Of a stretch of DNA of 64,000 nucleotides, positions 1 through 64,000 are shown in pieces. The notes beneath the pieces are model-generated. The model saw only the letters and a list, made by a program, of their open reading frames with translations. It was not told the DNA's origin and did no database searches. The first letter of the stretch is position 1; the number at the start of each line of letters is the position of its first letter. Location of the stretch: NCBI GenBank assembly GCA_025463765.1, contig JAODBC010000092.1:1-64000 (forward strand), in the 5' to 3' direction. The DNA is from Subtercola sp. GTDB taxonomy: Bacteria; Actinomycetota; Actinomycetes; Actinomycetales; Microbacteriaceae. The translations under genes were made by a program, and so were the position numbers.

Positions 1-411
1 CGGCATCCCGACCACGACCGAGGGCAGCACCCTCCCACCCAACCTGATCCGGCTTCTCGCAGTTGACCGCGCCACCGCCGTGTTGGCAACGATCAGTTCG
101 ACCGCGTTAGCGAACCCCTGCCGCCTGGCCAACGACTCCTCACCCAACTCATGCCTACTCCGGTCAGCGACCTCCCCAGCCACCTGAGTACGTAACCCGT
201 CCACCAACATGCCCAGCCGCTCCACCGCTACCAAGCCAGCGAGCAGATCACCGTCGGCAAGCCCGCAGGGCGCGGCAGCCCGGAACACCCCACACGACTT
301 GCACGCCGCAACCGCCTCCGCCAACAACACACCCAACGCCACCCGAACATCATCGCGACCATCGGTGCCGTCGGCAGGGCTGCCGGTGGGGTCAGGAGAT
401 GTTGTGGTCAT
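1..411 (-). CDS. DUF222 / HNH endonuclease family protein, N-terminal part (cut by window edge)
   Basis: Only the first 137 codons are in the window; the gene runs off the left edge in frame. The protein starts MTTTSPDPTGS and continues with an alanine/leucine-rich helical stretch and the segment RQGFANAVELI, which is the look of the DUF222 region of the actinobacterial 13E12-type HNH endonuclease family. The HNH motif would lie in the missing C-terminus. These genes occur in many copies in Microbacteriaceae, and their biological role is unsettled. A TATGAT hexamer ends about 7 nt before the ATG, so the transcript could be leaderless. The family call is from recognition of the domain style, not a search. 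Confidence 0.72.
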   Translation of the reverse strand, partial: MTTTSPDPTGSPADGTDGRDDVRVALGVLLAEAVAACKSCGVFRAAAPCGLADGDLLAGLVAVERLGMLVDGLRTQVAGEVADRSRHELGEESLARRQGFANAVELIVANTAVARSTARSRIRLGGRVLPSVVVGMP

Positions 412-417
412 AGTCCG

Positions 418-423
418 ATCATA
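418..423 (-). promoter_or_regulatory. Candidate -10 box (TATGAT) for the DUF222 gene
   Basis: TATGAT on the minus strand ends about 7 nt upstream of the ATG at 411, a spacing that would place the transcription start at or next to the start codon. No convincing -35 hexamer is visible. Leaderless transcripts are common in actinobacteria; assignment here is by inspection only. Confidence 0.3.
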
Positions 424-708
424 CCACAATACCGAGGTAATCTCACTAACTGAGGTGGTTCTGACCGGCCCGCAATTACGGGAATCCGCACCCGGAAACG
501 CCAACCCCGGGCATCCCGGGCTGCCGCGCCCTGGCGGGCTTGCCACCCAAGAAATGCGTCACCTCAAGAGATAACACCAGCCACCGACAACGACACCCGG
601 AAAGTCACCTCCCCGAAGGGGTCGCTGATAGACGGTCACCGACAGACGGGAGATAGGCGATTTCTGCATGCGGCGGATGGTGATACGAGACAAAAATATC
701 GATAGCGC

Positions 709-1071
709 CTACGCCCGATACCGCACCCAATCCCGCCCAACCGGCGCCATCGTTGGCGCCCCCGCCAGCGCAAGCGCCCGCTCGAATTCCTGCACCAACC
801 CTCGAAGAACCTCGGCGACGCCCTGCGCCGACACGAACAGATGCTCGGTGACCCGGTCGTCACGATCGTCACCGTCACCGTCACCGCGGCCGTCGCCGTC
901 ACCACGATCGTCACCATCACCACGATCGTCATCGTCACCACGATCGTCACCATCACCACGATCGTCACCATCACCACGATCACCGCCGTCACCACGATCG
1001 TCGCCGTCACCGCGGCCGCCGCCGCCGGGCGGCTTCGGGTGGTCGCTTACGAGGGCGTTCCGGTGTCGCAC
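709..1071 (-). CDS. Doubtful small ORF built largely of Gly-Asp-Arg repeats
   Basis: A GTG-started reading frame of 120 codons that overlaps the 3' end of the upstream monooxygenase gene by 25 bp. Its first half encodes GDDRGD-type hexapeptides produced by the 18-bp tandem repeat at 883-1020. The second half, from about DDRVTEHLF onward to RDWVRYRA, has ordinary composition with an amphipathic helix and could be a genuine protein tail. No Shine-Dalgarno sequence precedes the GTG, and the repeat keeps several frames open on both strands, so coding is uncertain. It may be a relic whose N-terminus was overwritten by repeat expansion. Confidence 0.25.
   Translation of the reverse strand: MRHRNALVSDHPKPPGGGGRGDGDDRGDGGDRGDGDDRGDGDDRGDDDDRGDGDDRGDGDGRGDGDGDDRDDRVTEHLFVSAQGVAEVLRGLVQEFERALALAGAPTMAPVGRDWVRYRA
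883..1020. repeat. 18-bp tandem repeat array, intergenic
   Basis: About seven and a half units with consensus accacgatcgtcaccatc; units begin at 883, 901, 919, 937, 955, 973, 991 and (partial) 1009. Copies 901, 937 and 955 are identical and the others differ by a few bases. The period equals six codons, so it keeps frames open on both strands. Between 412 and 883 nothing else was recognised apart from a short cccggg inverted repeat near 507-520. Confidence 0.9.
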
Positions 1072-2567
1072 GATCGCCGGGCCTCAGCGGGCGAGTCGCC
1101 TACAGCGGGCGAGTCGCCTGCAGCTGGCAAGTCGCCTACGACGGGCGCGTCACCTACGACGGCCGAGTCGCCCGCGGTCGTACCCGGTGCTGCCGCGCGC
1201 AGGTGCTCACGCAGCGTCGAGCCCTCGTACGTCGAGCGAAAGAGCCCCCGGCGGCGCAGCTCGGGCACCACCAGCTCGGCGAACGACTCGAACTGCTCGT
1301 GCAAGTACGCGCTGAGAATGGTGAATCCGTCGACCGCGCTCGAGCGATACCAGGTCTCCATGGTGTCGGCGATGTCTGAGGGCGAACCGACGAGAACAGG
1401 GGCGTCGATGAGCTGAGCGACGAGAAGATGCCGGTAGGTCGGCGCACGCCGTGAGCCGATAACCCGGCCCGAGCGCTTCTCGTCGATCTCGAGCAGCTTG
1501 CGGCCGACCGTGTTGAACCGCAGAGAATCGGCCGGCGTTACGGGGTCGTCGAACTCTCGCTCGCTCAGCGGCAGTCCGACGAGCTGGGTGATGTGCGCCG
1601 CGCTGCGGTGCGCTCCGAGAATAGAGAGGTCGGGCGCGCCGGCATCGCCGTGCAGAACAGTGAGCGAAACAAGCTGGTCGTAGAGCTCCTGAGCCGCGCG
1701 GCGGGTCGGAGCCACGATGGGCAGCAGCGGCGCGACGACCTTCAGATCGCCCCGAGCCCGACCGGCGGCCTCGACCAACACACTTATGTCGCGATAGGCC
1801 TTGATGGCCTCACCGAGGCTCGACGGCGAGGCGAGATACACCTCGGCGACCGTCGCGGCGAAGATTCGCGCTCTGGGTGACGAGCCTGCGAAGGCGAACG
1901 GCACGCTGCCCTGTACCGGCGGCAGCGTGTTCAGTGGCCCGCGCACTGAAAAGGAGTCTCCGTGATGCTCCAGTGCTCTCAGCCGGGAGGAGTCGATGAG
2001 TCTGCCGGCGGCCGCGTCTCGAGTGAACAATGCCGGTTGTACGCTCGCCCAGAGTCCCCGCAGCACGTTCACATACTCTTCGGCGACGGCGAATCGTTCT
2101 GCGCCCGTACCGGCGGGAGTGGCGGAGAAATTGGCGGCCGCGCGCGGGTCGCTGCCGATCAACAGGTTCAGCCCGAAGCGCCCCTCGCTCAACAGGTCGA
2201 TCGAGGCGGCGGTTCGCGCGGCGGCGTACGGCTCGGTATAGGTGAGACTCACCGTACCGACCAGCCCGATGCGAGACGTCACTGCAGCGAGAAACGCAGG
2301 AGTGCTCAACGGGTCGGTGCGCACCAGCAGATGCGGGTCGGTGAACTCGAGATCGGCTCCCGTCGAGAGCCAGTCACCGAAGTACAGAAAGTCGAACGCG
2401 GCCGCTTCTGCCACCGCCGCAACGCGCTTGAGCGCGGAGGCGTCGTCGGCCGGGTCGGAGTGGGCCCCGGGCATCCGCCACCCCGAGGCGAACGCGCCGA
2501 TGGTGCGCACCGCCACACCGAGCGTCAGCTGCCCGGAACGCTCGTGCCACGCAGGGGTGTCGCTCAT
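1047..2567 (-). CDS. LLM class flavin-dependent monooxygenase, NtaA/SnaA/DszA-like
   Basis: A 506-residue FMNH2-dependent monooxygenase of the bacterial luciferase-like superfamily. Visible marks are the N-terminal strand LTLGVAVRTIGAF, the DFLYFGD segment, the TSRIGLVGTVSLTYTEPY region and the SEGRFGLNLLIGSDPRAAANF stretch typical of the NtaA/DmoA branch, which oxidises chelators or organosulfur compounds using reduced flavin from a partner reductase; no reductase gene is adjacent. The start at 2567 gives the expected N-terminus. The last ~45 residues are low-complexity hexapeptides (GDSPA type) encoded by an 18-bp repeat and are probably dispensable. Substrate cannot be predicted. Confidence 0.87.
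   Translation of the reverse strand: MSDTPAWHERSGQLTLGVAVRTIGAFASGWRMPGAHSDPADDASALKRVAAVAEAAAFDFLYFGDWLSTGADLEFTDPHLLVRTDPLSTPAFLAAVTSRIGLVGTVSLTYTEPYAAARTAASIDLLSEGRFGLNLLIGSDPRAAANFSATPAGTGAERFAVAEEYVNVLRGLWASVQPALFTRDAAAGRLIDSSRLRALEHHGDSFSVRGPLNTLPPVQGSVPFAFAGSSPRARIFAATVAEVYLASPSSLGEAIKAYRDISVLVEAAGRARGDLKVVAPLLPIVAPTRRAAQELYDQLVSLTVLHGDAGAPDLSILGAHRSAAHITQLVGLPLSEREFDDPVTPADSLRFNTVGRKLLEIDEKRSGRVIGSRRAPTYRHLLVAQLIDAPVLVGSPSDIADTMETWYRSSAVDGFTILSAYLHEQFESFAELVVPELRRRGLFRSTYEGSTLREHLRAAAPGTTAGDSAVVGDAPVVGDLPAAGDSPAVGDSPAEARRSCDTGTPS
1085..1174. repeat. 18-bp tandem repeat in the 3' end of the monooxygenase gene
   Basis: Five units of consensus cagcgggcgagtcgccta start at 1085, 1103, 1121, 1139 and 1157. 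The first two differ by one base; the last two are more diverged. In the coding (minus) strand they specify a hexapeptide of the type VGDSPA repeated at the protein's C-terminus, beyond the part aligned with the enzyme family. Confidence 0.9.
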
Positions 2568-2598
2568 CTCTTGAAACTACGGCGCTGCCGTGCTCGCA

Positions 2599-2682
2599 TC
2601 AATGCGACCGTAACAAAGCTGCACACTGCGAAATGTAAAGCGGCCCCGCAACACAGCGAGACACAGAGTCACGAGCCGTCAT
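2599..2682 (-). CDS. Possible Cys-containing leader peptide upstream of the monooxygenase
   Basis: A 27-codon ATG frame ends 32 bp before the monooxygenase start on the same strand. The core SRCVAGPLYISQCAALLR contains two Cys and an Arg-Cys...Leu-Arg pattern loosely like the short leader peptides that precede sulfur-acquisition genes in actinobacteria, where Cys codons may sense charged tRNA-Cys. No strong ribosome site precedes the ATG, and no attenuator hairpin was found in the 31 bp before the monooxygenase. tRNA-Cys lies immediately upstream in the opposite orientation. The call is tentative. Confidence 0.25.
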   Translation of the reverse strand: MTARDSVSRCVAGPLYISQCAALLRSH

Positions 2683-2741
2683 CTTGATTGAGGGCCTTGC
2701 ACTGTCGCCGCAGACTCGGCATAGCGAAGAAATTCGGTTGT

Positions 2742-2812
2742 CGCGGTGTGCCCGAGAGGCCAGGGAGCAGCCTGCAAAGCTGTCTACGCGGGTTCGATTC
2801 CCGTCGCCGCGT
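2742..2812 (+). tRNA. tRNA-Cys (anticodon GCA)
   Basis: A complete cloverleaf can be folded: acceptor cgcggtg/cgccgcg, D arm with ccc/ggg, anticodon stem gcagc/gctgt around loop ctgcaaa (anticodon GCA), T arm gcggg-ttcgatt-cccgt, and discriminator T73, as expected for tRNA-Cys. CCA is not encoded; the sequence continues cga. It lies just upstream of the winged-helix gene and divergent from the monooxygenase. Confidence 0.95.
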
Positions 2813-2856
2813 CGAAGTTCGGCCAACACGAACACCTGAGAGGAGAGGGGCGACGG

Positions 2857-3507
2857 ATGAACGGGCAGATCGGTGCGGCGAACGAATCTGCCGAGGCGCG
2901 CGGGTTCGCCCTCTACGTCGGAATCGACGAATTCCATGCCCTCGCCGACGGAACCACGCTCACCGAGATGGCCGCCGCGTTGAAGGCCCTGGTGCAGAGG
3001 ATCGCCCCGAGCGCCCAAACGTACACGTCGATCGCGGTCGCACCGAGCAACGCAGGCGGCCGTGACCTCGACGTGGTGAAGCGCTCGTCGAGTCAGCAGG
3101 CGCCCAGCCATCCGGCGGGCGCAGGCGCGAGTTTGGGCGCGGGTGCGACGTCTGCCCACGTCGGCGGCGGCGGTGACGACGCGGAGACGGTGGTCATCGA
3201 CCTCTCGCGCCGGCGAATGGTCATCCGCGGCCAGGTGAGGCTGCTCACCTTCATGGAATTCGAGCTACTGCAGCACCTCGTAGAGAACGAGGGTAGTGCC
3301 GTCAGCCGCAGAGAGCTTGTCGGCGTGCTGTGGTCTGACGAGACCGGCGAACAAGCCAGCTCGCGCACGATCGACGTGCACGTTCGGCGGCTGCGGGTGA
3401 AGCTCGGCACCGAGGCCGACCTCGTGCGCACCGTGCACGGCGTCGGTTACGTGTTCAACCGCGGCTCGAACGTGCAGATCCGCCACCGCCGCGACGCCCC
3501 CCAGTAG
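2857..3507 (+). CDS. Winged-helix DNA-binding protein (OmpR/PhoB-type effector domain without receiver)
   Basis: 216 residues. The C-terminal ~95 residues form a Trans_reg_C winged helix: beta strands with VVIDLSRRRMVIRG, the MEFELLQHLVENEG helix, the SRRELVGVLW turn, the recognition helix RTIDVHVRRLRVKLG and the VRTVHGVGYVF wing. The N-terminal ~90 residues lack the phosphoacceptor Asp of a receiver domain and are followed by a Gly/Ala/Ser-rich linker. ATG at 2857 was chosen because aggagagggg precedes it; an in-frame upstream start would run through the tRNA. It is an orphan regulator, converging with the ABC genes. Confidence 0.85.
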   Translation: MNGQIGAANESAEARGFALYVGIDEFHALADGTTLTEMAAALKALVQRIAPSAQTYTSIAVAPSNAGGRDLDVVKRSSSQQAPSHPAGAGASLGAGATSAHVGGGGDDAETVVIDLSRRRMVIRGQVRLLTFMEFELLQHLVENEGSAVSRRELVGVLWSDETGEQASSRTIDVHVRRLRVKLGTEADLVRTVHGVGYVFNRGSNVQIRHRRDAPQ

Positions 3508-3543
3508 CGCCCCGCGCGGTAGCGATTCAGCAGGTTTGGCGGT

Positions 3544-5397
3544 TCAGTAGGTGTGGCGAATGGCGGTCCAGGCCTCGTAGAGGCCCGCGTAGCGGCCGCC
3601 GGTGCGCACGAGTTCGTCGTGCGGGCCGTGCTCGACGATGCGCCCGTCGTGAAAGACGAGAATCGTGTCGGCCCGCTCGGCGGTCACCATGCGGTGCGCG
3701 ATGGTCACGGTCGTGCGGCCGTGGGCGAGCTTGGCGAGCGCGTTCTGCACCCGTACGTCGGTACCCGGATCCACTCCGCTCGTCGCCTCGTCGAGTACGA
3801 GCAGGTCGGGGTCGACCAGGGCCGTGCGCGCGAGGGCGACCAGTTGCCGCTCACCGGCCGAGAGGGCCTCGCCCCGCTGACCGGCCTGCGTGTCGAGACC
3901 GTTCGGCAGGGCATCCGCCCACTGCCGCAGCTCGAGGCGCGCGAGCACGTCGATGACGTCGGCGCGTGTGGAGCCCTGGCGCGCGACGGCGATGTTCTCT
4001 GCCACACTGCGGTCGAAGAGAAAGGCCTCTTGCGGAACGATGGCGACGCGGCGCGCCAGAGCGCTGTCGGCGATGCGAGCGAGGTCGACGCCGTTGACTC
4101 TGAGCTGTCCCGCTGTCGGTTCGAGCTGGCGGGTGAGGAGCTTCGCGAAGGTGGTCTTTCCCGATCCGGTCTGGCCGACGACGGCGATGTGCCGGCCTGC
4201 CTCGAGGGTGAGGTCGATGTCGTGAAGCACGGGGCGACCGGGAACGTACGCGAACGAGACGTTCGAAGCCGTGACGCTCAGCGCCCCCGGTGACAGCGTC
4301 TCGCCGTCGGCCTCGGTGACGATGCCGGTCGGAATGGCGATGATCTCAAGCACCCGGCTCCAGCCCGCCCGCGCGCTCTGTGCCTCGCCGAGAATCGACA
4401 CCGAGAACTGCAGCGGGCGTACGAAGAACGTGATGAGAAAGAGGAATGCCACGAGCTCCCCGGCCGACATGGAGGCCCAGCCGATGAATCCGGCGCCGAT
4501 CGCCGAACCGAGAACCACGACGGTGGCCGTGATGAGTCCGCTGGCCGCTTCGCCCAATGAGGTGTTGATGTTCAGCGGCCAGAGCGTTGCGCGTTGCGCG
4601 TCGCGTACCGCCGAGACGGCCTCGTCGACGCGAGCCTGGCTGCGCGGTGCCACTCCGTAGACGCGGATGACGTCGGCACCCAGAATCGTCTCGGCGATAC
4701 GCGCGTAGAGGCGCGCCACCGCGTCGCGCACGACCCGATACCGTTGCGCGATCACCCGCTGCGTTCGCCGCATCACGAAGACGGCGATTCCCGAGATGGC
4801 GAACACGATGAGCGCGAGCTGCCAGGAGTAGACGAGCATCACGGCCGAGGCGAGAATCATCTGCGCCGTATTGATGACCAGGGTGAGCCCGCCGGTCTGT
4901 GTGAACAGCGACACCGTGTCGACATCGCTCGTGACGCGGGAGACGAGCGCCCCGCGTTTCTCTGACGGGTACCGGGTGGGCGACAGGTCGAGAATATGGC
5001 TGAATGCCGTGGTGCGAAGGGTGGCGAGCGAACTCTCGGTGGCACGAACCAGCCGCCGGTTCATCAGGCTCGAGCTGAAACCCGCCGCGACCACTGCGAC
5101 CGCGCCGATCAGCACGGCGCCGACGAGCACCTCGTTGGTCTGAGCAGCGGGGATGCCCGCGGCCAGCCCGTGATCGATACAGAACTGCACCGTCAGCGGC
5201 ACCACGATGCGCCCGCCGGCCGCGACGAGCGCAAGCAGCAGCGTCACCCAGATACCGGTGAAGATCTGCGGGGTCAGCGCGAGGCCCGCGCGCACCGACG
5301 TGGCCGGGCTCGCGGATGCGGCCGGGTCGCCGCCCCGAGCAGCACGTCCGCCGAGCCGAGCAGCACGTACGCCGCCTCGATTTCGGGTCGTGCTCAC
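3544..5397 (-). CDS. ABC exporter half-transporter, canonical ATPase site subunit
   Basis: 617 residues: a six-helix ABC_membrane domain (roughly residues 45-330) followed by a nucleotide-binding domain. Walker A GQTGSGKTTF, Q-loop VPQEAF, signature LSAGERQ, Walker B LLVLDEATSG with the catalytic Glu, and H-loop IAHR are all intact. It starts with GTG at 5397, overlapping the stop of the upstream half-transporter by 4 bp (GTGA), which implies translational coupling and a heterodimer. The type is multidrug/lipid exporter (ABCB-like, TmrAB/BmrCD style); substrate unknown. The N-terminal 40 residues are Arg/Ala-rich and probably cytosolic. Confidence 0.92.
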   Translation of the reverse strand: MSTTRNRGGVRAARLGGRAARGGDPAASASPATSVRAGLALTPQIFTGIWVTLLLALVAAGGRIVVPLTVQFCIDHGLAAGIPAAQTNEVLVGAVLIGAVAVVAAGFSSSLMNRRLVRATESSLATLRTTAFSHILDLSPTRYPSEKRGALVSRVTSDVDTVSLFTQTGGLTLVINTAQMILASAVMLVYSWQLALIVFAISGIAVFVMRRTQRVIAQRYRVVRDAVARLYARIAETILGADVIRVYGVAPRSQARVDEAVSAVRDAQRATLWPLNINTSLGEAASGLITATVVVLGSAIGAGFIGWASMSAGELVAFLFLITFFVRPLQFSVSILGEAQSARAGWSRVLEIIAIPTGIVTEADGETLSPGALSVTASNVSFAYVPGRPVLHDIDLTLEAGRHIAVVGQTGSGKTTFAKLLTRQLEPTAGQLRVNGVDLARIADSALARRVAIVPQEAFLFDRSVAENIAVARQGSTRADVIDVLARLELRQWADALPNGLDTQAGQRGEALSAGERQLVALARTALVDPDLLVLDEATSGVDPGTDVRVQNALAKLAHGRTTVTIAHRMVTAERADTILVFHDGRIVEHGPHDELVRTGGRYAGLYEAWTAIRHTY

Positions 5398-7238
5398 GAA
5401 ACGTGCTCTGTCGCCGCGGTCAGTGTGTTGTCGTAGGCGGCCACGATGTCGCGATACTCCTCGTGCTCGGCGCTGACCTCGGCGTGCGTTCCGACGGCAA
5501 CCACACGCCCGTCGCGCAGGTAGACGACGCGGTCGGCCAGCGCAATGGTGTTCTTGCGTGACGCCGACATCACCACCGTCGTACGACGTGGATGCTCGGC
5601 GGCCAGGTACTGACGAAGCTGTTCCACGACGGCCCGCTCTACGTTCGGGTCGAGCGCACTCGTCGCGTCATCGAGAATCAGCAGCGCCGGGTCGCCGGCC
5701 AGCGCTCGCGCCAGAACGATGCGCTGACGCTGCCCACCGCTCAGCGAGAGCCCGCCGTCACCGAGCGGTGCGTCGAGCCCGTTCGGATGCTCGGCGACGA
5801 ACTCCTGCGCCTGCGCGATGCGCAGCGCCCGCCACACCTGCGCATCGTCGATCGGCCGGCCGAGGGTCACGTTGCCGCGAACCGAGTCGTCGAAGACGAA
5901 CCCCGTCTGCGGCACCACGGCGACCCGCGCGCTGGTGGATTCGTGCGAGAACGCCCGGACGTTCGTTCCGTCGTAGGTCACCTCACCGGCGTGGCTCTCG
6001 ATGAGCCCGGCGATGAGGTGCAGCAGGGTGCTCTTTCCCGCTCCTGTGCTGCCGACGACGGCGATGATCTCCCCCGCGTCGATAGAGAGCGACGACGACC
6101 TGACCGGCGTCGGCTCCGCGGCTGACGACCGCGTCGAGGGCGAGCGGGAATAGCTGTGACCGGCGTCGTTCAGAGCAACGGCGACCGGGGCATCCGGAGC
6201 CGCCTCGTGTATGCCGTGCTCGGCATATTCATCGGAGTCGAGCACATGCGACACCCGTTCGTGGCCGATGACCCCGAGAGGCAGCACGCTCAAAAACCGC
6301 CCGATGATGTTCAGCGGCAGCGCCATGGTGAGCAGCAGGTAGATCACCTGCACGAGGGTTCCCGTAGTGATGCTGCCCGTCAGCACGAGATTCGATCCGA
6401 CGAGCAGCACCACGAGCACGGTGGCGGTCGGAATGAGTTCGATGAGCGGGTCGAAGATCGCGCTGGCGTAACCTATGCGGGTGTTGGCCGCGCGCAGCCG
6501 CTGAGCACCGTCGGCGAACCGCAGACTCTCGGCCGCGCCGATGCCGAGCGTGCGAATGACATGGTCGCCCGCGAAACCCTCGTGCGCAAGGCGCGACACG
6601 GTGGCACGAGCGGCTTGAGCGGCGCGGGCTCGCGGCGTGATGACGCGCTGGTACACCACGTTCAGAGCGAGCACGAGCGGAACGAACACCATGGTGATGA
6701 GGCCGAGCGACAAACTGGTGAACGTCACGTCGACCAGCGCGAAGACGAGCATGAACACCATGCCGATGGCGAAGGCGAAGTAGTTCATGGGCTGCCACTG
6801 AACGTCGACGTCTGAGGTCGCGTTCGAGAGCAGTTGCCCCGTCGAGTGACGGCGATGCCACGAGCTGCCCAGGCGCAGGTACTGCCGGGTCACGGCGAAG
6901 CGCGTCGAGGCCTGCGAGCCGAATTGCACGACACCGGTCGCGATTCCGCGAATGACAATGGTGATCATGCGCAGCGCCGAGACGCCGATGATGGCGACGA
7001 AGGCGGTGATCCACACTCCGCCAGCGATGTCGCCGCCCGCGAAGGCGGGAACGATGAGATTATCGGTGGCCCAGCCGATGGCGAGCGAGCCCAGCACCAT
7101 CGTCGACCCGTTGATGAGGCCGGCTACGATTGCGATGCTGATGGCCAGCGGATGCTCGCGGGAGCCCCGCAGCATGACCCCCAGCCCCGTGCGGAACACG
7201 CGCGCAGACTTCGGGGCGTCTAGGTCGGCGTCGGTCAT
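5394..7238 (-). CDS. ABC exporter half-transporter, degenerate ATPase site subunit
   Basis: 614 residues with the same TMD-NBD layout as its partner. Walker A is GSTGAGKST and the signature LSGGQRQ is perfect, but Walker B reads LLILDDATSA with Asp in place of the catalytic Glu, and the switch position reads VMSASR, with no His where IAHR is expected. This is the asymmetry of heterodimeric exporters in which one of two ATP sites hydrolyses poorly: in such pairs the degenerate site combines this subunit's Walker motifs with the partner's signature. A Ser/Pro-rich insert precedes the NBD. It is first in the two-gene operon; a hairpin lies upstream at 7277-7314. Confidence 0.92.
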   Translation of the reverse strand: MTDADLDAPKSARVFRTGLGVMLRGSREHPLAISIAIVAGLINGSTMVLGSLAIGWATDNLIVPAFAGGDIAGGVWITAFVAIIGVSALRMITIVIRGIATGVVQFGSQASTRFAVTRQYLRLGSSWHRRHSTGQLLSNATSDVDVQWQPMNYFAFAIGMVFMLVFALVDVTFTSLSLGLITMVFVPLVLALNVVYQRVITPRARAAQAARATVSRLAHEGFAGDHVIRTLGIGAAESLRFADGAQRLRAANTRIGYASAIFDPLIELIPTATVLVVLLVGSNLVLTGSITTGTLVQVIYLLLTMALPLNIIGRFLSVLPLGVIGHERVSHVLDSDEYAEHGIHEAAPDAPVAVALNDAGHSYSRSPSTRSSAAEPTPVRSSSLSIDAGEIIAVVGSTGAGKSTLLHLIAGLIESHAGEVTYDGTNVRAFSHESTSARVAVVPQTGFVFDDSVRGNVTLGRPIDDAQVWRALRIAQAQEFVAEHPNGLDAPLGDGGLSLSGGQRQRIVLARALAGDPALLILDDATSALDPNVERAVVEQLRQYLAAEHPRRTTVVMSASRKNTIALADRVVYLRDGRVVAVGTHAEVSAEHEEYRDIVAAYDNTLTAATEHVS

Positions 7239-7276
7239 GGGCGTGATTCCTCAGGTGGGTAAGTGTGGAACGCGCA

Positions 7277-7314
7277 CGAGTCTGGGGACGGAATTCTCTC
7301 CGCCCCCAGACTCG
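7277..7314. terminator. Hairpin between binding-protein gene and ABC exporter operon
   Basis: Perfect 11-bp inverted repeat cgagtctgggg (7277-7287) / ccccagactcg (7304-7314) with a 16-nt loop, in the 160-bp gap between the binding-protein stop at 7400 and the exporter start at 7238. No T run follows on the minus strand, so it would be an actinobacterial T-less terminator. It suggests that the two units are separate transcripts. Confidence 0.55.
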
Positions 7315-7399
7315 GGCTTTCCTGCCTATGTATATCGCGCGTCTCGTGCGGCTCGCACATCGAGACCGCGAGTGTTACAGCGTGTGAACTCCTGCTCGC

Positions 7400-9055
7400 T
7401 TACTGCTCGAGCCAGATGTCGTTCGCTCGAAGGAACGCCTCCGACGTGAAGGCGAATCCGTGCACCTTGCTCGAGACGCCCGCGATCTGCACCCGCTCGA
7501 AGATCGGGAACGCCGAACCCGTGGAGATGAGCTGTTTCTGCACGTCTCCGTACGCCGCGGCGCGCGCCGTGTCGTCGGAGGTCTGCAGGCCCGCAGCGAA
7601 CAGTTTGCTCACCGCGCCTGCCGTTGCGGCATCCTGACTGTTCACAGCCGACGCCGCCTTCGACGTCGCCCGGTCGACCGCCGATCCCAGCACGCTCGGG
7701 TCTGCACGGGTGAGGTAGGTGCCCGTGAGGTCGTAGTCGCCGGCGGCGAGCTTCTTCGTGCTCTGAGCGGAGGTCACGACGTCGAGCGAGAGGTTGATGC
7801 CGACCTGCTTGAGCTGGTCTTGCAGCAACTGCTCACCGGGGCCACTGACGACCAGCGGGTAGTGCAGCGTCAACTCCTGACCGTTCTTGTAACGGTAGCC
7901 ATCGGCGCCGACCGTGTAGCCCGCCGCGTCGAGCAGCTTCTTCGCGCCATCGGGGTCGTAGGCCAGCAGGCTCGACTCGTCGGTGGCGAACGGTGTAGTC
8001 GAGTCGACGACGCTCTCGACCACCGGGTAGTCGGCCCAGAAGATGGTCGACGCGTAGGTCTTGCGGTCGATCGACTTCTGCAGAGCATTTCGCACATTCG
8101 CGTCGGAGAGGGGGCCACCGTGTGTCACGTTCGGCACGATGATGCTCGAAATACCGGGCAACGGACGCGACTCGATGGTGTCGCCCGCCGCCTTGATGAC
8201 CTGCTGGTCGGCGTCGGAGATCGGCTGGCGCGGCCAGGCGATGTCAATGGTGCCAGCCGTCAGTTCACCGTTACGAACGCTGTCTTCCTTGATGTAGGTC
8301 ACGTCGATCGCGTCGAGGTACGCCGCCCCCTGGTTCTTCACCAGGCTCGACGGCCAGGCGTAACCGGCGCGCTTGGTCAGGTGTGCGCTCGTCGCCGCGG
8401 TGTAGTTGTCGAGCGTGAACGCGCCCGAGCCGACGATCGCCCCGGCGCAGCGCTGTTCCGGCGTCTCGGTGTAGGTCTTCGGCGCAAGAATCGCCAGCGT
8501 CGTGGTGGAGGTGGCCTGCAAGAAGGCCGCGTTGGGCTTCGTGAAGTTCACCTGCACGTGTGTCGGGTCTATGACCGTCGTCGAGCCGTAACCGGCGAGG
8601 TAGGTCAGGCCGAGTATCGACTTGGCGCCCAGCGCGAAGGTGCCGTCGAGCGCAGTCTTGACCGCGGTGGCATCGAGTTTCTCGCCGTCGCTGAACGTGA
8701 CACCGTCACGAAGCGTGAAGACATACTGCGTGGCATCGGGGCTGACCGTCCAGCTCGTGGCGAGCCAGGGCACGATCTTGCCGGTGTCGGGGTCTTGGTC
8801 GGTGAGCGAGTCGGCGACCTGGCGGTCGATGGAGCGCGACTCGATCCAGTACACCTGGTTCGGGTCGATGCAGCCCTGCTGGTCGTCCCAGAAGGCCACT
8901 TTGAGGGTGCCGCCGGGCACAGGGGTCGCGGTGTCGCTGCTGGTCGCACTTGTGTCAGAGGTGCCGGTCGAGCATCCGGTCAGCACCAGCGCTGCGGCTG
9001 CCACGGCGGCGGCCAGCGCGGCGGTTCGCCGTCTGAAGTGTTTGTATTCGGTCAT
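7400..9055 (-). CDS. Peptide-type ABC substrate-binding lipoprotein (SBP_bac_5; KPN_01854-like)
   Basis: 551 residues. Residues 1-28 form a lipoprotein signal: FRRR, an Ala-rich core, then lipobox LTGC with Cys28. The mature part is a family-5 extracellular solute-binding protein, with GGTLKVAFWD, DSLTDQDPDTGKIVPWLA and FTLRDGVTFSDG near the N-terminus. I recognise these as close to the KPN_01854 subgroup, whose members neighbour KPN_01858-type LLMs such as the gene at 11568. Start ATG at 9055 was chosen over longer in-frame starts because it gives the signal peptide and has agagag upstream. No permease or ATPase partner lies nearby, so it is an orphan binding protein in this window. Confidence 0.88.
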   Translation of the reverse strand: MTEYKHFRRRTAALAAAVAAAALVLTGCSTGTSDTSATSSDTATPVPGGTLKVAFWDDQQGCIDPNQVYWIESRSIDRQVADSLTDQDPDTGKIVPWLATSWTVSPDATQYVFTLRDGVTFSDGEKLDATAVKTALDGTFALGAKSILGLTYLAGYGSTTVIDPTHVQVNFTKPNAAFLQATSTTTLAILAPKTYTETPEQRCAGAIVGSGAFTLDNYTAATSAHLTKRAGYAWPSSLVKNQGAAYLDAIDVTYIKEDSVRNGELTAGTIDIAWPRQPISDADQQVIKAAGDTIESRPLPGISSIIVPNVTHGGPLSDANVRNALQKSIDRKTYASTIFWADYPVVESVVDSTTPFATDESSLLAYDPDGAKKLLDAAGYTVGADGYRYKNGQELTLHYPLVVSGPGEQLLQDQLKQVGINLSLDVVTSAQSTKKLAAGDYDLTGTYLTRADPSVLGSAVDRATSKAASAVNSQDAATAGAVSKLFAAGLQTSDDTARAAAYGDVQKQLISTGSAFPIFERVQIAGVSSKVHGFAFTSEAFLRANDIWLEQ

Positions 9056-9501
9056 TGCTGTGTCTCTCTCGGTGGGGTGATGCGGGTGGTGGGATGGGGG
9101 TGGTGCGGACAGAAGAGTCAGGGGTGAAAATCGCGAGAACGCGGCGCCCGGCCACGAGCAGGGCGGCGTCATGGAGATCTCCTGGAGAGGAGAGGGGAAG
9201 AGAAGCCGTTTTGCGGCGGGGTGTGAAGGCGAGAGCCGCTGACTCTCGGTGCCAGCTGCCCGCGGTGCCGACTTCTCGCGGTGTCGACTGCCCGCCGTGC
9301 CTACTGCGGCGATGCCCGGCTGCCGCGATGCCCGGCTGCCGCGCAGCGAGGCGCGAATCGCACGAGCGAGCAGACTCTCGGCGCTGCTCTGCTCGGCGCT
9401 GCTTCGCCCAGACGGCATCAGGGCGTCGGCACCGAGCGCTAAAGCTCGACCGGGCTCAGACGAAGCCGAGCGGGAGGGGCGGGCAGATCAGCGAGTGCAG
9501 A
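9056..9501 (-). other. Long leader region of the binding-protein gene, no convincing gene
   Basis: About 450 bp between a candidate leader peptide and the lipoprotein start. It contains an exact 16-bp tandem duplication (gatgcccggctgccgc at 9311-9326 and 9327-9342) and further gcggtgcc/ggcgctgct-like repeats that could form alternative RNA structures on the minus strand. Open frames here are by-products of GC content. No clear promoter was picked out. Confidence 0.4.
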
Positions 9502-9552
9502 TCAGGTGCGTGCGAATCGACAGGAACATCGCGGCATTCGGGCAAGCGACAT
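9502..9552 (-). CDS. Candidate Cys/Arg-rich leader peptide (16 aa) ahead of the binding-protein gene
   Basis: Reading MSLARMPRCSCRFART then TGA, preceded at good spacing by ggaagga, the best ribosome site in this stretch. Two Cys codons flank one Ser, five of the sixteen residues are Arg, and the frame sits far upstream of a sulfur-type uptake gene in the same direction. Short Cys-containing leader peptides of this sort are known to precede sulfur-acquisition genes in actinobacteria. An overlapping frame (MFLSIRTHLICTR) resembles the RxHL pattern of such leaders too but lacks a ribosome site. Function is inferred from position and composition only. Confidence 0.4.
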   Translation of the reverse strand: MSLARMPRCSCRFART

Positions 9553-9751
9553 GGGTGCGATCCTTCCTGTGACGGTGACTCGGGCTTTCGGTTGATCTGA
9601 ACGTAGTGTGCTCGCCCGTGACCTGGCGAGCACGTGACCAGTTGTGTCAGGTTGCGTGACAACTTGTGACGAAACGCGGCTGCCCCGGGCATCCGTCGGC
9701 CGTACCGTTCGTTGAGAACGATGAGCAATGTTGATGAACGAAAGGAACCTG

Positions 9752-10813
9752 ATGCCCAGAAGAGTGCAGTATTCGCGGTTCGGCGGCCCAGAGGTGCTCG
9801 AGGTCGTCGAGATCGAGGTGCCCCGGGCATCCGAAGGCCAGGTGGTCGTGGAGGTGCGCGCTGCCGGCGTGAACCCCATCGACTGGAAGCTGCGCGGCGG
9901 TCTGCGCGCCAGTGATCCGCTCACCGAACCGCGCGGCGTCGGCACGGATGCCGCGGGCGTGATCATCGAGGTGCACGAAAGCGTCCAGGGTGCCGGCGCC
10001 GAGCGTGACGGAGTCGAAGGTGCCGGCGCCGAGCGCAACGCAGTCGAGGGTACCGGCGCCGGGCGTAACGGAGTCGAGGGTGCCGGTGCGCGGGGTGACG
10101 GCGTCGACGGCTGGCAGGTTGGTGACGAGGTGATCGTGCGAGGCGTTTACGGCGCCTACGCGAGCCACCTGGCGGCCGACGCCGGTCAGCTGGTGGCGAA
10201 ACCGGCGGGCCTCGATTGGGCTCAGGCCGCTGCGGTCGGCGTGCCGGTCGGCACGGCGTACCAGGCACTGCGGTCGCTCGGGGTGGGCGAGGGAACGACG
10301 CTGTTGATCCACGGCGCCGCGGGCGGGGTCGGCCAGGCCGCAGTGCAATTCGCCCGGGAATGGGGCGCGACGGTGATCGGCACGGCGAGCCCGGGCAATC
10401 ACGCGCGCCTGATCGAGCTCGGGGCGATTCCGGTGGCCTACGGGCCCGGGCTGGTGGAGCGAGTGCGCGAAGCCGCCCCAGGTGGAATCGACCTCGTGCT
10501 CGACGCCGTCGGAACCGACGAGGCGATCGCGGCATCACTCGAACTGGTAGATGATCGCCGTGCGATCGGTACCGTCGTCGGCGCCCGGGCGGCAGAACTC
10601 GGCATTCGGGCCTGGGCGGGCGGAAGCCCAGTGCCGCTCACGCCGGAGGAGCAGGCTCTGCGGGCCGAATCGCTCACTGTGCTAGCTGAATTATTCGCCG
10701 CCGGCCGGTTCGAGATCGAGGTCTCGCTGAGCCTGCCGCTCGATCAGGCCGCCGAGGCCCACCGCCTCAGCGAGGCCGGTCACGTGCGCGGCAAGCTCGT
10801 ACTGATTCCGTAA
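9752..10813 (+). CDS. NADP-dependent quinone oxidoreductase / zinc-less MDR alcohol dehydrogenase
   Basis: 353 residues of the medium-chain dehydrogenase/reductase superfamily, quinone-oxidoreductase branch: GroES-like N-terminus with GVNPIDWKLRGG, then Rossmann fold with HGAAGGVGQAAVQFA, and the C-terminal HVRGKLVL. Zinc-ligand cysteines are absent. Start ATG at 9752 is set by gaaagga upstream; an upstream in-frame ATG lacks a ribosome site. Residues around 78-117 are four decapeptide repeats (V-E-G-A-G-A-E-R-x-x) inserted in the GroES domain between the GTDAAGVIIEV strand and the VGDEV strand, a surface position where expansion could be tolerated. A long hairpin terminator follows. Confidence 0.88.
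   Translation: MPRRVQYSRFGGPEVLEVVEIEVPRASEGQVVVEVRAAGVNPIDWKLRGGLRASDPLTEPRGVGTDAAGVIIEVHESVQGAGAERDGVEGAGAERNAVEGTGAGRNGVEGAGARGDGVDGWQVGDEVIVRGVYGAYASHLAADAGQLVAKPAGLDWAQAAAVGVPVGTAYQALRSLGVGEGTTLLIHGAAGGVGQAAVQFAREWGATVIGTASPGNHARLIELGAIPVAYGPGLVERVREAAPGGIDLVLDAVGTDEAIAASLELVDDRRAIGTVVGARAAELGIRAWAGGSPVPLTPEEQALRAESLTVLAELFAAGRFEIEVSLSLPLDQAAEAHRLSEAGHVRGKLVLIP
9983..10102. repeat. Four 30-bp tandem repeats inside the quinone oxidoreductase gene
   Basis: Units begin at 9983, 10013, 10043 and 10073, each coding one decapeptide of the type V-[QE]-G-[AT]-G-A-x-R-[DNG]-[GA]. The period is a multiple of three and the frame is kept. The insert has no counterpart in the usual fold of this family. 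Confidence 0.9.
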
Positions 10814-10861
10814 CACGGCTGCGGTCGCGGGCGCCGACCCCGGGCATCCGGAGCCGCGCGC

Positions 10862-10947
10862 CGCGCGCGAAAACAGCGGAGAATTCGAGGGTGTACCGGC
10901 GTATAGCCGCTACTACCCCGGATTCTCCGCCCGTTTTTGCGCGCGCG
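10862..10947. terminator. Long imperfect hairpin between convergent genes (bidirectional terminator)
   Basis: Left arm cgcgcgcgaaaac...gcggagaat...gagggt pairs with right arm accccgg...attctccgc...gtttttgcgcgcgcg, making a stem of about 30 bp with small mismatches around a loop that itself contains a short accggc/gccgct pairing. It lies between the stop of the quinone oxidoreductase (10813) and the convergent AhpD-like gene (stop 10988), the expected place for a shared terminator. Confidence 0.75.
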
Positions 10948-10987
10948 AATGGCCGCGGAGAAGGCCGAAGGCCGACGGGCGTGGGGC

Positions 10988-11338
10988 CTAGTGCGTGTGC
11001 TCGGCGGGCTCACCTTCGGTGAACTTGAAGGCGAGACGGCCGTGGGCGAAACCGCCGCCGGCGCGGATGGCCGTCGCGACCCAGGCGGTCTCGGCGAGCT
11101 CTTTCTCAGTGGCACCGGCCGCGGCGGCGTTCTTCGAGTGCGCCTCGATGCAGTAGACGCACTGCGTGGTGATGCCCACGGCGACCGCGATGAGTTCGCG
11201 CACCTTCAACGACAACTCCGGGCCCTCTGGCGCGAAAACGGCGGCGTTGAAGTCGTTGAACGTCTTCAGCATGTCGGGCGTCTCGGTCTTGTAGACGCGG
11301 GTGAACTTCTTGTCGTTCGGGTCGAGGTAGTGAGACAT
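10988..11338 (-). CDS. AhpD-like carboxymuconolactone decarboxylase family protein
   Basis: 116 residues with the family signature CVYCIEAH (CxxC plus His three residues on) preceded by LSKVREL-type helix LKVRELIAVAVGITTQ and followed by the helix of WVATAIRAGGGFAHG. Such proteins are thiol-based peroxidase partners or proton-relay enzymes. The start at 11338 gives the usual N-terminus MSHYLDPNDKKF. It is divergent from the LLM gene at 11568, a pairing known for LLM/AhpD clusters. The 230-bp divergent gap holds a G-rich direct repeat. Confidence 0.88.
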   Translation of the reverse strand: MSHYLDPNDKKFTRVYKTETPDMLKTFNDFNAAVFAPEGPELSLKVRELIAVAVGITTQCVYCIEAHSKNAAAAGATEKELAETAWVATAIRAGGGFAHGRLAFKFTEGEPAEHTH

Positions 11339-11352
11339 CAGGCGGGTGCTTT

Positions 11353-11418
11353 CTGGTGGGGGCCGGGTTTCTGGGTGGGGGCCGGGTTTCTGGGTGGGGC
11401 GGGTTCTGGGTGGGGCGG
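11353..11418. repeat. G-rich direct repeats upstream of the AhpD-like gene
   Basis: Four units beginning ctgg(g)tgggg at 11353, 11371, 11390 and 11406, with lengths 18, 19, 16 and 13 bp. They lie 15 bp upstream of the AhpD-like start on the minus strand and could influence its 5' untranslated region. The length variation argues for slippage. Confidence 0.75.
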
Positions 11419-11567
11419 TGAAGACGCGATGCGTGGTCGGCACTGTAGGCAAGTCAACAGGGCGGCAGGGCCCCGGATTCCGATTCTGGCCCTGTGTGAC
11501 GATGTGTGACGTGCAACGAATCGTCATCTGACCGCGAGGCAAGACCCGGGTCGAACAAGATGGCTTC

Positions 11568-12734
11568 ATGTCGACCGAAACCTCCGCTCCCGCCGCGGCG
11601 AGTACCGCCGCGAACGCCGCCGCCAGCACTGCCACCCGCATTGTCACGGGCACCGTCGCCGGCACCGGCACCGCCGCCGGAGCTGGTGCCGTCACCGAAA
11701 CCGCCGAACGTCGCCCGTTCACCCTCGGCTTTCACACGCGCATCCCCTTCACGCCGGGTCGGCAGGCCGAGGGCCTGCGTGAGGGCATCGAGCTCTTTCG
11801 CATCGCCGAGCAGCTCGGTTTCGACTCGGGCTGGGTCTACCAGCGGCACTTTGACAACTACCTCGCCTCTCCCCTCGTCTTTCACGCGGCCGTCGCCCAG
11901 CACACCGAACGAATCGGGCTCGGTACCGCCATCATCGGCATCCGCTACGAAGACCCGGTGCTGCTCGCCGAGGCCGCAGGCACGGCCGATCTACTGACCG
12001 GCGGCCGGCTACAGCTCGGCCTCGGCACCGGTCAGGGCGGCTACGACAGGCTCTTCGGGCAGCAGCCGAACGACGGTCGCGAGCAGTCGCAGGCGCGCCT
12101 CGCGGCGTTTTTGCGCGGAATCCGCGGCGAGGTGCTCGACACCATCGACGACGTGGATGCGCCCATCGCCCTCGGCACCGAACTCACCGCGCGACCGGTC
12201 AGCCCCGGTCTGCCCGAGCGGGTGTGGTTCGGCGCAGGCTCGGTCGAGTCCGCCGAACGCGTGGGCCGGCAGGGGTTGCGACTGCTGCTGAGCACGATTC
12301 TGAGCGACACGATCGACGACTACAACGCCGAGCAGCTGCGCGCCATCGAGGCCTACCGCCGGGTACACGCGGGCCCGTTCGCGCCGCAAGTCTCGGTCTC
12401 GCGCTCCCTTTTGCCTGCGACGTCGGCCGAGCAAGCTCGCGCATACGCGGCTTATGACGAAGAGCGTCGCACGCTGGGGCCGGGGGCCGCACGGCCAGCC
12501 GGGGCGTTGACACCCGCGAGCAGCGGTGCCGGTCGGTTCTCGGTCAGCCCGGTCATCCACGGCGACTCGTCGCTTGTCGTCGACACGCTGCTCGCCGACC
12601 AGGCCGTTCAGCAGGCCGACAACCTCATCGCTCTTCTGCCGCCCTCGTTCGGCCTGGCCGAGAACATCGCGCTGCTTGAAGCCATCGTGTCGAAAGTCGC
12701 ACCGCAGATCGGCTGGCAGCCCGCCAAGAAGTGA
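11568..12734 (+). CDS. Putative FMN-dependent luciferase-like monooxygenase, KPN_01858-like
   Basis: 388 residues. Residues 1-45 are an Ala/Thr/Gly-rich low-complexity extension; the enzyme begins at about FTLGFHTRIPF. Family marks are ELFRIAEQLGFDSGWVYQRHFDNYLASPLVF, IGLGTAIIGIRYEDPVLLAEAAGTADLL and RLQLGLGTGQGGYD, matching the KPN_01858-type LLM subgroup as I know it. The expected companion binding protein (KPN_01854-like) is at 7400-9055. The true start may be ATG 11568 or lie within the extension, which lacks another clear ribosome site. Likely role: oxidation of a scavenged compound using reduced FMN. Confidence 0.87.
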   Translation: MSTETSAPAAASTAANAAASTATRIVTGTVAGTGTAAGAGAVTETAERRPFTLGFHTRIPFTPGRQAEGLREGIELFRIAEQLGFDSGWVYQRHFDNYLASPLVFHAAVAQHTERIGLGTAIIGIRYEDPVLLAEAAGTADLLTGGRLQLGLGTGQGGYDRLFGQQPNDGREQSQARLAAFLRGIRGEVLDTIDDVDAPIALGTELTARPVSPGLPERVWFGAGSVESAERVGRQGLRLLLSTILSDTIDDYNAEQLRAIEAYRRVHAGPFAPQVSVSRSLLPATSAEQARAYAAYDEERRTLGPGAARPAGALTPASSGAGRFSVSPVIHGDSSLVVDTLLADQAVQQADNLIALLPPSFGLAENIALLEAIVSKVAPQIGWQPAKK

Positions 12735-12853
12735 GCAAGCTCGCTGGCGCTCTGTCAAGCCTTCGCCGTAATATGACGTAACAGAGCAAATCGTGCTCTG
12801 GCGAAACGATGGCATGCCTCGTGAGCGGGGCCCGAGCGAGACGAAGGTTCCCG

Positions 12854-13279
12854 ATGAGTGCGATGACCGAAATGATGAGCGCGTCGATGGCCGGCATGGC
12901 AGACATGCCTGGAATGGCCGCGATGGACATGGCAGCGATGCAGGCCTGTATCGAAGCGTGTTCGGCCTGCGAGCAGGCCTGCGTGATGTGCGCCGACGTC
13001 GACATGGGCGAGGGAATGGGCAAGTGCGCCAGCATGTGCACCATGTGCGCCGACGTCTGCAACACCATGATGCGCATGATGATGCGCCCCATGGGCTACG
13101 ACATGGCCGCCATGATGGCGATGCTCGAGGCGACCATGGCCATGTGCAAGGCCTGCGCCGACGAGTGCATGATGCACGCCGACATGAGCGAGCACTGCAC
13201 GATGTGCGCGCAGGCCTGCATGGAGTGCATGAAGGCCTGCGAGACCATGCTCATGAGCATGAAGTCGATGGCCAGCTGA
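12854..13279 (+). CDS. Cys/Met-rich four-helix copper-storage-type protein (DUF326/Csp-like)
   Basis: 141 residues with 17 Cys and over 30 Met. Cys occurs in helical spacing (ACIEACSACEQAC, KCASMCTMCADVC, HCTMCAQACMECMKAC), the pattern of four-helix-bundle copper-storage proteins whose Cys line the core and bind many Cu(I). No signal peptide is seen, so a cytosolic Csp3-like protein is most likely. Start ATG at 12854 is supported by gaagg; a longer in-frame ATG at 12809 lacks one. No copper ATPase or CsoR gene is adjacent. The N-terminal 35 residues are unusually Met-rich (MAGMADMPGMAAMDMAAM). Confidence 0.85.
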   Translation: MSAMTEMMSASMAGMADMPGMAAMDMAAMQACIEACSACEQACVMCADVDMGEGMGKCASMCTMCADVCNTMMRMMMRPMGYDMAAMMAMLEATMAMCKACADECMMHADMSEHCTMCAQACMECMKACETMLMSMKSMAS

Positions 13280-13365
13280 CACGCCGACCGGATGCCCGCG
13301 GGCACACTTGACGACCGCGACGACTAGCGCGACCGTCTGTTGTCGCGCCCAGCGGCGAGCCGAGG

Positions 13366-13722
13366 CTAACTGAGCGCCTCGGCGAACGTCGGCTCGGCGA
13401 CCACGCTGCGCCACTCCAAGCCGACCGCCAGCACGCTATACGTCGCGTGCAGAGCCACCGGCTCACCGACGGCGAGCGCCTCGACCAGGCTTTCGTGGTG
13501 CCACACTCGGGCGCGCACCCCGGTCTCGACCGAAACGAGTTCGACCCAGCCATCCGCTCTCACCGCGGTGACGAGAGCGTCGGCCCACTTGCTCGGCGTA
13601 GCGGCGGCCAGGCGGCGGCGCATCGGGTGCAGCGAATGACCCTCTTCGGCCCGCGCACACTCCATGACCGACTCCGCCGCGCACGCGAGCTGAAGTGGGG
13701 TACGGGTGGGCTGGCTGGTCAT
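13366..13722 (-). CDS. Hypothetical protein, 118 aa
   Basis: No family recognised. The N-terminal part is helical with one Cys at each end of an amphipathic helix (LACAAESVMECARAEEGHSLHP); the second half looks like a small beta domain (WVELVSVETGVRARVWHHESLVEAL...VALHATYSVLAVG). Start 13722 has gagg upstream. It is transcribed towards the copper-storage gene (convergent) and is divergent from the SnoaL gene. Confidence 0.6.
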   Translation of the reverse strand: MTSQPTRTPLQLACAAESVMECARAEEGHSLHPMRRRLAAATPSKWADALVTAVRADGWVELVSVETGVRARVWHHESLVEALAVGEPVALHATYSVLAVGLEWRSVVAEPTFAEALS

Positions 13723-13935
13723 GGTTTTCCTCGGTCGCAAGTCAGAGTGAGCGGTGTGGGTGTCTTTCGTAAGCATCACGGTACGTGGCGCTCGGCCGCC
13801 TGTCAGTAGTAGCCGTCACGGGGCGAAACATTACGTGCGATGCCCCTTCGACGTTCTTGACGAGATGTTGCACTGCGTGACGGTGTGCGTCGGCGCGCGA
13901 GTGACGGCGACGCTCTCGCTGCCTACAGTGAGCCC

Positions 13936-15465
13936 ATGACCACCTCAAGACTCGCCGCCGACCGCCTCGACATCACCGCCGTTCTTGCTCGGCACGCCTA
14001 CGCAGCCGACCACCAGAACGAGGCGCTTCTGCGCCAGACGGTGGTTCCGGATGCCCGCATTGCAACGCTGCTCGACGCGCTGGCCCCGGCGGTGGACATC
14101 GACGAGCTCGTCACACTCGTCACGGCGCCGGCACCCGGAATCACCCGAGAGACGGTGTTCCGCAACCCGCTCGTCGCGATCGATACGAACGGTGCCGGCG
14201 CGACCGTCGTCGCCGAGCTCGGGTTCGTCGAGCTCGAGCTGCTGGCCGACGGCGGTGCCGTGCGCCGGCAATACGACGCCACCTCGGTCGATCGGCTTGT
14301 GCAAACGACTGACGGGTGGCGACTGGCCGAACGTCGGCTGCACCTGGCAGACGTCGACGTGGCCTCGGTGGTCGTGCCCGCCGATCGACGCACGCTGATC
14401 GAGCAGGGAGCGGGCATCCTGACCGCGGCAGAGTACCTCGAGCCGACCGGTGGCACGGGTAGCACCGGCGGCTCCGGTCGCACCGGCGGCTCCGGTCGCA
14501 CCGGCGGCTCAGGCGGCACCGGCAATACGGGTGGCACAGGTGACCCGTCAGAGCTGCTCGATGTCGAGGCGGCGCTCGCCTTCGCTGCGTTCGAGCGTGA
14601 CCGCGAAGCCGATGCGGGCACAGGTACGGGCACCGGCACCGGCACCGGCACCACCGCGGCCACGCTCAGCAGCCGTCACCTGGTCAGCAACGTCAAGGTG
14701 GTTGCTGACGGCGACCGCGCGCAGGCGGAGTCCGAATTCGTGCGAACGACCCTTGCCGAGACGAATGCGGGCGTCACCCGCCGGCGCACCAGCGGTGTCG
14801 AGCTGACCGAGCTCGAGCGCTCGGCCGACGGCTGGGTGATCTCGGCGCGCACCGAGTACCTGAAGAGCGACGCCAGCACTCCCGCCGAACTCGACGACAC
14901 CGTGCGCCAGGCGATCGTTGCGGGCACCACGGCTCTGGGCGAGCTGGTTGTGCCGCATCCGCTCGCCCTCGGCGAGGTCACCGACGCCCGCGTGGCGATT
15001 CGCGAACTGCTCATTCGGTACTCCTCGGTGTTCGACCAAGAGCGCTGGGGTCTCATCGGCGAGGTGTTCGCGCCCGACGCCGCGTTCGGCGACGAGCCCG
15101 CAGGCTCGGGCACGTCGTCGTTCGTCGACGGCGCGAAGGCGCTCTATCACGACCGTTTGACGGGCCTGCACAGCATCGCCGAGCCGGTGTTGCGCGTCGA
15201 CGGCGACCGGGGCTGGGCATACACCGACTTCACCACGATCGCCATTCATGAGCCGGCAGACGGTGCGGATGATCGCCTCGATCGGCTGCGTTCCGGCGGG
15301 TTCTACGTCGACGAGCTGCGCCGCACCGAGAGCGGATGGCGCGTCTCGCGCCGCGCGGTCGCATTCAGCTCGAGCGTGCGAGACACCATCGACGGCGCGG
15401 CAGAGCTGCGCCCGCAGATCGCTCGTACGAGAGAGCAGCTCGGGGCACTGTCGCCCGCCCTCTGA
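13936..15465 (+). CDS. Protein with three SnoaL/NTF2-like domains
   Basis: 509 residues that read as three consecutive SnoaL-like (NTF2 cone fold) domains. Domain 1 (about 1-160) starts LDITAVLARHAYAAD; domain 2 (about 205-330) contains RHLVSNVKVVADGDRAQAES; domain 3 (about 355-500) starts ARVAIRELLIRYSSVFDQ and contains EPVLRVDGDRGWAYTDF. Domains 1 and 2 are separated by about 30 residues of G-T-G/G-S-G-R-T hexapeptides encoded by an 18-bp repeat, and domain 2 itself carries a GTGTGTGTGT insert. Single SnoaL-like proteins are aromatic-ring hydroxylase-like or small-molecule-binding; a triple chain is unusual. It may act with the LLM gene 90 bp downstream on the same strand. Confidence 0.75.
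   Translation: MTTSRLAADRLDITAVLARHAYAADHQNEALLRQTVVPDARIATLLDALAPAVDIDELVTLVTAPAPGITRETVFRNPLVAIDTNGAGATVVAELGFVELELLADGGAVRRQYDATSVDRLVQTTDGWRLAERRLHLADVDVASVVVPADRRTLIEQGAGILTAAEYLEPTGGTGSTGGSGRTGGSGRTGGSGGTGNTGGTGDPSELLDVEAALAFAAFERDREADAGTGTGTGTGTGTTAATLSSRHLVSNVKVVADGDRAQAESEFVRTTLAETNAGVTRRRTSGVELTELERSADGWVISARTEYLKSDASTPAELDDTVRQAIVAGTTALGELVVPHPLALGEVTDARVAIRELLIRYSSVFDQERWGLIGEVFAPDAAFGDEPAGSGTSSFVDGAKALYHDRLTGLHSIAEPVLRVDGDRGWAYTDFTTIAIHEPADGADDRLDRLRSGGFYVDELRRTESGWRVSRRAVAFSSSVRDTIDGAAELRPQIARTREQLGALSPAL
14458..14547. repeat. 18-bp tandem repeat in the SnoaL gene
   Basis: Five units starting at 14458, 14476, 14494, 14512 and 14530; the second and third differ by one base (consensus ggtcgcaccggcggctcc). 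They code a Gly/Ser/Thr linker between domains. A separate ggcacc hexamer run (about five copies) lies at 14619-14652 in the same gene. Confidence 0.9.
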
Positions 15466-15558
15466 AACATTCGGAAATACCTGAAACATCTGGCAACACA
15501 AAGGGCCCTCGAGGCCGAGCGGCACCATGAAGAAGGCGCCGAAAAAGGGAGAAGAACC

Positions 15559-16668
15559 ATGACTGTCGAATTCGTCAATGCGATCAGCACCAGACCCGCG
15601 AAGAAGTCGAACATCTCGGAGACGTTCCGGGCCGGAATCGACCCCGCGTGGCTGAAGCGGTACGCCCGAACGATCGATGAGTTCGGCTTCGACTACACGC
15701 TTGTTCCGTATCACTCGTCGGGGCCCGACCAGTACGCACTGGCGGCCACCATCCTTGCCGCGACAGAGCGGCTGAAGACGGTGGTCGCGGTTCGGCCGAA
15801 CACGTCGTTCCCGACGGTTGCCGCGCAGGCTCTCGCCACCCTCGATCAGCTCAGCGAGGGCCGCACCATCGTGCACATCATCTCGGGCAGCGACGACGCC
15901 GAGCAGCAACGGCAGGGCGACTACCTCAGCAAGACGCAGCGGTACGAGCGCTCGACGGAGTTCATTCAGATTCTGCGTGACGTGTGGACGAAGAAAGAAA
16001 CGTTCTCGCACCACGGAAAGTACTACGACTTCGACAACTTCGGCCCGGCCTTCGAGACATTCTCGGGGCAGTCGCTTCCCGTCTCGCTCGGTGGTTCATC
16101 TGATTTCGCCTACGCCTCAGGCGGTCAGCAGGCCGACATCTTCGCGCTCTGGGGCGAGCCGCTGAAAGAGACCAAGCAGCAGATCGACCGCGTCTACGAC
16201 GAGGCCCACAAAGCCGGTCGAACCGAGCGTATTCGGTTCTGGGTGACTTTTCGCCCGGTGGTCGCCGAGACCGACGAACTGGCAGAGCAGAAGGCTCGTG
16301 GCATCGTCGAGGCAGCAGCGAAGGTCTACGGAAACTTCGGCCAGGGCGCGACGAACGTCGGCACAGTTCGGTTGCAAGAGATCGCCAAGGCGGCCGAGTA
16401 CCACGAAGACGGCGTGCTGTGGACTCCGCGCGCCTTCGCCGGGGCGGGCGGGGCCTCGTCGCTGCTCGTCGGCTCTCCTGAGACCATCGCGAAGACACTG
16501 GTCAAGTACGTCGAGCTGGGGGCCGATATTATCTCGCTGCCGTCGTTGGGCGATATCGGCGAATCGATCGACACCGGGCGGTACATCATCCCCTTGGTGC
16601 ATGAAGAGGTGGCGCGTCGCGGCATCGATCTCGACGCCGCATGGGAGCCCGCCGCGCTCGCCTCGTAG
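15559..16668 (+). CDS. Alkanesulfonate-monooxygenase-like LLM (SsuD-like)
   Basis: 369 residues, FMNH2-dependent. Family marks: GFDYTLVPYHSSGPDQYALAA, LKTVVAVRPN, the SEGRTIVHIISGSDDAEQQRQGD segment and the RYERSTEF...WTKKETFSHHGKYY run characteristic of SsuD, which cleaves alkanesulfonates to aldehyde and sulfite. The ribosome site gggagaag precedes the ATG. A 12-codon frame (MKKAPKKGEEP, 15527-15562) ends overlapping this start by an ATGA and may be fortuitous. No ssuABC transporter or SsuE reductase is present in the window. Confidence 0.87.
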   Translation: MTVEFVNAISTRPAKKSNISETFRAGIDPAWLKRYARTIDEFGFDYTLVPYHSSGPDQYALAATILAATERLKTVVAVRPNTSFPTVAAQALATLDQLSEGRTIVHIISGSDDAEQQRQGDYLSKTQRYERSTEFIQILRDVWTKKETFSHHGKYYDFDNFGPAFETFSGQSLPVSLGGSSDFAYASGGQQADIFALWGEPLKETKQQIDRVYDEAHKAGRTERIRFWVTFRPVVAETDELAEQKARGIVEAAAKVYGNFGQGATNVGTVRLQEIAKAAEYHEDGVLWTPRAFAGAGGASSLLVGSPETIAKTLVKYVELGADIISLPSLGDIGESIDTGRYIIPLVHEEVARRGIDLDAAWEPAALAS

Positions 16669-16738
16669 CCTTCCTGACTTGGTTAGGCCGGGGCTCGGGC
16701 ACCGGCTCGAGGCCCGGCGAGCGTGACATCATGAAAAG

Positions 16739-17590
16739 ATGGATGCAACGAAAACGAACCTGACCGGCCAGTTCGGCGTGTGGCGCAGAAGCTCCGACAT
16801 CGACGGGCCGCTCGCCCGGTCGGTAGAACAGCTGGGCTTCGGCTCGTTGTGGCTGGGCGGGGCTCCGGCCGACTTCGAAGCTCTGGTACTCGAAGTGCTC
16901 GACGCGACCGAGACGCTCACCGTCGCGACCGGAATCGCGAACATCTTCAAGACCGAACCGGCCGCTGCCGCTGAGAGCTATCGGCGCATCGATGCCGCGC
17001 ATCCGGGGCGGTTTCTGCTCGGCCTAGGGCCGGGGCACCGCGAATCCGTCGGCCCCGGTGCCGCAAAGCCGTACACCGCGCTGACCGAGTACCTCGACCG
17101 GCTCGACGCCCTCGGGTTCGATCGTGACCGCATCGTTCTCGCTGCCCTCGGGCCGCGCGTGCTCGAGTTGGCCCGCGAACGAACGGCGGGCGCCCACCCG
17201 TACCTGGTCACCCCCGAACACACAGCGGATGCCTGGCAGCTGCTCGGCCCGACCTCCCTGCTCGTTCCCGAGCAGCACGTCATTCTCGAAGAGAACCCGG
17301 TGACTGCCCGCGCCGCGGCCCGCGCCGCCCTCGCCATGTACCTGGGATTAGTGAATTACCGCCGCAGCTGGCTTCGGCTCGGTTTCACCGAAGCCGACCT
17401 CGAAGGCGGTGGTAGTGACCGGTTCGTCGACGAGGTCGTGGCGCACGGCTCGCCCGCCGACGTCGCCGCCGCGCTGCGTGCGCACGTCGACGCCGGCGCC
17501 GACCAGGTGCTCGCCCAAGTCATCGGCGAGGGCTCGCCCCTGCCCGCGCTCACCGCCATCAGCGAGACGCTCGGGCTCGCGCGCCGCTGA
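16739..17590 (+). CDS. LLM class oxidoreductase, F420-dependent type (MSMEG_4141-like)
   Basis: 283 residues. GQFGVWRRSSDI at the N-terminus, QLGFGSLWLGGAP, TLTVATGIANIF and the glycine-rich LGLGPGHRESVG are typical of the short F420-type LLM subgroup found across actinobacteria. It would transfer hydride between F420 and an unknown substrate; no F420 biosynthesis gene is in the window. It lies 70 bp after the SsuD-like gene on the same strand and could be co-transcribed. A stem-loop follows at 17673-17722. Confidence 0.82.
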   Translation: MDATKTNLTGQFGVWRRSSDIDGPLARSVEQLGFGSLWLGGAPADFEALVLEVLDATETLTVATGIANIFKTEPAAAAESYRRIDAAHPGRFLLGLGPGHRESVGPGAAKPYTALTEYLDRLDALGFDRDRIVLAALGPRVLELARERTAGAHPYLVTPEHTADAWQLLGPTSLLVPEQHVILEENPVTARAAARAALAMYLGLVNYRRSWLRLGFTEADLEGGGSDRFVDEVVAHGSPADVAAALRAHVDAGADQVLAQVIGEGSPLPALTAISETLGLARR

Positions 17591-17672
17591 GCAGCGCCGC
17601 CTTCTCGCCAACCGCGCTCGCCAACTCCGCTCGCCGGCCGCGCTCGCCAACCCCGCTCCCCAACCACGCGGT

Positions 17673-17722
17673 GGTTGCGCAAAAGCACTTCTGTGCGCCT
17701 CGGAAGGTGCCTTCGCGCAACC
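17673..17722. terminator. Stem-loop between convergent LLM and XRE genes
   Basis: ggttgcgcaaaagcac (17673-17688) pairs with gtgccttcgcgcaacc (17707-17722) with two mismatches around an 18-nt loop. It lies between two convergent stops (17590 and 17766). The 80 bp before it contain degenerate gctcgcc(aac) direct repeats. Confidence 0.5.
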
Positions 17723-17765
17723 CCGGCGCCGAGTGCGCGCGGCGGGCGGGCGGGCGTGAAGACGG

Positions 17766-18620
17766 TTAGGGGCTCGGGGTCGGGTGGGCAACCCTCGACG
17801 CCGGCAGCGCCGCCGAGGCGAGCAGCGCGAGCTTGTCGGCGCTCTCGCTGCCCGGTTCGGCGTGATGGATGACGAGCACCATGCCCTCGGTGCCGCTGAT
17901 GGCGAGCTTCTCGCGGTCGAGAAGCAGCTCACCGACCTCGGGGTGACTGAAACGCATCGGCGCACCCTTGCGGCTGCCGACCTCGTGGCGGGCCCACAGC
18001 TGCCGAAAACGCGGGCTCGCGATAGAGAGCTCGCCCACGAGCTCGACGAACCGGGGGTCGTCGGTGTCGGTGCCCATTGACTGACGAAAGCCGGCGACGA
18101 GGTTTCTGGTGGCGGGCTCCCAGTCGGTGTAGAGCTCTTGCTCAGCCGGCTCGAGGAAGAAATCGAGGAGCCGGTTTCTGCCCACGACGAGCCGCGGCGA
18201 CAGCGCGGTCGCCAGCGCGTTCGCAGCCAGCACGTCGAGATAACGACCCTCGACGAAAGCCGGCACCTGCAGGCTGTCGACCAGCCGCACGATGGTCGGC
18301 GAAACCGCCTCCTTTCGGGGCCGGCGGCGCGCCTGTCGCGGCCGAGCAGCGCCCAAGGTCAGCAGATAGTCGCGGGTATCGCCCTCGAGCTGCAGCACAC
18401 GCGCGATCGATTCGAGCACCTGCATCGACGGGTTTCGGTCGCGGCCCTGCTCGAGCCTGAGGTAGTACTCGGCGCTGATGCCCGAGAGCATCGCCACTTC
18501 TTCGCGCCGCAGGCCCGGCACCCGCCGCATGCCGAGCACGGGGATGCCCGCCTGCTCGGGCGTGACGAGCTCGCGCCGGGCACGGAGATACTCGCCGAGC
18601 AGGTTCTGTCGATCATCCAT
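17766..18620 (-). CDS. XRE-family regulator with MmyB-like ligand-binding domain
   Basis: 284 residues. The N-terminal helix-turn-helix (about 5-75) shows LGEYLRARRELV, RRVPGLRREEVAMLSGIS and YYLRLEQGRDRNPS, the hallmark of the MmyB/PF17765 class; the remainder is the PAS-like domain, with LDVLAANALATALSP and FSHPEVGELLL. Start 18620 follows ggtg; an in-frame GTG just upstream is possible. It is divergent from the ABM-type monooxygenase (105 bp gap), so it probably regulates that gene and itself; such pairs of regulator and small oxidoreductase are common in actinobacteria. Confidence 0.88.
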   Translation of the reverse strand: MDDRQNLLGEYLRARRELVTPEQAGIPVLGMRRVPGLRREEVAMLSGISAEYYLRLEQGRDRNPSMQVLESIARVLQLEGDTRDYLLTLGAARPRQARRRPRKEAVSPTIVRLVDSLQVPAFVEGRYLDVLAANALATALSPRLVVGRNRLLDFFLEPAEQELYTDWEPATRNLVAGFRQSMGTDTDDPRFVELVGELSIASPRFRQLWARHEVGSRKGAPMRFSHPEVGELLLDREKLAISGTEGMVLVIHHAEPGSESADKLALLASAALPASRVAHPTPSP

Positions 18621-18725
18621 CACCCCACCGTAGGCCGGTTGGCCTGGCCTACCCCTGTCTCTGCGAGTACCAGTATCGCCGGGGGCTGGTTCGGAGTGCC
18701 CAGGCGACAGAGATAGCCTTTTTGT

Positions 18726-19049
18726 ATGACCGTAATCAAGATCAACGCCATCACCGTTCCCGCCGACAGCGGAGACGAGCTCGCCAAGCGCTTCGCCTCC
18801 CGCGCAGGCGCCGTCGACGGGCAATCCGGGTTCGAGGGTTTCGAACTGCTGAAGCCAGTGGATGACCGCACCACCTGGCTCGTCGTCACCCGGTGGAGCG
18901 ACGATGAGTCCTTCCAGGCCTGGGTGAACTCCCCCGCCTTCGGCCACGGCCACCGCAGCGAGGCCGAGCGCTCCGGCCAGCCGGCTCCGGCCCACGTGGG
19001 CGTGAGCAGCGAACTCTGGTCGTACGAGGTCGCGGGCGGCTCGAACTAG
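18726..19049 (+). CDS. ABM-domain heme-degrading-type monooxygenase (IsdG/MhuD-like)
   Basis: 107 residues forming one ferredoxin-like antibiotic-biosynthesis-monooxygenase domain. Asn7, Trp66 and a His at 74 or 76 occupy the positions of the catalytic Asn-Trp-His triad of IsdG/MhuD heme oxygenases, in the contexts KINAITV, FQAWVNS and FGHGH. It may degrade heme to release iron, or act as a related small oxygenase. Its stop overlaps the convergent kinase stop by 4 bp (19046-19049). Confidence 0.8.
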   Translation: MTVIKINAITVPADSGDELAKRFASRAGAVDGQSGFEGFELLKPVDDRTTWLVVTRWSDDESFQAWVNSPAFGHGHRSEAERSGQPAPAHVGVSSELWSYEVAGGSN

Positions 19050-20452
19050 CGCCTGTTCTGACCTGGCGGGTTAGTGAAGGCCGGAACCGTCATTTCGACG
19101 GTGGGCTGTAGCGTCAGCTGGCGCATCTCCAGCTGACTCATGATCAGGGCTGCGAGGTCTTCGAGATTGACGATCTCTGCCTCGGTGACCTCTCCCGGCA
19201 GAAAATCGAACACGCTCAAGGTGCCGATCACGTCTCCGGTTCTTCTTCGCAGCGGAACGCCGACGTAAAATCGCAGGCCGAGCGGCCCGGTGACGAGAGG
19301 GTTGTCTTTCGTTCGTTCATCCACTCGCCCATCGAGAACGACGACCGGTTCGTCACTCGGCAGGGGCGCGAGGGTGAGATCCACAGCCTGGGCAATCGCG
19401 TCGACGGCCGGCCCGTAGTGCGAGGCGAACCACGTGCGATCGTGGTCGATGATGCTCACGATGGCAATCGGAGCCGAGAACAGGCGGGCAGCCAGTGCGG
19501 TGACCCGATCGAGAGCTTCGCCTGGCAGTGTGTCGACGGTTTCGAATCGGGCTTTGGCCAGCGCTCTCGACGTCTCGCTTTCGAAGAGGGTCGCTGCGCT
19601 GTGCCTGCCGCTCTCGGCGATGACGACTTGCTTGAGAGCGGCGACGAGTTCGTGCCTGATAGGCCGGTTCAGCGGATCGCGGGCGGTGAGCGCCGAGAGC
19701 AGGCGCCGCCAGATCTCGGGCAGGTCTGCCGGGATGACCGGGTCTCGCTCGAGGCGGGCAATAGCCGATTCGACCACACTGCCGGGAAACTCGAGGTGCC
19801 GGGTGAAACATTCGAGCAACACGAGGCCAAGCGAATACACATCGGTCGGCGCGCCCACCGATCGCCCGGAGGCCTGCTCGGGGCTGAGGTAGGCAGCCGT
19901 GCCCGTGGTTGCGCCCTCGGCCGTGAGCCTGGCCGTGTCATCGGCCAAAGCGATGCCGAAGTCGGTCAGCTTCGCCCGAGCCCGCACCGAACCGTCGCGA
20001 TAGTCGACGAGCAGAATGTTGGAGGGCTTGATGTCGCGGTGAACGACGTTTCTGGCATGAATGTAATCGAGGGCTTCGGCGATGTCGTAGCCGATTTCTG
20101 CGATGTGTCGGGCAGAGAGCCGTGCGCCGCTGGCGAGAAACCGGTGCAAGTCGTCACCCTGCACCAGCGCCATGACGAGATACCTATTCGCCCGGCCGAA
20201 TTCGTCGTGTTGTGCACCGGCATCGAACAGCTGAACCAATGCGTGGTGGTCGAGGGCCGCCAGCACAGCCAGCTCCCCGTCGACACGAGCCGACTGCGCC
20301 GACTCGGTGTGAAAGAGCTTGACCGCCACATCACGACCGAGCGCCTCGTCTCGAGCCCGGAACACGGCGGCCATGCCGCCGTGCCCGATGGGCTCGAGCA
20401 ATCTGTATCGGTCACCGAGCATGGTGCCGGGCGGCTGTGCCGGGTCGGTCAT
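19046..20452 (-). CDS. Ser/Thr protein kinase with C-terminal GAF domain
   Basis: 468 residues. The kinase domain (about 15-275) has GHGGMAAVFRA, the lysine VAVKLF, the catalytic loop VHRDIKPSN, DFG (KLTDFG) and the SPEQASGR segment. The C-terminal ~160 residues form a GAF domain (LFSAPIAIVSIIDHDRTWF, FYVGVPLR, IGTLSVFD), so the kinase probably responds to a small molecule or redox signal. No transmembrane segment, PASTA or NHL repeat is seen: it is a soluble kinase. Start 20452 gives the usual MTDPAQPPG N-terminus; a GTG at 20485 is in frame. The last residues (PPGQNRR) overlap the ABM stop. Confidence 0.9.
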   Translation of the reverse strand: MTDPAQPPGTMLGDRYRLLEPIGHGGMAAVFRARDEALGRDVAVKLFHTESAQSARVDGELAVLAALDHHALVQLFDAGAQHDEFGRANRYLVMALVQGDDLHRFLASGARLSARHIAEIGYDIAEALDYIHARNVVHRDIKPSNILLVDYRDGSVRARAKLTDFGIALADDTARLTAEGATTGTAAYLSPEQASGRSVGAPTDVYSLGLVLLECFTRHLEFPGSVVESAIARLERDPVIPADLPEIWRRLLSALTARDPLNRPIRHELVAALKQVVIAESGRHSAATLFESETSRALAKARFETVDTLPGEALDRVTALAARLFSAPIAIVSIIDHDRTWFASHYGPAVDAIAQAVDLTLAPLPSDEPVVVLDGRVDERTKDNPLVTGPLGLRFYVGVPLRRRTGDVIGTLSVFDFLPGEVTEAEIVNLEDLAALIMSQLEMRQLTLQPTVEMTVPAFTNPPGQNRR

Positions 20453-20514
20453 TGATCTCAAAGCCCATCGATCGTGCGCCGACACTCGGTGGGCAGAAGC
20501 TGGCTGGAAGGTGT

Positions 20515-20772
20515 TCAGACAAGCGGGTCGTCGCGGTCGACGGTGCGTCTTGACACGCTCTCACCGCTGACCGGGTCGACCGCAGACCGCGTCGTCATGG
20601 TGGTCTGCCGGCGACGTGTCATGAGCACGATGCCCAGAATGATGCCGAGCACTCCTGCTGCCATCAGGATGTACCCCACGAGTTGCAGGTCGATCCACGA
20701 GACCTGAATGTTCACGGCGAACGCGAGGATCGCGCCGATGACGAATAAGACGATGCCTGATCCGAGACTCAT
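20515..20772 (-). CDS. DUF6458 family small membrane protein
   Basis: 85 residues with two hydrophobic helices (SGIVLFVIGAILAFAV and LVGYILMAAGVLGIILGIVLM) joined by the short loop NIQVSWIDL, then a basic and charged tail. This is the DUF6458 pattern that is widespread in actinobacteria; function unknown. It follows the small membrane protein at 20817 in the same direction. Confidence 0.82.
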   Translation of the reverse strand: MSLGSGIVLFVIGAILAFAVNIQVSWIDLQLVGYILMAAGVLGIILGIVLMTRRRQTTMTTRSAVDPVSGESVSRRTVDRDDPLV

Positions 20773-20816
20773 ATTCCTGCTTCTTTCTCGATGTCGAAGT
20801 GATACGGGTGGCGCCG

Positions 20817-20981
20817 TCAGACGCGACGATTGCCGGTGATGAACCGCAGCAAGAAGACGATCAGAGCGATGACGAGCAGTACGACACCCACCCAGATCAG
20901 AAAGCTCAGAGACGAGGAGATGCCGCCGGTGATCAGCAGCACGATCGCGATAATGGCGATGATCGCTACAAGGATGTTCAT
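20817..20981 (-). CDS. Small two-helix hydrophobic protein, 54 aa
   Basis: Starts MNILVAIIAIIAIVLLITGG, then SSSLSFLIWVGVVLLVIALIVFLLRF and a basic end (GNRRV). Two transmembrane helices fill most of it, as in the small hydrophobic proteins often found next to DUF6458 or stress genes in actinobacteria. ATG at 20981 has gaggtac upstream; longer starts read through a non-hydrophobic stretch. Confidence 0.65.
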   Translation of the reverse strand: MNILVAIIAIIAIVLLITGGISSSLSFLIWVGVVLLVIALIVFLLRFITGNRRV

Positions 20982-21124
20982 GGGTAGTACCTCATTCTCG
21001 GGTGACTCGCGAAGGCGCGAGTTCGATAAAAGCGGCTCTCGGGCGAGAGTCAAACGATGCTAACAACTAGTTCATTGGTCTAGCAATCGGGTTGACAACC
21101 GTCGCTGACCTGTGCCACGCGCGT

Positions 21125-21637
21125 TTATGTGGCCGAGCCGATGCGGTCGACGGTTTCGCGCATCATCGTCAAGAACCGAGTGACGACGCGAGCCTCCTCG
21201 ACCGAAAGAGTCTGAATGGCGGCCGCCATGCTGTTCTGCGCGATGGCCAGCATCGGCCCGGTGTCTCCCTCGGCGGCCGGTGTCGGAACGATCTCGCTCG
21301 ACCTTCGGTCGGCCATGTTCTCGCGGCGCTCGATGAACCCGCCCGACTCCAGGCGCCGCAACAAAACGCTCGTCGAAGCGCTCGAAATGCCGAGGTACCG
21401 CGTGATGTCTTTCGACGCAACCGGATGCCCGCCGGCCCGCTGATCGAGAATAAACCGCAGCGCCAAGAGGTCGTTCTCCCCCAGCCCCATGGCCGTTCCG
21501 GTTCGGCGACGCATAGCAGCCTCGGCCGCCCGATACATGTGCAACGCCTCGAGCACATGAGATTCCTCGGGCACGTTCTCAGCGGCTGGGTTAGAGTCTG
21601 CTCTGACGAGATCGCTGAAGTCGAAGGAATCAGTCAC
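21125..21637 (-). CDS. MarR-family transcriptional regulator
   Basis: 170 residues, winged helix: LGENDLLALRFILDQRA, the HTH DITRYLGISSASTSVLLRRLESGGFIER and wing RRENMADRRSSEIVPT. GTG at 21637 was chosen as start because the frame upstream extends into the divergent kinase gene. The 93-bp gap with the kinase at 21731 probably holds the operator for both. A gctag(n)ccaa motif in that gap also appears upstream of the small membrane gene at 20981. Confidence 0.82.
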   Translation of the reverse strand: MTDSFDFSDLVRADSNPAAENVPEESHVLEALHMYRAAEAAMRRRTGTAMGLGENDLLALRFILDQRAGGHPVASKDITRYLGISSASTSVLLRRLESGGFIERRENMADRRSSEIVPTPAAEGDTGPMLAIAQNSMAAAIQTLSVEEARVVTRFLTMMRETVDRIGSAT

Positions 21638-21730
21638 AGCATCTAGTGTCTGACACGTTTTGTTAGTTTGGCTAGCGAACCTCGCCATACCCAGCAAGAA
21701 ACAAGCTTCGAGGGCCACGAGGAGGCAACG

Positions 21731-23185
21731 GTGTCTGACGGCGACACACTGATCGGCCGAACACTCGAGGGCCGGTACACCGTGAACGCCCGAATCGGTT
21801 CCGGCGGTATGTCTAGCGTCTACGAAGCCCTCGACACCCAGCTCGGCCGCAAGGTCGCCGTGAAGATCTTCAACCCCGGCGAAGCGCGCGACGACGACCG
21901 CCGCCGCAGCGAGGTCGACGTTCTCGCCCGCCTGAACCACCCGAATCTCGTCACCATGTACGACGCGCATCTCGCCTCCGGTGGCTCGACTGTTCCGAGC
22001 TTTCTGGTGATGGAACTCATCACAGGGCCAGACCTGCGATCCACTCTCGACCATGGTGCGCTGCGCGGCGCCATCGCGGCCCAGATCACGACCGACATCG
22101 CCGAGGCACTCGCTGCCATGCACGCTCAGGGCATCGTGCACCGCGACTTGAAGCCGGCGAACATCCTCTTATCGCCGACCGGCCTGCCCGAGCCGGCCTA
22201 CCGCGCCAAGCTCGCCGACTTCGGCATTGCGCACCTCGTCGGCACCGATCGAATGACCACAGTCGGAACCATCGTCGGCACGGCCTCGTATCTCAGCCCC
22301 GAGCAGGCCGCAGGCGCGGCTCCGGGCCCAGAGGCCGACATCTACGCCCTCGGCCTTGTCGTTCTCGAGGGCCTCACCGGCCACCGCGAATACCCGGGCA
22401 CGGTCATCGAATCGATGAGCGCCCGCGCATCGCGAGACCCCGTGGTGAGCGACGACCTGCCGCCGAGCTGGGTCGCCCTCATCACGCAGATGACCGCGCG
22501 TGCTCCGGATGCCCGGCCCACCGCCCTCGAGGTCGCCACGCGCTCGCGCGACATCACCGCCGATCTCGCCTCTTGGCAACCGCCGGCCGGCTCGTCCGAT
22601 CCCGACCCGGCAGCAGCCTCGGCCACGACCGTGGCGACCGCCGGGGCCACGGGTGCGGCAACGGCCGCAATGCTGCCACCGACCCGCAAGCTGCCCGTGT
22701 CGCCGACGCCGGTCGACACAGCCGGTGTCGCCACCGCCCAGACCACGGTGCTGAACGACGCCGCACCGGTCGCGACCCCGCCCCGCCGCCGCGCGCGGCC
22801 TGCGCTCATTGTCACAGGCGCGATCGTGCTGCTGGGCGCGGCCATCTGGGCCGGTGGCGCCCTGCTGCCTCAGGCGCTCGCTCCGGGCGCCGGTCAGCCG
22901 GCGCCCGTTCCCGTCGAGACCTCGGCGACGCCGAGCCCGGATTCGGGCACCACAACCGTCGTCGACCCGGCGGCGACAACGACCCCGAGCGACGACTCCG
23001 GCTCGACCCCACTACCCACCGAGACGCCCACCGCTGCCACCGCCTCCCCGACGGCGACGGCGACGGCGACGACGCCGCCCAGCCCGAGCACGTCGCCCGC
23101 GCCTACCGGCAACGGGAACGGAAACGGGAACAACGGGAACGGAAACAACGGAAACGGAAACGGCAAGGGTAACGGCAAGGGCTGA
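21731..23185 (+). CDS. Membrane-anchored Ser/Thr protein kinase with Gly/Asn-rich extracellular tail
   Basis: 484 residues. GTG at 21731 is fixed by a strong aggagg 6 nt upstream; the frame is open further upstream but would invade the MarR promoter. The kinase domain (about 10-275) has GSGGMSSVYEA, VAVKIF, VHRDLKPANILL and KLADFG. An Ala/Thr/Pro linker leads to one transmembrane helix (PALIVTGAIVLLGAAIWAGG), then a Thr/Pro/Ser-rich stalk and a terminal repeat of N-G-N-G and G-K-G. No known sensor domain is present; the tail may contact the cell wall. Divergent from MarR. Confidence 0.9.
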   Translation: MSDGDTLIGRTLEGRYTVNARIGSGGMSSVYEALDTQLGRKVAVKIFNPGEARDDDRRRSEVDVLARLNHPNLVTMYDAHLASGGSTVPSFLVMELITGPDLRSTLDHGALRGAIAAQITTDIAEALAAMHAQGIVHRDLKPANILLSPTGLPEPAYRAKLADFGIAHLVGTDRMTTVGTIVGTASYLSPEQAAGAAPGPEADIYALGLVVLEGLTGHREYPGTVIESMSARASRDPVVSDDLPPSWVALITQMTARAPDARPTALEVATRSRDITADLASWQPPAGSSDPDPAAASATTVATAGATGAATAAMLPPTRKLPVSPTPVDTAGVATAQTTVLNDAAPVATPPRRRARPALIVTGAIVLLGAAIWAGGALLPQALAPGAGQPAPVPVETSATPSPDSGTTTVVDPAATTTPSDDSGSTPLPTETPTAATASPTATATATTPPSPSTSPAPTGNGNGNGNNGNGNNGNGNGKGNGKG

Positions 23186-23329
23186 GCCCGATCGTCACTC
23201 CAAACGCGGGGGCTCAATCAATCGAGAACTCGAATGTAGCCCCACGAAGCTCGCGACAGAATCTACGATCGGCATCGAACCCTCGACATTCATGCCGCGC
23301 ATCCGCCAACCGCCCCTCGAAAGATCACG

Positions 23330-23830
23330 ATGACTTCTTCGCCGACGCCGGCGCTGCGTACGCCATCTTCGCTCCCCTGGTGGGCACGAGCGCTCAGGCG
23401 GTTCGACATCGATATGCCGCTCGGGCTCGCTCAACCTCGGCTCTGGAGGTTTGTAGTGGCGACAATCGTGGCCGTCGGCCTGTCGTTGGCGGCCTGCGCC
23501 GTTCTGGCGCGAATCGGCATCACGATCTGGCCGTCGACGGCGGGCTACGACCACTTCCGTTTTGCCGATTACGCCAAGCTCACCATCATCGGCGTGGTGC
23601 TGGCCTGCCTCGCGTGGCCTGTCATGTGCCTGCTCAGCTCTCGAGCGCGCCGACCGTTCTTCTGGCTCACGATCGTGGTCACCGTGGTCGGTCTCGCCCC
23701 TGACGTCTGGATCATCTATAAAGGCCAGCCGCTCGAGGCCGTCATGGTGCTCGTCGCCATGCACATTGCTCTCGCGCTCATCACCTACCCGGCACTCGTA
23801 CTGATCTCCCCGCAGAGACCGCGACGCTGA
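23330..23830 (+). CDS. DUF6069 family four-helix membrane protein
   Basis: 166 residues with four predicted transmembrane helices: around WRFVVATIVAVGLSLAACAV, YAKLTIIGVVLACLAWPVMC, FFWLTIVVTVVGLAPDVWII and VLVAMHIALALITYPALVLI. The GYDHFRFADYAK segment in the first loop fits DUF6069 proteins of actinobacteria. Function unknown. Confidence 0.78.
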   Translation: MTSSPTPALRTPSSLPWWARALRRFDIDMPLGLAQPRLWRFVVATIVAVGLSLAACAVLARIGITIWPSTAGYDHFRFADYAKLTIIGVVLACLAWPVMCLLSSRARRPFFWLTIVVTVVGLAPDVWIIYKGQPLEAVMVLVAMHIALALITYPALVLISPQRPRR

Positions 23831-23907
23831 CACCGGGCTGAGAATGTCGTGGTGAGGTAAGGCTCGCCACGCTGGCCCGGCTCACTGCAGGCGCCTATGG
23901 TGTGCAC

Positions 23908-24642
23908 ATGACTACTGAATCAGCGGGTTCGTCGACGCATGAACGGGCAGAGCCGCACGCAGGCAGCCTGGCCGGTCGTCTGAACTGGCTGCGCGCGGGC
24001 GTGCTCGGGGCGAACGACGGAATCGTCTCTGTCGCCGCGATCGTCGTGGGCGTCGCGAGCGCGAACGCACCTACCGCAGCAGTCGTCGCTGCGGGTTCGG
24101 CGGCCCTCGTGGGCGGCGCCATCTCGATGGCGCTCGGCGAATACGTCTCCGTCAGCAGCCAGCGCGACTCGCAGAACGCCTTGATAGAGAAGGAGCGAGC
24201 CGAACTTCACGACGACCCGGCGGGCGAACTGGATGAACTGACCGGCCTCTACCGCGCTCAGGGCTTGTCCGAGCAGACCGCCCGGCAGGTAGCGGTCGAA
24301 CTGACGAAGAAAGATGCCCTCAAGGCGCACCTCGCCATGGAGCTGAACCTCGACGAGAACGATGTGGTCAGCCCCTGGGCTGCGGCTGGAGCATCCGCAT
24401 TGTCGTTCATCGTCGGCGGAATTCTGCCTCTGTTGGCCATCCTGCTGCCACCAGAGTCGATTCGCGTTCCGCTCACCTTCGCCGTCGTCATCGTCGCTCT
24501 CGCCGCGACCGGGGTGACGGGCGCGGTGCTCGGCGCAAGCCCTGTGGTTCGGGCGACTCTTCGCGTTGTCATCGGCGGGGCCCTGGCGCTGATCGCGACG
24601 TTCGTCATCGGTTCGCTTCTGGGCACCTCCGGCATCGGCTGA
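23908..24642 (+). CDS. VIT1/CCC1-type Fe2+/Mn2+ transporter
   Basis: 244 residues. Marks of the family: RAGVLGANDGIVSVAAIVVGVA in the first helix, GAISMALGEYVSVSSQRD in the second, a cytosolic charged domain (ALIEKERAELHDDPAGELDEL and the ALKAHLAMELNLDE run that carries metal-binding Glu in this family) and three C-terminal helices. It would export or sequester iron or manganese across the membrane. ATG 23908 is preferred over the GTG at 23902. The two-component system starts 38 bp downstream on the same strand. Confidence 0.9.
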   Translation: MTTESAGSSTHERAEPHAGSLAGRLNWLRAGVLGANDGIVSVAAIVVGVASANAPTAAVVAAGSAALVGGAISMALGEYVSVSSQRDSQNALIEKERAELHDDPAGELDELTGLYRAQGLSEQTARQVAVELTKKDALKAHLAMELNLDENDVVSPWAAAGASALSFIVGGILPLLAILLPPESIRVPLTFAVVIVALAATGVTGAVLGASPVVRATLRVVIGGALALIATFVIGSLLGTSGIG

Positions 24643-24679
24643 GCGAGCGGCTAGAAGCGAACGGGAGACGAAAAGAGCG

Positions 24680-25372
24680 GTGTCGAAGATTCTCGTTGTC
24701 GAAGACGACCCGGCTATGTGCGCCCTCATCGACCGCGGGTTACGGGGAGAAGGCCACGAGGTCACTGTGGTCGACAACGGCGTCGACGCGCTCATCGCTC
24801 TTGCGAACGAACACTTTCAGGCGGCGGCCATCGACGTGATGCTGCCGCAGATGAGCGGCTTCGAGCTCTGCAGGCGCATCCGTGAATCTGGCAGCACCCT
24901 GCCCATCATTCTGCTCACCGCTCGCGATGCCGTTGAAGACCGGGTGACCGGTCTCGATCTGGGCGCCGACGACTACCTGACGAAGCCGTTTGCTTTCGCC
25001 GAACTGAACGCGCGAATCCGGGCGCACCTGCGCCGCGAGAACACCCTGGCGACCTCGGTGCTGAGCATCGGCGATGTGATCATCGACCCGGGAGTGGTTC
25101 GAGCGACAGTGCGAGGCAAAGCGATATCGCTGAGCCTGAAAGAGTTCGCGCTGCTGCGGCTCTTGGCATCCAAGCCCGGCCGGGTCTTCTCTCGTGAGGA
25201 GATTCTCGAAGAGGTGTGGGGGTCGTCGCAGCTGTTCGAAACCACGCTTGTCGATCAGTACATCAGCTATCTTCGCAAGAAGCTCGACACGGCCGGGGCG
25301 CTCGTGCTCATCAAGACGCTGCGCGGCGCCGGCTACCGCATCGACGCGCTCACCAGCACGGATTCACCGTGA
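24680..25372 (+). CDS. OmpR-family response regulator
   Basis: 230 residues. The receiver domain has VVEDD at positions 6-10, phosphoacceptor Asp52 (AIDVMLPQMSG), Thr in LLTARD and Lys in LTKPFAF; the winged helix ends with TLRGAGYRID. It starts with GTG at 24680. Its stop overlaps the kinase start by 4 bp (GTGA), so the pair is translationally coupled. It is likely to control the adjacent ferric reductase/FMN/ApbE operon, 116 bp after the kinase. Confidence 0.92.
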   Translation: MSKILVVEDDPAMCALIDRGLRGEGHEVTVVDNGVDALIALANEHFQAAAIDVMLPQMSGFELCRRIRESGSTLPIILLTARDAVEDRVTGLDLGADDYLTKPFAFAELNARIRAHLRRENTLATSVLSIGDVIIDPGVVRATVRGKAISLSLKEFALLRLLASKPGRVFSREEILEEVWGSSQLFETTLVDQYISYLRKKLDTAGALVLIKTLRGAGYRIDALTSTDSP

Positions 25373-26736
25373 TTCGACGCCTCTCGATCAGAGTGCGCAT
25401 CACCCTCGGCAGCGCACTCGTCGCGACCGCCCTGCTGACGGTGGTCGGCGTGGCGATTCACTTTCAGATCATGAACATCACCGCCGAGTCCGATCAGACT
25501 CTCGCCAGCAGCGACCTCGAAGCCTATATCTCCGATATTCGTACGAACCCTGGCGAGACGCCGGATGCGCCCGCGGTCGGCATTCTCGTGCTCATCAAAG
25601 ACCCGGCCGGGGCCTTTCGGGTCGACACCGTGCCGGCCGAAGTACGCACCGCCCTGCAGAAGCACCCCTCGGGCGACGCCTCGTTCGTCATGCGCGAGCC
25701 GAGCGCAACCTTCACCGTCGTCGGAAAAAGCATCGCCGCTCCCGACGGCGTCTGGCAACTGTGGGCCGTTCGCAACGCAGCGACCAGTGCTCTCACCGTC
25801 TCTGCCGTCGACCGGGGCCTCGGGGTCGGCTTGACGGCGATTCTCGTGCTGTTCACCTTCGCGGCCTGGCTGCTGACCACACTCGCGCTTCGCCCCGTGA
25901 GCAGAATGCGCGCCACCGCCGAAAGCCTCAGCGAACGGCCCGACGATGCCGAGTTGCCCGTCGGGCCCGCGCACGACGAACTCTCCGCTCTGGCCACGAC
26001 GCTGAATTCGTTCATCCGCCGCGTTCGAACCACTGCGCACCGCGAGCGGCAGATGGTGTCTGACGCGAGCCATGAGTTGCGTACTCCCATCGCCGTCATG
26101 TCGACCCAGCTCGAGCTCGCACATGCGCACTTCGGCGATGCCGCCGCACTCGAAAGTGAAATTCTCGCCGCTCAGACGTCGCTCTCGCGCTTGGCGTCGC
26201 TGGCCGCGAATCTGCTCGAACTCTCGCGTCTCGAGGCTGCCTTCGACACCAAGCAGCCGCACTACGAATCGTCGACGGCCGCCGACCTCGAAACCGAGCT
26301 GATGGGCGCGATCGACCGCGCCCGGATGCTCGCGGGAATCGACCGCGAAAGCATTCAGTTCGAGGCCTGCGTCGTGTCTCCCGAACAGAAATACCTGCTC
26401 TCGGCCGCGTCGTTCGGCAGGGTGCTCGACAACCTGCTGGTGAACGCTGTGAACGCGTCGCACGGTACGGGCGAGATCACCGTCACGCTGCACCAGGAGG
26501 CTTCGGCGCTGGCCGTGCTCGTCTCAGACGAAGGCACCGGCATGCCCGACGATTTTCTGCCGCACGCCTTCGAACGTTTCTCGCAACCAGGCCCCGCCCG
26601 GGCGCCGGGGCAGACCGGCAGCGGCCTCGGTCTGGCGCTCGTGCACGCCGTCATCGCCCGGGCCGAAGGGTCGGTCACCCTGGCGAATCGCGAGCCGCGC
26701 GGGCTCGTCGTGTCGATTCTGATTCCGAACATATGA
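25369..26736 (+). CDS. Sensor histidine kinase
   Basis: 455 residues, start GTG at 25369 overlapping the response-regulator stop. Two transmembrane helices (about 12-32 and 153-172) flank a ~120-residue extracytoplasmic sensor region; then HAMP (LRPVSRMRATAESLSE), dimerisation box SDASHELRTP with His235, N box NLLVNAVNAS, and ATP lid motifs DEGTGMP and GSGLGLALV. The signal is unknown; the neighbours suggest metal, redox or electron-transfer stress. Confidence 0.92.
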   Translation: MIRRLSIRVRITLGSALVATALLTVVGVAIHFQIMNITAESDQTLASSDLEAYISDIRTNPGETPDAPAVGILVLIKDPAGAFRVDTVPAEVRTALQKHPSGDASFVMREPSATFTVVGKSIAAPDGVWQLWAVRNAATSALTVSAVDRGLGVGLTAILVLFTFAAWLLTTLALRPVSRMRATAESLSERPDDAELPVGPAHDELSALATTLNSFIRRVRTTAHRERQMVSDASHELRTPIAVMSTQLELAHAHFGDAAALESEILAAQTSLSRLASLAANLLELSRLEAAFDTKQPHYESSTAADLETELMGAIDRARMLAGIDRESIQFEACVVSPEQKYLLSAASFGRVLDNLLVNAVNASHGTGEITVTLHQEASALAVLVSDEGTGMPDDFLPHAFERFSQPGPARAPGQTGSGLGLALVHAVIARAEGSVTLANREPRGLVVSILIPNI

Positions 26737-26852
26737 CATCTCGAACGCCCCTCATAGCAAGCGCACACCGCCTGCTCGACAAGCCTGGGCACGATCGATA
26801 CTAAGAACCGCTCGCTTCTCGGCGGTCGATCCGGCGAAGAAAGAGGTACGAC

Positions 26853-28301
26853 GTGACCAGCACCTCACAACGCCCGCGTGCGTCGAGCCGCAGACGCGAG
26901 GCCGCCCAGGCAGACCGCGACGTTCAGCGGGCCGCAAGTATGCGGCAGCGAAACTATCGCGGTCGAGCCCGGGCCGCCGATGTGATGGGCATTCTGTGCT
27001 GGGTCTCGGTCGCTCTCTCGATAGCGCTCTATCTCGCCTACAGCGGTGGCAGCCAACTGACCGATGCGGGCGGTGTCGTCACCGCGGTGGGCATCGTCAC
27101 CGGCCTGGCCGGTACCGATCTGATCTTGATCATGCTCGTGCTCGCCGCGCGAATCCCCTGGATCGACCACACCGTCGGTCAAGATCGTGCCGTCGCCCTG
27201 CACCGGCGGCTCGGCAAGCCTGCGCTCTACCTGATTCTCGCCCACGCCGTGCTGCTGACCATCGGCTATTCGATCAGCGACGGCACGAACGTCATCGCCG
27301 AAACCGTCGGGTTCTTCGGGCTCGGCACTGACCCGATACTGGCGTACCTCGGGCTCGCCCTGCTTCTGCTGGTTGTCGTCACGTCGGTCGTCGCTGTACG
27401 CCGTCACTTCGCCTACGAGGCGTGGCATCTGATTCACCTGCTCAGCTACATCGCGGTTCTCGTGGCCCTGCCTCACCAGCTCTCGATGGGCGGGGTGCTG
27501 GCCGACGGCACGCTGCAGCGCGTCTACTGGATCGCGCTGTATGTCGCTGCTTTCGGTTCGATTCTGGTGTTCCGGTTCGCCGTGCCGATCGTTCGAACGG
27601 CGCGCCATCGGCTGCGCGTCGATCGGGTCGACGTGATCGCACCCGGCGTTTTCTCGCTGCAGCTGCGGGGAACCGAACTGCGCCGGCTCGGCGCAGAGGG
27701 TGGCCAGTACGCCGTCTGGCGGTTCTGGTCGTGGCGCACCTGGTGGCACGCGCACCCCCTCTCTTTCTCGGCCATGCCAACCGACCGCACGGTGCGGCTC
27801 ACGGTGCGTGAGCTGGGGCGCGGCACCGCCCGGCTCAGCCGCATTCGGCCGGGCACCTTCGTCTCCATCGAAGGGCCGTACGGAATCTTCACCGATCAGG
27901 CACGATCGGCCCCCTACCTCTCGGTGATCGCTGCGGGAATCGGCGTCACGCCCATCCGGGCCATGCTCGAGCACGCTTCGCTCCGGCCGGGCGAAGCGAC
28001 GATTCTGCTGCGCGGCACCGACCAGAGTGAGGCCTACCTCTGGCACGAGATCGGTCAGATCGCGCAGAACACCGGCGTGAGCGCCTTCTCGATGCTCGGC
28101 CCCAGACCTCGTCACGTGCCGACCTGGATGTCGGCGCACGCGCTGGCGAACGGAATCACCCTCGAATCGACTTTTCCGCACCTGCTCGACTCCGACTTGT
28201 TCATCTGCGGGCCTACCGCCTGGGCCGAAGAGGTCGTGGCAGATGCCCGTGACGCCGGTATGCCCGAACACCGCATTCACCTCGAACGGTTCGACTCGTG
28301 A
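26853..28301 (+). CDS. Ferric-reductase-like transmembrane flavoprotein
   Basis: 482 residues; GTG start at 26853 with gaaagagg upstream. A basic 45-residue N-terminus is followed by about six helices of the ferric-reductase-like domain; histidines in HRRLGKPALYLILAHAVLL and WHLIHLLSYIAVL are the likely heme ligands. The C-terminal FAD/NAD(P) module shows HPLSFSAMPTD, GTFVSIEGPYGIF, the NAD site IAAGIGVTPIRAML and FICGPTAWAEEV. It would pass electrons from NAD(P)H across the membrane. It is the first gene of a 4-bp-overlapping operon with an FMN-binding protein and ApbE, which supply a covalently flavinylated acceptor. Confidence 0.92.
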   Translation: MTSTSQRPRASSRRREAAQADRDVQRAASMRQRNYRGRARAADVMGILCWVSVALSIALYLAYSGGSQLTDAGGVVTAVGIVTGLAGTDLILIMLVLAARIPWIDHTVGQDRAVALHRRLGKPALYLILAHAVLLTIGYSISDGTNVIAETVGFFGLGTDPILAYLGLALLLLVVVTSVVAVRRHFAYEAWHLIHLLSYIAVLVALPHQLSMGGVLADGTLQRVYWIALYVAAFGSILVFRFAVPIVRTARHRLRVDRVDVIAPGVFSLQLRGTELRRLGAEGGQYAVWRFWSWRTWWHAHPLSFSAMPTDRTVRLTVRELGRGTARLSRIRPGTFVSIEGPYGIFTDQARSAPYLSVIAAGIGVTPIRAMLEHASLRPGEATILLRGTDQSEAYLWHEIGQIAQNTGVSAFSMLGPRPRHVPTWMSAHALANGITLESTFPHLLDSDLFICGPTAWAEEVVADARDAGMPEHRIHLERFDS

Positions 28302-28840
28302 GAAAACGCGCCATTGCCGCGAGCGTCGTTTCATCGTCGGCCGTCATTCTGATCGGCTGGCAGATCGGCGCGCAGGCTCAGTCCGCTGACACGTCGCTCT
28401 CGGCGGCCGCGCCGGCGCGCACGAGCGCCGCACCCGCCACCTCGTCGCCGCAGAGTTCGGCGCGGGCATCCACGACCCCGACGGCGACGCCTGAGCCCTC
28501 GACTGCGGCCTCGGCACCGAGCGCAACGTCGGCACCGAGCGAGTCGCCGAGTGCCGCTTCGACTGACGGAACCTATACCGGGTCGAGCGTCAATACTCGC
28601 TACGGCACCGTGCAGGTTCAGATCACCGTGAGCGCCGGCTCGATCACCGACGTAACCGCACTACAGCTCACCGACAGCGACAGCCGCTCGGTACAGATCA
28701 GCAACAGGGCCGCTCCGGTGCTTCGGCAGGAGGTGCTCGCGGCCCAGTCCGCGAACGTCGACTCGGTCAGCGGCGCCACGTACACGAGCGACGGCTACCT
28801 GAAGTCGTTGCAGTCCGCGCTCGATCAGGCCGGACTCTGA
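28298..28840 (+). CDS. Exported FMN-binding (covalently flavinylated) protein
   Basis: 180 residues: signal/anchor helix (about 5-25), a long Ala/Ser/Thr/Pro-rich linker to residue 90, then an FMN_bind domain with the flavin-acceptor motif DSVSGATYTS (Thr161 or Thr163 would carry FMN phosphoester-linked). It overlaps the reductase stop by 4 bp and its own stop overlaps the ApbE start. It probably receives electrons outside the membrane from the ferric-reductase-like protein. Confidence 0.9.
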   Translation: MRKRAIAASVVSSSAVILIGWQIGAQAQSADTSLSAAAPARTSAAPATSSPQSSARASTTPTATPEPSTAASAPSATSAPSESPSAASTDGTYTGSSVNTRYGTVQVQITVSAGSITDVTALQLTDSDSRSVQISNRAAPVLRQEVLAAQSANVDSVSGATYTSDGYLKSLQSALDQAGL

Positions 28841-29619
28841 TGCTGATCGACACGTTCGAGACGATGGGCACGGTTGCGAGCGTGCGGCTTCGCGGTTCAG
28901 ATAAAGCGGCAGCGCTCGAGCCCGTTCAGCAGGTCTTTCGGCGCTATGACGAAACCTTCAGCCTCTACAAACCGATGTCGGAACTCAGTCGAATCGCCTC
29001 GGGCCAGATGGCGCTGACAGATGCGACCGAGGCCGTTCGAATGGCGTATGCGGAGTGCGTACGCTGGCGCGCTGCGACCAGGGGCGATTTCACTCCCCAC
29101 CGGCCCGACGGTCTCATCGACCTCTCGGGCATCGTCAAAGCCCAGGCGATGAACGAGGCAGCCACACTGCTTCGCGGGTCGAGCGCCGAGGGCTGGCTGC
29201 TCGATGTGGGCGGCGACGTCGTGGGGTCGACGGCGGGCACTGCTATAGGCCCGGCAGCGAGTTCGGCCCGACACCCCGAGCTGTGGAACATCGGCATCGT
29301 CGACCCCGATGACCGCACCCGGCTGCTGTGCTCGCTCCCCCTCGGCGATTCCTGGAGCGCGGTGGCGACGTCGGGCACCGCCGAGCGGGGCGAGCACGTC
29401 TGGCGCACCGACGACTCGGCGTTCTTCGTTCAGGTGACCGTTCTGGCGGCCGACATCGTCACCGCCGATGTGCTCGCCACGGCCATCCTCTCGGGCGGCC
29501 GCAGCAGACTTGACGAGGCGACGAGCACGTTCACCATCGATGTCATCGCGGTCGACCGGGCCGGCGGCATTCTCACCACTCCCCGCGTGCGCGACGTGAT
29601 CACGGTCACCGCCGCCTGA
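28840..29619 (+). CDS. apbE: FAD:protein FMN transferase
   Basis: 259 residues. ETMGTVASVRL at the N-terminus, FSLYKPMSELSRI, LIDLSGIVKAQAMNEAA and GWLLDVGGDVVGSTAG are ApbE motifs; VATSGTAERG is the conserved TSG region. It transfers FMN from FAD to Thr/Ser of the neighbour's SGAT motif. Start ATG overlaps the previous stop as TGATG. No lipoprotein signal is seen, so transfer may occur in the cytoplasm unless a longer product is made. Confidence 0.92.
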   Translation: MLIDTFETMGTVASVRLRGSDKAAALEPVQQVFRRYDETFSLYKPMSELSRIASGQMALTDATEAVRMAYAECVRWRAATRGDFTPHRPDGLIDLSGIVKAQAMNEAATLLRGSSAEGWLLDVGGDVVGSTAGTAIGPAASSARHPELWNIGIVDPDDRTRLLCSLPLGDSWSAVATSGTAERGEHVWRTDDSAFFVQVTVLAADIVTADVLATAILSGGRSRLDEATSTFTIDVIAVDRAGGILTTPRVRDVITVTAA

Positions 29620-29622
29620 CGC

Positions 29623-30879
29623 TCACCGGCTGGCTGTCAGTCGCAACCGAACTAGACGGTACCCGATGCCGAGCGCGATCACGATGAGACCGACGATGAT
29701 CGCGGTCGGCGGCAGGGTTACCACCAGAACGAGGCAGCCGAGCGCACCGAGAACCTGAACGGCGCGAGGGTATCGGCGGTCGGTTTTCAGCTGGGAGAAG
29801 GCCGAGACATTGGCGATGAAGTAGTACAGCAAGACGCCGAACGACGAGAACCCGATCGCTCCGCGCAGGTCGACGCTCAGAATCAGGATGCTCACCACGA
29901 TCGCCAGCGTGATCTCGGCGTGGTGCGGTACCCGGTATTTCGGATGCACGGCCGCAAGCCAGCGCGGAAGGTCGCTGTTACGCGCCATCGCCAGGGTGGT
30001 GCGGCCGATTCCCGCGATGAGGGCGAGCAGTGCGCCGAGTGCCGCTGCGGCGGCTCCGAATCGCACGATCGGGGCCGCCCACGCCCAGGTCGCGGCATCC
30101 ACCACGTCGACGAGCGGAGCCGAACTGCGCGCGAGCTGCGCGGGGCCGATCACGAGCAGCACGGTAACGGCCACCACCGCGTAGATCACGAGCGTGATGC
30201 TCAGCGCCGTCAGAATCGCCCTTGGAATCGTGCGACGCGGGTTCTTGACCTCTTCACCCATGGTCGCGATGCGGGCGTACCCGGCGAAGGCGAAGAAGAG
30301 CAGACCGGCCGACTGCAGAATGCCGTACCAGCCGTTGGAGAAAAGGCCTTCGCCGAGCGCGACAGAGCGTGAAGGTGCAGAGGTCAGTCCTGCGATGACC
30401 ACTAGGGCGAGCACCAGGAGCACCACCACCACGATGATGCGCGTCAGCGCGGCTGTGCGCGTGACGCCGAAGTAGTTCACGGCAGCGAGGCCCAGAACGG
30501 CGGCGACGGCGATCGGCTTCTGCCAGCCGGCGGGCGCGGCGTAGGCCGCGAAGGTGAGCGCCATCGCGGCACAGCTTGCGGTCTTTCCGATGACGAAGCT
30601 CCAGCCGGCGAAAAAGCCTTGCCACTCGCCGAGCCGCTCCCGCCCGTATACATAGGTTCCGCCCGAAGTCGGGTACTGTGCCGCCAGCTGAGCCGACGAC
30701 GATGCATTGCAGAACGCGACCACGGCGGCGATGGCCAGACCGATGAGCAGGCCAGCACCGGCTGCTTCGGCGGCGGGAGCGAACGCAGCGAAGATTCCGG
30801 CCCCGATCATCGAGCCGAGCCCGATAGTCACCGCGTCGGCGGTGCCGAGCCTTCGGGCCAGCGCCTGGTTTGTCGACAT
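29623..30879 (-). CDS. APC-family amino acid permease
   Basis: 418 residues with about twelve hydrophobic segments. The GLGSMIGAGIFAAFAPAAEAAG motif in helix 1 and YPTSGGTYVYGRE after helix 2 are typical of the amino acid-polyamine-organocation superfamily; FFAFAGYARIATMGEEVKNPRRTIPRA is the conserved central motif. ggagg precedes the ATG at 30879; a longer in-frame start would add a soluble, non-conserved stretch. Substrate not predictable. Its stop is only 3 bp from the convergent apbE stop. Confidence 0.9.
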   Translation of the reverse strand: MSTNQALARRLGTADAVTIGLGSMIGAGIFAAFAPAAEAAGAGLLIGLAIAAVVAFCNASSSAQLAAQYPTSGGTYVYGRERLGEWQGFFAGWSFVIGKTASCAAMALTFAAYAAPAGWQKPIAVAAVLGLAAVNYFGVTRTAALTRIIVVVVLLVLALVVIAGLTSAPSRSVALGEGLFSNGWYGILQSAGLLFFAFAGYARIATMGEEVKNPRRTIPRAILTALSITLVIYAVVAVTVLLVIGPAQLARSSAPLVDVVDAATWAWAAPIVRFGAAAAALGALLALIAGIGRTTLAMARNSDLPRWLAAVHPKYRVPHHAEITLAIVVSILILSVDLRGAIGFSSFGVLLYYFIANVSAFSQLKTDRRYPRAVQVLGALGCLVLVVTLPPTAIIVGLIVIALGIGYRLVRLRLTASR

Positions 30880-31015
30880 CTCAGTTCCTCCCGCACCGCA
30901 CCCTAGCCCCGCCGGGTTGCCGGCGGGTGAACACTCCCGACCGGCGGCCGCACAGCGTTTCGCCGATATCGTTGAATCTCGTCTACGTTCCAGTCGACAG
31001 CAGGAGGCACCGCAC

Positions 31016-31411
31016 ATGACCGATCAGTGGGCGCCAGCCGAACTGGCCCACCTCAACGCCGCCGACGAGCTCGAGATCGCCGCGCAGCGCGCCGATGGCA
31101 CACTGCGCGCGTTCACTCCGATCTGGGTCGTGTGCGTCGGCGACCAGGCCTACCTGCGAACCTGGCATCGTCGCGACACCGGCTGGTTCGGCGCCGCTGT
31201 GTCGTCACAGCGCGCTCGGGTGCGAGTGCCGGGTCTCGAACGCGAAGTTGCGGTCGTCGACATCGGTGGCGCCGACCTCGAACTGCGCGCGCAGATCGAC
31301 GCCGCCTACGGCGCGAAGTATGCGCGCTACGGCCACACGACCATCCAGCAGATGACGGGTGATGACGCCGCTGACACGACGTTGCGCATCACTGCGCGCG
31401 ACGACGGCTGA
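31016..31411 (+). CDS. DUF2255 family protein
   Basis: 131 residues; caggagg precedes ATG 31016. The TPIWVVCVGDQAYLRTWHRRDTGWFGAAV segment is the pattern of DUF2255 proteins, which are split-barrel-like and related in shape to flavin- or F420-binding pyridoxamine-oxidase folds. Function unknown. It converges on the NAD(P)H-binding gene. Confidence 0.82.
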   Translation: MTDQWAPAELAHLNAADELEIAAQRADGTLRAFTPIWVVCVGDQAYLRTWHRRDTGWFGAAVSSQRARVRVPGLEREVAVVDIGGADLELRAQIDAAYGAKYARYGHTTIQQMTGDDAADTTLRITARDDG

Positions 31412-31427
31412 GCCGAGAACCGTTCGC

Positions 31428-32168
31428 CTAGAGCGCGACCACCCACTCGGCGAACGTCTGCCGGCCGTGGTCGGCCGTAACGCCGGCCTTCAGGGTTCCG
31501 TCGCGCAACGCTTTGCCGAAGCCGCCGGGCAGCGGCACTTCGAGTATCGCGCCCTTCGCCTGCATGGCCGCGGCATACATTCTCACCATGTCGGCCATGC
31601 GCAGCACCTCGGGGCCGGCCAGATCGGTTGCACGCCCCGCCGGCGGGCCTTCGGCGAGTTCGACGAGTCGTTCGCCGACCTCTCGCGCCGCCACGGGCTG
31701 GGAGATCATCTTCGGAATGAGGTGCACCGGCCCGATTACGGCCTGGCCGTAGACCTGCCGTGCGAACTCGTGAAACTGGGTCGCCCGCAGAATCGTCGAG
31801 CCGACGCCGCCCTCGCTGACGACCTTCTCCTGCAGCGCCTTGCCCGCGTAATAGCCGAACGGCGCCTTGTCGCTGCCCACGATCGAGAGCGCAATGTGGT
31901 GACCGACCCCAACGTCTTCTTCGGCCGAGAGAAGTCGCCTGGTCACCGTGCCGAAGAACTCTTCAGATGCCCTCGCCGACTGCGTCTGAACCGAGGTGAC
32001 GTCGATGACCACGTCGACGCCGTGCAGGCGGCCGGCGAGCCCACTGCCCGAAACCAGATCGACCCCGCTCGCGCGCGAAAGCGCCACGACATCGTGGCCA
32101 CGCTCTTGCGCTGCTTCGACGACGAATCGGCCCACGACACCGGTGCCTCCGGCGACAACGATCTTCAT
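31428..32168 (-). CDS. NAD(P)H-binding NmrA/SDR-a-type protein
   Basis: 246 residues. MKIVVAGGTGVVGRFVVEAA is the Rossmann nucleotide site; HIALSIVGSDKAPFGYYAGK holds the Ser and YxxxK of atypical SDRs, and REVGERLVELAEG is usual for the C-terminal half. It is likely an NAD(P)-dependent reductase or sensor of the NmrA family. ATG 32168 was chosen because the fold starts there. Confidence 0.85.
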   Translation of the reverse strand: MKIVVAGGTGVVGRFVVEAAQERGHDVVALSRASGVDLVSGSGLAGRLHGVDVVIDVTSVQTQSARASEEFFGTVTRRLLSAEEDVGVGHHIALSIVGSDKAPFGYYAGKALQEKVVSEGGVGSTILRATQFHEFARQVYGQAVIGPVHLIPKMISQPVAAREVGERLVELAEGPPAGRATDLAGPEVLRMADMVRMYAAAMQAKGAILEVPLPGGFGKALRDGTLKAGVTADHGRQTFAEWVVAL

Positions 32169-32341
32169 GGGAGTGCTCCTCGAGGTGTGAAATCCTAGGA
32201 TGGGGGACGCCCACGAGATTCGCAACTCGTCTCTGCACTAGCTGGAGAGCCGGGGCCATCCGGTCACTCCCGCCACAGACTTCGCTCTGGCCGACACCAG
32301 CACGCTCTTCACCCGCCGAACGCGTGAGTCAGACAAGCAAA

Positions 32342-32776
32342 TTACGGTGCGTCGGAATTGCTTGCCACGTCCGTGCGTGATCGTCTTGATCTCGAAGCCA
32401 GTCGTACTGACGACTGAAAAAAGTAAGCACCGACAATCAGATACAGCACGGCCGCGCGGGCGACCGCGGCGGAATCATGACCGCCGACGACTTGAAAACC
32501 ATAAATGAGCACGAAAGCAAGACAGAGGCCGCCAATGACGAAACCGGCCTCCGGCTTAGCTGTTGCCCTCCACCACGCTCGAGGTGGTTCAACTTCTTCG
32601 TTACCGCCTCGGAAGACGCGCACCGCGACGATCCACGGAATCACGTTTAGAACCATTCCGAAGATCACCGTTCCAACGCCCGGTACCAGCCGTGTCGCCA
32701 ACTGAACGATCAAGTAAACGACTATCCACGATGCGACCAGAAAGAGCACCTTCCAACGAAGTCGCAGAATTCTCAT
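32342..32776 (-). CDS. Small membrane protein, 144 aa, unknown function
   Basis: Four hydrophobic segments (VLFLVASWIVVYLIVQLA, VIFGMVLNVIPWIVAVRV, AGFVIGGLCLAFVLIYGF, VARAAVLYLIVGAYFFQSSV) and the central motif VEPPRAWWRATAKPEAGF. A truncated relative with the same VDPPRAWWR and PTAGFVVGG motifs lies just upstream at 32954-33280, so this is the intact copy of a tandem duplication. No family recognised. Confidence 0.65.
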   Translation of the reverse strand: MRILRLRWKVLFLVASWIVVYLIVQLATRLVPGVGTVIFGMVLNVIPWIVAVRVFRGGNEEVEPPRAWWRATAKPEAGFVIGGLCLAFVLIYGFQVVGGHDSAAVARAAVLYLIVGAYFFQSSVRLASRSRRSRTDVASNSDAP

Positions 32777-32953
32777 TCGGCCCCCACCTCAGATTGTCGA
32801 CGTGGATCATTCTGTCAGTGATTGGATCATGGCATTCGAAATGGCGGGCCCGCGTTGCCGATTGCGTCGCCGATTCCGAGCTAGAGCGTCGAAGACGCTT
32901 GCTCCCAGAATTTGGCAACAAGTGACTATGCAGACCGACCGTCCGCGAGTCAG

Positions 32954-33280
32954 CTAGAGACCCGGAGCCTTAGAATCGCTCGCCTCGACCTCTCCCGCAA
33001 GCTCAACGCGAGCAGTGGTCTCGGGTGGCTGGCGGATGAGGCGGATCGATGAATTGAAGTACATTCCAGCCAACACAACGTCGACGGCGGTGGTATTGAA
33101 GAACCCGAAATCAGGTTGCACTACGCGGGTCACGACTACGGAGGCGGATGTCACGGCGTTCAACGCGAGCCACCCTCCAACTACGAATCCAGCGGTTGGA
33201 CGAAAGGTCATTCTCCACCAAGCCCTAGGAGGGTCTACGTCCTCGCCACTTCCCCTGAAGGCTCGGGCCGAGTATCACGA
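32954..33280 (-). pseudogene. 5'-truncated paralogue of the 144-aa membrane protein
   Basis: An open frame from ATG 33211 gives 85 residues, but homology to the neighbour extends upstream of that ATG: reading back in the same frame gives RAFRGSGEDVDPPRAWWR, matching RVFRGGNEEVEPPRAWWR of the intact copy, until a TGA at about 33284. The first half with two membrane helices is gone. The C-terminal half (PTAGFVVGGW ... DVVLAGMYFNSSIRLI) is retained. Probably non-functional, or a remnant making a two-helix fragment. Confidence 0.65.
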
Positions 33281-33433
33281 CCCGTCGTTCGGCAAGGCAC
33301 AACCGGCGAGCGACGGCAGGCCGCGACCCGTCTCGGCGCGGCGGGCCTGCCGGGCGGCGCGGTCGCCGGCGCGACCGAAGCACGAGGCGCCCGCCGCCCC
33401 CACCCGGAGCTCCTGCGCCGCTATGCTGCCCTC

Positions 33434-34729
33434 GTGGCCCACTTTCGCATTCGAGATTTTCATCCCGATGACATCGACAGCATCTTGCACCTCTGGGAAG
33501 AGATGCGTTCGACGCAGACCGAGCCGGTCTACAGCCTTCCCGAGGTGCTGGCGTCGTGCCAGCAAGACCACGCTGTCGTCGCCGTGATCGACGATGTCGT
33601 CATCGGGGCAGCCGTCGGCCGAGCGGCTCACAATCAGGGCTGGATCGTTTTCTTGTCGACCGCACCGGCACACCAGCGTCAGGGAGTCGGGGGCAGGTTG
33701 CTCGCCGCGCTCGAGAAACGCATGGCGCCCCTCGGGCTCTCGAAGCTCTCGGTGCTGCTGCCCGACAGCGCGGTGCCCGTCGATGCGTTCAGCGAACAGG
33801 GCTTCGAGACGAAACAGAACCTCCGCTACCTCGAACGGCGCATTCCGGTGCAGCGCAACGAATTGAATGCCCTCACCGAATTGGGTGGGCGCATTCTGCC
33901 GAGGGGCTTGTGGGAGTCGATCGGCGGCATGCAGAAAGAGAAGGAGCTGCTCGAACGCCGACTCGTGATGCCTCTCGCGAACAGCGATCTCGCCGACCAG
34001 TTCGGTGTCGTTCCGCCCAGCGCAGTGGTGTTGTTCGGCCCGCCCGGCACGGGAAAGACCACGTTCGCCCGCGCCATCGCATCACGACTCGAGTGGTCGT
34101 TCGTCGAGGTCTTTCCGTCGCGCCTCGCTGCCGATCCAGCGGGCCTGGCCGGAGCCTTGCGCGAGACGTTCGCGAAGATCGCCGACCTCGAACACGCGGT
34201 GGTGTTCATCGACGAAGTCGAAGAGATCGCCGTGCAGCGCGGCGGTGAACCACCGTCGGCCATGCAGGGCGTGACGAATGAACTGCTGAAGATCATCCCA
34301 ACGTTCCGCGATCAACCGAATCGACTTCTGGTGTGCGCTACCAACTTCATTCGCTCGCTCGACTCCGCGTTTCTGCGGCACGGCCGATTCGACTACGTGA
34401 TTCCCATCGGGCTGCCCGACCCTGCCGCACGGCAATCGATCTGGGCGCGCTACATTCCGGCGCAGTCGCTCGATGACGTCGATCTGTCGGCCCTGGTCGA
34501 GCGCACCGAGGGCTTCTCGCCGGCCGACATCGAATACGCAGCGCGCAAGGCCTCCCAGAGCGCGCTCGAGAAGGCGCTCTTCTCGCCCGTCTCGCCCGAC
34601 GGCGCCGCCCCTGCCTCGGGGCCGCGAACCGAAGACTACCTCGAAGCCATCAACTCCACTCGGGCGACCGTCTCGGCAGAAGTCGCCCAAGCGTTTCTCG
34701 AAGACATCGAGGGCATCGCCCGCCTCTGA
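33434..34729 (+). CDS. GNAT acetyltransferase - AAA ATPase fusion protein
   Basis: 431 residues from GTG 33434. Residues 1-145 are a GNAT fold: FRIRDFHPDDIDSILHLWEE, VVAVIDDVVIGAAVGR and the acetyl-CoA loop STAPAHQRQGVGGRLLAALE. Residues about 155-431 are an AAA module: IGGMQKEKELLERRLVMPL, Walker A GPPGTGKTTFA, Walker B VVFIDEVEEI, sensor 1 VCATNF and RHGRFDYVIPIGLPDPAARQ around the arginine finger. The frame is open well upstream, but that part is low-complexity and overlaps the truncated paralogue on the other strand, so the start is uncertain. The acetylation target is unknown. Confidence 0.82.
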   Translation: MAHFRIRDFHPDDIDSILHLWEEMRSTQTEPVYSLPEVLASCQQDHAVVAVIDDVVIGAAVGRAAHNQGWIVFLSTAPAHQRQGVGGRLLAALEKRMAPLGLSKLSVLLPDSAVPVDAFSEQGFETKQNLRYLERRIPVQRNELNALTELGGRILPRGLWESIGGMQKEKELLERRLVMPLANSDLADQFGVVPPSAVVLFGPPGTGKTTFARAIASRLEWSFVEVFPSRLAADPAGLAGALRETFAKIADLEHAVVFIDEVEEIAVQRGGEPPSAMQGVTNELLKIIPTFRDQPNRLLVCATNFIRSLDSAFLRHGRFDYVIPIGLPDPAARQSIWARYIPAQSLDDVDLSALVERTEGFSPADIEYAARKASQSALEKALFSPVSPDGAAPASGPRTEDYLEAINSTRATVSAEVAQAFLEDIEGIARL

Positions 34730-34784
34730 CTCACCGTGGGCCGAGGTTGTTGCGGGAGGTCGATGCCGGGCGGCGACGGATGCG

Positions 34785-35378
34785 CTAACTTTTCGGGCGG
34801 TAGACATTGCCGAGCGCACCGCCGCCGAACGCGGTCGAGCTGACCAACTCCAGATCCAACTCGTCAGAGAGCTCGGTGAACAGCCCGGAACCCGAGCCCA
34901 GCGCGACGGGAAGCACCGCGAATCGGTACTCGTCGATGAGACCAGATCGCACGAGACTGCGCCCGAAATCTACGCCGCCTTGGGCGAGCAGGTAACCACC
35001 CGGCTCTTGCTTGAGTCTGTCGATCTCTTCGGTGAGGTCACCGCTGGCGACCCGGGCCCCGCTCCAGCTCGCCGCGGCGGACGATTCGTCGGCTCCGGTG
35101 CTGAACGAACTCGGATCGAACGTCGCCTGACGAGTGAACACGACCTTCGGAATGTCGTTCATCGGGCCGGCCATCGGGTTGTTCGAAGTCGGCCAGAACG
35201 GGGCGAAGCTCTCGAACAACCGGCGGCCGACGAGGTGCGCGCCGGCGCCCGCAAGCGTCTCGAACACCCACGCGGCCGAATCCGGAGTGCCCGCGCGCAA
35301 CGCCCAGTCCGAGTCCGCTCGCCTACCGGCAATAAAGCCGTCGAGCGACACAGACATCTTCAGCACGAGTTTTCTCAT
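34785..35378 (-). CDS. Dihydrofolate-reductase-family (RibD C-terminal type) oxidoreductase
   Basis: 197 residues. KMSVSLDGFIAGRRADSDW, HLVGRRLFESF, PKVVFTRQ and the YLLAQGGVDFGRSLVRSGLIDEYRF block with LPVALGSGSGLF are typical of the DHFR/RibD_C-like proteins common in actinobacteria. NADPH-dependent reduction of a small molecule is likely; these are not the folate-pathway DHFR. Divergent space to the next gene on the right is short and contains no clear operator. Confidence 0.88.
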   Translation of the reverse strand: MRKLVLKMSVSLDGFIAGRRADSDWALRAGTPDSAAWVFETLAGAGAHLVGRRLFESFAPFWPTSNNPMAGPMNDIPKVVFTRQATFDPSSFSTGADESSAAASWSGARVASGDLTEEIDRLKQEPGGYLLAQGGVDFGRSLVRSGLIDEYRFAVLPVALGSGSGLFTELSDELDLELVSSTAFGGGALGNVYRPKS

Positions 35379-35486
35379 CGACGATCGACTCTCCCTCCGT
35401 GTACATGTGTACCCTGTTCACATGTTAGGGCCGAGTCGGCGACTGACCGATCGCTTCGTGCGTCTCGGCGGAGGCTTGGTACGTGT

Positions 35487-36374
35487 CTAGCTGGTGCGGA
35501 GGGCGTGCCCGCTGCTGTCGAGGTAGTCGCGCCAGGAGCGGGTCGGGTTCCAGCCCAGCATCCGTCGTGCTTTCGCGGTCGAGATCCCTGACGCGTCGAC
35601 CCGGTCTAACGCTCGCAGCTCGATCTGGTTGCCGTAGTAGCGGTGCAAGATTTCGGCGAAGTCATGGCCGCCAGCGTTATCCGGTGAGGCGATGTAGAAC
35701 ACTTCGTGCCCCGGCAGGTCTGACTCGGTGGCCAGCACGATGGCGTCGGCCAGGTCGTAGACGTCGATATAGCTCCACAAGTTGCCGCTGAGGTTCGACG
35801 GGTCGCGCACCTGTTTGCCGAGGTTCTCTTCATAATTGTCTTCGTTGTGCACGGTGCTCGGCCGAATGGAGATGGCTCGAATGTCGGAGCGCCTGACAGC
35901 GGCATCCATCAGCTGCTCTCCGAACAGTTTCGATAACGCGTACGGGTCCTGCGGCAGCAGCGGGTGTTGCTCATCCACGGGCGCGTAGAACGGCAGGAAT
36001 GGCCGTTCGGGAAAGAAGTTTCCGACGATGCTTTCGGAAGAGATGTTCACGAACCGCTTCACGCCGAACCGCACTGCGGCCTCGATCATGTTGAACGTGG
36101 ACATGAGATTCGTCTGAAAAACGACATGCGGCGGATTACCGGTCGGCTGTGGAATCGCGGCGACATGCACCACGGCATCAGCACCCGCGGTCACCGCGAA
36201 GGCGGAACCAGCGTCGGTGAGGTCAGCCATTTGGTACCGACCGGGAACGATGACGCCCGCGTCGAACACCGGACGCAGCAGGTCGACACCGAGCACGTCG
36301 TGGCCTGCGTCGACGAGGGCTTGAACGGTGGCACGACCGACTTTGCCGCGCGACCCCGTAACAACAACCTTCAT
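35487..36374 (-). CDS. NAD-dependent epimerase/dehydratase (extended SDR)
   Basis: 295 residues. VTGSRGKVGRATVQALVDAGH is the GxxGxxG nucleotide site; FVNISSESIVG and YALSKLFGEQL give the Ser and YxxxK catalytic pair; SIRPSTVH and SYIDVYDLADAIVLA follow. It resembles sugar-nucleotide or uronate-type dehydrogenases, but the substrate cannot be fixed. Start ATG 36374 opens the fold and has gaaagagg upstream. Confidence 0.88.
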   Translation of the reverse strand: MKVVVTGSRGKVGRATVQALVDAGHDVLGVDLLRPVFDAGVIVPGRYQMADLTDAGSAFAVTAGADAVVHVAAIPQPTGNPPHVVFQTNLMSTFNMIEAAVRFGVKRFVNISSESIVGNFFPERPFLPFYAPVDEQHPLLPQDPYALSKLFGEQLMDAAVRRSDIRAISIRPSTVHNEDNYEENLGKQVRDPSNLSGNLWSYIDVYDLADAIVLATESDLPGHEVFYIASPDNAGGHDFAEILHRYYGNQIELRALDRVDASGISTAKARRMLGWNPTRSWRDYLDSSGHALRTS

Positions 36375-36497
36375 GATCCTCTTTCGAAAGAATGGGCGGA
36401 AACGACCTTCGCCGACGCACACGCTGGGGCGGGCATCCGCTGTTCACGAGTGGAGGCGATTCGTTTAGGAGATATGCAAGCGCAAGCACTCGAGTCA

Positions 36498-37307
36498 TCA
36501 GGCATGACGCTGGGCTTTGGCGGTGAAGAGCTCTTTGGTGCGAAGCAGTCGGAGGGCTGTGACGAGAACGAGCCCGCCGATCATGTTGAAGAGCAGCGTG
36601 TACCCGAACCAGCCCAGCCAGTCGAGGTAGTCGATGGGGCCGCCGGATTGGATGGCACCGAAGATGAGCAGCGAGTCGAGAATGGAGTGGAACAGCTGTA
36701 ATCCGGCGAGGAGGAACCCGCCGATGACTGTTGCGACGATTTTCGCGGGGTCGGATTGGGTGCCTTGCTGCATGCGGGTCATCAAGGTGATGGTGCTGCC
36801 ACCGAGAATTGCGAGCACGATGCTCTGCAGACCGAACGGGGCCGAGGTGAAATGCAGTGCGGCCTCCTGAAGGGTCGTGTGCCACTGCGGGAAGGCTTGT
36901 ACGACGAGCCACATGAAAACCCAACCGCCGAGCAGGTTGGTGATGAGTGTGCCACCCCAGAGCTTCGCCAGTTGGCCGATGTTTCCTTCTCGGGCGACAA
37001 CCGCGGCAACGGGCATGAGAAAGTTCTCGGTGAAGAGTTCGCTGTGGGCGAGGAACAGTGCCACGAGGCCGACGCTGAACGCGAGGCCGGCGAGGAGGTG
37101 ATCGCCGGTCTGGTTGAGCACTGCCAGGTACGCCATGACGCCGAGCCCGACTTCGAGGCCACCGAAGAACCCGGTGATCAGGGTGGTGCGCCAGGTGCGA
37201 TGCAGTCGCTCCGCGCCCTCTTCGATGGTGTTGTCGAATGACTCCGCGAGTTCGTCTTCGATCGGTTCCTCGCGGGTTCCGATTTCCCGGCGTCGGCTGT
37301 CGCTCAT
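36498..37307 (-). CDS. Formate/nitrite transporter family (FNT) channel
   Basis: 269 residues. A soluble acidic N-terminus (EEPIEDELAESFDNTIEEGAERL) precedes six helices with FNT motifs: FGGLEVGLGVMAYLAV, AGLAFSVGLVALFLAHSELFTENFLMPV, LAKLWGGTLITNLLGGW and FLLAGLQLFHSILDSL. It belongs to the actinobacterial FNT subgroup found near stress genes. Probably a weak-acid anion channel (formate, nitrite or hydrosulfide-like). ATG 37307 was chosen; upstream in-frame residues belong to the remnant region. Confidence 0.88.
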   Translation of the reverse strand: MSDSRRREIGTREEPIEDELAESFDNTIEEGAERLHRTWRTTLITGFFGGLEVGLGVMAYLAVLNQTGDHLLAGLAFSVGLVALFLAHSELFTENFLMPVAAVVAREGNIGQLAKLWGGTLITNLLGGWVFMWLVVQAFPQWHTTLQEAALHFTSAPFGLQSIVLAILGGSTITLMTRMQQGTQSDPAKIVATVIGGFLLAGLQLFHSILDSLLIFGAIQSGGPIDYLDWLGWFGYTLLFNMIGGLVLVTALRLLRTKELFTAKAQRHA

Positions 37308-37376
37308 GAGTTGGCGTACGTTCCGCTGCTTTGAATACCCGCACGGTTCGCGGCTTCGATGCATCCGGCTACGACC

Positions 37377-37505
37377 TCAGCCATGTTGCGCTACCTTGCC
37401 CCGAACGGTGTCGATGCTCGCATCCAGAGCAGCCCGCAGAGCATCGATGTCGACCTTGATCGGGTTGTCGATGACTGCAGCGGTGTGGAGAGAAGGCTCA
37501 GTCAT
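37377..37505 (-). pseudogene. Short remnant resembling the N-terminus of a diacylglycerol-kinase-like protein
   Basis: A 42-codon frame, MTEPSLHTAAVIDNPIKVD... ending GKVAQHG, resembles the first beta-alpha unit of lipid/diacylglycerol kinases (AAVVxNPxKVDxxxLR). A normal protein of that family has about 300 residues, so the rest is missing; the FNT gene begins 69 bp further on. A relic, or a small protein of unknown role. Confidence 0.4.
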
Positions 37506-37541
37506 GAACTCAGCGTACGAGTCGACGTGAACAGCCCTTAA

Positions 37542-37557
37542 ATACACCCCCCGGGGT
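37542..37557. promoter_or_regulatory. Possible CsoR-like palindromic operator
   Basis: The sequence atacaccccccggggt is a near palindrome of the A-C-C-C-C...G-G-G-G-T type used by CsoR-family metal or persulfide sensors, located about 37-52 bp upstream of the kinase remnant and ahead of the FNT gene on the minus strand. No CsoR gene is in the window. Confidence 0.3.
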
Positions 37558-37577
37558 TGACATGCGTCACTGACAAC

Positions 37578-37620
37578 TGAAAGGTGCGGAGCGGCCATCG
37601 AGCCCGCCCCGCACCTTTCA
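37578..37620 (-). terminator. Hairpin terminator after the Mn-catalase gene
   Basis: 17-nt arms tgaaaggtgcggagcgg (37578-37594) and ccgccccgcacctttca (37604-37620) with a single mismatch and a 9-nt loop, starting directly at the catalase stop on the minus strand. The run after the stem is not T-rich (ttgtcagt). Confidence 0.75.
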
Positions 37621-38502
37621 TCATTCTTGGTTCTTCTTATCTTTTTTCGCCGCGTCAGCCACTTCCTGCTTATTCGGAACCGGCGTGGTGCCGAAGTAGC
37701 GTGGGTCAGGAATCGTCGGGGCGGGCATCGGCACACCCGCGTCGGGGGTTTCGACGTAGCTGAACGTGCCTCGACCGTCTGGGCTCGGGCCCGTCGCCCA
37801 GGATCCTTCGCCGGCCTGGGCGCCGTCGGAGAAGTTGACGAACTGGTACTCGACGGCCTCGAACTCTTTCTCGCGGGGCAGCTTGTTGGGCACCGGAATG
37901 TCTTCGATGCCTTCGGCGCGCAGCTCGAGGGCTGCGGCGATCCACTGGTTCTGGTGCGCCGTGTCGCGAGCCGTCAGAAAGCCGAGCATGTCACGCACAC
38001 CCGGGTCGTTGGTCTGATGCAGGATGCGCGCAACCTGCAGGCGACCTTGCATTTCGGCGTTCGCGTTCGAAACGAAGTCGGCGAGCAGGTTGCCGCTCGA
38101 GGTGATGTACGAACCCGACCAGGGGTTGCCGTTGCTGTCGACCGGGCGCACGCCGGCCCCACCGACGATCGCGGCCTGCACATCGGTGCCGCCGATGATC
38201 GCTGCGATAGTCGGGTCGTTCTGCACCGCGTCTTCGGTGATACCGACGGGCGCCTTTTCGAGCAGCTGCGCGATCATTGTCGCGATCATTTCGACGTGGC
38301 CCATTTCCTCGGCCCCGATGCCGTACAGCAGGTCACGGTATTTGCCGGGCATGTGGGCGTTGATGGCCTGGAACCCGTACTGCATGGCAACCGTGATCTC
38401 GCCGTACTGGCCGCCGAGAATCTCCTGCATCTTTCGTGCATACACCGCGTCAGGCGCCGCCGGGGTCGCGTGGTATTGAAGTTCCTGCTTGTGGAAAAAC
38501 AC
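37621..38502 (-). CDS. Manganese catalase family protein
   Basis: 293 residues, GTG start at 38502 with gaaggag upstream. MFFHKQELQYHATPAAPDAVYARKMQE opens the protein; Glu and His of the di-manganese site are visible in GGQYGEITVAMQYGFQ, GAEEMGHVEMIATM, NANAEMQGRLQVARI and RDTAHQNQWIAAA. It is the right length for short-type Mn catalases. It decomposes hydrogen peroxide without heme. The C-terminal ~40 residues are Pro/Asp/Lys-rich. Confidence 0.92.
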   Translation of the reverse strand: MFFHKQELQYHATPAAPDAVYARKMQEILGGQYGEITVAMQYGFQAINAHMPGKYRDLLYGIGAEEMGHVEMIATMIAQLLEKAPVGITEDAVQNDPTIAAIIGGTDVQAAIVGGAGVRPVDSNGNPWSGSYITSSGNLLADFVSNANAEMQGRLQVARILHQTNDPGVRDMLGFLTARDTAHQNQWIAAALELRAEGIEDIPVPNKLPREKEFEAVEYQFVNFSDGAQAGEGSWATGPSPDGRGTFSYVETPDAGVPMPAPTIPDPRYFGTTPVPNKQEVADAAKKDKKNQE

Positions 38503-38864
38503 GTGATTCTCCTTCGCTGATACTGGCCGCACGACAGCCGCTGCCGGTTTGGCAGCGCTTCGTGCGGCCGATGACGACGGCAACATTACGTTTTACAGAA
38601 GCAGCTCAGGAGGGGGTGACTTCGGCTCAGGAACGTGTGAAACTGTCGCGCCAGCGCAATCCTGTTCACCGCACCGGTCTCCGCCACCGAGGGCAGCCGA
38701 CCGGGGGCCTGTCACAATGGCCGCCCGTCTGCTAGGCCAGCCGATTGCAGGGCGCAAGCCCTGTCGTGCGCATCGACTTGCCGCGAAAGTAGGTGGCGAG
38801 GGATCGCAGCGCCCGATGAGCCGCGACTCGAAAAGACAGACGACGAAGAGGAACGAGGCATCTC
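38503..38864. other. Non-coding stretch upstream of the catalase
   Basis: About 360 bp between divergent genes. It must contain the catalase promoter (minus strand) and that of the 37-aa gene (plus strand), but I see no convincing -10/-35 pair, palindrome or repeat. Confidence 0.4.
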
Positions 38865-38978
38865 ATGGCCGATCCACGGAGCACACCAGACACCAGCAAA
38901 CCCGTCGAGCCGTCACAGGTCGACCCCGAGACCGGTACTGATCCTGATGGAACGCCGACCGAGAATCCATCAGGCTGA
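38865..38978 (+). CDS. Short Pro/Asp-rich protein, 37 aa
   Basis: Starts MADPRSTPDTSKPVEPSQVD and ends DPDGTPTENPSG. A ribosome-like gagg lies about 13 nt upstream of the ATG. Acidic tails ending in NPSG recur in very short proteins next to stress genes in Microbacteriaceae, as I recall, so this is plausibly a real gene, disordered, with unknown function. Divergent from the Mn-catalase. Confidence 0.45.
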   Translation: MADPRSTPDTSKPVEPSQVDPETGTDPDGTPTENPSG

Positions 38979-39145
38979 CGCACGACCTTCTGCGTGAACA
39001 GTTCGAGTCAGATCGGCACGGCTCCATAATCGGGCGTATCGTGATGGAACGTCGGATTCTTCACCGACCTCACGGCTTCACCCCCAGACCCCGGGTGCGA
39101 CGCGGAACGCGAAGCACGTTTATCGAGCGAGAGTCCGGGTCCACA

Positions 39146-39442
39146 ATGCAGATCAACAAAGTCCACGTCGATGGGCAGACATTCATTCTGACTGCCGCTC
39201 AAGGCGTTGCCGATCTGAAACAGCAGATTCTCGCAGCCCTCCAGCCGGGTGCCGGCTTCGTCGAATTCACCACCGTCGGGCGTGGCCTCGTTTCCATCTT
39301 GATCACCCCGCACCTGCCGGTGCGCTTCGAAACCGTCGACCGTACAGAGGAACAAATCACCGCGCGGGAGGGGTATCCGACCACCATCGAAGACAGCAGA
39401 AACGTCGACATCGACTTCTTCTTCGACCACTACAGCGCCTAA
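39146..39442 (+). CDS. Hypothetical protein, 98 aa
   Basis: A compact alpha/beta protein: MQINKVHVDGQTFILTAAQGVADLKQQILAAL suggests a ubiquitin-like or small-barrel N-terminus, then FVEFTTVGRGLVSILITPHLPVRFETV and an acidic end with DIDFFFDHYSA. Similar proteins occur in actinobacteria without assigned function. Start ATG 39146 was chosen over an upstream in-frame ATG (39041) because the upstream part is Arg-rich and atypical. Confidence 0.6.
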   Translation: MQINKVHVDGQTFILTAAQGVADLKQQILAALQPGAGFVEFTTVGRGLVSILITPHLPVRFETVDRTEEQITAREGYPTTIEDSRNVDIDFFFDHYSA

Positions 39443-39490
39443 CCGCCGACGCTGGGGGCACCCGCTCGACTCACAAGCGGAGGCCTCTCG

Positions 39491-39706
39491 TCAGCTGACC
39501 GGGCCGTCGGGGTCGGTTTTGAAGTGCACGGCCTTGTGGGTTCCGTCGCAGAACGGTTTGATCGCCGAAACCCCGCACCGGCAGAGCGCCACGGTCGCCC
39601 TAGTGCGTTCTACGGGGTGACCGTTTTTGTCGAGAATGTCGACATCGCCTCGCACGAGGAGCGGTCCGTCGACGTAGGCTTCGATCGATGCGCGTTCTAC
39701 CATCAA
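39491..39706 (-). CDS. CDGSH-type iron-sulfur protein
   Basis: 71 residues with the motif CRCGVSAIKPFCDGTH: ligands Cys42, Cys44, Cys53 and His57 for a redox-active [2Fe-2S] cluster of mitoNEET type. The start ATG overlaps by 4 bp the stop of the heme-oxygenase-like gene upstream, implying coupled synthesis. It may be an electron donor or cluster carrier for that enzyme. Confidence 0.92.
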   Translation of the reverse strand: MMVERASIEAYVDGPLLVRGDVDILDKNGHPVERTRATVALCRCGVSAIKPFCDGTHKAVHFKTDPDGPVS

Positions 39707-40791
39707 CGCATGCCCGTCTCAGAGAAACCCTGAAGAGGTACGCGAAGGGATGATCGGTGGGAGGTCCAGGCTTCAAGGATCGTTTCGCTGGCCCAGCCGT
39801 CTACGGTGAGGCACGCGCTGGCACCGAACATGATGTCGGCCAGCAATGTCGGCTGGTCTTCTGCGAGAGCGCCCGCGAGGTCGCGACCGGCGATCTGTTC
39901 GTGCACCGCGTCGGCCTCGACGTGCTCATCGAAGTACAAGGTGACGTCGGGCCCGAAGTCGAGGCGCCGGAAGCCGTTGCCATAGTGCCGGTTCGGAATC
40001 GATGAGGTCATTTCGAACGCGGCGAGGTGGCCGACGATCGCGCCGCGAAGGCGCCGGTTCAGCCCGAACATCGACATCATATTCATTGAGGCCAGAGTGA
40101 CTGCGGGAACGTTGTCGACATACGCGGCGTAGCGGGAATCGAGCCCGAGACCGCGCATGGTGCGTGCGAAGATCGCCGCGTGCATCCGTTCGGGCCGGCC
40201 ACCACCGTATTCGTCTGCCTGAATTTCGACGAGTGCCGCTTTCGGCCGGCCGGTGAGGCGCGGTATCGCCCAGGAGTGCGGGTCGGCCTCTTTGAGGGTA
40301 TAGATCGAGCGTTGCACGAGGAATTCGCGGAGCTGCTCAACGGTCGCTTTCTTTGCAAGGAACCGGGCAAGGCTCGGGCCGGTCTCGTGACTGGTGAGTT
40401 CGAACAGGGCGGCAGCTACCGCCTCTGCAGTGCTAGCAGGCAGCTCCGGTTGTGGAACAACTGCTCGCAGGTGCTCTTCGAAATGGCTCTCGATGGAGGC
40501 GCGGCCGGCGATGAGGGCGGTGTTCCATTCCCACCGCTCATCACAATCCACGACTGATCCGTAGGCCAGCCCGTAGAGCACGAAGAGTGTCAGTTGGAGG
40601 TCGTCGTCGCGCACGATATCTGTTGTGCTCGCAAGCGCCGACGCAAGCGCTGCTTGAAAGGACTCCAGCTCGTCGTCTGCGAGAGCAACCGGGGTTGCGA
40701 GTGCGTGCAGCAGATGCCTGCTCACCTGGCCTCGGTCGGTGAACGGTGGAGCAATGAACCTGACGGGTCTTACGAGCTCTGGGGAATACAT
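39703..40791 (-). CDS. Iron-containing redox enzyme, heme-oxygenase-like diiron (HDO) fold
   Basis: 362 residues, all-helical. The stretch HFEEHLRAVVPQ, SLARFLAKKATVEQLREFLVQRSIY, EIQADEYGGGRPERMHAAIFARTM and YFDEHVEADAVHEQIAGRDLAG carries the regularly spaced Glu/Asp/His expected for the iron site of the iron-containing redox enzyme family (Haem_oxygenas_2-like). Start ATG 40791 follows ggtgag and avoids overlap with the upstream glycosyltransferase. Family members cleave C-C or C-N bonds or make small metabolites; the substrate is unknown. Confidence 0.82.
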   Translation of the reverse strand: MYSPELVRPVRFIAPPFTDRGQVSRHLLHALATPVALADDELESFQAALASALASTTDIVRDDDLQLTLFVLYGLAYGSVVDCDERWEWNTALIAGRASIESHFEEHLRAVVPQPELPASTAEAVAAALFELTSHETGPSLARFLAKKATVEQLREFLVQRSIYTLKEADPHSWAIPRLTGRPKAALVEIQADEYGGGRPERMHAAIFARTMRGLGLDSRYAAYVDNVPAVTLASMNMMSMFGLNRRLRGAIVGHLAAFEMTSSIPNRHYGNGFRRLDFGPDVTLYFDEHVEADAVHEQIAGRDLAGALAEDQPTLLADIMFGASACLTVDGWASETILEAWTSHRSSLRVPLQGFSETGMR

Positions 40792-40805
40792 ATGCTCACC
40801 ATCCG

Positions 40806-41654
40806 TTATCGGCCACCGACCGGCAAGGCCTTGTGCTGACGCAGAATTATCTTCCGCCACCTCAAGGTGGGCGAACTCCGGGGCCAGTTCAGCACGAACG
40901 TCCACAGCCCGCGCCGCAACCGAAGCCCGTAGGTGCGGGTCAGGGTGAAGGGTCGAAACGAGATACCGACCTGAACGCGCTGGTCGTACCGGATGCGGTG
41001 GGTCGGGGTGAGATGAATGGTGAGATCGAGGTCGTCGTGAAGCATGGTGCCCGACGTGTGCACCGTGCCTCTGACCGACGCCCAGGCCTCCCGTTTGAGG
41101 AAGAAGCTCGAGCCGAACAGTGGTGTGGTGCCGAGCGCGAGTCTGACGGATCCGAAGTATGCGCCGAGGTACAAGGCGGCGATCAGCCGAGACCCGCGGT
41201 CAGGCCCGTCGTAGAAGAACCCCGGCCCGGTGACGGCGTCAAGACGTGAGTTCTCGGCAAGGCACCGCACCCCGTTCTCGATCCAGTTCGGCGGGGGCAT
41301 CGTATCTGCGTCGAGGCGGCAGATGACGTCGAAGCGTGCCGTGTCGTACCCCGCTCCGGCGGCCGCGGGGATGCCCGGTTCCGGCTGGTGCACAACCGTC
41401 GCACCCCACGATTCGGCGACCGAGACCGAATCGTCAGTACAACCGTTGTCAACGACGATGACCTCGTCAGGCAGACAGGTCTGAACCGAGAGCGCCGCAA
41501 GACACCGGGCAAGAGCGGCGCTGTCATCCTTTACCGGAATGACCACCGACGTCGTCAGCCGAGGTGCTGCGGAAGCGGAGGTCGCCCTCTCGCTTGGTGT
41601 GGCCGACATCGGGGTAGCGACTCGGCCGACAGTCGCTGCAGGTGAAACAATCAC
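40806..41654 (-). CDS. Family 2 glycosyltransferase
   Basis: 282 residues from GTG 41654, chosen because ggag lies 5 nt upstream; ATG 41609 is an alternative. GT-A fold: TTSVVIPVKDDSAALARCLAAL, DEVIVVDNGCTDDSV, ICRLDADTMPPPNW (DxD motif) and LFGSSFFLKREAW, HDDLDLTIHL. It resembles the gene at 59893. A C-terminal amphipathic region (RLRRGLWTFVLNWPRSS) may attach it to the membrane. It ends 14 bp before the diiron enzyme start, so the three genes to 39491 form one operon. Confidence 0.88.
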   Translation of the reverse strand: MIVSPAATVGRVATPMSATPSERATSASAAPRLTTSVVIPVKDDSAALARCLAALSVQTCLPDEVIVVDNGCTDDSVSVAESWGATVVHQPEPGIPAAAGAGYDTARFDVICRLDADTMPPPNWIENGVRCLAENSRLDAVTGPGFFYDGPDRGSRLIAALYLGAYFGSVRLALGTTPLFGSSFFLKREAWASVRGTVHTSGTMLHDDLDLTIHLTPTHRIRYDQRVQVGISFRPFTLTRTYGLRLRRGLWTFVLNWPRSSPTLRWRKIILRQHKALPVGGR

Positions 41655-41826
41655 GGATCTCCGATGGGTCTGCCGACGCGGGACATGTTGAACGGTAAGG
41701 CGAGGGGCCCCGGCCAGCGACCCCTTCCCCTCCCGCGGCCGACGTGGTAACCCGCGCGCCGAATTATCGGCACCCGGAGCATCGCAAGCCCTTGCCCCGA
41801 CCGCGGCCCGGGTATGAACTGACACC

Positions 41827-42264
41827 ATGGATACCGTTCCTCCCGACATCGAGCATCAACGACCACCAGCCACAACCGACGACACCGTTCGCGCACTCGG
41901 CAAGCTCACCGAAGCACTCGAGACAGTCGAACAGGCCCGCGGTTTTCTCTACGGATTCCACCGCCTGACCGGCGCCGCCGACCTCGCACTCGGCGAGGCC
42001 GTCGATCTGTTGCGTAACGCAGGCCACGCCGAGTTGGCTGACAGCATCGAACATGACCTCGTGGGGCGGAACGTCATCGAAGGTCGCTGGACATTCCAGA
42101 TCGTCGAAGACTACGACGCCAACTACTACCGCACCTTCCACGACGCAGAAATGCAGGCCCGCGAGCAACTTGTCGAGGGTCGCCGTCACCTCTACGAAGC
42201 CGAAATGAAAGAACAGCGACGCAGTCACGGAACCCGCCACCACGAGTCTCGCCCAAACGAATAG
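41827..42264 (+). CDS. Conserved actinobacterial hypothetical protein, 145 aa
   Basis: Helical protein with TVRALGKLTEALETVEQARGFLYGFHRLTGAAD and the strongly family-like block DLVGRNVIEGRWTFQIVEDYDANYYRTFHDAE followed by a charged end (GRRHLYEAEMKEQRR). I recognise this block from uncharacterised proteins of mycobacteria and relatives. Function unknown. Confidence 0.75.
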   Translation: MDTVPPDIEHQRPPATTDDTVRALGKLTEALETVEQARGFLYGFHRLTGAADLALGEAVDLLRNAGHAELADSIEHDLVGRNVIEGRWTFQIVEDYDANYYRTFHDAEMQAREQLVEGRRHLYEAEMKEQRRSHGTRHHESRPNE

Positions 42265-42380
42265 GGTCACGTTCCCGTTCCGCGCGTGCTCTGCGCACCC
42301 TGATCGCGATGCGTGATGAGCCGCTTTCCCGTCCCGACGTCAACTGCGATCAGTGGCATTAGTGATAGATGTCTGTAGAG

Positions 42381-42410
42381 CATTCTTATATAGTTCTTTA
42401 TATAAGAATG
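42381..42410. promoter_or_regulatory. Perfect palindromic operator upstream of vapBC
   Basis: Twelve-base arms cattcttatata (42381-42392) and tatataagaatg (42399-42410) around gttctt, 13 bp upstream of the antitoxin GTG. The AT-rich arm contains a tatataa that can serve as a -10 box, so binding of the antitoxin complex would block transcription. The composition contrasts with the GC-rich surroundings. Confidence 0.8.
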
Positions 42411-42422
42411 AAGGGAGGCGCA

Positions 42423-42623
42423 GTGACGATCACGTCAATAGACATCGACCAAGACGAACTGAAGGAAGCTAAAAGGCTCACCGGGACCACCTCAAACCGA
42501 GAGACTGTTGACCTTGCCCTGCGCACCCTGATCGCGGTGCGTCGTCAACCATCCGCCGTCGAACGCATTATCGGCCGCCGCTTCGAGCCTGATCAGATCG
42601 ACGCTCCGACCATCACCCCATGA
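42423..42623 (+). CDS. vapB: VapB-type antitoxin
   Basis: 66 residues from GTG 42423, which has gggagg 6 nt upstream; the frame is open further upstream but crosses the operator. TITSIDIDQDELKEAKRLTG and SNRETVDLALRTLIAVRRQ are typical of VapB antitoxins of the ribbon-helix-helix type in actinobacteria (DELLxxAxxLTGxxSxREAVxxALRxLI). The C-terminal end (IGRRFEPDQIDAPTITP) would bind the toxin. Overlaps vapC by 4 bp. Confidence 0.87.
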   Translation: MTITSIDIDQDELKEAKRLTGTTSNRETVDLALRTLIAVRRQPSAVERIIGRRFEPDQIDAPTITP

Positions 42624-43021
42624 CGACGTTCCTCGTCGACAACAGCGTCTGGCAGAAGGCCGGCAGCAGCCCGGCGATCGCACAGCGACTCCGAGAAATC
42701 TCTCCTCACCACCTCATCATCACCTGCCCTCCCCAGGTTTTGGAGTACTGCCACTCTGCACGATCACCCGAGGAGTACGCCGAACTCCGCGAAGACATGC
42801 ACGAGCTACTTGCGGCCTGGGAACACCCCTCGGAGAAAGACGCGCTCGATATCCAGCAAGCGCTCTGGGATAACGGCCTCATTCGTGCCGCGGCCACCTT
42901 CGACTGCTTGATCGCCGCTTACGCCGTCGCTAATGACGCCGTCGTCTTGAACTCCGATCACGACTTCGGTTATATCGAGGCTGCCACGCACGGAGCCTTC
43001 CGCCAGGAATTCATCCAATAA
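42620..43021 (+). CDS. vapC: VapC-type PIN-domain ribonuclease toxin
   Basis: 133 residues. Acidic residues for metal binding: Asp7 (LVDNSVW), Glu42 (VLEYC), Asp95 (TFDCLIAAYA) and Asp113/115 (NSDHDF). This is a complete PIN domain, expected to cleave RNA when free of antitoxin. Start ATG overlaps the antitoxin stop (ATGA). Confidence 0.9.
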   Translation: MTTFLVDNSVWQKAGSSPAIAQRLREISPHHLIITCPPQVLEYCHSARSPEEYAELREDMHELLAAWEHPSEKDALDIQQALWDNGLIRAAATFDCLIAAYAVANDAVVLNSDHDFGYIEAATHGAFRQEFIQ

Positions 43022-43024
43022 CAA

Positions 43025-43250
43025 ATCGTCTCCGGTTGCTCGACATCGACCCTCAGCCCACGCTGTGCATAGCGGGCCGAGCGCAGCAGCGATTTGATCT
43101 GCGGTCGACCGCCTGCGCGTCGGCGGGTAACAACTCGTAGATATACGTGGATACCGCCATCGGCGATCCGGTTTGCCCCAGCGAAGAGTCTCAACGATCC
43201 GATCCATCAACGCCTGCTCGAGGTCGCGCTCGGCGGATCGTCGGCGAGCG
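43025..43250 (-). other. Decayed coding sequence, unidentified
   Basis: An in-frame minus-strand stretch reads AGANRIADGGIHVYLRVV ... RADVEQ-like sequence but lacks a plausible start or domain. Twenty-four consecutive bases at 43153-43176, plus six of the next seven, recur at 51853-51883, where the same GANRIADGG peptide is encoded. Two copies of the same lost gene or element are likely. Nothing else was recognised in this gap. Confidence 0.35.
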
Positions 43251-43294
43251 TCCTATAAGGGCGTGTTTTTTTGGCTCCTTTTCGACGATGGTGT

Positions 43295-44401
43295 TCAACT
43301 GGTGGCAGGTGGGGAGTCATTTGGTGTCGCACGGGAGTGTCTGTTGTTTGGCCAGACGATGTAGCCGAAAATGATCGCGATCGCGCAGCCGACAAGCGTG
43401 TCGAGAAGGCGGACGAGCGGGAAGACGGGATCTGGATTCGCGATACTCGCGCTGAGGAGCGCTGAAGCGGTGATTCCGATCGCGCTCAGGGCGTACAGCT
43501 TGGGTGCGGAAAGCACAGCGAAACCGATAGCCAGCGCGGCAGCGATAGCGACGGTCCAGCTGCTTGGAAGGAACAGCAGCACCAGTGCTGCAAAGGTTGC
43601 GCCGATGATCGTGCCGGCTACCCGATTGACTGTGCGTACGAAAACGGAACCGTACTCGGGCCGAACGACGACCGCGACGGTCAGCGGCAGCCAATACGAG
43701 TGGCTGGGTTCATGGAGGGCGACGACAGCCGCAGTTGCGATTCCCATACAGAGCGACAATCTCAGTCCGGTGCGAAGTGCGGCGGGGGTGCGCGCGATGT
43801 GCAGGTCTGCCTGAAAAAGGTCGATGCTCGACGGGCGACTAGATGAGGTAGCTTCGGTGGCTGGTGCGAATCGCCTCCGATTCCATCGGCTGAAGATCCA
43901 TGGCGAGACACCTGCGACGGCGACCACGAGGGTTCCGATGAGGTACCACACTGCTTGCTGCCACCATGGCAGGGGAAGCCCAGCGAATTGCCCGAACGAC
44001 AGCCCGATGACTGTCATCAATGCGGCTGCTGTCGCAGCTGGGCCGATGGTGCCGAGCACTCCCGCCAGCATTCCGACGGCAGCTGCGGTCACGACGAGCA
44101 TGATCGGGTCGTGTGGCAAGACGACGCCCAGAATGATCCCCGCGACGGCGCCGCCCGCTTGCGCTCCGAGCATCACAAGGCGGGTTCGATACAGCCCATT
44201 GGTTATGAAGACGACTGCGCAGGCGGCTCCGAAATACGCAACGCCGAGCGCCTCCACGTGACCTGTTCCAGCGGCGACGACGGCAACGACGCCGGCAGCG
44301 AGCACCGCTCGGAGCGCTGGAGAGAGCGCCCAGGCAGCATCGTTTGGTCTGAGCGCTCGCACAGTCGACTTCCACGTACCAGGTACCGCTAGAGAGGACA
44401 T
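43295..44401 (-). CDS. FUSC family membrane protein (aromatic-acid-exporter-like)
   Basis: 368 residues. Two sets of hydrophobic helices: ALRAVLAAGVVAVVAAGTG, AYFGAACAVVFITNGLY, GAVAGIILGVVLPH and so on, then a soluble linker (RRRFAPATEATSSSRPSS) and a second set with HSYWLPLTVAVVVRPEYGSVFVRTVNRVAGTIIGA, which is the FUSC signature. It probably exports toxic organic acids. Its ATG overlaps as TGATG the stop of a hydrolase remnant upstream, suggesting former operon coupling with the MarR gene at 44841. Confidence 0.87.
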   Translation of the reverse strand: MSSLAVPGTWKSTVRALRPNDAAWALSPALRAVLAAGVVAVVAAGTGHVEALGVAYFGAACAVVFITNGLYRTRLVMLGAQAGGAVAGIILGVVLPHDPIMLVVTAAAVGMLAGVLGTIGPAATAAALMTVIGLSFGQFAGLPLPWWQQAVWYLIGTLVVAVAGVSPWIFSRWNRRRFAPATEATSSSRPSSIDLFQADLHIARTPAALRTGLRLSLCMGIATAAVVALHEPSHSYWLPLTVAVVVRPEYGSVFVRTVNRVAGTIIGATFAALVLLFLPSSWTVAIAAALAIGFAVLSAPKLYALSAIGITASALLSASIANPDPVFPLVRLLDTLVGCAIAIIFGYIVWPNNRHSRATPNDSPPATS

Positions 44402-44598
44402 CACTCGCCTGCCCGAAGAAAGGCTGCGGTGATGTCTGGTCGCAGGAAGGGGCTCATGTGGCTTCTTTCGTGGAGCACGTGAAACTCGGCGCGCGGCATC
44501 CGCGTCGTGCAGGCACTGTCGGGCGTAGTCGATGACCGGCGAGCCCGTGGCGCGCTCTGACGCAGTGAACCAGCGATCGGTCGCCACTCGCGCGTCAT
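44401..44598 (-). pseudogene. C-terminal remnant of an alpha/beta hydrolase
   Basis: The frame ending at 44401 reads MPRAEFHVLHERSHMSPFLR and PDITAAFLRAGE, the usual last strand and catalytic-His region of alpha/beta hydrolases (here RSHMSP in place of GCGHMSP). Nothing upstream in 44599-44840 continues the fold; a short minus-strand frame at 44595-44825 (MKVDQLRSQVAG...) is not recognisable. The gene has lost its 5' part between the MarR and FUSC genes. Confidence 0.45.
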
Positions 44599-44840
44599 GC
44601 GGGCATCCTGCCCTCGTAAACGCTCTCAGCGCAGGAGTCAGCCATTGCGGATGCGCCCTTCAGGGTCGAAACGTTTCTGCGTCCGCGGTCATCGGGCAGC
44701 TGTGGAATCGGTGGCAGGTGCCGCAGCGCGGTCGAGGTGGAGGTGCGGTCGTCGAGCACGCTCAGCCGAACCGTGCCAGCGACCTGGCTACGGAGCTGAT
44801 CGACCTTCATTGCAGGCTCCACCATGGCTCTTGTGCTGGA

Positions 44841-45278
44841 TTACTTGGGCCCGTGCACTTCGTAGGTGAGCTGTGTCATCTGGCGAAGGGTGGCCCGAGT
44901 GATTTCGAGGTCGCGTTGGGGCAAAGCTCCGAAGCGAACTTCATGGCTCTTTGCCGCTCTTTGCCACAGCCGCTGCTGTACCTCGAGCCCGCTCGGGGTG
45001 AGGGCGATGAGCGGCGATGTTTTGTGGTCAGGGTTGGGGTGCAGTTCCAGCAGTCCGGTCGCGACCATCTCGTTGACGGTCTTCTGTACGGCCTGTCGGC
45101 TCTGGCCCATCCGGCGGGCCGCGCGGGCGACGGTGGTTGACGGGTCGGTGATCGCGTCCATAACGTGCCACTGAGGAAGGGTGACGTTCTCTTGCGCGGC
45201 GATATCTTCACCCGACATGCGAAGTGCACCAGCTGCTTCGTAGACTTCCGCGATCAAGGTCGACATCTCATCCTGCAT
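44841..45278 (-). CDS. MarR-family transcriptional regulator
   Basis: 145 residues. Winged helix: NVTLPQWHVMDAITDPS, HTH VARAARRMGQSRQAVQKTVNEMVATGLLEL and wing NPDHKTSPLIALT. Divergent from the CocE hydrolase; an inverted repeat in the 94-bp gap is the likely operator for both. It is first in line with the hydrolase remnant and FUSC exporter on the minus strand. Confidence 0.88.
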   Translation of the reverse strand: MQDEMSTLIAEVYEAAGALRMSGEDIAAQENVTLPQWHVMDAITDPSTTVARAARRMGQSRQAVQKTVNEMVATGLLELHPNPDHKTSPLIALTPSGLEVQQRLWQRAAKSHEVRFGALPQRDLEITRATLRQMTQLTYEVHGPK

Positions 45279-45294
45279 TTATTATCCGTTCCCT

Positions 45295-45322
45295 ATTGAC
45301 AACTAGTTACCATATTGTCAAT
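45295..45322. promoter_or_regulatory. MarR-type operator over the CocE promoter
   Basis: Perfect 8-bp arms attgacaa (45295-45302) and ttgtcaat (45315-45322) separated by 12 bp. The left arm contains a plus-strand -35 TTGACA (45297-45302) and the right arm leads into TATACT (45322-45327), so regulator binding would cover the promoter of the hydrolase gene. The spacing is 19 bp, slightly long. Confidence 0.65.
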
Positions 45323-45372
45323 ATACTACCAGAGCGAATCTGCACGTACAACACAGGAAGACGTAGAACACC

Positions 45373-47121
45373 ATGAACACGAAAGTGGCCGGCACAGCGC
45401 CGGGCGAACGCCAGCTCAACGGTCCACAGACCAGCGGGCGCGACTACCGCAACCTGTCGGAGCCGCGCTTCGACATGATCCGCGAGAACAACGTTCCGAT
45501 CACGCTCCGTGACGGAACCGTGCTGCTTGCAGATGTGTTCCGACCCGACAGCGACAGCGCTTTTCCCGTGCTGGTCGCGTTCTCGGCCTACCCCCGGCAG
45601 ATGCAGGATCTCGGCGCACCGATGGGGTTCATCGAGGCCGGGGCATCCGACTTCTTCGTTCCGCGCGGCTACGTGCACATCATCGTCTCGGCTCGCGGCA
45701 TCAGCGGCTCCGGCGGTGAGTGGTCCATGCTCGATCAGCAGGAGCGAGACGACATCCACGACGTCGTCGAGTGGTCTGCGGTGCAGCCGTGGAGCACGGG
45801 CGACATCGGCATGATCGGTATCAGCTACTTCGCGATCGCTCAGATCGCTGCGGCATCGACTCGTCCGCCGCACCTGAAGGCGATCTTCCCGGTGGCGCTC
45901 ACCACCGACATGTATGAGGCGGTGTACCACCACGGCGTGCTCAGCTCGGGCTTCATCTCGTCGTGGCTGACCACCATCGGAATCCTCGCCGGGGTGAAGG
46001 ATGAGACGTGGCGAAGTCGGCGCGTGGATTTCGTTCACGACATCCTCAACCGCCCCGCCATTCACGCGCACATGCAACACATGAACGGCGAATCGATCAT
46101 GGCGATCATGAAGAACGTCGTTCGAGCGCACGCACCCGAGGAGCCCTACGGCAGGCTTCTGCTCGAGGCTGAGACCGGGCATCCGACCCGCGACGAGTTC
46201 TGGGAGAAGCGCGACATGCGGCCAGGGCTTGCAGACATCGACATCCCCGTCTACCTCGGCTGCGACTGGGACAATGCACCACTGCACCTGCCCACCACCT
46301 TCACCGCGTGGAAGGCCCTGCGGCACAACCCCAACGTGCGCATGACGCTGCTCGGATCACACGGACTCACCTGGCCGTGGGAGAGCCTGCACGTCGAGGC
46401 TCTCGCGTGGTTCGATCACTGGCTGAAGGATGCCGACACCGGCATCCTCGACGGCCCAGCGATCCGCTACGTCATGCCCGGCACCGACGCATGGCGTACC
46501 GCCGAAGTGTGGCCGCCGGCCGAGACCACGCTCACCCCTTTCGCGCTCCGCGCCGACGGCACCCTCGCCCAGGACGAGGGCGACGCCGGATCACGTGAGT
46601 ACCTCTACCTGCCCGCCGACTCCGGTCGCCCGAAGAACGCGAACGCGCCCGAATACCCCAACCTTCTTCAGTGGGCACTGCCGGTTCCAGCAGAAGGCAT
46701 GGAATTCGTGGGCGACATCGAGCTGCAGCTCGACGCGACCATCACCGCACTCGACACGGCCTGGATGATCGTGCTCGAAGACGTGGATGCCGACGGCACA
46801 GCCGAGACCATCACCGCCGGCTGGCAGCGCGCCATGCTCCGCACCGTGAACGAAGCCGCGAGCACACCGGGCGCGCCAGCGATCGAATGCATAACCCCAA
46901 CCGCGATCACGCCCGGCGAACTCGTTCGATACCGCATCTCGATCGTGCCAAACGCCCGGCACCTCGAGCCGGGACACACGCTGAGACTGACGATCTCGAG
47001 CGAGGACGAGGCGAAAGACATACCGACGGCCCTTGGATTCACCCACACCCCCGCCGCGCAGTCATCGCTGAACACCATCCACTCGTCGTCACGACTGATG
47101 CTGCCGATCGTGCGCAGCTGA
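45373..47121 (+). CDS. CocE/NonD family serine hydrolase (X-Pro dipeptidyl-peptidase S15 type)
   Basis: 582 residues. The alpha/beta hydrolase domain (about 40-350) has ITLRDGTVLLADVFRPD, FVPRGYVHIIVSARGISGSGGEWS, the nucleophile elbow GMIGISYF with Ser151, and HGLTWPWESLHVEALAWFDHWLKD near the catalytic His region. The C-terminal beta domain (XPP C-terminal, about 385-580) has LPVPAEGMEFVGDIELQLDATI and GHTLRLTISS. It cleaves esters or amide bonds of an unknown substrate. Controlled by the divergent MarR. Confidence 0.9.
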   Translation: MNTKVAGTAPGERQLNGPQTSGRDYRNLSEPRFDMIRENNVPITLRDGTVLLADVFRPDSDSAFPVLVAFSAYPRQMQDLGAPMGFIEAGASDFFVPRGYVHIIVSARGISGSGGEWSMLDQQERDDIHDVVEWSAVQPWSTGDIGMIGISYFAIAQIAAASTRPPHLKAIFPVALTTDMYEAVYHHGVLSSGFISSWLTTIGILAGVKDETWRSRRVDFVHDILNRPAIHAHMQHMNGESIMAIMKNVVRAHAPEEPYGRLLLEAETGHPTRDEFWEKRDMRPGLADIDIPVYLGCDWDNAPLHLPTTFTAWKALRHNPNVRMTLLGSHGLTWPWESLHVEALAWFDHWLKDADTGILDGPAIRYVMPGTDAWRTAEVWPPAETTLTPFALRADGTLAQDEGDAGSREYLYLPADSGRPKNANAPEYPNLLQWALPVPAEGMEFVGDIELQLDATITALDTAWMIVLEDVDADGTAETITAGWQRAMLRTVNEAASTPGAPAIECITPTAITPGELVRYRISIVPNARHLEPGHTLRLTISSEDEAKDIPTALGFTHTPAAQSSLNTIHSSSRLMLPIVRS

Positions 47122-47172
47122 TTCGGCGCGTCTTGTTCTTCGCGGTCAATGCCGCCGTGAGGTGAAGACTCA

Positions 47173-47328
47173 ATGATGAACGAAATCTCTGTCGCTCCTG
47201 AACCAGAAGACGTTCGTGTCCTCGGCGGAATTCTTATGACCGCCATCGGCGGGTTCGTGGACGCATACCTCTTGCTTCGCGACGGAGTTTTCGGGTTCTG
47301 TCGACGACGACTGCCAAGTCGCCTTTGA
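47173..47328 (+). pseudogene. N-terminal remnant of a DUF1275 (YoaK-like) membrane protein
   Basis: MMNEISVAPEPEDV then LGGILMTAIGGFVDAYLLLR and DGVFGF match the first helix of DUF1275 proteins (GFVDAY...GGVF), then coding breaks at about 47299 where sequence homologous to the toxin gene at 53823 takes over on the other strand. The remaining ~200 residues of a normal protein are missing. Confidence 0.5.
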
Positions 47329-47416
47329 GGCGGTAGCACCGGGAGGTGTCGAACAGCGCCGGATGAATTCGCAGATAGTCGTGAGCCGACGGGCGGCGAA
47401 GAAAGCCCCCGTCCAC
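47299..47416 (-). pseudogene. Fragment of a toxin gene homologous to the one at 53823-54209
   Basis: Reads SAHDYLRIHPALFDTSRCYR and LKGDLAVV, against AHDYLRIHPALFDSSRCYR and LKGDLAVV in the complete toxin. DNA identity over about 75-80 bp is near perfect (compare 47312-47387 with 54001-54076). Both ends of the toxin are missing, so this is an internal scrap joined to the DUF1275 remnant. Confidence 0.75.
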
Positions 47417-47501
47417 TAGCTCTCGGAATTTGGCGTGGGCGTCGAGCGTTTAAGAATCCTCCCCATCTTCCGGTCAAGGTAATCGGCTTTAGGCACTGGG
47501 T

Positions 47502-48104
47502 TCACGTGCTCGAATGGACTTCACTCATGGCTTCATCCAGGAGAAGGACCGGATCGATCGTGCCCCCCGAGCGCAGCCAGACGCGAGTCGTTACCTCAAC
47601 GCAGGCTAGGGCAGCGCCAAGAATGGCTGCGGCGCGATCATCGAGTGCGAGCGCACCCGGGCGGGTCGGCGCCAGACGTCTTGCGATCTCAGGCACGAGG
47701 AGTTTGTCCCAGTCGCGGCGTTTTTCTGCACTGCGAGCCTGGATCGACGGGCTGTCGAGGATTACTTTAGCGACAGCGGCGATGTCTGCCCCTTGGAACG
47801 CAGGGGCATCGATCAGCACGCGAAACGCTGCACCGAGCGACTTCCAGGCGACTTCACCTTGGGGTCGCATCCGAAGGGCATCGAGTACGCGCTGACCCGC
47901 TTCATGCAAGCCCGAGAGTAGAACGTCCTCTTTCGTCGGGAAGTAACGAAAGAAGGACCGCGGCGAAATACCGGCTGCGGCCGCTATCTGCGTGGTCGTC
48001 ACGGAATCGAATCCGCGCTCAACAAAGAGCTTCAGCGCGGTGGCCGCCACCTCGTCTTTCATCGCGGAACGAGTTCGGTCCCTCAGGTTACGAGTATCAG
48101 ACAT
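47502..48104 (-). CDS. TetR-family transcriptional regulator
   Basis: 200 residues. HTH: EVAATALKLFVERGFDSVTTTQIAAAAGISPRSFFRYFPTKEDVL, a textbook TetR_N domain; the C-terminal ligand domain has PAFQGADIAAVAKVILDSP and AAAILGAALACVEVTTRVWLRSGG, like the acyl-ligand TetR subgroup. Divergent from the SDR-Ddn fusion gene (75 bp gap), which it probably represses. A short tgcc-tatct-ggca palindrome lies in the gap. Confidence 0.88.
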   Translation of the reverse strand: MSDTRNLRDRTRSAMKDEVAATALKLFVERGFDSVTTTQIAAAAGISPRSFFRYFPTKEDVLLSGLHEAGQRVLDALRMRPQGEVAWKSLGAAFRVLIDAPAFQGADIAAVAKVILDSPSIQARSAEKRRDWDKLLVPEIARRLAPTRPGALALDDRAAAILGAALACVEVTTRVWLRSGGTIDPVLLLDEAMSEVHSST

Positions 48105-48179
48105 AGGGCAATCGTAACGGAATCTGCCTATCTGGCATAGACTGTCACTTTGACATTCACTGTAATCGAAAGGCTTTTC

Positions 48180-49424
48180 ATGCTGCCATTGCGCCATTCA
48201 TCTGAAACGGTCCTCATCACTGGAGCGAGTTCTGGGATAGGAATGGAATTCGCTAGCCAGCTCGCGGGGCGAGGCTCGAACTTGGTACTTGTCGCCCGTC
48301 GGGCCGATCGACTCGAGTCCCTCGCAGAGAAACTGCGTTCGGAATATGGAATCTCTGTCACGACCGTGGCCATCGACCTCTCCCAGCCCGCACCCGGCGA
48401 AATCCTCCTAAGCCAACTGGTCGACCGAGAAATCACGGTCACCAGCGTCATCAACAACGCCGGATTCGGCATGTGGGGGAAGTTCCTCGAATCCGATCCG
48501 AACCGATTACGCACGATGATGGCGTTGAATGTCACCGCGGTGATGGATATAAGCCGGGCGTTTCTTCCGCTCCTTCAGCTTCGCGGCGGGGGATACCTTA
48601 TAAACATCACGAGTCTCGCGGCCTATTCGTCCATTCCCATGCAGGGTGCGTACTCTGCTACCAAAGCCTTCGTGCTCAGCTTCACAGAAGCGCTGTGGGC
48701 AGAGACACGCGGCAGTGGAGTGCGTGTACTTGCTTTCGCACCTGGCGTCACAACTACCGAGTTTTTCGACGTGTTGCAAGTGGACGACTCCGCGGCTAGT
48801 GCGGGGAGAGCACAAAGCCCCAAACAAGTGGTAGATACTGCCTTGAGTATCCTGGATCGCCGTGATCCCCCGCCGAGCTGGGTGTCCGGGCACCTGAATC
48901 ACCTTATTGCCGTGCTGCCCCGCTACCTCACCCGGCGGCGTGCGGTGCTTCTGACCGGCAGAACCACCATGCGCAACATCACAACCGCGCAGTCAGAGGC
49001 CATCCCAGCGAGGTCGGAGAAAATTCGTCAGGCTCTCGGACTCGACCTGACGTCTTCAGGACGCCAACATGTGATCGACATCACGACGACTGGTGCAAAA
49101 TCGGGGCGTCCTCGGCGCATCGAGATCTGGTTTCACCACTACGACGGGCGCTGGTTCCTCAGTGGCACACCCGGTCCGAAAAGCTGGTACGCCAATCTCC
49201 TCAAAAATCCCGATTTCACCTTCCACCTGAAGCACGGCATTCACGCCGACCTGCCAGCGACCGCGCGTCCGATTGTGGAAGCCGAGGAGCGGCGCGCCAT
49301 ATTCGCCCGGATGGTGGAGGTCTACAACCTCCCAAAGAATCCCGCCAGAGTCCCCCAACCCGTTCGCGTCGAAGACCTGCTTACGGGAAGTCCGCTCGTC
49401 GAGATCAGTTTCGCCTCGATCTAG
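48180..49424 (+). CDS. Short-chain dehydrogenase fused to a Ddn-type (F420H2-dependent) reductase domain
   Basis: 414 residues. Residues 1-265 are a classical SDR: TGASSGIG at 14-21, VINNAGFG, SLAAYSSIPMQGAYSATK with the YxxxK pair. Residues ~285-414 match the deazaflavin-dependent nitroreductase (Ddn) split-barrel family: HVIDITTTGAKSGRPRRIEIWFHHYDG, FLSGTPGPKSWYANLLKNPDFTFHLKHG. Both usually occur as separate proteins; the frame is continuous with no internal stop. Start ATG 48180 has gaaagg. The chain may couple an NAD(P)H step to an F420H2 step on one substrate. Divergent TetR regulation is likely. Confidence 0.85.
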   Translation: MLPLRHSSETVLITGASSGIGMEFASQLAGRGSNLVLVARRADRLESLAEKLRSEYGISVTTVAIDLSQPAPGEILLSQLVDREITVTSVINNAGFGMWGKFLESDPNRLRTMMALNVTAVMDISRAFLPLLQLRGGGYLINITSLAAYSSIPMQGAYSATKAFVLSFTEALWAETRGSGVRVLAFAPGVTTTEFFDVLQVDDSAASAGRAQSPKQVVDTALSILDRRDPPPSWVSGHLNHLIAVLPRYLTRRRAVLLTGRTTMRNITTAQSEAIPARSEKIRQALGLDLTSSGRQHVIDITTTGAKSGRPRRIEIWFHHYDGRWFLSGTPGPKSWYANLLKNPDFTFHLKHGIHADLPATARPIVEAEERRAIFARMVEVYNLPKNPARVPQPVRVEDLLTGSPLVEISFASI

Positions 49425-49558
49425 TCGCGGGCCCCAGGTTCGAGCTCGTCGACCGTGCAGGCAACGTGCGATGGATGTTCAGGGATCTGAGAGGGGCGTC
49501 GGCAGAGAACGATCGCTACCGGCGAACGTAGCGCCATCCACGGTGCATCCGATGTTCC

Positions 49559-50599
49559 TCAAGCACCCGGCATGGCCAGCAGAATCTTGCCACTAGTTCC
49601 ACGAGCGAGAAGTTCGTGGGCCGCCCCGACCTCGCTCAGCTGGAAACGTGCCCCGATGACAGGTTGCAGCTTCTTCTGGCTGAGGAGCGACAATAGCGCG
49701 GTCAGGTCGTCCCGGAACCACCCCAGATGAGCGGGCACATATGTCGACGACAAATATCCGTCCAAGCCGATCCCACGGGTGAAGGTGGCAAGGGCGCTCA
49801 TCCGCACCCCACCCGCAGCGGCGCTGATAATGCCGGAGAAGCTTCGCCGACCCCCTCGCAAAGCACCCGATGCCCCGTAGGTGACAAGCTTTCCGCCAGC
49901 CCCGAGCAGGCCGAGCGACCGCCTTCCCACCGCTCCGCCCACTCCATCGAAAGCGGCGTCGATACCATCCGGCGCGATCCGACGCACCTGCCCCGCCCAC
50001 TTGCCCGTGCGATCGATGCCCTCCACCCCGCGCTCTGACAACTGTTTTACGCGGGTACCTGAAGCGGTACCGATCACGCGAAGTCCTCGCGAGACCGCCA
50101 GCTCGGCAAGGGCACTGCCGACTCCGCCGGCGGCACCGTGCACTAGAACCGTTCCACCCGCACCGACCGGGGCGACTCGAGTCAGCATTTGCCAAGCAGT
50201 GACATAGTTCAGCACTAACGCCACAGCATCGGCCGCATCAACATTCTCCGGTACCGGCGTTACGGACTCCGTCGAAACCAGCAGATGTGAGCCATACCCG
50301 CCACGTCCGTCAGTCCGCGCAACCACGCGCTGCCCGATCGAGTAACCGATGACGCCTGCTCCTACCGCATCGATTCGACCGACGGAGTCATATCCAGGCA
50401 CCACCCCGCCACCCGCGATCGGGCCTCCGAGCCCCTCCCGCAGCAGAAGGTCCCCATACGCCACCCCAGCGAACTCCGCGGCGATGCGGATTTCGCCAGG
50501 CCCGGGCGCTCCGAAAGTCCGCGGCGCAGACTGCAAAACTCCCGGACCACCACGGCGTCTAATAGCTACGACCTGCCCAACAACCTCGCTGCTGTTCAT
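49559..50599 (-). CDS. Quinone oxidoreductase-like MDR protein
   Basis: 346 residues, zinc-less medium-chain reductase: FAGVAYGDLLLREGLGG, VLVHGAAGGVGSALAELA for NADPH and the end TSGKILLAMPGA. ATG 50599 follows gagaggg. Divergent from the MarR gene at 50682 with a double palindromic operator between them, so probably induced by an electrophile or quinone-like ligand of that regulator. Confidence 0.88.
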   Translation of the reverse strand: MNSSEVVGQVVAIRRRGGPGVLQSAPRTFGAPGPGEIRIAAEFAGVAYGDLLLREGLGGPIAGGGVVPGYDSVGRIDAVGAGVIGYSIGQRVVARTDGRGGYGSHLLVSTESVTPVPENVDAADAVALVLNYVTAWQMLTRVAPVGAGGTVLVHGAAGGVGSALAELAVSRGLRVIGTASGTRVKQLSERGVEGIDRTGKWAGQVRRIAPDGIDAAFDGVGGAVGRRSLGLLGAGGKLVTYGASGALRGGRRSFSGIISAAAGGVRMSALATFTRGIGLDGYLSSTYVPAHLGWFRDDLTALLSLLSQKKLQPVIGARFQLSEVGAAHELLARGTSGKILLAMPGA

Positions 50600-50617
50600 G
50601 ATGCCCTCTCCACGTAT

Positions 50618-50660
50618 ACTTGAGTGATTCAAGCATATCAGGTGCTTGAATCACTCAAGT
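50618..50660. promoter_or_regulatory. Double MarR operator in the divergent promoter
   Basis: An 18-bp perfect inverted repeat (50618-50635 and 50643-50660, 7-bp spacer). Each arm is itself palindromic: cttgagtgattcaag at 50619-50633 and cttgaatcactcaag at 50645-50659, so two cTTGA-N5-TCAAg sites lie 26 bp apart. The gap separates the starts of the quinone reductase (50599) and the MarR gene (50682). A textbook autoregulated pair. Confidence 0.85.
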
Positions 50661-50681
50661 AATTTGCGGAACGGATCTGAA

Positions 50682-51188
50682 ATGGACATCCTCGAGCTGG
50701 CCGCTCTGCTGGAGAAGATCACCCAGGTTCACCGCACAGCAGCCGACGAGGTACTCAGCGTCAGTCACGTCAGCCCAGCGACCGCGGGGCTGTTGTGGGA
50801 GCTCTCCCGACGCAAGGAACGAGGAGCCACGATGTCAGAACTTGCTGCCGCCCTCGTCTGCGATCCTTCTTACGTGACGCTATTGGCCCGCCAACTCGAA
50901 GCATCCGGACTTGCGGAGCGCCAACCAGACGCTCAGGACGGCCGACGACGGATTCTCCGCCTCACCGACTCGGGCACCCGCACCGTCATTCTCATGACTG
51001 AAGCGGTTCGGCGGGCGTCTCCTCTCGCCGCCCTGCCAGGCGCCGACATAGAGAAGCTCACCACACGCTTCCAGACCTTGCTTCCCCCGCAACCAACCCA
51101 ACCGCCAGGGAGCTACGACGACGCCCCACCTACCGGCAGGCCGCCGACGCGGCGCACGCGTTCGAGCGCCGGAAGTTCAACGGCATGA
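50682..51188 (+). CDS. MarR-family transcriptional regulator
   Basis: 168 residues. HTH and wing: VSPATAGLLWELSR, MSELAAALVCDPSYVTLLARQLEASGLAERQP and DGRRRILRLTDSG. The last ~35 residues are Pro/Arg/Thr-rich and atypical; another frame over the same bases reads ADAAHAFERRKFNGMTDG, so the 3' end may have been altered when flanking DNA was rearranged. Likely regulates itself and the divergent quinone reductase. Confidence 0.87.
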   Translation: MDILELAALLEKITQVHRTAADEVLSVSHVSPATAGLLWELSRRKERGATMSELAAALVCDPSYVTLLARQLEASGLAERQPDAQDGRRRILRLTDSGTRTVILMTEAVRRASPLAALPGADIEKLTTRFQTLLPPQPTQPPGSYDDAPPTGRPPTRRTRSSAGSSTA

Positions 51189-51382
51189 CCGACGGCTAAG
51201 ACGACCAAGGAATCGTCCTTCTCGCAGGCAACAGGGAGGGCACGCCCGAAGGGATCCGGTACTGCTGCGACGCGGCAACGTCTCCAGGTCGATTACGGCG
51301 GCTGCGCATGTCGAGGCGCAACCCATTATCGCGACTGACAGCAACGTGAAAGATACAATTCGGCGGCTGTGCCCAGGGTGAC

Positions 51383-51622
51383 CACACGATCTGCGGCACA
51401 CCGCCGCGTCTCTCGCGATCGGCTCGAACGCAAACGCCAAAGCTGTTCAGCGAATGCTTGGTCACGCATCCGCCGCAAGGACACACAGCACGTAGCGGAC
51501 CTCTTCACTGAAGACCTCGACGCGGTCACTGACTCACTCAATTCGGCACACGAAAAGCATCGGTTGGGTTTTCTTGGGCAGCAGGCATTCCTGACAACCA
51601 GAAAACCCCCCACATCCCCGTA
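51383..51622 (+). pseudogene. Tyrosine recombinase C-terminal relic
   Basis: DLRHTAASLAIGSNANAKAV and QRMLGHASAA carry the Arg and His of the integrase catalytic box, but a stop follows within ten codons. In a shifted frame ADLFTEDLDAVTDSLN continues the homology to the copy at 58165-58524. The catalytic Tyr codon is lost at the break. It ends just before the att-like repeat at 51648, the normal position of a tRNA-associated integrase. Confidence 0.8.
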
Positions 51623-51647
51623 AATACAGGGAAGTGAGGGGCTACAA

Positions 51648-51673
51648 GATGGCGGTACCGGTGGGATTTGAAC
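51648..51673. repeat. Attachment-site copy (tRNA-Ser 3' end), left
   Basis: Twenty-six bases identical to the 3' end of the tRNA-Ser(CGA) gene and its flank (58560-58585), diverging within the T arm. It marks a former recombination junction. Confidence 0.8.
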
Positions 51674-52208
51674 TCTTATCTGGCCCCTTGCAGCAGCTGA
51701 TATCTGTTCAAATTCCGCGGAAACTCAGGCTTCTTGACTCACCCACGAGCTGTTCGAATGATCAGCATCACACTCAGTTGTGGGCAAGAGTGGTATGCCA
51801 AATCGGCTCCAACCGCAAATGAGCGATCATCCGTTCTCATAATGACCTGGACACCGCCATCGGCGATCCGGTTTGCACCAGCGCATAACTAACCGTGCGG
51901 GCGTTATGGCTACCGCAGATCAAGATACGAACGGTCGGTCGGTAACAGCGCGCTCGGCAGCCTTCGCTGCATACCAGTCACCCTGGCGTTGAGCTTGCCG
52001 AGGATCACCATGATGTAGCCCCAAAGTGATAGTCCAGCAGCTTGCTGGACTATTCGTTCAAGGGCAGGCCACGCCCCCGAGAACGAACGCAAATAGAACA
52101 CATTTGACCCAGAGAGACCCTTCATCGCGTGAGGAGGTCATCAAGCCGGCCCCTGGTCAGCCTTTTACGAGCGATGCTCCGACTTGATGACAAACTGCAT
52201 ATGTGGGA
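51674..52208. other. Gap with island debris
   Basis: No gene that I can support. It holds the 24-bp match to 43153-43176 (at 51853-51876), a perfect 10-bp hairpin tagtccagca-gct-tgctggacta at 52030-52052, and a minus-strand open frame at 51910-52125 (71 codons) of no recognisable type. Confidence 0.45.
52030..52052. terminator. Perfect hairpin in the island
   Basis: Ten-base arms tagtccagca (52030-52039) and tgctggacta (52043-52052) with a 3-nt loop. No T run follows. It could be a terminator or a recombination or transposon end; no gene stops nearby. Confidence 0.35.
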
Positions 52209-53003
52209 ATGAGCCATCCGAACCGCGTCTTAGCGTCGACGACAACGCCAGACATTACGAAGTCCCAGCAGACGATGGGGATCCTCTGCGACCTGTGGGA
52301 CAACGCCGCTCCAGGCACGATTGAATACCGCAGCGATCTAGATGCACCGCGGGCTGTGGCCATACGCACTCAAACCCATCATGCAGTCCGAGTGTCGAGG
52401 GCAGTCCTCCAGCTCAGCCATACGACGACGGGTATCGAACTCGTCCCGCTCGTGCGACTCGTCATGGAGTGTGCAGTGACCGCAGCTTGGCTGCTTCTCA
52501 CACCTGGGTCGGGTCAGGCTCTGATTCGAGATGGAGCCAGCCAACGCCTGAAGGCGTTAGCTGGCATCACAAAGCTTGGCGAGGATCCAGGCCCCGCGAA
52601 GGAGCAAGCAGAGGACGCGCTCGCTCAACTCGAGAACGCGAAAGCTCCGCGGTCATTCGCGTTCGAGCAGCGATGTCTTCGACTTGAAGGTGGTCAGCGC
52701 ATCTACTTGACCTACCGGGCTTTTTCAGCAGAGTCACACAGCGGAATGGGTATCGCAGACTTCTACTCCGTTGCGACTCCAGCGAGTCCGATCGGTGTCG
52801 TCTTCAACCCAGACGCGTCAAGTAGCGTCCGAACGCCGACGCTTGGCGTTGCGGCCTGCATGCTCCTGTTGGCGATCAACGCCGACGAAATTGCTCGTGC
52901 CAAGCCCACCCACTCGACACAGATCACGAAGGCGGCGAAGCGGCTCGGAGTCGGTACCCGGATCGTCGCGTCAGACGGAACCGAACTACCGCCGCGAGTT
53001 TGA
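52209..53003 (+). CDS. DUF5677-like helical protein, island cargo
   Basis: 264 residues, mostly helical. The segment AVRVSRAVLQLSHTTTGIELVPLVRLVMECAVTAAWLLLTPGSGQALIRDGASQRLKALAG is reminiscent of DUF5677/AbiV-like proteins (R...E..A..AWLL), a helical group often found in defence or mobile contexts. I am not sure of the family. GTG 52203 is an alternative start. GC content is lower than in core genes, in keeping with acquisition. Confidence 0.55.
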   Translation: MSHPNRVLASTTTPDITKSQQTMGILCDLWDNAAPGTIEYRSDLDAPRAVAIRTQTHHAVRVSRAVLQLSHTTTGIELVPLVRLVMECAVTAAWLLLTPGSGQALIRDGASQRLKALAGITKLGEDPGPAKEQAEDALAQLENAKAPRSFAFEQRCLRLEGGQRIYLTYRAFSAESHSGMGIADFYSVATPASPIGVVFNPDASSSVRTPTLGVAACMLLLAINADEIARAKPTHSTQITKAAKRLGVGTRIVASDGTELPPRV

Positions 53004-53130
53004 ACGAATCTCCGCGCGGAATTCGATGGCTCCGCAGCCCCCTGTTTGGGTCGAAACTACTTCCTGCCGTCGATGTTAGCGAACGGTTGGGCGCGGGGAC
53101 CCTCCCGAGAGGGATCGGTACTCTGGGGTC

Positions 53131-53583
53131 GTGAAAGTTGCCGCGCTAAAGACGCTGAATGAGCAGATCCGATTGGGCAAAAGTCGGCTGTTTCACGGCG
53201 GATTTCCGGGACAGCAGGTGGGCGGTTTCATCGACCCTCCAGCGGTGTCTGGAGCGAAAAGCATGAGGGGCGAGTCGGAACGAGAGGGCCTCGGCAACAT
53301 CACCACTTCCGTGAGCCTGGTCTACGTGACGACCGAACGATCCCTCGCGACAGCCTTCGCCGCCTACTGGGCAAAGCGCCACCCGGGACGCGGACGCGGC
53401 TGGCTCTATCGAGTCGAGCTGGATGATGTCGATCTCGTGCCAGACAATGACTTCCCGCGCGGGCCGTTCACCTGCTTCCAACTGCCCCGGGCCCGCGTCG
53501 CGGCGATTCTCGACCGGGGAGTGGATCCAAATGATCAACGGCACGCCCGCGAGATTCGACGCTTCGTCGAACACCTTGGCTAA
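53131..53583 (+). CDS. Small protein resembling rifampin-type ADP-ribosyltransferases
   Basis: 150 residues. SRLFHGGFPGQQVGGFIDPPAVSG, then VSLVYVTTERSLATAFAAYW, GWLYRVELDDVDLVPDND recall the Arr fold (FYHGT...VGDLI, YVYLTxxxxxA, YxVEPxG). His22, a Tyr at 71 and Glu/Asp near 100 could be the NAD site, but the match is from memory and partial. GTG start at 53131. No partner antitoxin is obvious; it may be a toxin, modifying enzyme or resistance gene. Confidence 0.45.
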   Translation: MKVAALKTLNEQIRLGKSRLFHGGFPGQQVGGFIDPPAVSGAKSMRGESEREGLGNITTSVSLVYVTTERSLATAFAAYWAKRHPGRGRGWLYRVELDDVDLVPDNDFPRGPFTCFQLPRARVAAILDRGVDPNDQRHAREIRRFVEHLG

Positions 53584-53687
53584 GAGCACGCGAGCACGAT
53601 ACTGAGGGCGCTGAGCTCACCAGCCCAGGCTGGAGCTGCTGCCTTAGCGGCACACCGCCAAACGTGCACGAGCGTGCGCGGGCCTCC

Positions 53688-53803
53688 TCACCCGACGTGG
53701 AAGTCGCGTTCCTCGGATCGGTCGAGCTTGCACGGCGACTCGGCGTGGCTTCGGAAGACGTCCTGGATACCGACGAGAAAATCTTGTCCTACTTCCTCGA
53801 GTA
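53688..53803 (+). pseudogene. Possible C-terminal fragment of a lost gene
   Basis: A plus-strand frame reads PDVEVAFLGSVELARRLGVA and SEDVLDTDEKILSYFLE before a TAG, with a sensible amphipathic helix, but no start or domain upstream in 53584-53687. Too short to identify. Confidence 0.25.
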
Positions 53804-53822
53804 GCGCCTACCCGCACGAAGG

Positions 53823-54209
53823 CTACCGGAAATTCTTTGCGGAGTACGTCTCATTCGGGTGGCCGGTAACGGCTCTAGTGATGACCACCCGGCCGCGCTT
53901 CTTCGACTTCGCAGTGGGCTCGTCGACGACGTACCAAATGCGGGCGCCGTCAGTGACCTTGTACTGCCACTGCGGTAGCTCCACTCCGTCGACGATGACG
54001 ACTGCCAAGTCCCCTTTGAGGCGGTAGCACCGGGAAGAGTCGAACAGCGCCGGATGAATTCGCAGATAGTCGTGAGCATCCGCGAGAGCATTCTTCGCGA
54101 CCGCCTTGAGGTCACCCCAGCCCCGCTCAGCAGAGGCGCTGCCAAAGAAGATCTCGTACTCGCTGCCTTTCAGCGGTCGGGGAACAGGGATGTCGCGCTT
54201 CCCAGCCAT
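53823..54209 (-). CDS. Type II toxin (RelE/ParE-like, partner of the PhD-like antitoxin)
   Basis: 128 residues. GSEYEIFFGSASAERGWGDLKAVAKNALADAHDYLR, then LKGDLAVVIVDGVELPQWQYKVTDGARIWYVVDE and VVITRAVTGHPNET give the helix-helix-sheet layout of RelE/ParE-like toxins with the family's C-terminal basic strand (KKRGRVVITRAVTGHP). Starts directly after the antitoxin stop (no gap). A fragment of a close relative is at 47299-47416. Target, ribosome-bound mRNA or gyrase, cannot be decided. Confidence 0.75.
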   Translation of the reverse strand: MAGKRDIPVPRPLKGSEYEIFFGSASAERGWGDLKAVAKNALADAHDYLRIHPALFDSSRCYRLKGDLAVVIVDGVELPQWQYKVTDGARIWYVVDEPTAKSKKRGRVVITRAVTGHPNETYSAKNFR

Positions 54210-54647
54210 CTACGGGCGTTCGACTCGCACCTGAGTGGTTGGCAACTCGATCGGCTCGACCTGGCGCATCCCCATCGCGTACGCCAGCGCCGTTTCCTGC
54301 CATTCTTGCTGCGCCCGCAGCAAACGATCGTAAGAACCCAGCTCGCTTGACGAATAAACCAGCTGCTCGATCTCAGCCGCGTACGAAGAAAGCTCATCGG
54401 GTGAAAATTCGGCAGTCCACGCGAACAAGTCGCTCAGCGCTGCAACGACATCGTTCTGATTCCGGCCGATCGCCCGGATCAGTCGGCTCGAGAGAGCCGT
54501 GCCGTTCTGGAGCACGTCGAGATCATGGCCGCGCAAGATAACCAGATCATCACCGTCGCGACGCGTGATGCGAACCTGGCCTTCATCGATATGGGCCAGA
54601 ACCTCCCTGGGCTTGCGAAGAAGGTCGGTGAAAGTCGCGGTACTCAT
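54210..54647 (-). CDS. PhD/YefM-like antitoxin with C-terminal extension
   Basis: 145 residues. STATFTDLLRKPREVLAHIDEGQVRITRRDGDDLVIL is the Phd/YefM DNA-binding unit; the helical C-terminal ~85 residues (AALSDLFAWTAEFSPDEL, RLLRAQQEWQETALAYAMG) would wrap the toxin. It is first in the operon and has an inverted repeat 13 bp upstream of the ATG. Confidence 0.82.
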   Translation of the reverse strand: MSTATFTDLLRKPREVLAHIDEGQVRITRRDGDDLVILRGHDLDVLQNGTALSSRLIRAIGRNQNDVVAALSDLFAWTAEFSPDELSSYAAEIEQLVYSSSELGSYDRLLRAQQEWQETALAYAMGMRQVEPIELPTTQVRVERP

Positions 54648-54660
54648 CGCTCTAGACTAC

Positions 54661-54678
54661 ATCAGATAAACATCTGAT
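54661..54678. promoter_or_regulatory. Palindromic operator of the toxin-antitoxin operon
   Basis: Perfect 7-bp arms atcagat (54661-54667) and atctgat (54672-54678) with 4-bp spacer, immediately upstream of the antitoxin start, where Phd-type antitoxins bind their own promoter. Confidence 0.65.
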
Positions 54679-54854
54679 TGATCGAATAGCGGGCTCACAG
54701 CGACTGTAATGAGCCTATCGAGAGCAGACCGATGACGTTCCGTAGTCTGATCCCGAGGCCGATCGCATGGCCAGGGTCGATCAGACACTTGTGGGTGAGT
54801 TGTGGGCAAATCACGCCCACACAGAAAGCTAAGGCCGCTCTGATCAGGGGTTTT

Positions 54855-54882
54855 ATGGCGGTACCGGTGGGATTTGAACCCA
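54855..54882. repeat. Attachment-site copy (tRNA-Ser 3' end), middle
   Basis: Twenty-eight bases identical to 58561-58588 in the tRNA-Ser(CGA) gene. It is the junction between two tandem islands. No integrase relic was found immediately to its left. Confidence 0.85.
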
Positions 54883-55038
54883 AATCACTTCCGGGTAGAG
54901 GCGCTCCAATGTCTAAAGAACCGCATGATTTCGCCGATTTAGAGCCACATGTGATGACCAGAAACACGGATGAATTCGTCCGACTGTTGCCAGTTTGTTG
55001 CCATCAACAGGGGTTTGCCCCTCTTTCAGAAGGACGTA

Positions 55039-55269
55039 TCAGCGTCGGCCCAGCCCGGGCAGGCCCCCGCTCGACGCCCGTATGCTCCCGCCCTCTTTTC
55101 GGGCGGCCTTCTCCTCGGGCGTCGGTGGCAGCCCGCCCTGACACCACCTTCGCTCGGCATAGTCGAAATGCGCAGGGAGTAGTCCATCCGCCTTGGGACG
55201 CTGGCGTAATCCGCACGTCGGGCACTCTCGCTTGCCGTCAGCACCGACGTGGCTCGTTTGCTCGCTCAT
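55039..55269 (-). CDS. Small zinc-finger-like protein, 76 aa
   Basis: MSEQTSHVGADGKRECPTCG opens it; a CPTC pair, a His in LLPAHFDY and a Cys in RWCQGG give a CxxC...H...C zinc site as seen in small proteins of actinophages and actinobacterial islands. The tail is basic and Gly-rich. Start ATG 55269. Function unknown. Confidence 0.5.
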   Translation of the reverse strand: MSEQTSHVGADGKRECPTCGLRQRPKADGLLPAHFDYAERRWCQGGLPPTPEEKAARKEGGSIRASSGGLPGLGRR

Positions 55270-55581
55270 GACAGAATCGTAGCCGAATGGAATTTCACGC
55301 CGGCCCGATCAGCCCGCGCTTCGGATCACCCGATTCTGCAAAAAAATGGCAGTCGATGATCGCTCGCCAATGTGTGACACACACTGCGTAGACGAGTCCA
55401 GATGCATCGACAGTTGTTCGCTCGGTGGCGGCTTCGCCAATGATTCAGTTCTCTACGACGCCCCCGTAACGAACGTGCCTGCCCATAGGGGGTATCCAGC
55501 GTTCACGAGCCATATGAGACCGCGCTCGTAACGTACCGAGTCGTGCCGCATCGAGCGGTTCGCCCTCGGTATGCTTTCGCC
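55270..55581. other. Non-coding gap upstream of the two-gene cassette
   Basis: Lower-GC than the core genome. No gene, palindrome or clear promoter hexamers could be supported; the promoter of the 336-aa protein must lie here. Confidence 0.35.
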
Positions 55582-56592
55582 ATGCCGACTGAGCCGCGCG
55601 ATGACGCGAAAACCGCGGATTCGAAGCCCAATAGATCTTCGCAGCAGCGAGAAGAAGCATCTCCGCCTGTCGCCTCGGCGGAAGAGGGGCTCTGGTTCTC
55701 GCACTCGCCGAACCCGATCGATGTGCAGATTTTCAAGATCAATCGTCGGCCGATTCGCTCGGCAACCCTCTCAACGTTCGAACCTCCTGAGGACGTGATA
55801 GAGCATTTCAAAGCTGCACTGGCAGGATCGCTGACAGCAACAAGCGGTCGGCGCTTTCGCCGGCAGTGGCGGATTGGGAATCTCCAATTCGACCCTGACG
55901 GCTCGTACAGCACAGGCAGAATCGGTTGGACTCGACTCGACAAAGAGCTGGCTGATACGTGGGATGAGGAAACGAAGTCGTTTCGAGAACACCTCGTAGA
56001 CGTAGAAAGTTCGGCCGTAGCACCATTCGCGTTTCTGCGCGCCGGGGAGCTCCTTGGAGTGCTCCGGCACCCCTCGTTCACCACCGATGAGACCATCAAC
56101 AGGGTGTTTGAACAGTTACTCAACAAGGGAGAGCTGTCGCTCGAATCACCGTCAGCATCGTGGCACGTTGATCCAGTCGGAGATCACGAAGAGTTTCAGG
56201 CGTGGCTCGACGAAATGGAACAAGTACTGTCCATCACTCTCCGTATCGAACGGCCGAACCCGGATGGGGCTGATGAGTTCGAGGCCATCGAACGAAGGCT
56301 CGATGCTCTCGACGCCCAATACATTAGCGAGACAGTGAAGGCTCTTGACGAGACGGTTGGGCTGAACAAAGCTGGACTCAGTTCCGACACAACGATACGT
56401 GGTCTGATTGGCGCTGCCATGCGGTCATACGGCTTCGTCACTGCACGGGGTCGCAAGAACGGGCGTCAGCGGAAATACGACCAGCGTAAAGAGCAACTTC
56501 GCAAGCCAATCGACAATGTCGGTGCTGATTGGGATACTGCAACCGACAACGTATTGAAGGCGGTTAGGTCCGCGGGAAGACCAAGCGAATGA
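55582..56592 (+). CDS. Unrecognised 336-aa soluble protein coupled to a membrane protein
   Basis: No known domain recognised. The N-terminal ~45 residues are charged and probably disordered. The middle (WFSHSPNPIDVQIFKINRRP, ALAGSLTATSGRRFRRQWRIGNLQF, GRIGWTRLDKELADTWDEET) looks like a beta-rich domain with basic patches; the C-terminal third is helical (EEFQAWLDEMEQVLSITLRI, FEAIERRLDALDAQYISETVKALDETVGLNKAG) and ends with a strongly basic stretch (TARGRKNGRQRKYDQRKEQLRKP) that could bind nucleic acid. Start ATG 55582. Its stop overlaps the start of the membrane protein by 4 bp. In an island at tRNA-Ser, so it is accessory. Two-part sensor/effector function is a hypothesis. Confidence 0.65.
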   Translation: MPTEPRDDAKTADSKPNRSSQQREEASPPVASAEEGLWFSHSPNPIDVQIFKINRRPIRSATLSTFEPPEDVIEHFKAALAGSLTATSGRRFRRQWRIGNLQFDPDGSYSTGRIGWTRLDKELADTWDEETKSFREHLVDVESSAVAPFAFLRAGELLGVLRHPSFTTDETINRVFEQLLNKGELSLESPSASWHVDPVGDHEEFQAWLDEMEQVLSITLRIERPNPDGADEFEAIERRLDALDAQYISETVKALDETVGLNKAGLSSDTTIRGLIGAAMRSYGFVTARGRKNGRQRKYDQRKEQLRKPIDNVGADWDTATDNVLKAVRSAGRPSE

Positions 56593-57143
56593 ACAAGCTA
56601 CGGCGCGAGGTGGGCTTTTGGGGCTCTGTCGGCCGGCTAAAGCTGAGTCAACTGCTCAGCGTGGAGTACGTTTCGAGCCTCCTGTTCGGCGTTGGCGCCG
56701 CTATCTTGCTAACGATGTTCGGCTCGCTCGATTCTCGGATCAGCGTGGCGGGCGATTTCTTGACAATTGCCCCCGCACTTGTCGGCGTGGTATTCGCTGG
56801 AATGGCGCTCGTCGTTGCTTTGATGTCAGATGCTTACATGCGTTTGCTGGCGGAGTCCGAGAGCGGCATCACGGGCTTTTTGAGTCCATTCATGATCGCG
56901 CTCGGCATTCAAGTTTCCACGGTCGTGGGCGCGGTTGGTTACCGCGCCTTCGCCCCGTTCATGTCGTCCGAAACGGAACCGTGGGTATTCGGCGCGCTGT
57001 GCGTCATCTTCATCGCCTCATGCCTGGAGCTTGTCGTATTGGCTCGCAACGTTTTTATGCACGCGCGACTCCGAACGCGATTGCAGGAAGCAACAGTTTC
57101 GGAGTTCCAACGAGTTCGACAGTCGAAAGCGTCGAATCAGTAG
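56589..57143 (+). CDS. Four-helix membrane protein, partner of the 336-aa protein
   Basis: 184 residues with four predicted transmembrane helices: about 26-46 (EYVSSLLFGVGAAILLTMFG), 57-80 (TIAPALVGVVFAGMALVVAL), 95-115 (FMIALGIQVSTVVGAVGYRAF) and 130-151 (VFGALCVIFIASCLELVVLA), then a basic cytosolic tail. No enzyme motif. ATGA overlap with the upstream gene shows coupled translation. The layout of a soluble partner plus a small 4-TM protein resembles membrane-effector defence pairs such as Kiwa in plan only; I see no sequence match. Confidence 0.7.
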   Translation: MNKLRREVGFWGSVGRLKLSQLLSVEYVSSLLFGVGAAILLTMFGSLDSRISVAGDFLTIAPALVGVVFAGMALVVALMSDAYMRLLAESESGITGFLSPFMIALGIQVSTVVGAVGYRAFAPFMSSETEPWVFGALCVIFIASCLELVVLARNVFMHARLRTRLQEATVSEFQRVRQSKASNQ

Positions 57144-57146
57144 CGA

Positions 57147-57359
57147 TCAGGTGGCGCCCCACGCCAGCCTGAGCGTCTCGCATAGCTCTAACAAAACGGC
57201 GGCCGCAGCTGAGTGCTTCGCGCTCTTGGTTTCGTCGTCCATGATCGCCGCGAGATCCAGCCCGATCTGAACGATGTCATCGAATTCAGGGTGCTCGTCA
57301 GAGCCCATCGCGGTGAGACTGGTTCGCCACGCGCTGACATGGTTGCCATCGGCAGTCAT
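57147..57359 (-). CDS. Small hypothetical protein, 70 aa, phage-type cassette
   Basis: MTADGNHVSAWRTSLTAMGS then DEHPEFDDIVQIGLDLAAIM and a helical end (SAAAAVLLELCETLRLAWG). Overlaps the terminase-small-like gene by 4 bp (ATGA). Converges with the membrane-protein gene with a 3-bp gap. Unknown function. Confidence 0.55.
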   Translation of the reverse strand: MTADGNHVSAWRTSLTAMGSDEHPEFDDIVQIGLDLAAIMDDETKSAKHSAAAAVLLELCETLRLAWGAT

Positions 57360-57634
57360 GACGTTTTCTGCTCTCTCCTGAGCCGCTCGGCTCGTTCTCT
57401 GAATTCGTCTAGCTCGCTCTTCGGTGCGGGCACCCTGACTCCGGCGGTCGCTCGCCCCAGATCCTTCAAGGCAGAAAGATACGCGCCGGCAAGACGCGCT
57501 GATGGGCCGGCGGCTCCGGCCTGGTCTACCTGATCGGCGAGGGCTCGACACAGTGCGACGATCGGGCCATGAATTGGTGACTCGTCGAGCTTCGCGGCGG
57601 CCACAGCGCCGTCAACGGCCTCGCGGTTGCTCAA
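57356..57634 (-). CDS. Phage terminase-small-subunit-like protein
   Basis: 92 residues from TTG 57634 with gggagag upstream. LDESPIHGPIVALCRALADQVDQAGAAGPSARLAGAYLSALKDLGRA resembles the short terminase-small proteins of actinobacteriophages, which sit between an HNH gene and the large terminase. HNH is indeed upstream here; no large terminase follows, so the packaging module is incomplete. Confidence 0.6.
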   Translation of the reverse strand: MSNREAVDGAVAAAKLDESPIHGPIVALCRALADQVDQAGAAGPSARLAGAYLSALKDLGRATAGVRVPAPKSELDEFRERAERLRREQKTS

Positions 57635-57740
57635 AGGTCATCTCTCCCTAAGGTGTTGGTAAAAAAGACCGGAGAGGGACGACCACTCACGCTGGGACTG
57701 CCGGCTGAGAGGGGTTGAGGCTGGATTTTCTGAGCGAGTG

Positions 57741-58049
57741 TCACCACCAGTCGGGCACCGCTTCGCCGAGGCCGGGGCTCGGTGCTTTCGCACCACGACT
57801 CTTGTTGCATGCTGCGTGGCTGTGCCGGGCGTTGCTCGGGTCGCCTTGCAGCTCGGGGTAGTTGCGTACTGGCTTGAAGTGGTCGAGGTTGTGGCTATCG
57901 GGTGTTGTGTTCGGTGCCACCTGATAGTCCACACGTTGCGAACAAATCCAGCAGTTCGCTGCAGGGTCACCCTGGGCATCCAGTCGTTTACCTTCGGCGA
58001 AGAACTCTTCTCGCAGTCTGTGATCGGCTGCTGTGTTAGTGCGTGCCAT
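57741..58049 (-). CDS. Phage-type HNH endonuclease
   Basis: 102 residues. CWICSQRVDY provides a CxxC zinc pair, DSHNLDHFKPVRNYPELQGDPSNARHSHAACNKSRG the HNH core (His-rich DH...N..HSHAACN). Such enzymes are encoded next to the terminase in many phages and assist packaging. Start ATG 58049 follows gaggga. Upstream sequence joins the integrase fragment. Confidence 0.82.
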   Translation of the reverse strand: MARTNTAADHRLREEFFAEGKRLDAQGDPAANCWICSQRVDYQVAPNTTPDSHNLDHFKPVRNYPELQGDPSNARHSHAACNKSRGAKAPSPGLGEAVPDWW

Positions 58050-58164
58050 TCCCTCACGTCTCTTCGGGTTCGGACCTGGGTAATGCGGGAGCCTCGCCTG
58101 ACCCCAACCACAGTGTTTGGCGAAGCTCCCGCACGCTCGTGCACAGCTGTGCATGAGGCGACGC

Positions 58165-58524
58165 GCGCGTGACGCGCTTCTCTTCGGAGACGGTCACAGC
58201 CACATGCACCTACCTCACTCCCTTCGCGGGTGGTTCTCGTCGGCAGTGAAGAAGTCACAGACGGCCGACAAGACGTTCGCCAGGGTGACGGTGCACGACA
58301 TGCGGCACACCGCCGCGAGTCTCGCGATCTCGGCCGGCGCAAATGTGAAGGCCGTGCAGCGGATGCTCGGCCATGCCTCTGCAGCGATGACCCTCGACAC
58401 CTACGCCGACCTATTCGACGACGATCTCGATGCAGTTGCCACGGCCCTCAACAAGGCCAAGAATTCTGCAGATGTTGCCAAAGCGTTGCCAGACGCGCAC
58501 TCTGCGCAAAGAAAAACCCCCTAA
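58165..58524 (+). pseudogene. Tyrosine recombinase, C-terminal catalytic part only
   Basis: About 115 residues of an integrase catalytic domain: LLFGDGHSHMHLPHSLRGWF, VTVHDMRHTAASLAISAGAN with Arg, LGHASAAMTLDTYADLF with His and the nucleophile Tyr. The N-terminal ~250 residues (arm-binding, core-binding and first catalytic Arg) are absent, the break being near 58165 next to the divergent HNH gene. The intact tail ends 37 bp before the tRNA-Ser att site. Non-functional alone. Confidence 0.85.
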
Positions 58525-58559
58525 CTTCCGCATGAACAAAGGGAAGCAGGGGGTTCGAA

Positions 58560-58588
58560 GATGGCGGTACCGGTGGGATTTGAACCCA
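58560..58588. repeat. Attachment-site core in the tRNA-Ser gene, right
   Basis: The tRNA 3' half up to the T arm and the base beyond CCA, repeated at 54855-54882 (28 bp) and 51648-51673 (26 bp) in the same orientation. It is the intact (tRNA-reconstituting) junction. Confidence 0.88.
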
Positions 58589-58651
58589 CGGTGCTCTTTC
58601 AAGCACACATGTTTTCGAGACATGTACCTTCGGCCGCTCGGACACGGTACC
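58562..58651 (-). tRNA. tRNA-Ser (anticodon CGA), intact, with encoded CCA
   Basis: Acceptor ggtaccg/cggtacc, discriminator G and encoded CCA; anticodon stem catgt/acatg around ctcgaaa (CGA); long variable arm (gtgctt...agagcac) as for serine; T arm gtggg-ttcaaat-cccac. The 3' 28 bp are repeated at 54855 and the last 26 at 51648. Confidence 0.95.
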
Positions 58652-58758
58652 GGGAAATACCTTACGGCACGGTCGCGTGAGGCGCCAATCGGGGCGTCGA
58701 GCGTGAAAGCGAGCCCCGGGCATCCACACCCCGGGTTGAAACGTGACAAAATCGGAGG

Positions 58759-59784
58759 GTGATTTACAACGCTGCAGATGACCGTTACGAACAGCTCCCC
58801 TACCGACGCACGGGCCGCAGTGGGCTGAAGCTCCCGGCGGTGTCGCTGGGGCTCTGGCAGAACTTCGGCGACACGACCACGACCGAGACGCAGCGCGCTA
58901 TTCTCCGGCGCGCCTTCGACCTGGGAGTGACCCACATCGACCTGGCGAACAACTACGGGCCGCCGTACGGCTCGGCCGAGACGAATTTCGGGCGCATCTT
59001 CGCTGAAGACTTCGTGCCGTACCGCGACGAAATGGTGATCTCGTCGAAGGCCGGGTATGACATGTGGCCGGGCCCGTATGGCAATTTCGGGTCGCGCAAG
59101 TACCTGCTGGCGAGCCTCGACCAGTCGCTCGCACGCATGGGGCTCGACTACGTCGACATCTTCTACTCGCACCGGCCCGACCCCGAGACTCCCCTCGAAG
59201 AGACGATGGGTGCGCTGCACACCGCCGTGCAAAGCGGGCGGGCGCTCTACGCGGGCATCTCGAGCTACTCGCCCGAGCGCACGGTGGAGGCGGCGCGAAT
59301 TCTGGCCGACCTCGGCACACCGCTGCTCATTCATCAGCCGTCGTACTCGATGTTCAATCGCTGGATCGAAGACGGCCTACTCGACACCCTCGGCGATCTG
59401 GGGGTCGGATGCATCGCCTTCTCGCCGCTCGCCCAGGGTCTCTTGACCGACCGGTACCTGAACGGCATTCCCGCTGACTCCCGCGCGGCACAGAACGGGT
59501 CGATGCAGCAGAGCTTCATCAACGACGAGACCCTCGCTCGCGTGAAGGGGCTCAACGACATCGCCGCCGGTCGTGGGCAGACGCTCGCCCAGCTCGCGCT
59601 GTCGTGGGCGCTACGGGATGCCCGGGTCACCTCTGTGCTCATCGGAGCCTCGAGCGTGAAACAGCTCGAAGACAACCTCGCGGCGACCCACAACCTCGCG
59701 TTCGAGCCCGATGAGCTGTCGGCGATCGACTCGTTCGCCACCGAGGCCGGCATCAACCTCTGGGCGGAGCAGAGCCAGGCCTAG
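58759..59784 (+). CDS. Aldo/keto reductase, L-glyceraldehyde-3-phosphate reductase (YghZ/Gpr)-like
   Basis: 341 residues, TIM-barrel AKR. HIDLANNYGPPYGSAE (Asp and Tyr), ISSKAGYDMWPGPYG (Lys) and YVDIFYSHRPDPETPLEETM (His) give the catalytic tetrad; the IAFSPLAQGLLTDRYLNGIP and IGASSVKQLEDNL blocks fit the YghZ subgroup. Starts with GTG; ggagg lies directly before it, closer than usual. NADPH-dependent detoxification of aldehydes is likely. Confidence 0.9.
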   Translation: MIYNAADDRYEQLPYRRTGRSGLKLPAVSLGLWQNFGDTTTTETQRAILRRAFDLGVTHIDLANNYGPPYGSAETNFGRIFAEDFVPYRDEMVISSKAGYDMWPGPYGNFGSRKYLLASLDQSLARMGLDYVDIFYSHRPDPETPLEETMGALHTAVQSGRALYAGISSYSPERTVEAARILADLGTPLLIHQPSYSMFNRWIEDGLLDTLGDLGVGCIAFSPLAQGLLTDRYLNGIPADSRAAQNGSMQQSFINDETLARVKGLNDIAAGRGQTLAQLALSWALRDARVTSVLIGASSVKQLEDNLAATHNLAFEPDELSAIDSFATEAGINLWAEQSQA

Positions 59785-59892
59785 CCGCCCCTCGCGTGGC
59801 CGCGCGCGGCCGCCGCCCGCCCCGCGCCCGCCCCGCCGCGTTGGCCGGGCGGGAGACTGGGGCGCTTCTATGAGCGATAGGCTCGAAGGGCA

Positions 59893-61272
59893 ATGCTTTC
59901 GATTTCGGTGGTGATACCGGCGCGAAACGACGCCGACATGCTTGAGGCCTGCCTGGCGGCGCTCGCGCGGCAGACGCGCCCGGCAGACGAGATCATCGTG
60001 GTCGACAACGGTAGCGACGACGACACGGCAGAGGTGGCTCGCCGTGCGGGGGCGACGGTGGTCTTCGAGCCGGTCGCGGGCATCCTGCATGCCACCGTCG
60101 CGGGGTTCGACTACCTGGCAGGCATAGACGCACATCGCGACGGCGTGAACCGCAGCCCAGCCGCGGCGCCGCGAGCCGACATCATGGCGCGCATCGACGC
60201 CGACTCGATTCCCCGGCCCGACTGGCTGGCAGAGATCGAGCGCGCCTTCACCGCCGACCCCGGCCTGACCGGAGTAACCGGCCCTGGCGAATACTACGGC
60301 GGCAACGCGCTGGTGCGCTGGGCCGGCGAGACGTTCTACCTCGGCGGGTACTTCGTCGCGGTGCGCGCACTGATGGGGCACGTGCCTCTTTTCGGGTCGA
60401 ACTTCGCGTTGCGCTCCAGCGCCTGGAGCCGCATCAAGCCGGGCCTGCACATCGACAACCCGCGTATGCACGACGATTTCGACATCTCGATGCGCCTCAC
60501 GCCCGCGATGCGAGTGCGTTTCGTCGAAGAAATGCGGATGCCCATCTCAGCCCGTCCGTTCGATTCCCTCGGCGGCTTCAGCCGACGGCTCGACTGGGCG
60601 TTCGCGACGCTGGCGGTGAACTGGGCCGAGGAGCGTCCGTGGACGCGTGTCGCCGCTCGACTCACGGCCGGCGCACGCTACCTCGTTGCGGAACACCCCG
60701 GCCGCCGTCTGGCGAGGGCCGAGCATCCTGCAGCTGTCGCCCAGCACGACGAACGCACCCCCGCGTCACGCGCTCGCGCGCCGATTTCGGTCGCCTCCGC
60801 CGCCGTTTGGAGTCAGAATCGACGCGCGAACACCCGCCGACTCCGCGCCGAACGCGTTTCAGCCCGCGGTGCGGCTGCGCGCGAACAGGTCGAGCAGGTC
60901 GAAACTGAGCTCGTACGGGGCGTCTTCACAGGGGCTGTGACCGGTGCGATAGACGTGCAGGCGGGCTCCGAGCGCCTCGGCGTTGGCCGCGTGAAGCGCC
61001 GTTGGCCACAGATCGTGCTCGCCCACCGCCACGTCGATCGGGATTCCCGACGCTCGAAGTTTTTCACGAACATCCGGAACCCGTTTCATCAGCCCCATGA
61101 TGTCGGCGTGCGACGACCGCCGAGTGTAGGCGAAACGCGCCTTGACGAACCGCAACCGCCCGGGTCGCACGTGCAAGACGTTCACCACGACGCCCCAGCG
61201 CATGAGGGCGGCGGCGACGCGGTTCGGGGCGTGGGTCGAGAACGCTCCGAGGCGCTTGACGCCACGGAATGA
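59893..61272 (+). CDS. Family 2 glycosyltransferase with abnormal 3' extension
   Basis: The first ~275 residues are a GT-A glycosyltransferase: SISVVIPARNDADMLEACLAAL, IIVVDNGSDDDTAEVA, MARIDADSIPRPDW, LFGSNFALRSSAW and HDDFDISMRL, clearly related to the gene at 40806. Homology ends near ERPWTRVAARL (about 60655). The open frame then runs on for 200 codons of Arg/Pro-rich sequence, antisense to the hydrolase gene from 60859. Either the natural stop was lost by mutation or frameshift, or the sequence has an error; the functional enzyme probably ends before 60860. Confidence 0.7.
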   Translation: MLSISVVIPARNDADMLEACLAALARQTRPADEIIVVDNGSDDDTAEVARRAGATVVFEPVAGILHATVAGFDYLAGIDAHRDGVNRSPAAAPRADIMARIDADSIPRPDWLAEIERAFTADPGLTGVTGPGEYYGGNALVRWAGETFYLGGYFVAVRALMGHVPLFGSNFALRSSAWSRIKPGLHIDNPRMHDDFDISMRLTPAMRVRFVEEMRMPISARPFDSLGGFSRRLDWAFATLAVNWAEERPWTRVAARLTAGARYLVAEHPGRRLARAEHPAAVAQHDERTPASRARAPISVASAAVWSQNRRANTRRLRAERVSARGAAAREQVEQVETELVRGVFTGAVTGAIDVQAGSERLGVGRVKRRWPQIVLAHRHVDRDSRRSKFFTNIRNPFHQPHDVGVRRPPSVGETRLDEPQPPGSHVQDVHHDAPAHEGGGDAVRGVGRERSEALDATE

Positions 61273-61755
61273 CTGCCCCGGCTCCGGCGGCGTGCCGAGC
61301 AGGGTGAGGCTCGCGACGAGCTCCGGATGCTCGGCGGCCACGATCTCGGCCACGATTCCCGCGAAGGAGTAGCCGAGCAGGTGTACCGGGGTATCGCCCT
61401 GGCGCAGGTAGGCGACGAGGTCGTCGGTGAAGAGTTCGTAGTCGTAGTGCTTCTTCGGCGGTGACAGGTTCTCAGGGCCCGCCCGGTGCGATTCGTACTG
61501 CCCGGCAAGGTCGTAACTCTGCACGTGATAACCCTGCGACACGAGTTCGCCGAAGATGTAGAAGAAGTCTTCTTTCGAGCCCGTGACCCCGGCGAGCAAC
61601 ACGACCCGCGGATGCCCGGCCTCCCCCGCCTCCCAGACCGCGAGCGGCCCGCTCGGCGCCTCGAACGTCGAGACCGTGACGCCGTCGGGCGGCGTGGCCC
61701 AATCGATGTCGCCAAGGGCTTCGTCGCGCAGCTGCTTTTCACGACGAGTGGTCAC
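60859..61755 (-). CDS. Alpha/beta hydrolase
   Basis: 298 residues from GTG 61755. VVLLAGVTGSKEDFFYIFGELVSQGYHVQSYDLAGQYES, nucleophile elbow LLGYSFAGIVAEIV, Asp in VAVGEHDLW and His in YRTGHSPCED complete a catalytic triad. Longer in-frame starts exist but would overlap the RtcB start region. Substrate unknown. The glycosyltransferase frame runs antisense over its last third. Confidence 0.87.
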   Translation of the reverse strand: MTTRREKQLRDEALGDIDWATPPDGVTVSTFEAPSGPLAVWEAGEAGHPRVVLLAGVTGSKEDFFYIFGELVSQGYHVQSYDLAGQYESHRAGPENLSPPKKHYDYELFTDDLVAYLRQGDTPVHLLGYSFAGIVAEIVAAEHPELVASLTLLGTPPEPGQSFRGVKRLGAFSTHAPNRVAAALMRWGVVVNVLHVRPGRLRFVKARFAYTRRSSHADIMGLMKRVPDVREKLRASGIPIDVAVGEHDLWPTALHAANAEALGARLHVYRTGHSPCEDAPYELSFDLLDLFARSRTAG

Positions 61756-61909
61756 GTCTGCCAAATTACCGCATCTGGCGAGTTGACAGTGCCTCACGTC
61801 TTCGCGTAGCGTCGGTCGGTTGCGCTGAGCCCCGGTCTTTGGGGCAGTTCGCGCGTCAGCCGGCAGGCCCGCGGGCGTGCCGTCGCACTCGACAAAGAAA
61901 CGAAAGGTC

Positions 61910-63084
61910 ATGAAGAAAATCACCGAACGCTTGCTCAGCTGGGCCAGCCTGCTCGAAGACAACACCCTCGAGCAGGCTCGCACTTCCTCACGCATGCCGT
62001 TCATCTACCCTCACTTGGCACTGATGCCCGATGCCCACCTGGGCCTCGGCGCAACGGTGGGCTCGGTCATCCCGACACTGGGAGCCGTGATGCCGGCGGC
62101 CGTCGGGGTCGACATCGGCTGCGGCATGATCGCGGTCAGAACGCAGTTCACGGCATCCGATGTCGACGCGCGCGTCGCCGCAGGCTCGCCATTGCGCGAG
62201 CAGATCGAGCGGGCGATTCCCCTGTCGGCAGGCGGAAAGAACAACACCATCGTCACGACGGCCGAGCCGCGCATCGACGAGCTGCGCGCGCTCGCCTCCG
62301 AGTCGGGTTTCGACCCGGCCACGTACGTTCGCGAATGGGAACGGCAGCTCGGCACCCTCGGCAGCGGCAACCACTTCATCGAAGTGTCTCTCGACGAGAC
62401 CGACGCGGTGTGGGTGTTCTTGCACTCGGGCAGCCGGGGTATCGGAAACCGCATCGCGCAGCACCACATCAAGGTCGCGCAAGCACTCATGTCGAAGTGG
62501 TGGATCGAACTACCCGATCGCGACCTCGCCTACCTCGTCGAGGGCACGGCCGAGTTCGACCGCTACATCACCGAGCTTCGCTGGGCACAGCGGTTTGCTC
62601 TGCTCAACCGCGAGGAGATGATGGATCGTGTCATCCGCCAGCTCAGCGAGTGGATGACCGTGCCGATCGTCGAGCAGGAACGCATCAACTGCCACCACAA
62701 CTTCACCGAGAAGGAGACGCACTACGGCAAGAGCGTCTGGCTCTCGCTAAGGGCGCGATCTCGGCGCGGGCGGGTCAGCCGGGGCTCATTCCCGGTTCGA
62801 TGGGAACGGCCTCGTACGTGGTGGCCGGGCTCGGCAACCCCGTCGCGCTGCAGTCGTCGCCGCACGGGGCGGGCCGGTCGTACTCGCGGTCGGCGGCGCG
62901 GCGAACCTTCACGCACGAGCAGTTGCGTGCGGCGATGGTGGGAATCGAGTTTCGCGACACCGACGCTTTCATCGACGAGATTCCCGCGGCGTACAAGCCG
63001 ATCGACCAGGTGATGGCCGATGCGGCCGAGCTGGTCGAGGTGCGGCACACGCTGCGGCAGATTCTCAACGTGAAGGGCGACTGA
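61910..63084 (+). pseudogene. rtcB: RtcB-type RNA ligase with an apparent one-base deletion
   Basis: RNA 3'-phosphate/5'-OH ligase. Frame 1 (61910 to about 62748) has MPDAHLGLGATVGSVIP, AVGVDIGCGMIAVRTQ, LGSGNHFIEVSLDE, FLHSGSRGIGN and INCHHNFTEKETHYGKSVWL. Frame 2 then continues without a gap in homology: KGAISARAGQPGLIPGSMG, SSPHGAGRSYSRSAARR (the guanylylated His) and VRHTLRQILNVKGD to 63084. One base is missing around 62746-62749 (ctcgctaag where ctcgcgtaag is expected). If real, the in-frame product lacks the catalytic His. Start ATG 61910 has gaaagg. Confidence 0.85.
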
Positions 63085-63088
63085 GTCG

Positions 63089-63215
63089 AGACCGGGTCGG
63101 CGGCGGGGTCGGGACCCGGGGTCGGAGCGTCGAGGTCGGGGCGCCGAGGCCGGGCGCCCCGGGGTCTGGGCGCCGGGGACGGGGCGCCGGGTCGAGGCGC
63201 CGGCGTCGGAACGTC
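63089..63215. repeat. Degenerate GC-rich repeats downstream of rtcB
   Basis: Imperfect units around gtcg(a)ggcgccg and ggggcgccg recur about eight times with variable spacing. No gene. They can form many alternative hairpins and may act as terminator for rtcB. Confidence 0.6.
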
Positions 63216-63223
63216 GTCGATAC

Positions 63224-63282
63224 CTCAGGAGATAGTGCCCGCCGAGGCTGTGCTTGGCGGGCCGCACGGCGTGTCTCCTGAG
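63224..63282. repeat. Nested inverted repeat (REP-like element or terminator)
   Basis: Outer arms ctcaggaga (63224-63232) and tctcctgag (63274-63282); inner arms gcccgcc (63237-63243) and ggcgggc (63256-63262); both perfect. It lies between rtcB and the deacetylase gene. Confidence 0.7.
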
Positions 63283-63328
63283 TTATCGCGACGGATCGCC
63301 GCACCCTGCCGCGGAATAGGCTGGAACC

Positions 63329-64000
63329 ATGGTCTTTCCCGAGCTCAAACGACCCGACATCGACGTGGGCCGCGACGGCGGCATACCCGATGCGACGATA
63401 CTGCTGCTGCACGCGCACCCCGACGACGAGACGCTCGGCACGGGCGGCCTGATGGCTCGGCTGGTGGCCGAGCGGGTGCGCGTCGTACTCGTGACGGCGA
63501 CGCGCGGCGAGCGCGGCGAGGTGGTTCCGGGGCCGCTGAAGCACCTCGAGGGCACCGCCGAACTGGCCGAGGTGCGGGTGGCCGAACTCGATGCCGCGAT
63601 GGGCGAGCTGGGGGTGGCCGATCACCGGTTTCTGGGCGCGGCAGATGCCCGGGCATCCACCCGTTCGCCCCGCCGGTACAGCGACTCGGGCATGAAGTGG
63701 GGGGCGTCGGGGTTCGCCGAGGCGGCGCCGGATGCGCCATCCGCCGCGTTGAGCCTCGCCCCGCTCGATGAGGTGGTCGACGATGTACTTTCCGTCATCG
63801 CAGACGTGCGCCCGCACGTGCTGGTGAGTTATGACGAGCGGGGTGGGTACGGGCATCCGGATCACGTGCGCATGCACGATGCAGCTGTTGCGGCCGCTGA
63901 GCGTTCGGGGCTGCCTCTTTATGTGATCGTGTCGAGCGCCGTCGAGGCGCAGGGCGGCGACGTGGTCGTGCCGCTCGGGGAGTATCGTGCGGCGAAGTTC
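63329..64000 (+). CDS. PIG-L/MshB-like deacetylase, 3'-truncated by window edge
   Basis: The first 224 codons. LLLHAHPDDETLGTGGLMARL holds the AHPDDE zinc site (His30, Asp33 region) and GYGHPDHVRMHDAA the second His pair. This is the MshB/Mca type of LmbE-like deacetylase, which in actinobacteria acts in mycothiol synthesis or in detoxification of mycothiol conjugates; which of these cannot be told here. ATG 63329 follows ggctgg; no strong ribosome site. Confidence 0.87.
   Translation, partial: MVFPELKRPDIDVGRDGGIPDATILLLHAHPDDETLGTGGLMARLVAERVRVVLVTATRGERGEVVPGPLKHLEGTAELAEVRVAELDAAMGELGVADHRFLGAADARASTRSPRRYSDSGMKWGASGFAEAAPDAPSAALSLAPLDEVVDDVLSVIADVRPHVLVSYDERGGYGHPDHVRMHDAAVAAAERSGLPLYVIVSSAVEAQGGDVVVPLGEYRAAKF

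Follow-up and report, generated by a model that had tools for sequence, protein, structure and literature searches.

The window, as the whole stretch of 64,000 nucleotides analyzed here is called, carries two intact genes on the same strand that overlap by 4 bp through a shared ATGA, as had been predicted. The pair lies close to an intact tRNA-Ser gene, and the features of this part of the window are as follows:

54855-54886, plus strand: att-like repeat of the 3′ end of tRNA-Ser that bounds the pair's segment on the outside
55582-56592, plus strand: gene 1, soluble protein of 336 aa, proposed RexA/DUF4747-like sensor
56074-56508, plus strand: part of gene 1 matching phrog_10040 (E = 1.1e-5, whole-genome search)
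56589-57143, plus strand: gene 2, four-helix membrane protein of 184 aa, proposed RexB-like effector
57741-58154, minus strand: actinophage-type HNH endonuclease, left over from the carrier prophage (phrog_338, E = 6.4e-19)
58117-58524, plus strand: C-terminal remnant of a tyrosine integrase (Pfam Phage_integrase, E = 5.3e-11)
58561-58592, plus strand: repeat, att at the intact tRNA-Ser
58562-58651, minus strand: tRNA-Ser (cga), intact, the integration target

Neither gene product reached a Pfam or NCBIfam model above its cut-off, and PADLOC gave zero matches at E ≤ 10 for either window protein, in line with the earlier view that gene 1 encodes no recognized domain. Of the weak Pfam matches, gene 1 had its strongest to Met_gamma_lyase (E = 0.13) and gene 2 to Tetraspanin (E = 0.032), and PDB sequence searches with the pair yielded nothing better than E 0.5. 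The gene 1 protein starts with a polar stretch, disordered by eye, and carries a basic segment at residues 289-312 with a net charge of +7. The original prediction had the protein end in a strongly basic helix; the basic stretch is there, but it is followed by a tail of 24 residues. AlphaFold models built from one and from two sequences had mean pLDDT values of 38.3 and 33.7, too low for use in judging whether the two-domain, RdgC-like fold of RexA is present.

The 3′ end of tRNA-Ser(cga) is present three times, at 51649, 54855, and 58561, which agrees with the predicted island at tRNA-Ser, and the pair is located in 54855-58561, the segment adjoining the intact tRNA gene. The three copies look like the outcome of serial integration at one tRNA. 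Judged by its sequence, the 3.7-kb remnant that carries the pair is a degenerate prophage; the two genes of the pair are intact, and the integrase alongside is truncated. XerC/XerD-type NCBIfam models also matched the integrase remnant, below their cut-offs. Of 50,697 phage records, 306 matched the HNH gene at E ≤ 0.001; the phage packaging relics of the original prediction are a fair description of this gene and a putative one of the smaller open reading frames (ORFs). The GC content was 0.56 to 0.58 in the pair, 0.69 to 0.70 at 59.5-61 kb, and 0.56 to 0.61 at 48.0-49.5 kb on the other side, so that composition alone does not mark the island.

Two stretches, 51385-51494 and 58294-58403, share 72% DNA identity and each adjoin an att copy. 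The latter is an integrase C-terminal remnant by its Pfam match, and the former is another by its similarity to the latter; together they point to serial integration of related elements at the one tRNA-Ser. The second segment between att copies, 51649-54855, contains a DUF5677-like gene at 52203-53003 (Pfam E = 1.1e-4, below cut-off) and, at 53131-53583, a gene for a 150-aa protein with no Pfam or NCBIfam match that is ADP-ribosyltransferase-like by eye. In the same segment, two minus-strand genes look like a toxin-antitoxin pair; 54210-54647 matched a PhdYefM antitoxin weakly (E = 0.0069), and 53823-54209 had no match. A perfect inverted repeat of 19 nt, with 7 nt between its arms (50617-50661), is situated between a quinone-reductase-like gene (49559-50632, minus strand) and a MarR-like gene (50646-51188, plus strand), both named by eye, and is probably the operator of the MarR-like regulator.

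In a search of 236 genomes of the class, the own genome included, a true homolog of gene 1 was found in 1 of the 235 others, G509, which belongs to a different family (E = 4.4e-83). The next gene there is the homolog of gene 2, in the same order as in the window and at a distance of 15 bp, and it also encodes four hydrophobic segments. Identity to the window proteins was 44% (44 to 45%) for gene 1 and 57% for gene 2. The 19.9 kb of G509 around its pair (locus L051) contain, in order, ppc, a P-loop ATPase of the Sll1717 type (over the NCBIfam cut-off at E = 2.6e-62), a 242-aa orphan, and a C5 DNA methylase (Pfam E = 2.7e-70). The pair comes next and is followed by a trpB-like gene and a UvrD helicase. 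The ATPase also matched an antiphage model at E = 3.7e-10, far below that model's cut-off. The ATPase, the 242-aa protein, and the methylase form a gene set (L051 5194-9558) adjoining the pair, and the 242-aa protein, for which no Pfam, PADLOC, or NCBIfam match was obtained, is possibly a restriction enzyme. No tRNA was found in L051, and no prophage gene was recognized in these 20 kb among the listed ORFs of at least 110 aa, 8 of which were scanned with Pfam. By its gene content, the G509 copy sits in what appears to be a chromosomal defense-type neighborhood.

The second genome keeps both genes, as proteins and as neighbors, so the pair is not a product of chance. Between the window and G509, gene 1 differs at 0.667 of third and 0.340 of second codon positions and gene 2 at 0.690 and 0.207, a ratio of two to three in both genes. 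The nonsynonymous divergence (dN) was 0.57 for gene 1 and 0.38 for gene 2 with synonymous divergence saturated (NG86 dS undefined), as expected for proteins under selection. The sequences upstream of the two pairs had no convincing stretch in common. The two genes are known to occur together from two loci; that they are paired in different families and in two different mobile or defense-type contexts argues for a functional pair. The original prediction had named, as outcomes that would speak against it, homologs standing apart in core genomes or a match to a housekeeping family. Neither was seen: the two genes stand side by side in the only other genome identified.

The pair is rare. No copy of gene 1 turned up in the 397 further genomes sampled from its own family or in 160 other genomes of the family of G509. 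It had no close relatives in genome contigs or viral contigs and none by tblastn in phages or plasmids, and gene 2 had none in viral contigs, phages, or plasmids. With the G509 proteins as tblastn queries, the gene 1 homolog gave partial matches only, at E 0.9 or worse, and the gene 2 homolog none in phages. Matches to gene 1 at E 0.009 to 0.77 in 37 further genomes, returned by the same class search that found G509, were short and partial and were taken collectively as noise. The gene 2 search matched 1 of 395 other genomes of the phylum at E ≤ 0.001; this match (E = 1.0e-4) was rejected, as it lies inside a 532-aa ORF that is a lactate permease by eye.

The C-terminal half of the gene 1 protein (residues 166-309) matched phrog_10040, a phage family of unknown function, at E = 1.3e-5 in the PHROG search, and the G509 homolog matched it in the same register at E = 0.016. 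At E ≤ 10, gene 1 and its homolog were the sole reported phrog_10040 match in each of the two whole genomes. Used as a bridge to further relatives, the family identified none in 295 other genomes of the class at E ≤ 0.001, in 9 archaeal genomes and records at E ≤ 0.1, or in 170 genomes of one haloarchaeal family at E ≤ 0.01. Control genomes matched as well, namely, Haloferax volcanii in the class search, two in the archaeal and haloarchaeal searches, and five in the whole-genome search at E ≤ 10, and the profile therefore also catches distant or chance matches.

On the same part of the gene 1 family falls a signal for Pfam DUF4747, obtained with the G509 homolog at E = 0.015 for the full length and E = 0.0064 for the C-terminal half, both below the Pfam cut-off. 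These values allow for 24,736 families and correspond to about 6e-7 and 3e-7 for a single family named beforehand; the two-gene layout and a motif had suggested a DUF4747/RexA-like gene 1 ahead of any DUF4747 profile match. The match is hardly stronger than some surely meaningless ones, such as Tetraspanin (0.032, with gene 2) or NDUS4 (0.034), the latter obtained with the same G509 homolog. Window gene 1 itself had no DUF4747 match in Pfam, and neither the window genome nor G509 was flagged at E ≤ 10 when searched as a whole with the Pfam models of DUF4747 and RexA. A DUF4747 search of 246 genomes of the phylum returned one match, below cut-off, which was rejected as an FtsQ-like protein by eye.

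The predicted 184-aa protein with four transmembrane (TM) helices was borne out for gene 2, in which a Kyte-Doolittle scan detected four hydrophobic segments at about residues 28-46, 60-78, 98-116, and 133-151. The ends of the protein are basic, and the loops carry almost no charge. Five K/R residues fall in the N-terminal 27 residues, seven in the C-terminal 33, and one in each of the three loops, and by the positive-inside rule both ends are predicted to be cytosolic (N-in/C-in). In the comparison with the G509 homolog, the N-terminus (21/27 identical), TM2 and TM3 (14/19 each), and the inner loop (12/19) were better kept than TM1 (5/19), TM4 (10/19), and the outer loops (6/13 and 8/16). This pattern, drawn from two sequences, partly fits a cytosolic side that faces a sensor. 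The predicted cytosolic C-terminus is poorly conserved (15/33), which does not fit, as the idea of sensor docking would not predict it. In gene 1, 13 of 24 residues are identical in the basic segment and 14 of 24 in the tail behind it.

A soluble gene followed on one strand by a gene for a four-helix membrane protein is also the layout of lambda RexA/RexB (PF15969/PF15968). Weak HHpred matches to DUF4747 are reported for lambda RexA, Sbash gp30, and CarolAnn gp44 (PMC6426596, PMC6426606) and a very weak one, with E = 140, for Butters gp30 (PMC7542560), and each of these four proteins is paired with a four-helix membrane protein (PMC6426596, PMC6426606, PMC7542560). The pairs Sbash gp30/gp31, CarolAnn gp44/gp43, and Sejanus gp46/gp45 (phrog_36224/phrog_38328) resemble the window pair in their actinobacterial hosts, in their overlapping or adjacent genes, and in combining a soluble protein of 356 to 372 aa with a membrane protein of 148 to 178 aa, but they have no detectable sequence similarity to it, and the window proteins matched neither phrog_36224 nor phrog_38328. 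In Mycobacterium phage Sejanus (2513-4064, locus L019), the homolog of the CarolAnn-type RexA is 35 to 37% identical and adjoins a small hydrophobic protein, gp45, which matched phrog_38328 at E = 1.1e-5. The hydropathy scan, at the threshold used, detected three segments, not four, in Sejanus gp45 and DumpsterDude gp43.

Direct comparison with these systems remained within the range of decoys, that is, 106 ORFs of at least 140 aa from the window and L051, some of which are overlapping frames and not genes. In hhalign with gene 1, lambda RexA (a profile of n = 4 sequences, 76 to 100% identical to RexA) ranked 25th, the CarolAnn group (n = 3) 41st, DumpsterDude gp44 alone 6th, and the CarolAnn group with DumpsterDude added 17th; with gene 2, RexB ranked 52nd, the CarolAnn partner group 44th, and DumpsterDude gp43 18th. 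Single-sequence hhalign had no power. The best local alignment with lambda RexA joins gene 1 residues 120-163 to RexA 61-106, the place expected by eye, and is only suggestive, its score lying within the decoy range. The Pfam and PADLOC models of RexA and RexB were matched by neither the window nor the G509 pair, a criterion that does not discriminate, since 0 of 4 Rex-like actinophage proteins (CarolAnn gp44, Sbash gp30, Sejanus gp46, and DumpsterDude gp44) match a Pfam model. As a control, BLASTP at E < 0.1 does not link the soluble proteins of lambda, the CarolAnn type, and Butters to one another, so the failed direct comparison excludes little. We infer homology of gene 1 to RexA, with the direct comparison standing within the decoy range.

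The genetic surroundings were compared in the same way. A cI-like repressor adjoins the pair in lambda and CarolAnn, is separated from it by other genes in Sbash and Butters, and is thus not universal; none adjoining the pair was seen by eye in the ORF lists of either copy or in the Pfam scans of part of them. Operons of the "DUF4747/CarolAnn" type are treated as immune operons in a study that places them at 17 of 443 capK loci and reports 88 of 443 capKS immediately downstream of a predicted restriction-modification (R-M) system (PMC13373217). The G509 copy resembles them in that its gene 1 homolog weakly matches DUF4747 and adjoins a DNA methylase, but the described operons follow capK-capS, and by eye no capK or capS adjoins the window or the G509 copy. 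Association with R-M or other immune genes, namely, the C5 DNA methylase and the Sll1717 ATPase, was seen in the G509 copy only. A Salmonella paper describes a DUF4747 gene adjoining a hypothetical gene (PMC11181664). RexABpp (PP_5643/PP_5644) of Pseudomonas putida is a cryptic-prophage pair with a four-helix effector, whose kinship with RexA is reported as visible by HHpred and structure, not by BLAST (PMC12894663). The same paper, of January 2026, counts five RexAB-like systems in all, in four of which the membrane protein is the effector.

From these comparisons, the pair is probably a two-gene abortive-infection module that works like RexA/RexB, with a sensor and a membrane effector. Plainly observed are the two genes, the four hydrophobic segments, the pairing in two genomes of different families, and the phrog_10040 match, together with the location in a prophage remnant in the window and in a defense-type setting in G509. 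The gene 1 product, as putative kin of RexA/DUF4747, would be a cytosolic, probably nucleic-acid-binding sensor, and by analogy with RexABpp, CarolAnn, and Sbash (PMC12894663) its trigger may be a phage component or a DNA-protein intermediate. The gene 2 product would be an inner-membrane protein of four helices whose two ends lie in the cytosol and which stays silent until the sensor is activated. In the proposed sensor-to-channel signaling, the activated sensor would engage its cytosolic N-terminus and central loop, whereupon it would permeabilize or depolarize the membrane. Cell growth would stop before the phage matures and the infection would abort, which would constitute the anti-phage activity of the pair.

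An assignment of roles as in Butters gp30/gp31, where the two proteins act differently from those of other Rex systems, would make gene 1 a cytotoxic or antiviral effector and the membrane protein a tether that silences it until infection. The gene order, the gene overlap (8 bp in Butters), and the soluble protein with a four-helix partner are shared, Butters gp30 is reported as sufficient against some phages (PMC7542560, PMC12894663), and the conserved basic segment of gene 1 could bind nucleic acid. Similarity of the pair to the Butters proteins was not above noise, however, the membrane protein is the effector in most of the RexAB-like systems counted, and gene 2 is the better conserved partner (57% versus 44%), which leaves the reversed roles unlikely. 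It is more doubtful still that the pair mainly tuned the lysis-lysogeny switch of its carrier phage, as proposed for lambda RexA, and is now a relic. RexA can bias the switch of lambda without RexB (PMC11077077) and the window copy lies inside a degenerate prophage, but by eye neither a repressor nor a Cro gene adjoins either copy, both genes are intact although the adjoining integrase is truncated, and the G509 copy neighbors a DNA methylase and the Sll1717 ATPase in surroundings where no prophage gene was recognized.

A pair with no role in defense, such as a regulator combined with an envelope protein or a small membrane transporter, that came by chance to lie on a prophage and in a defense neighborhood is of similarly low probability, if anything slightly lower. 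The below-noise direct similarity to RexA and the number of known loci, two, would be compatible with it; the two different mobile or defense-type contexts, the absence of gene 1 from the other sampled genomes of its family, and the overlap of the phrog_10040 and DUF4747 signals within gene 1 speak against it. Least probable is a Kiwa-like system, the comparison drawn in the original prediction. Kiwa combines a small four-helix membrane protein (KwaA) with a cytosolic protein (KwaB, DUF4868), and the likeness extends to this general plan only. PADLOC, which we take to contain Kiwa models, had no match to the window proteins (E ≤ 10) and no Kiwa model among its matches to the G509 pair (E ≤ 0.1), and no DUF4868 occurred among the Pfam matches of the window or G509 proteins. 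RexAB and its DUF4747-type relatives offer the better comparison.

With Kiwa set aside, the guess of an anti-phage or abortive-infection module made of a sensor and a membrane effector has become the best-supported reading, and it was strengthened by the G509 pair adjoining a C5 DNA methylase and a Sll1717-type ATPase. The description of the module as new seems to hold for the sequence family but not for the kind of system, and the pair is best classed as a divergent and apparently undescribed form of the design that joins RexAB/DUF4747 to a four-helix protein. In the literature on phrog_10040, DUF4747, DUF4868, and RexAB, a scope that excluded most subscription journals, no description of this sequence family was recognized. 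More speculatively, the pair may represent an undescribed family of RexAB-like sensor-channel pairs with its own sensor fold and trigger, which moves between prophages and actinobacterial chromosomal R-M islands instead of being merely prophage baggage, and which may act as a second, suicidal line behind restriction.

The pair was invisible to PADLOC and to Pfam and NCBIfam above cut-off, so further RexAB-like members are easily missed by annotation, the more so because the lambda, CarolAnn-type, and Butters proteins do not find each other by BLASTP. The two diverged pairs offer conserved membrane-protein surfaces that could be used to probe the docking of the sensor. An additional group that is represented once in a prophage remnant and once next to a chromosomal DNA methylase would support RexAB as a widespread immune design and not a peculiarity of lambda.
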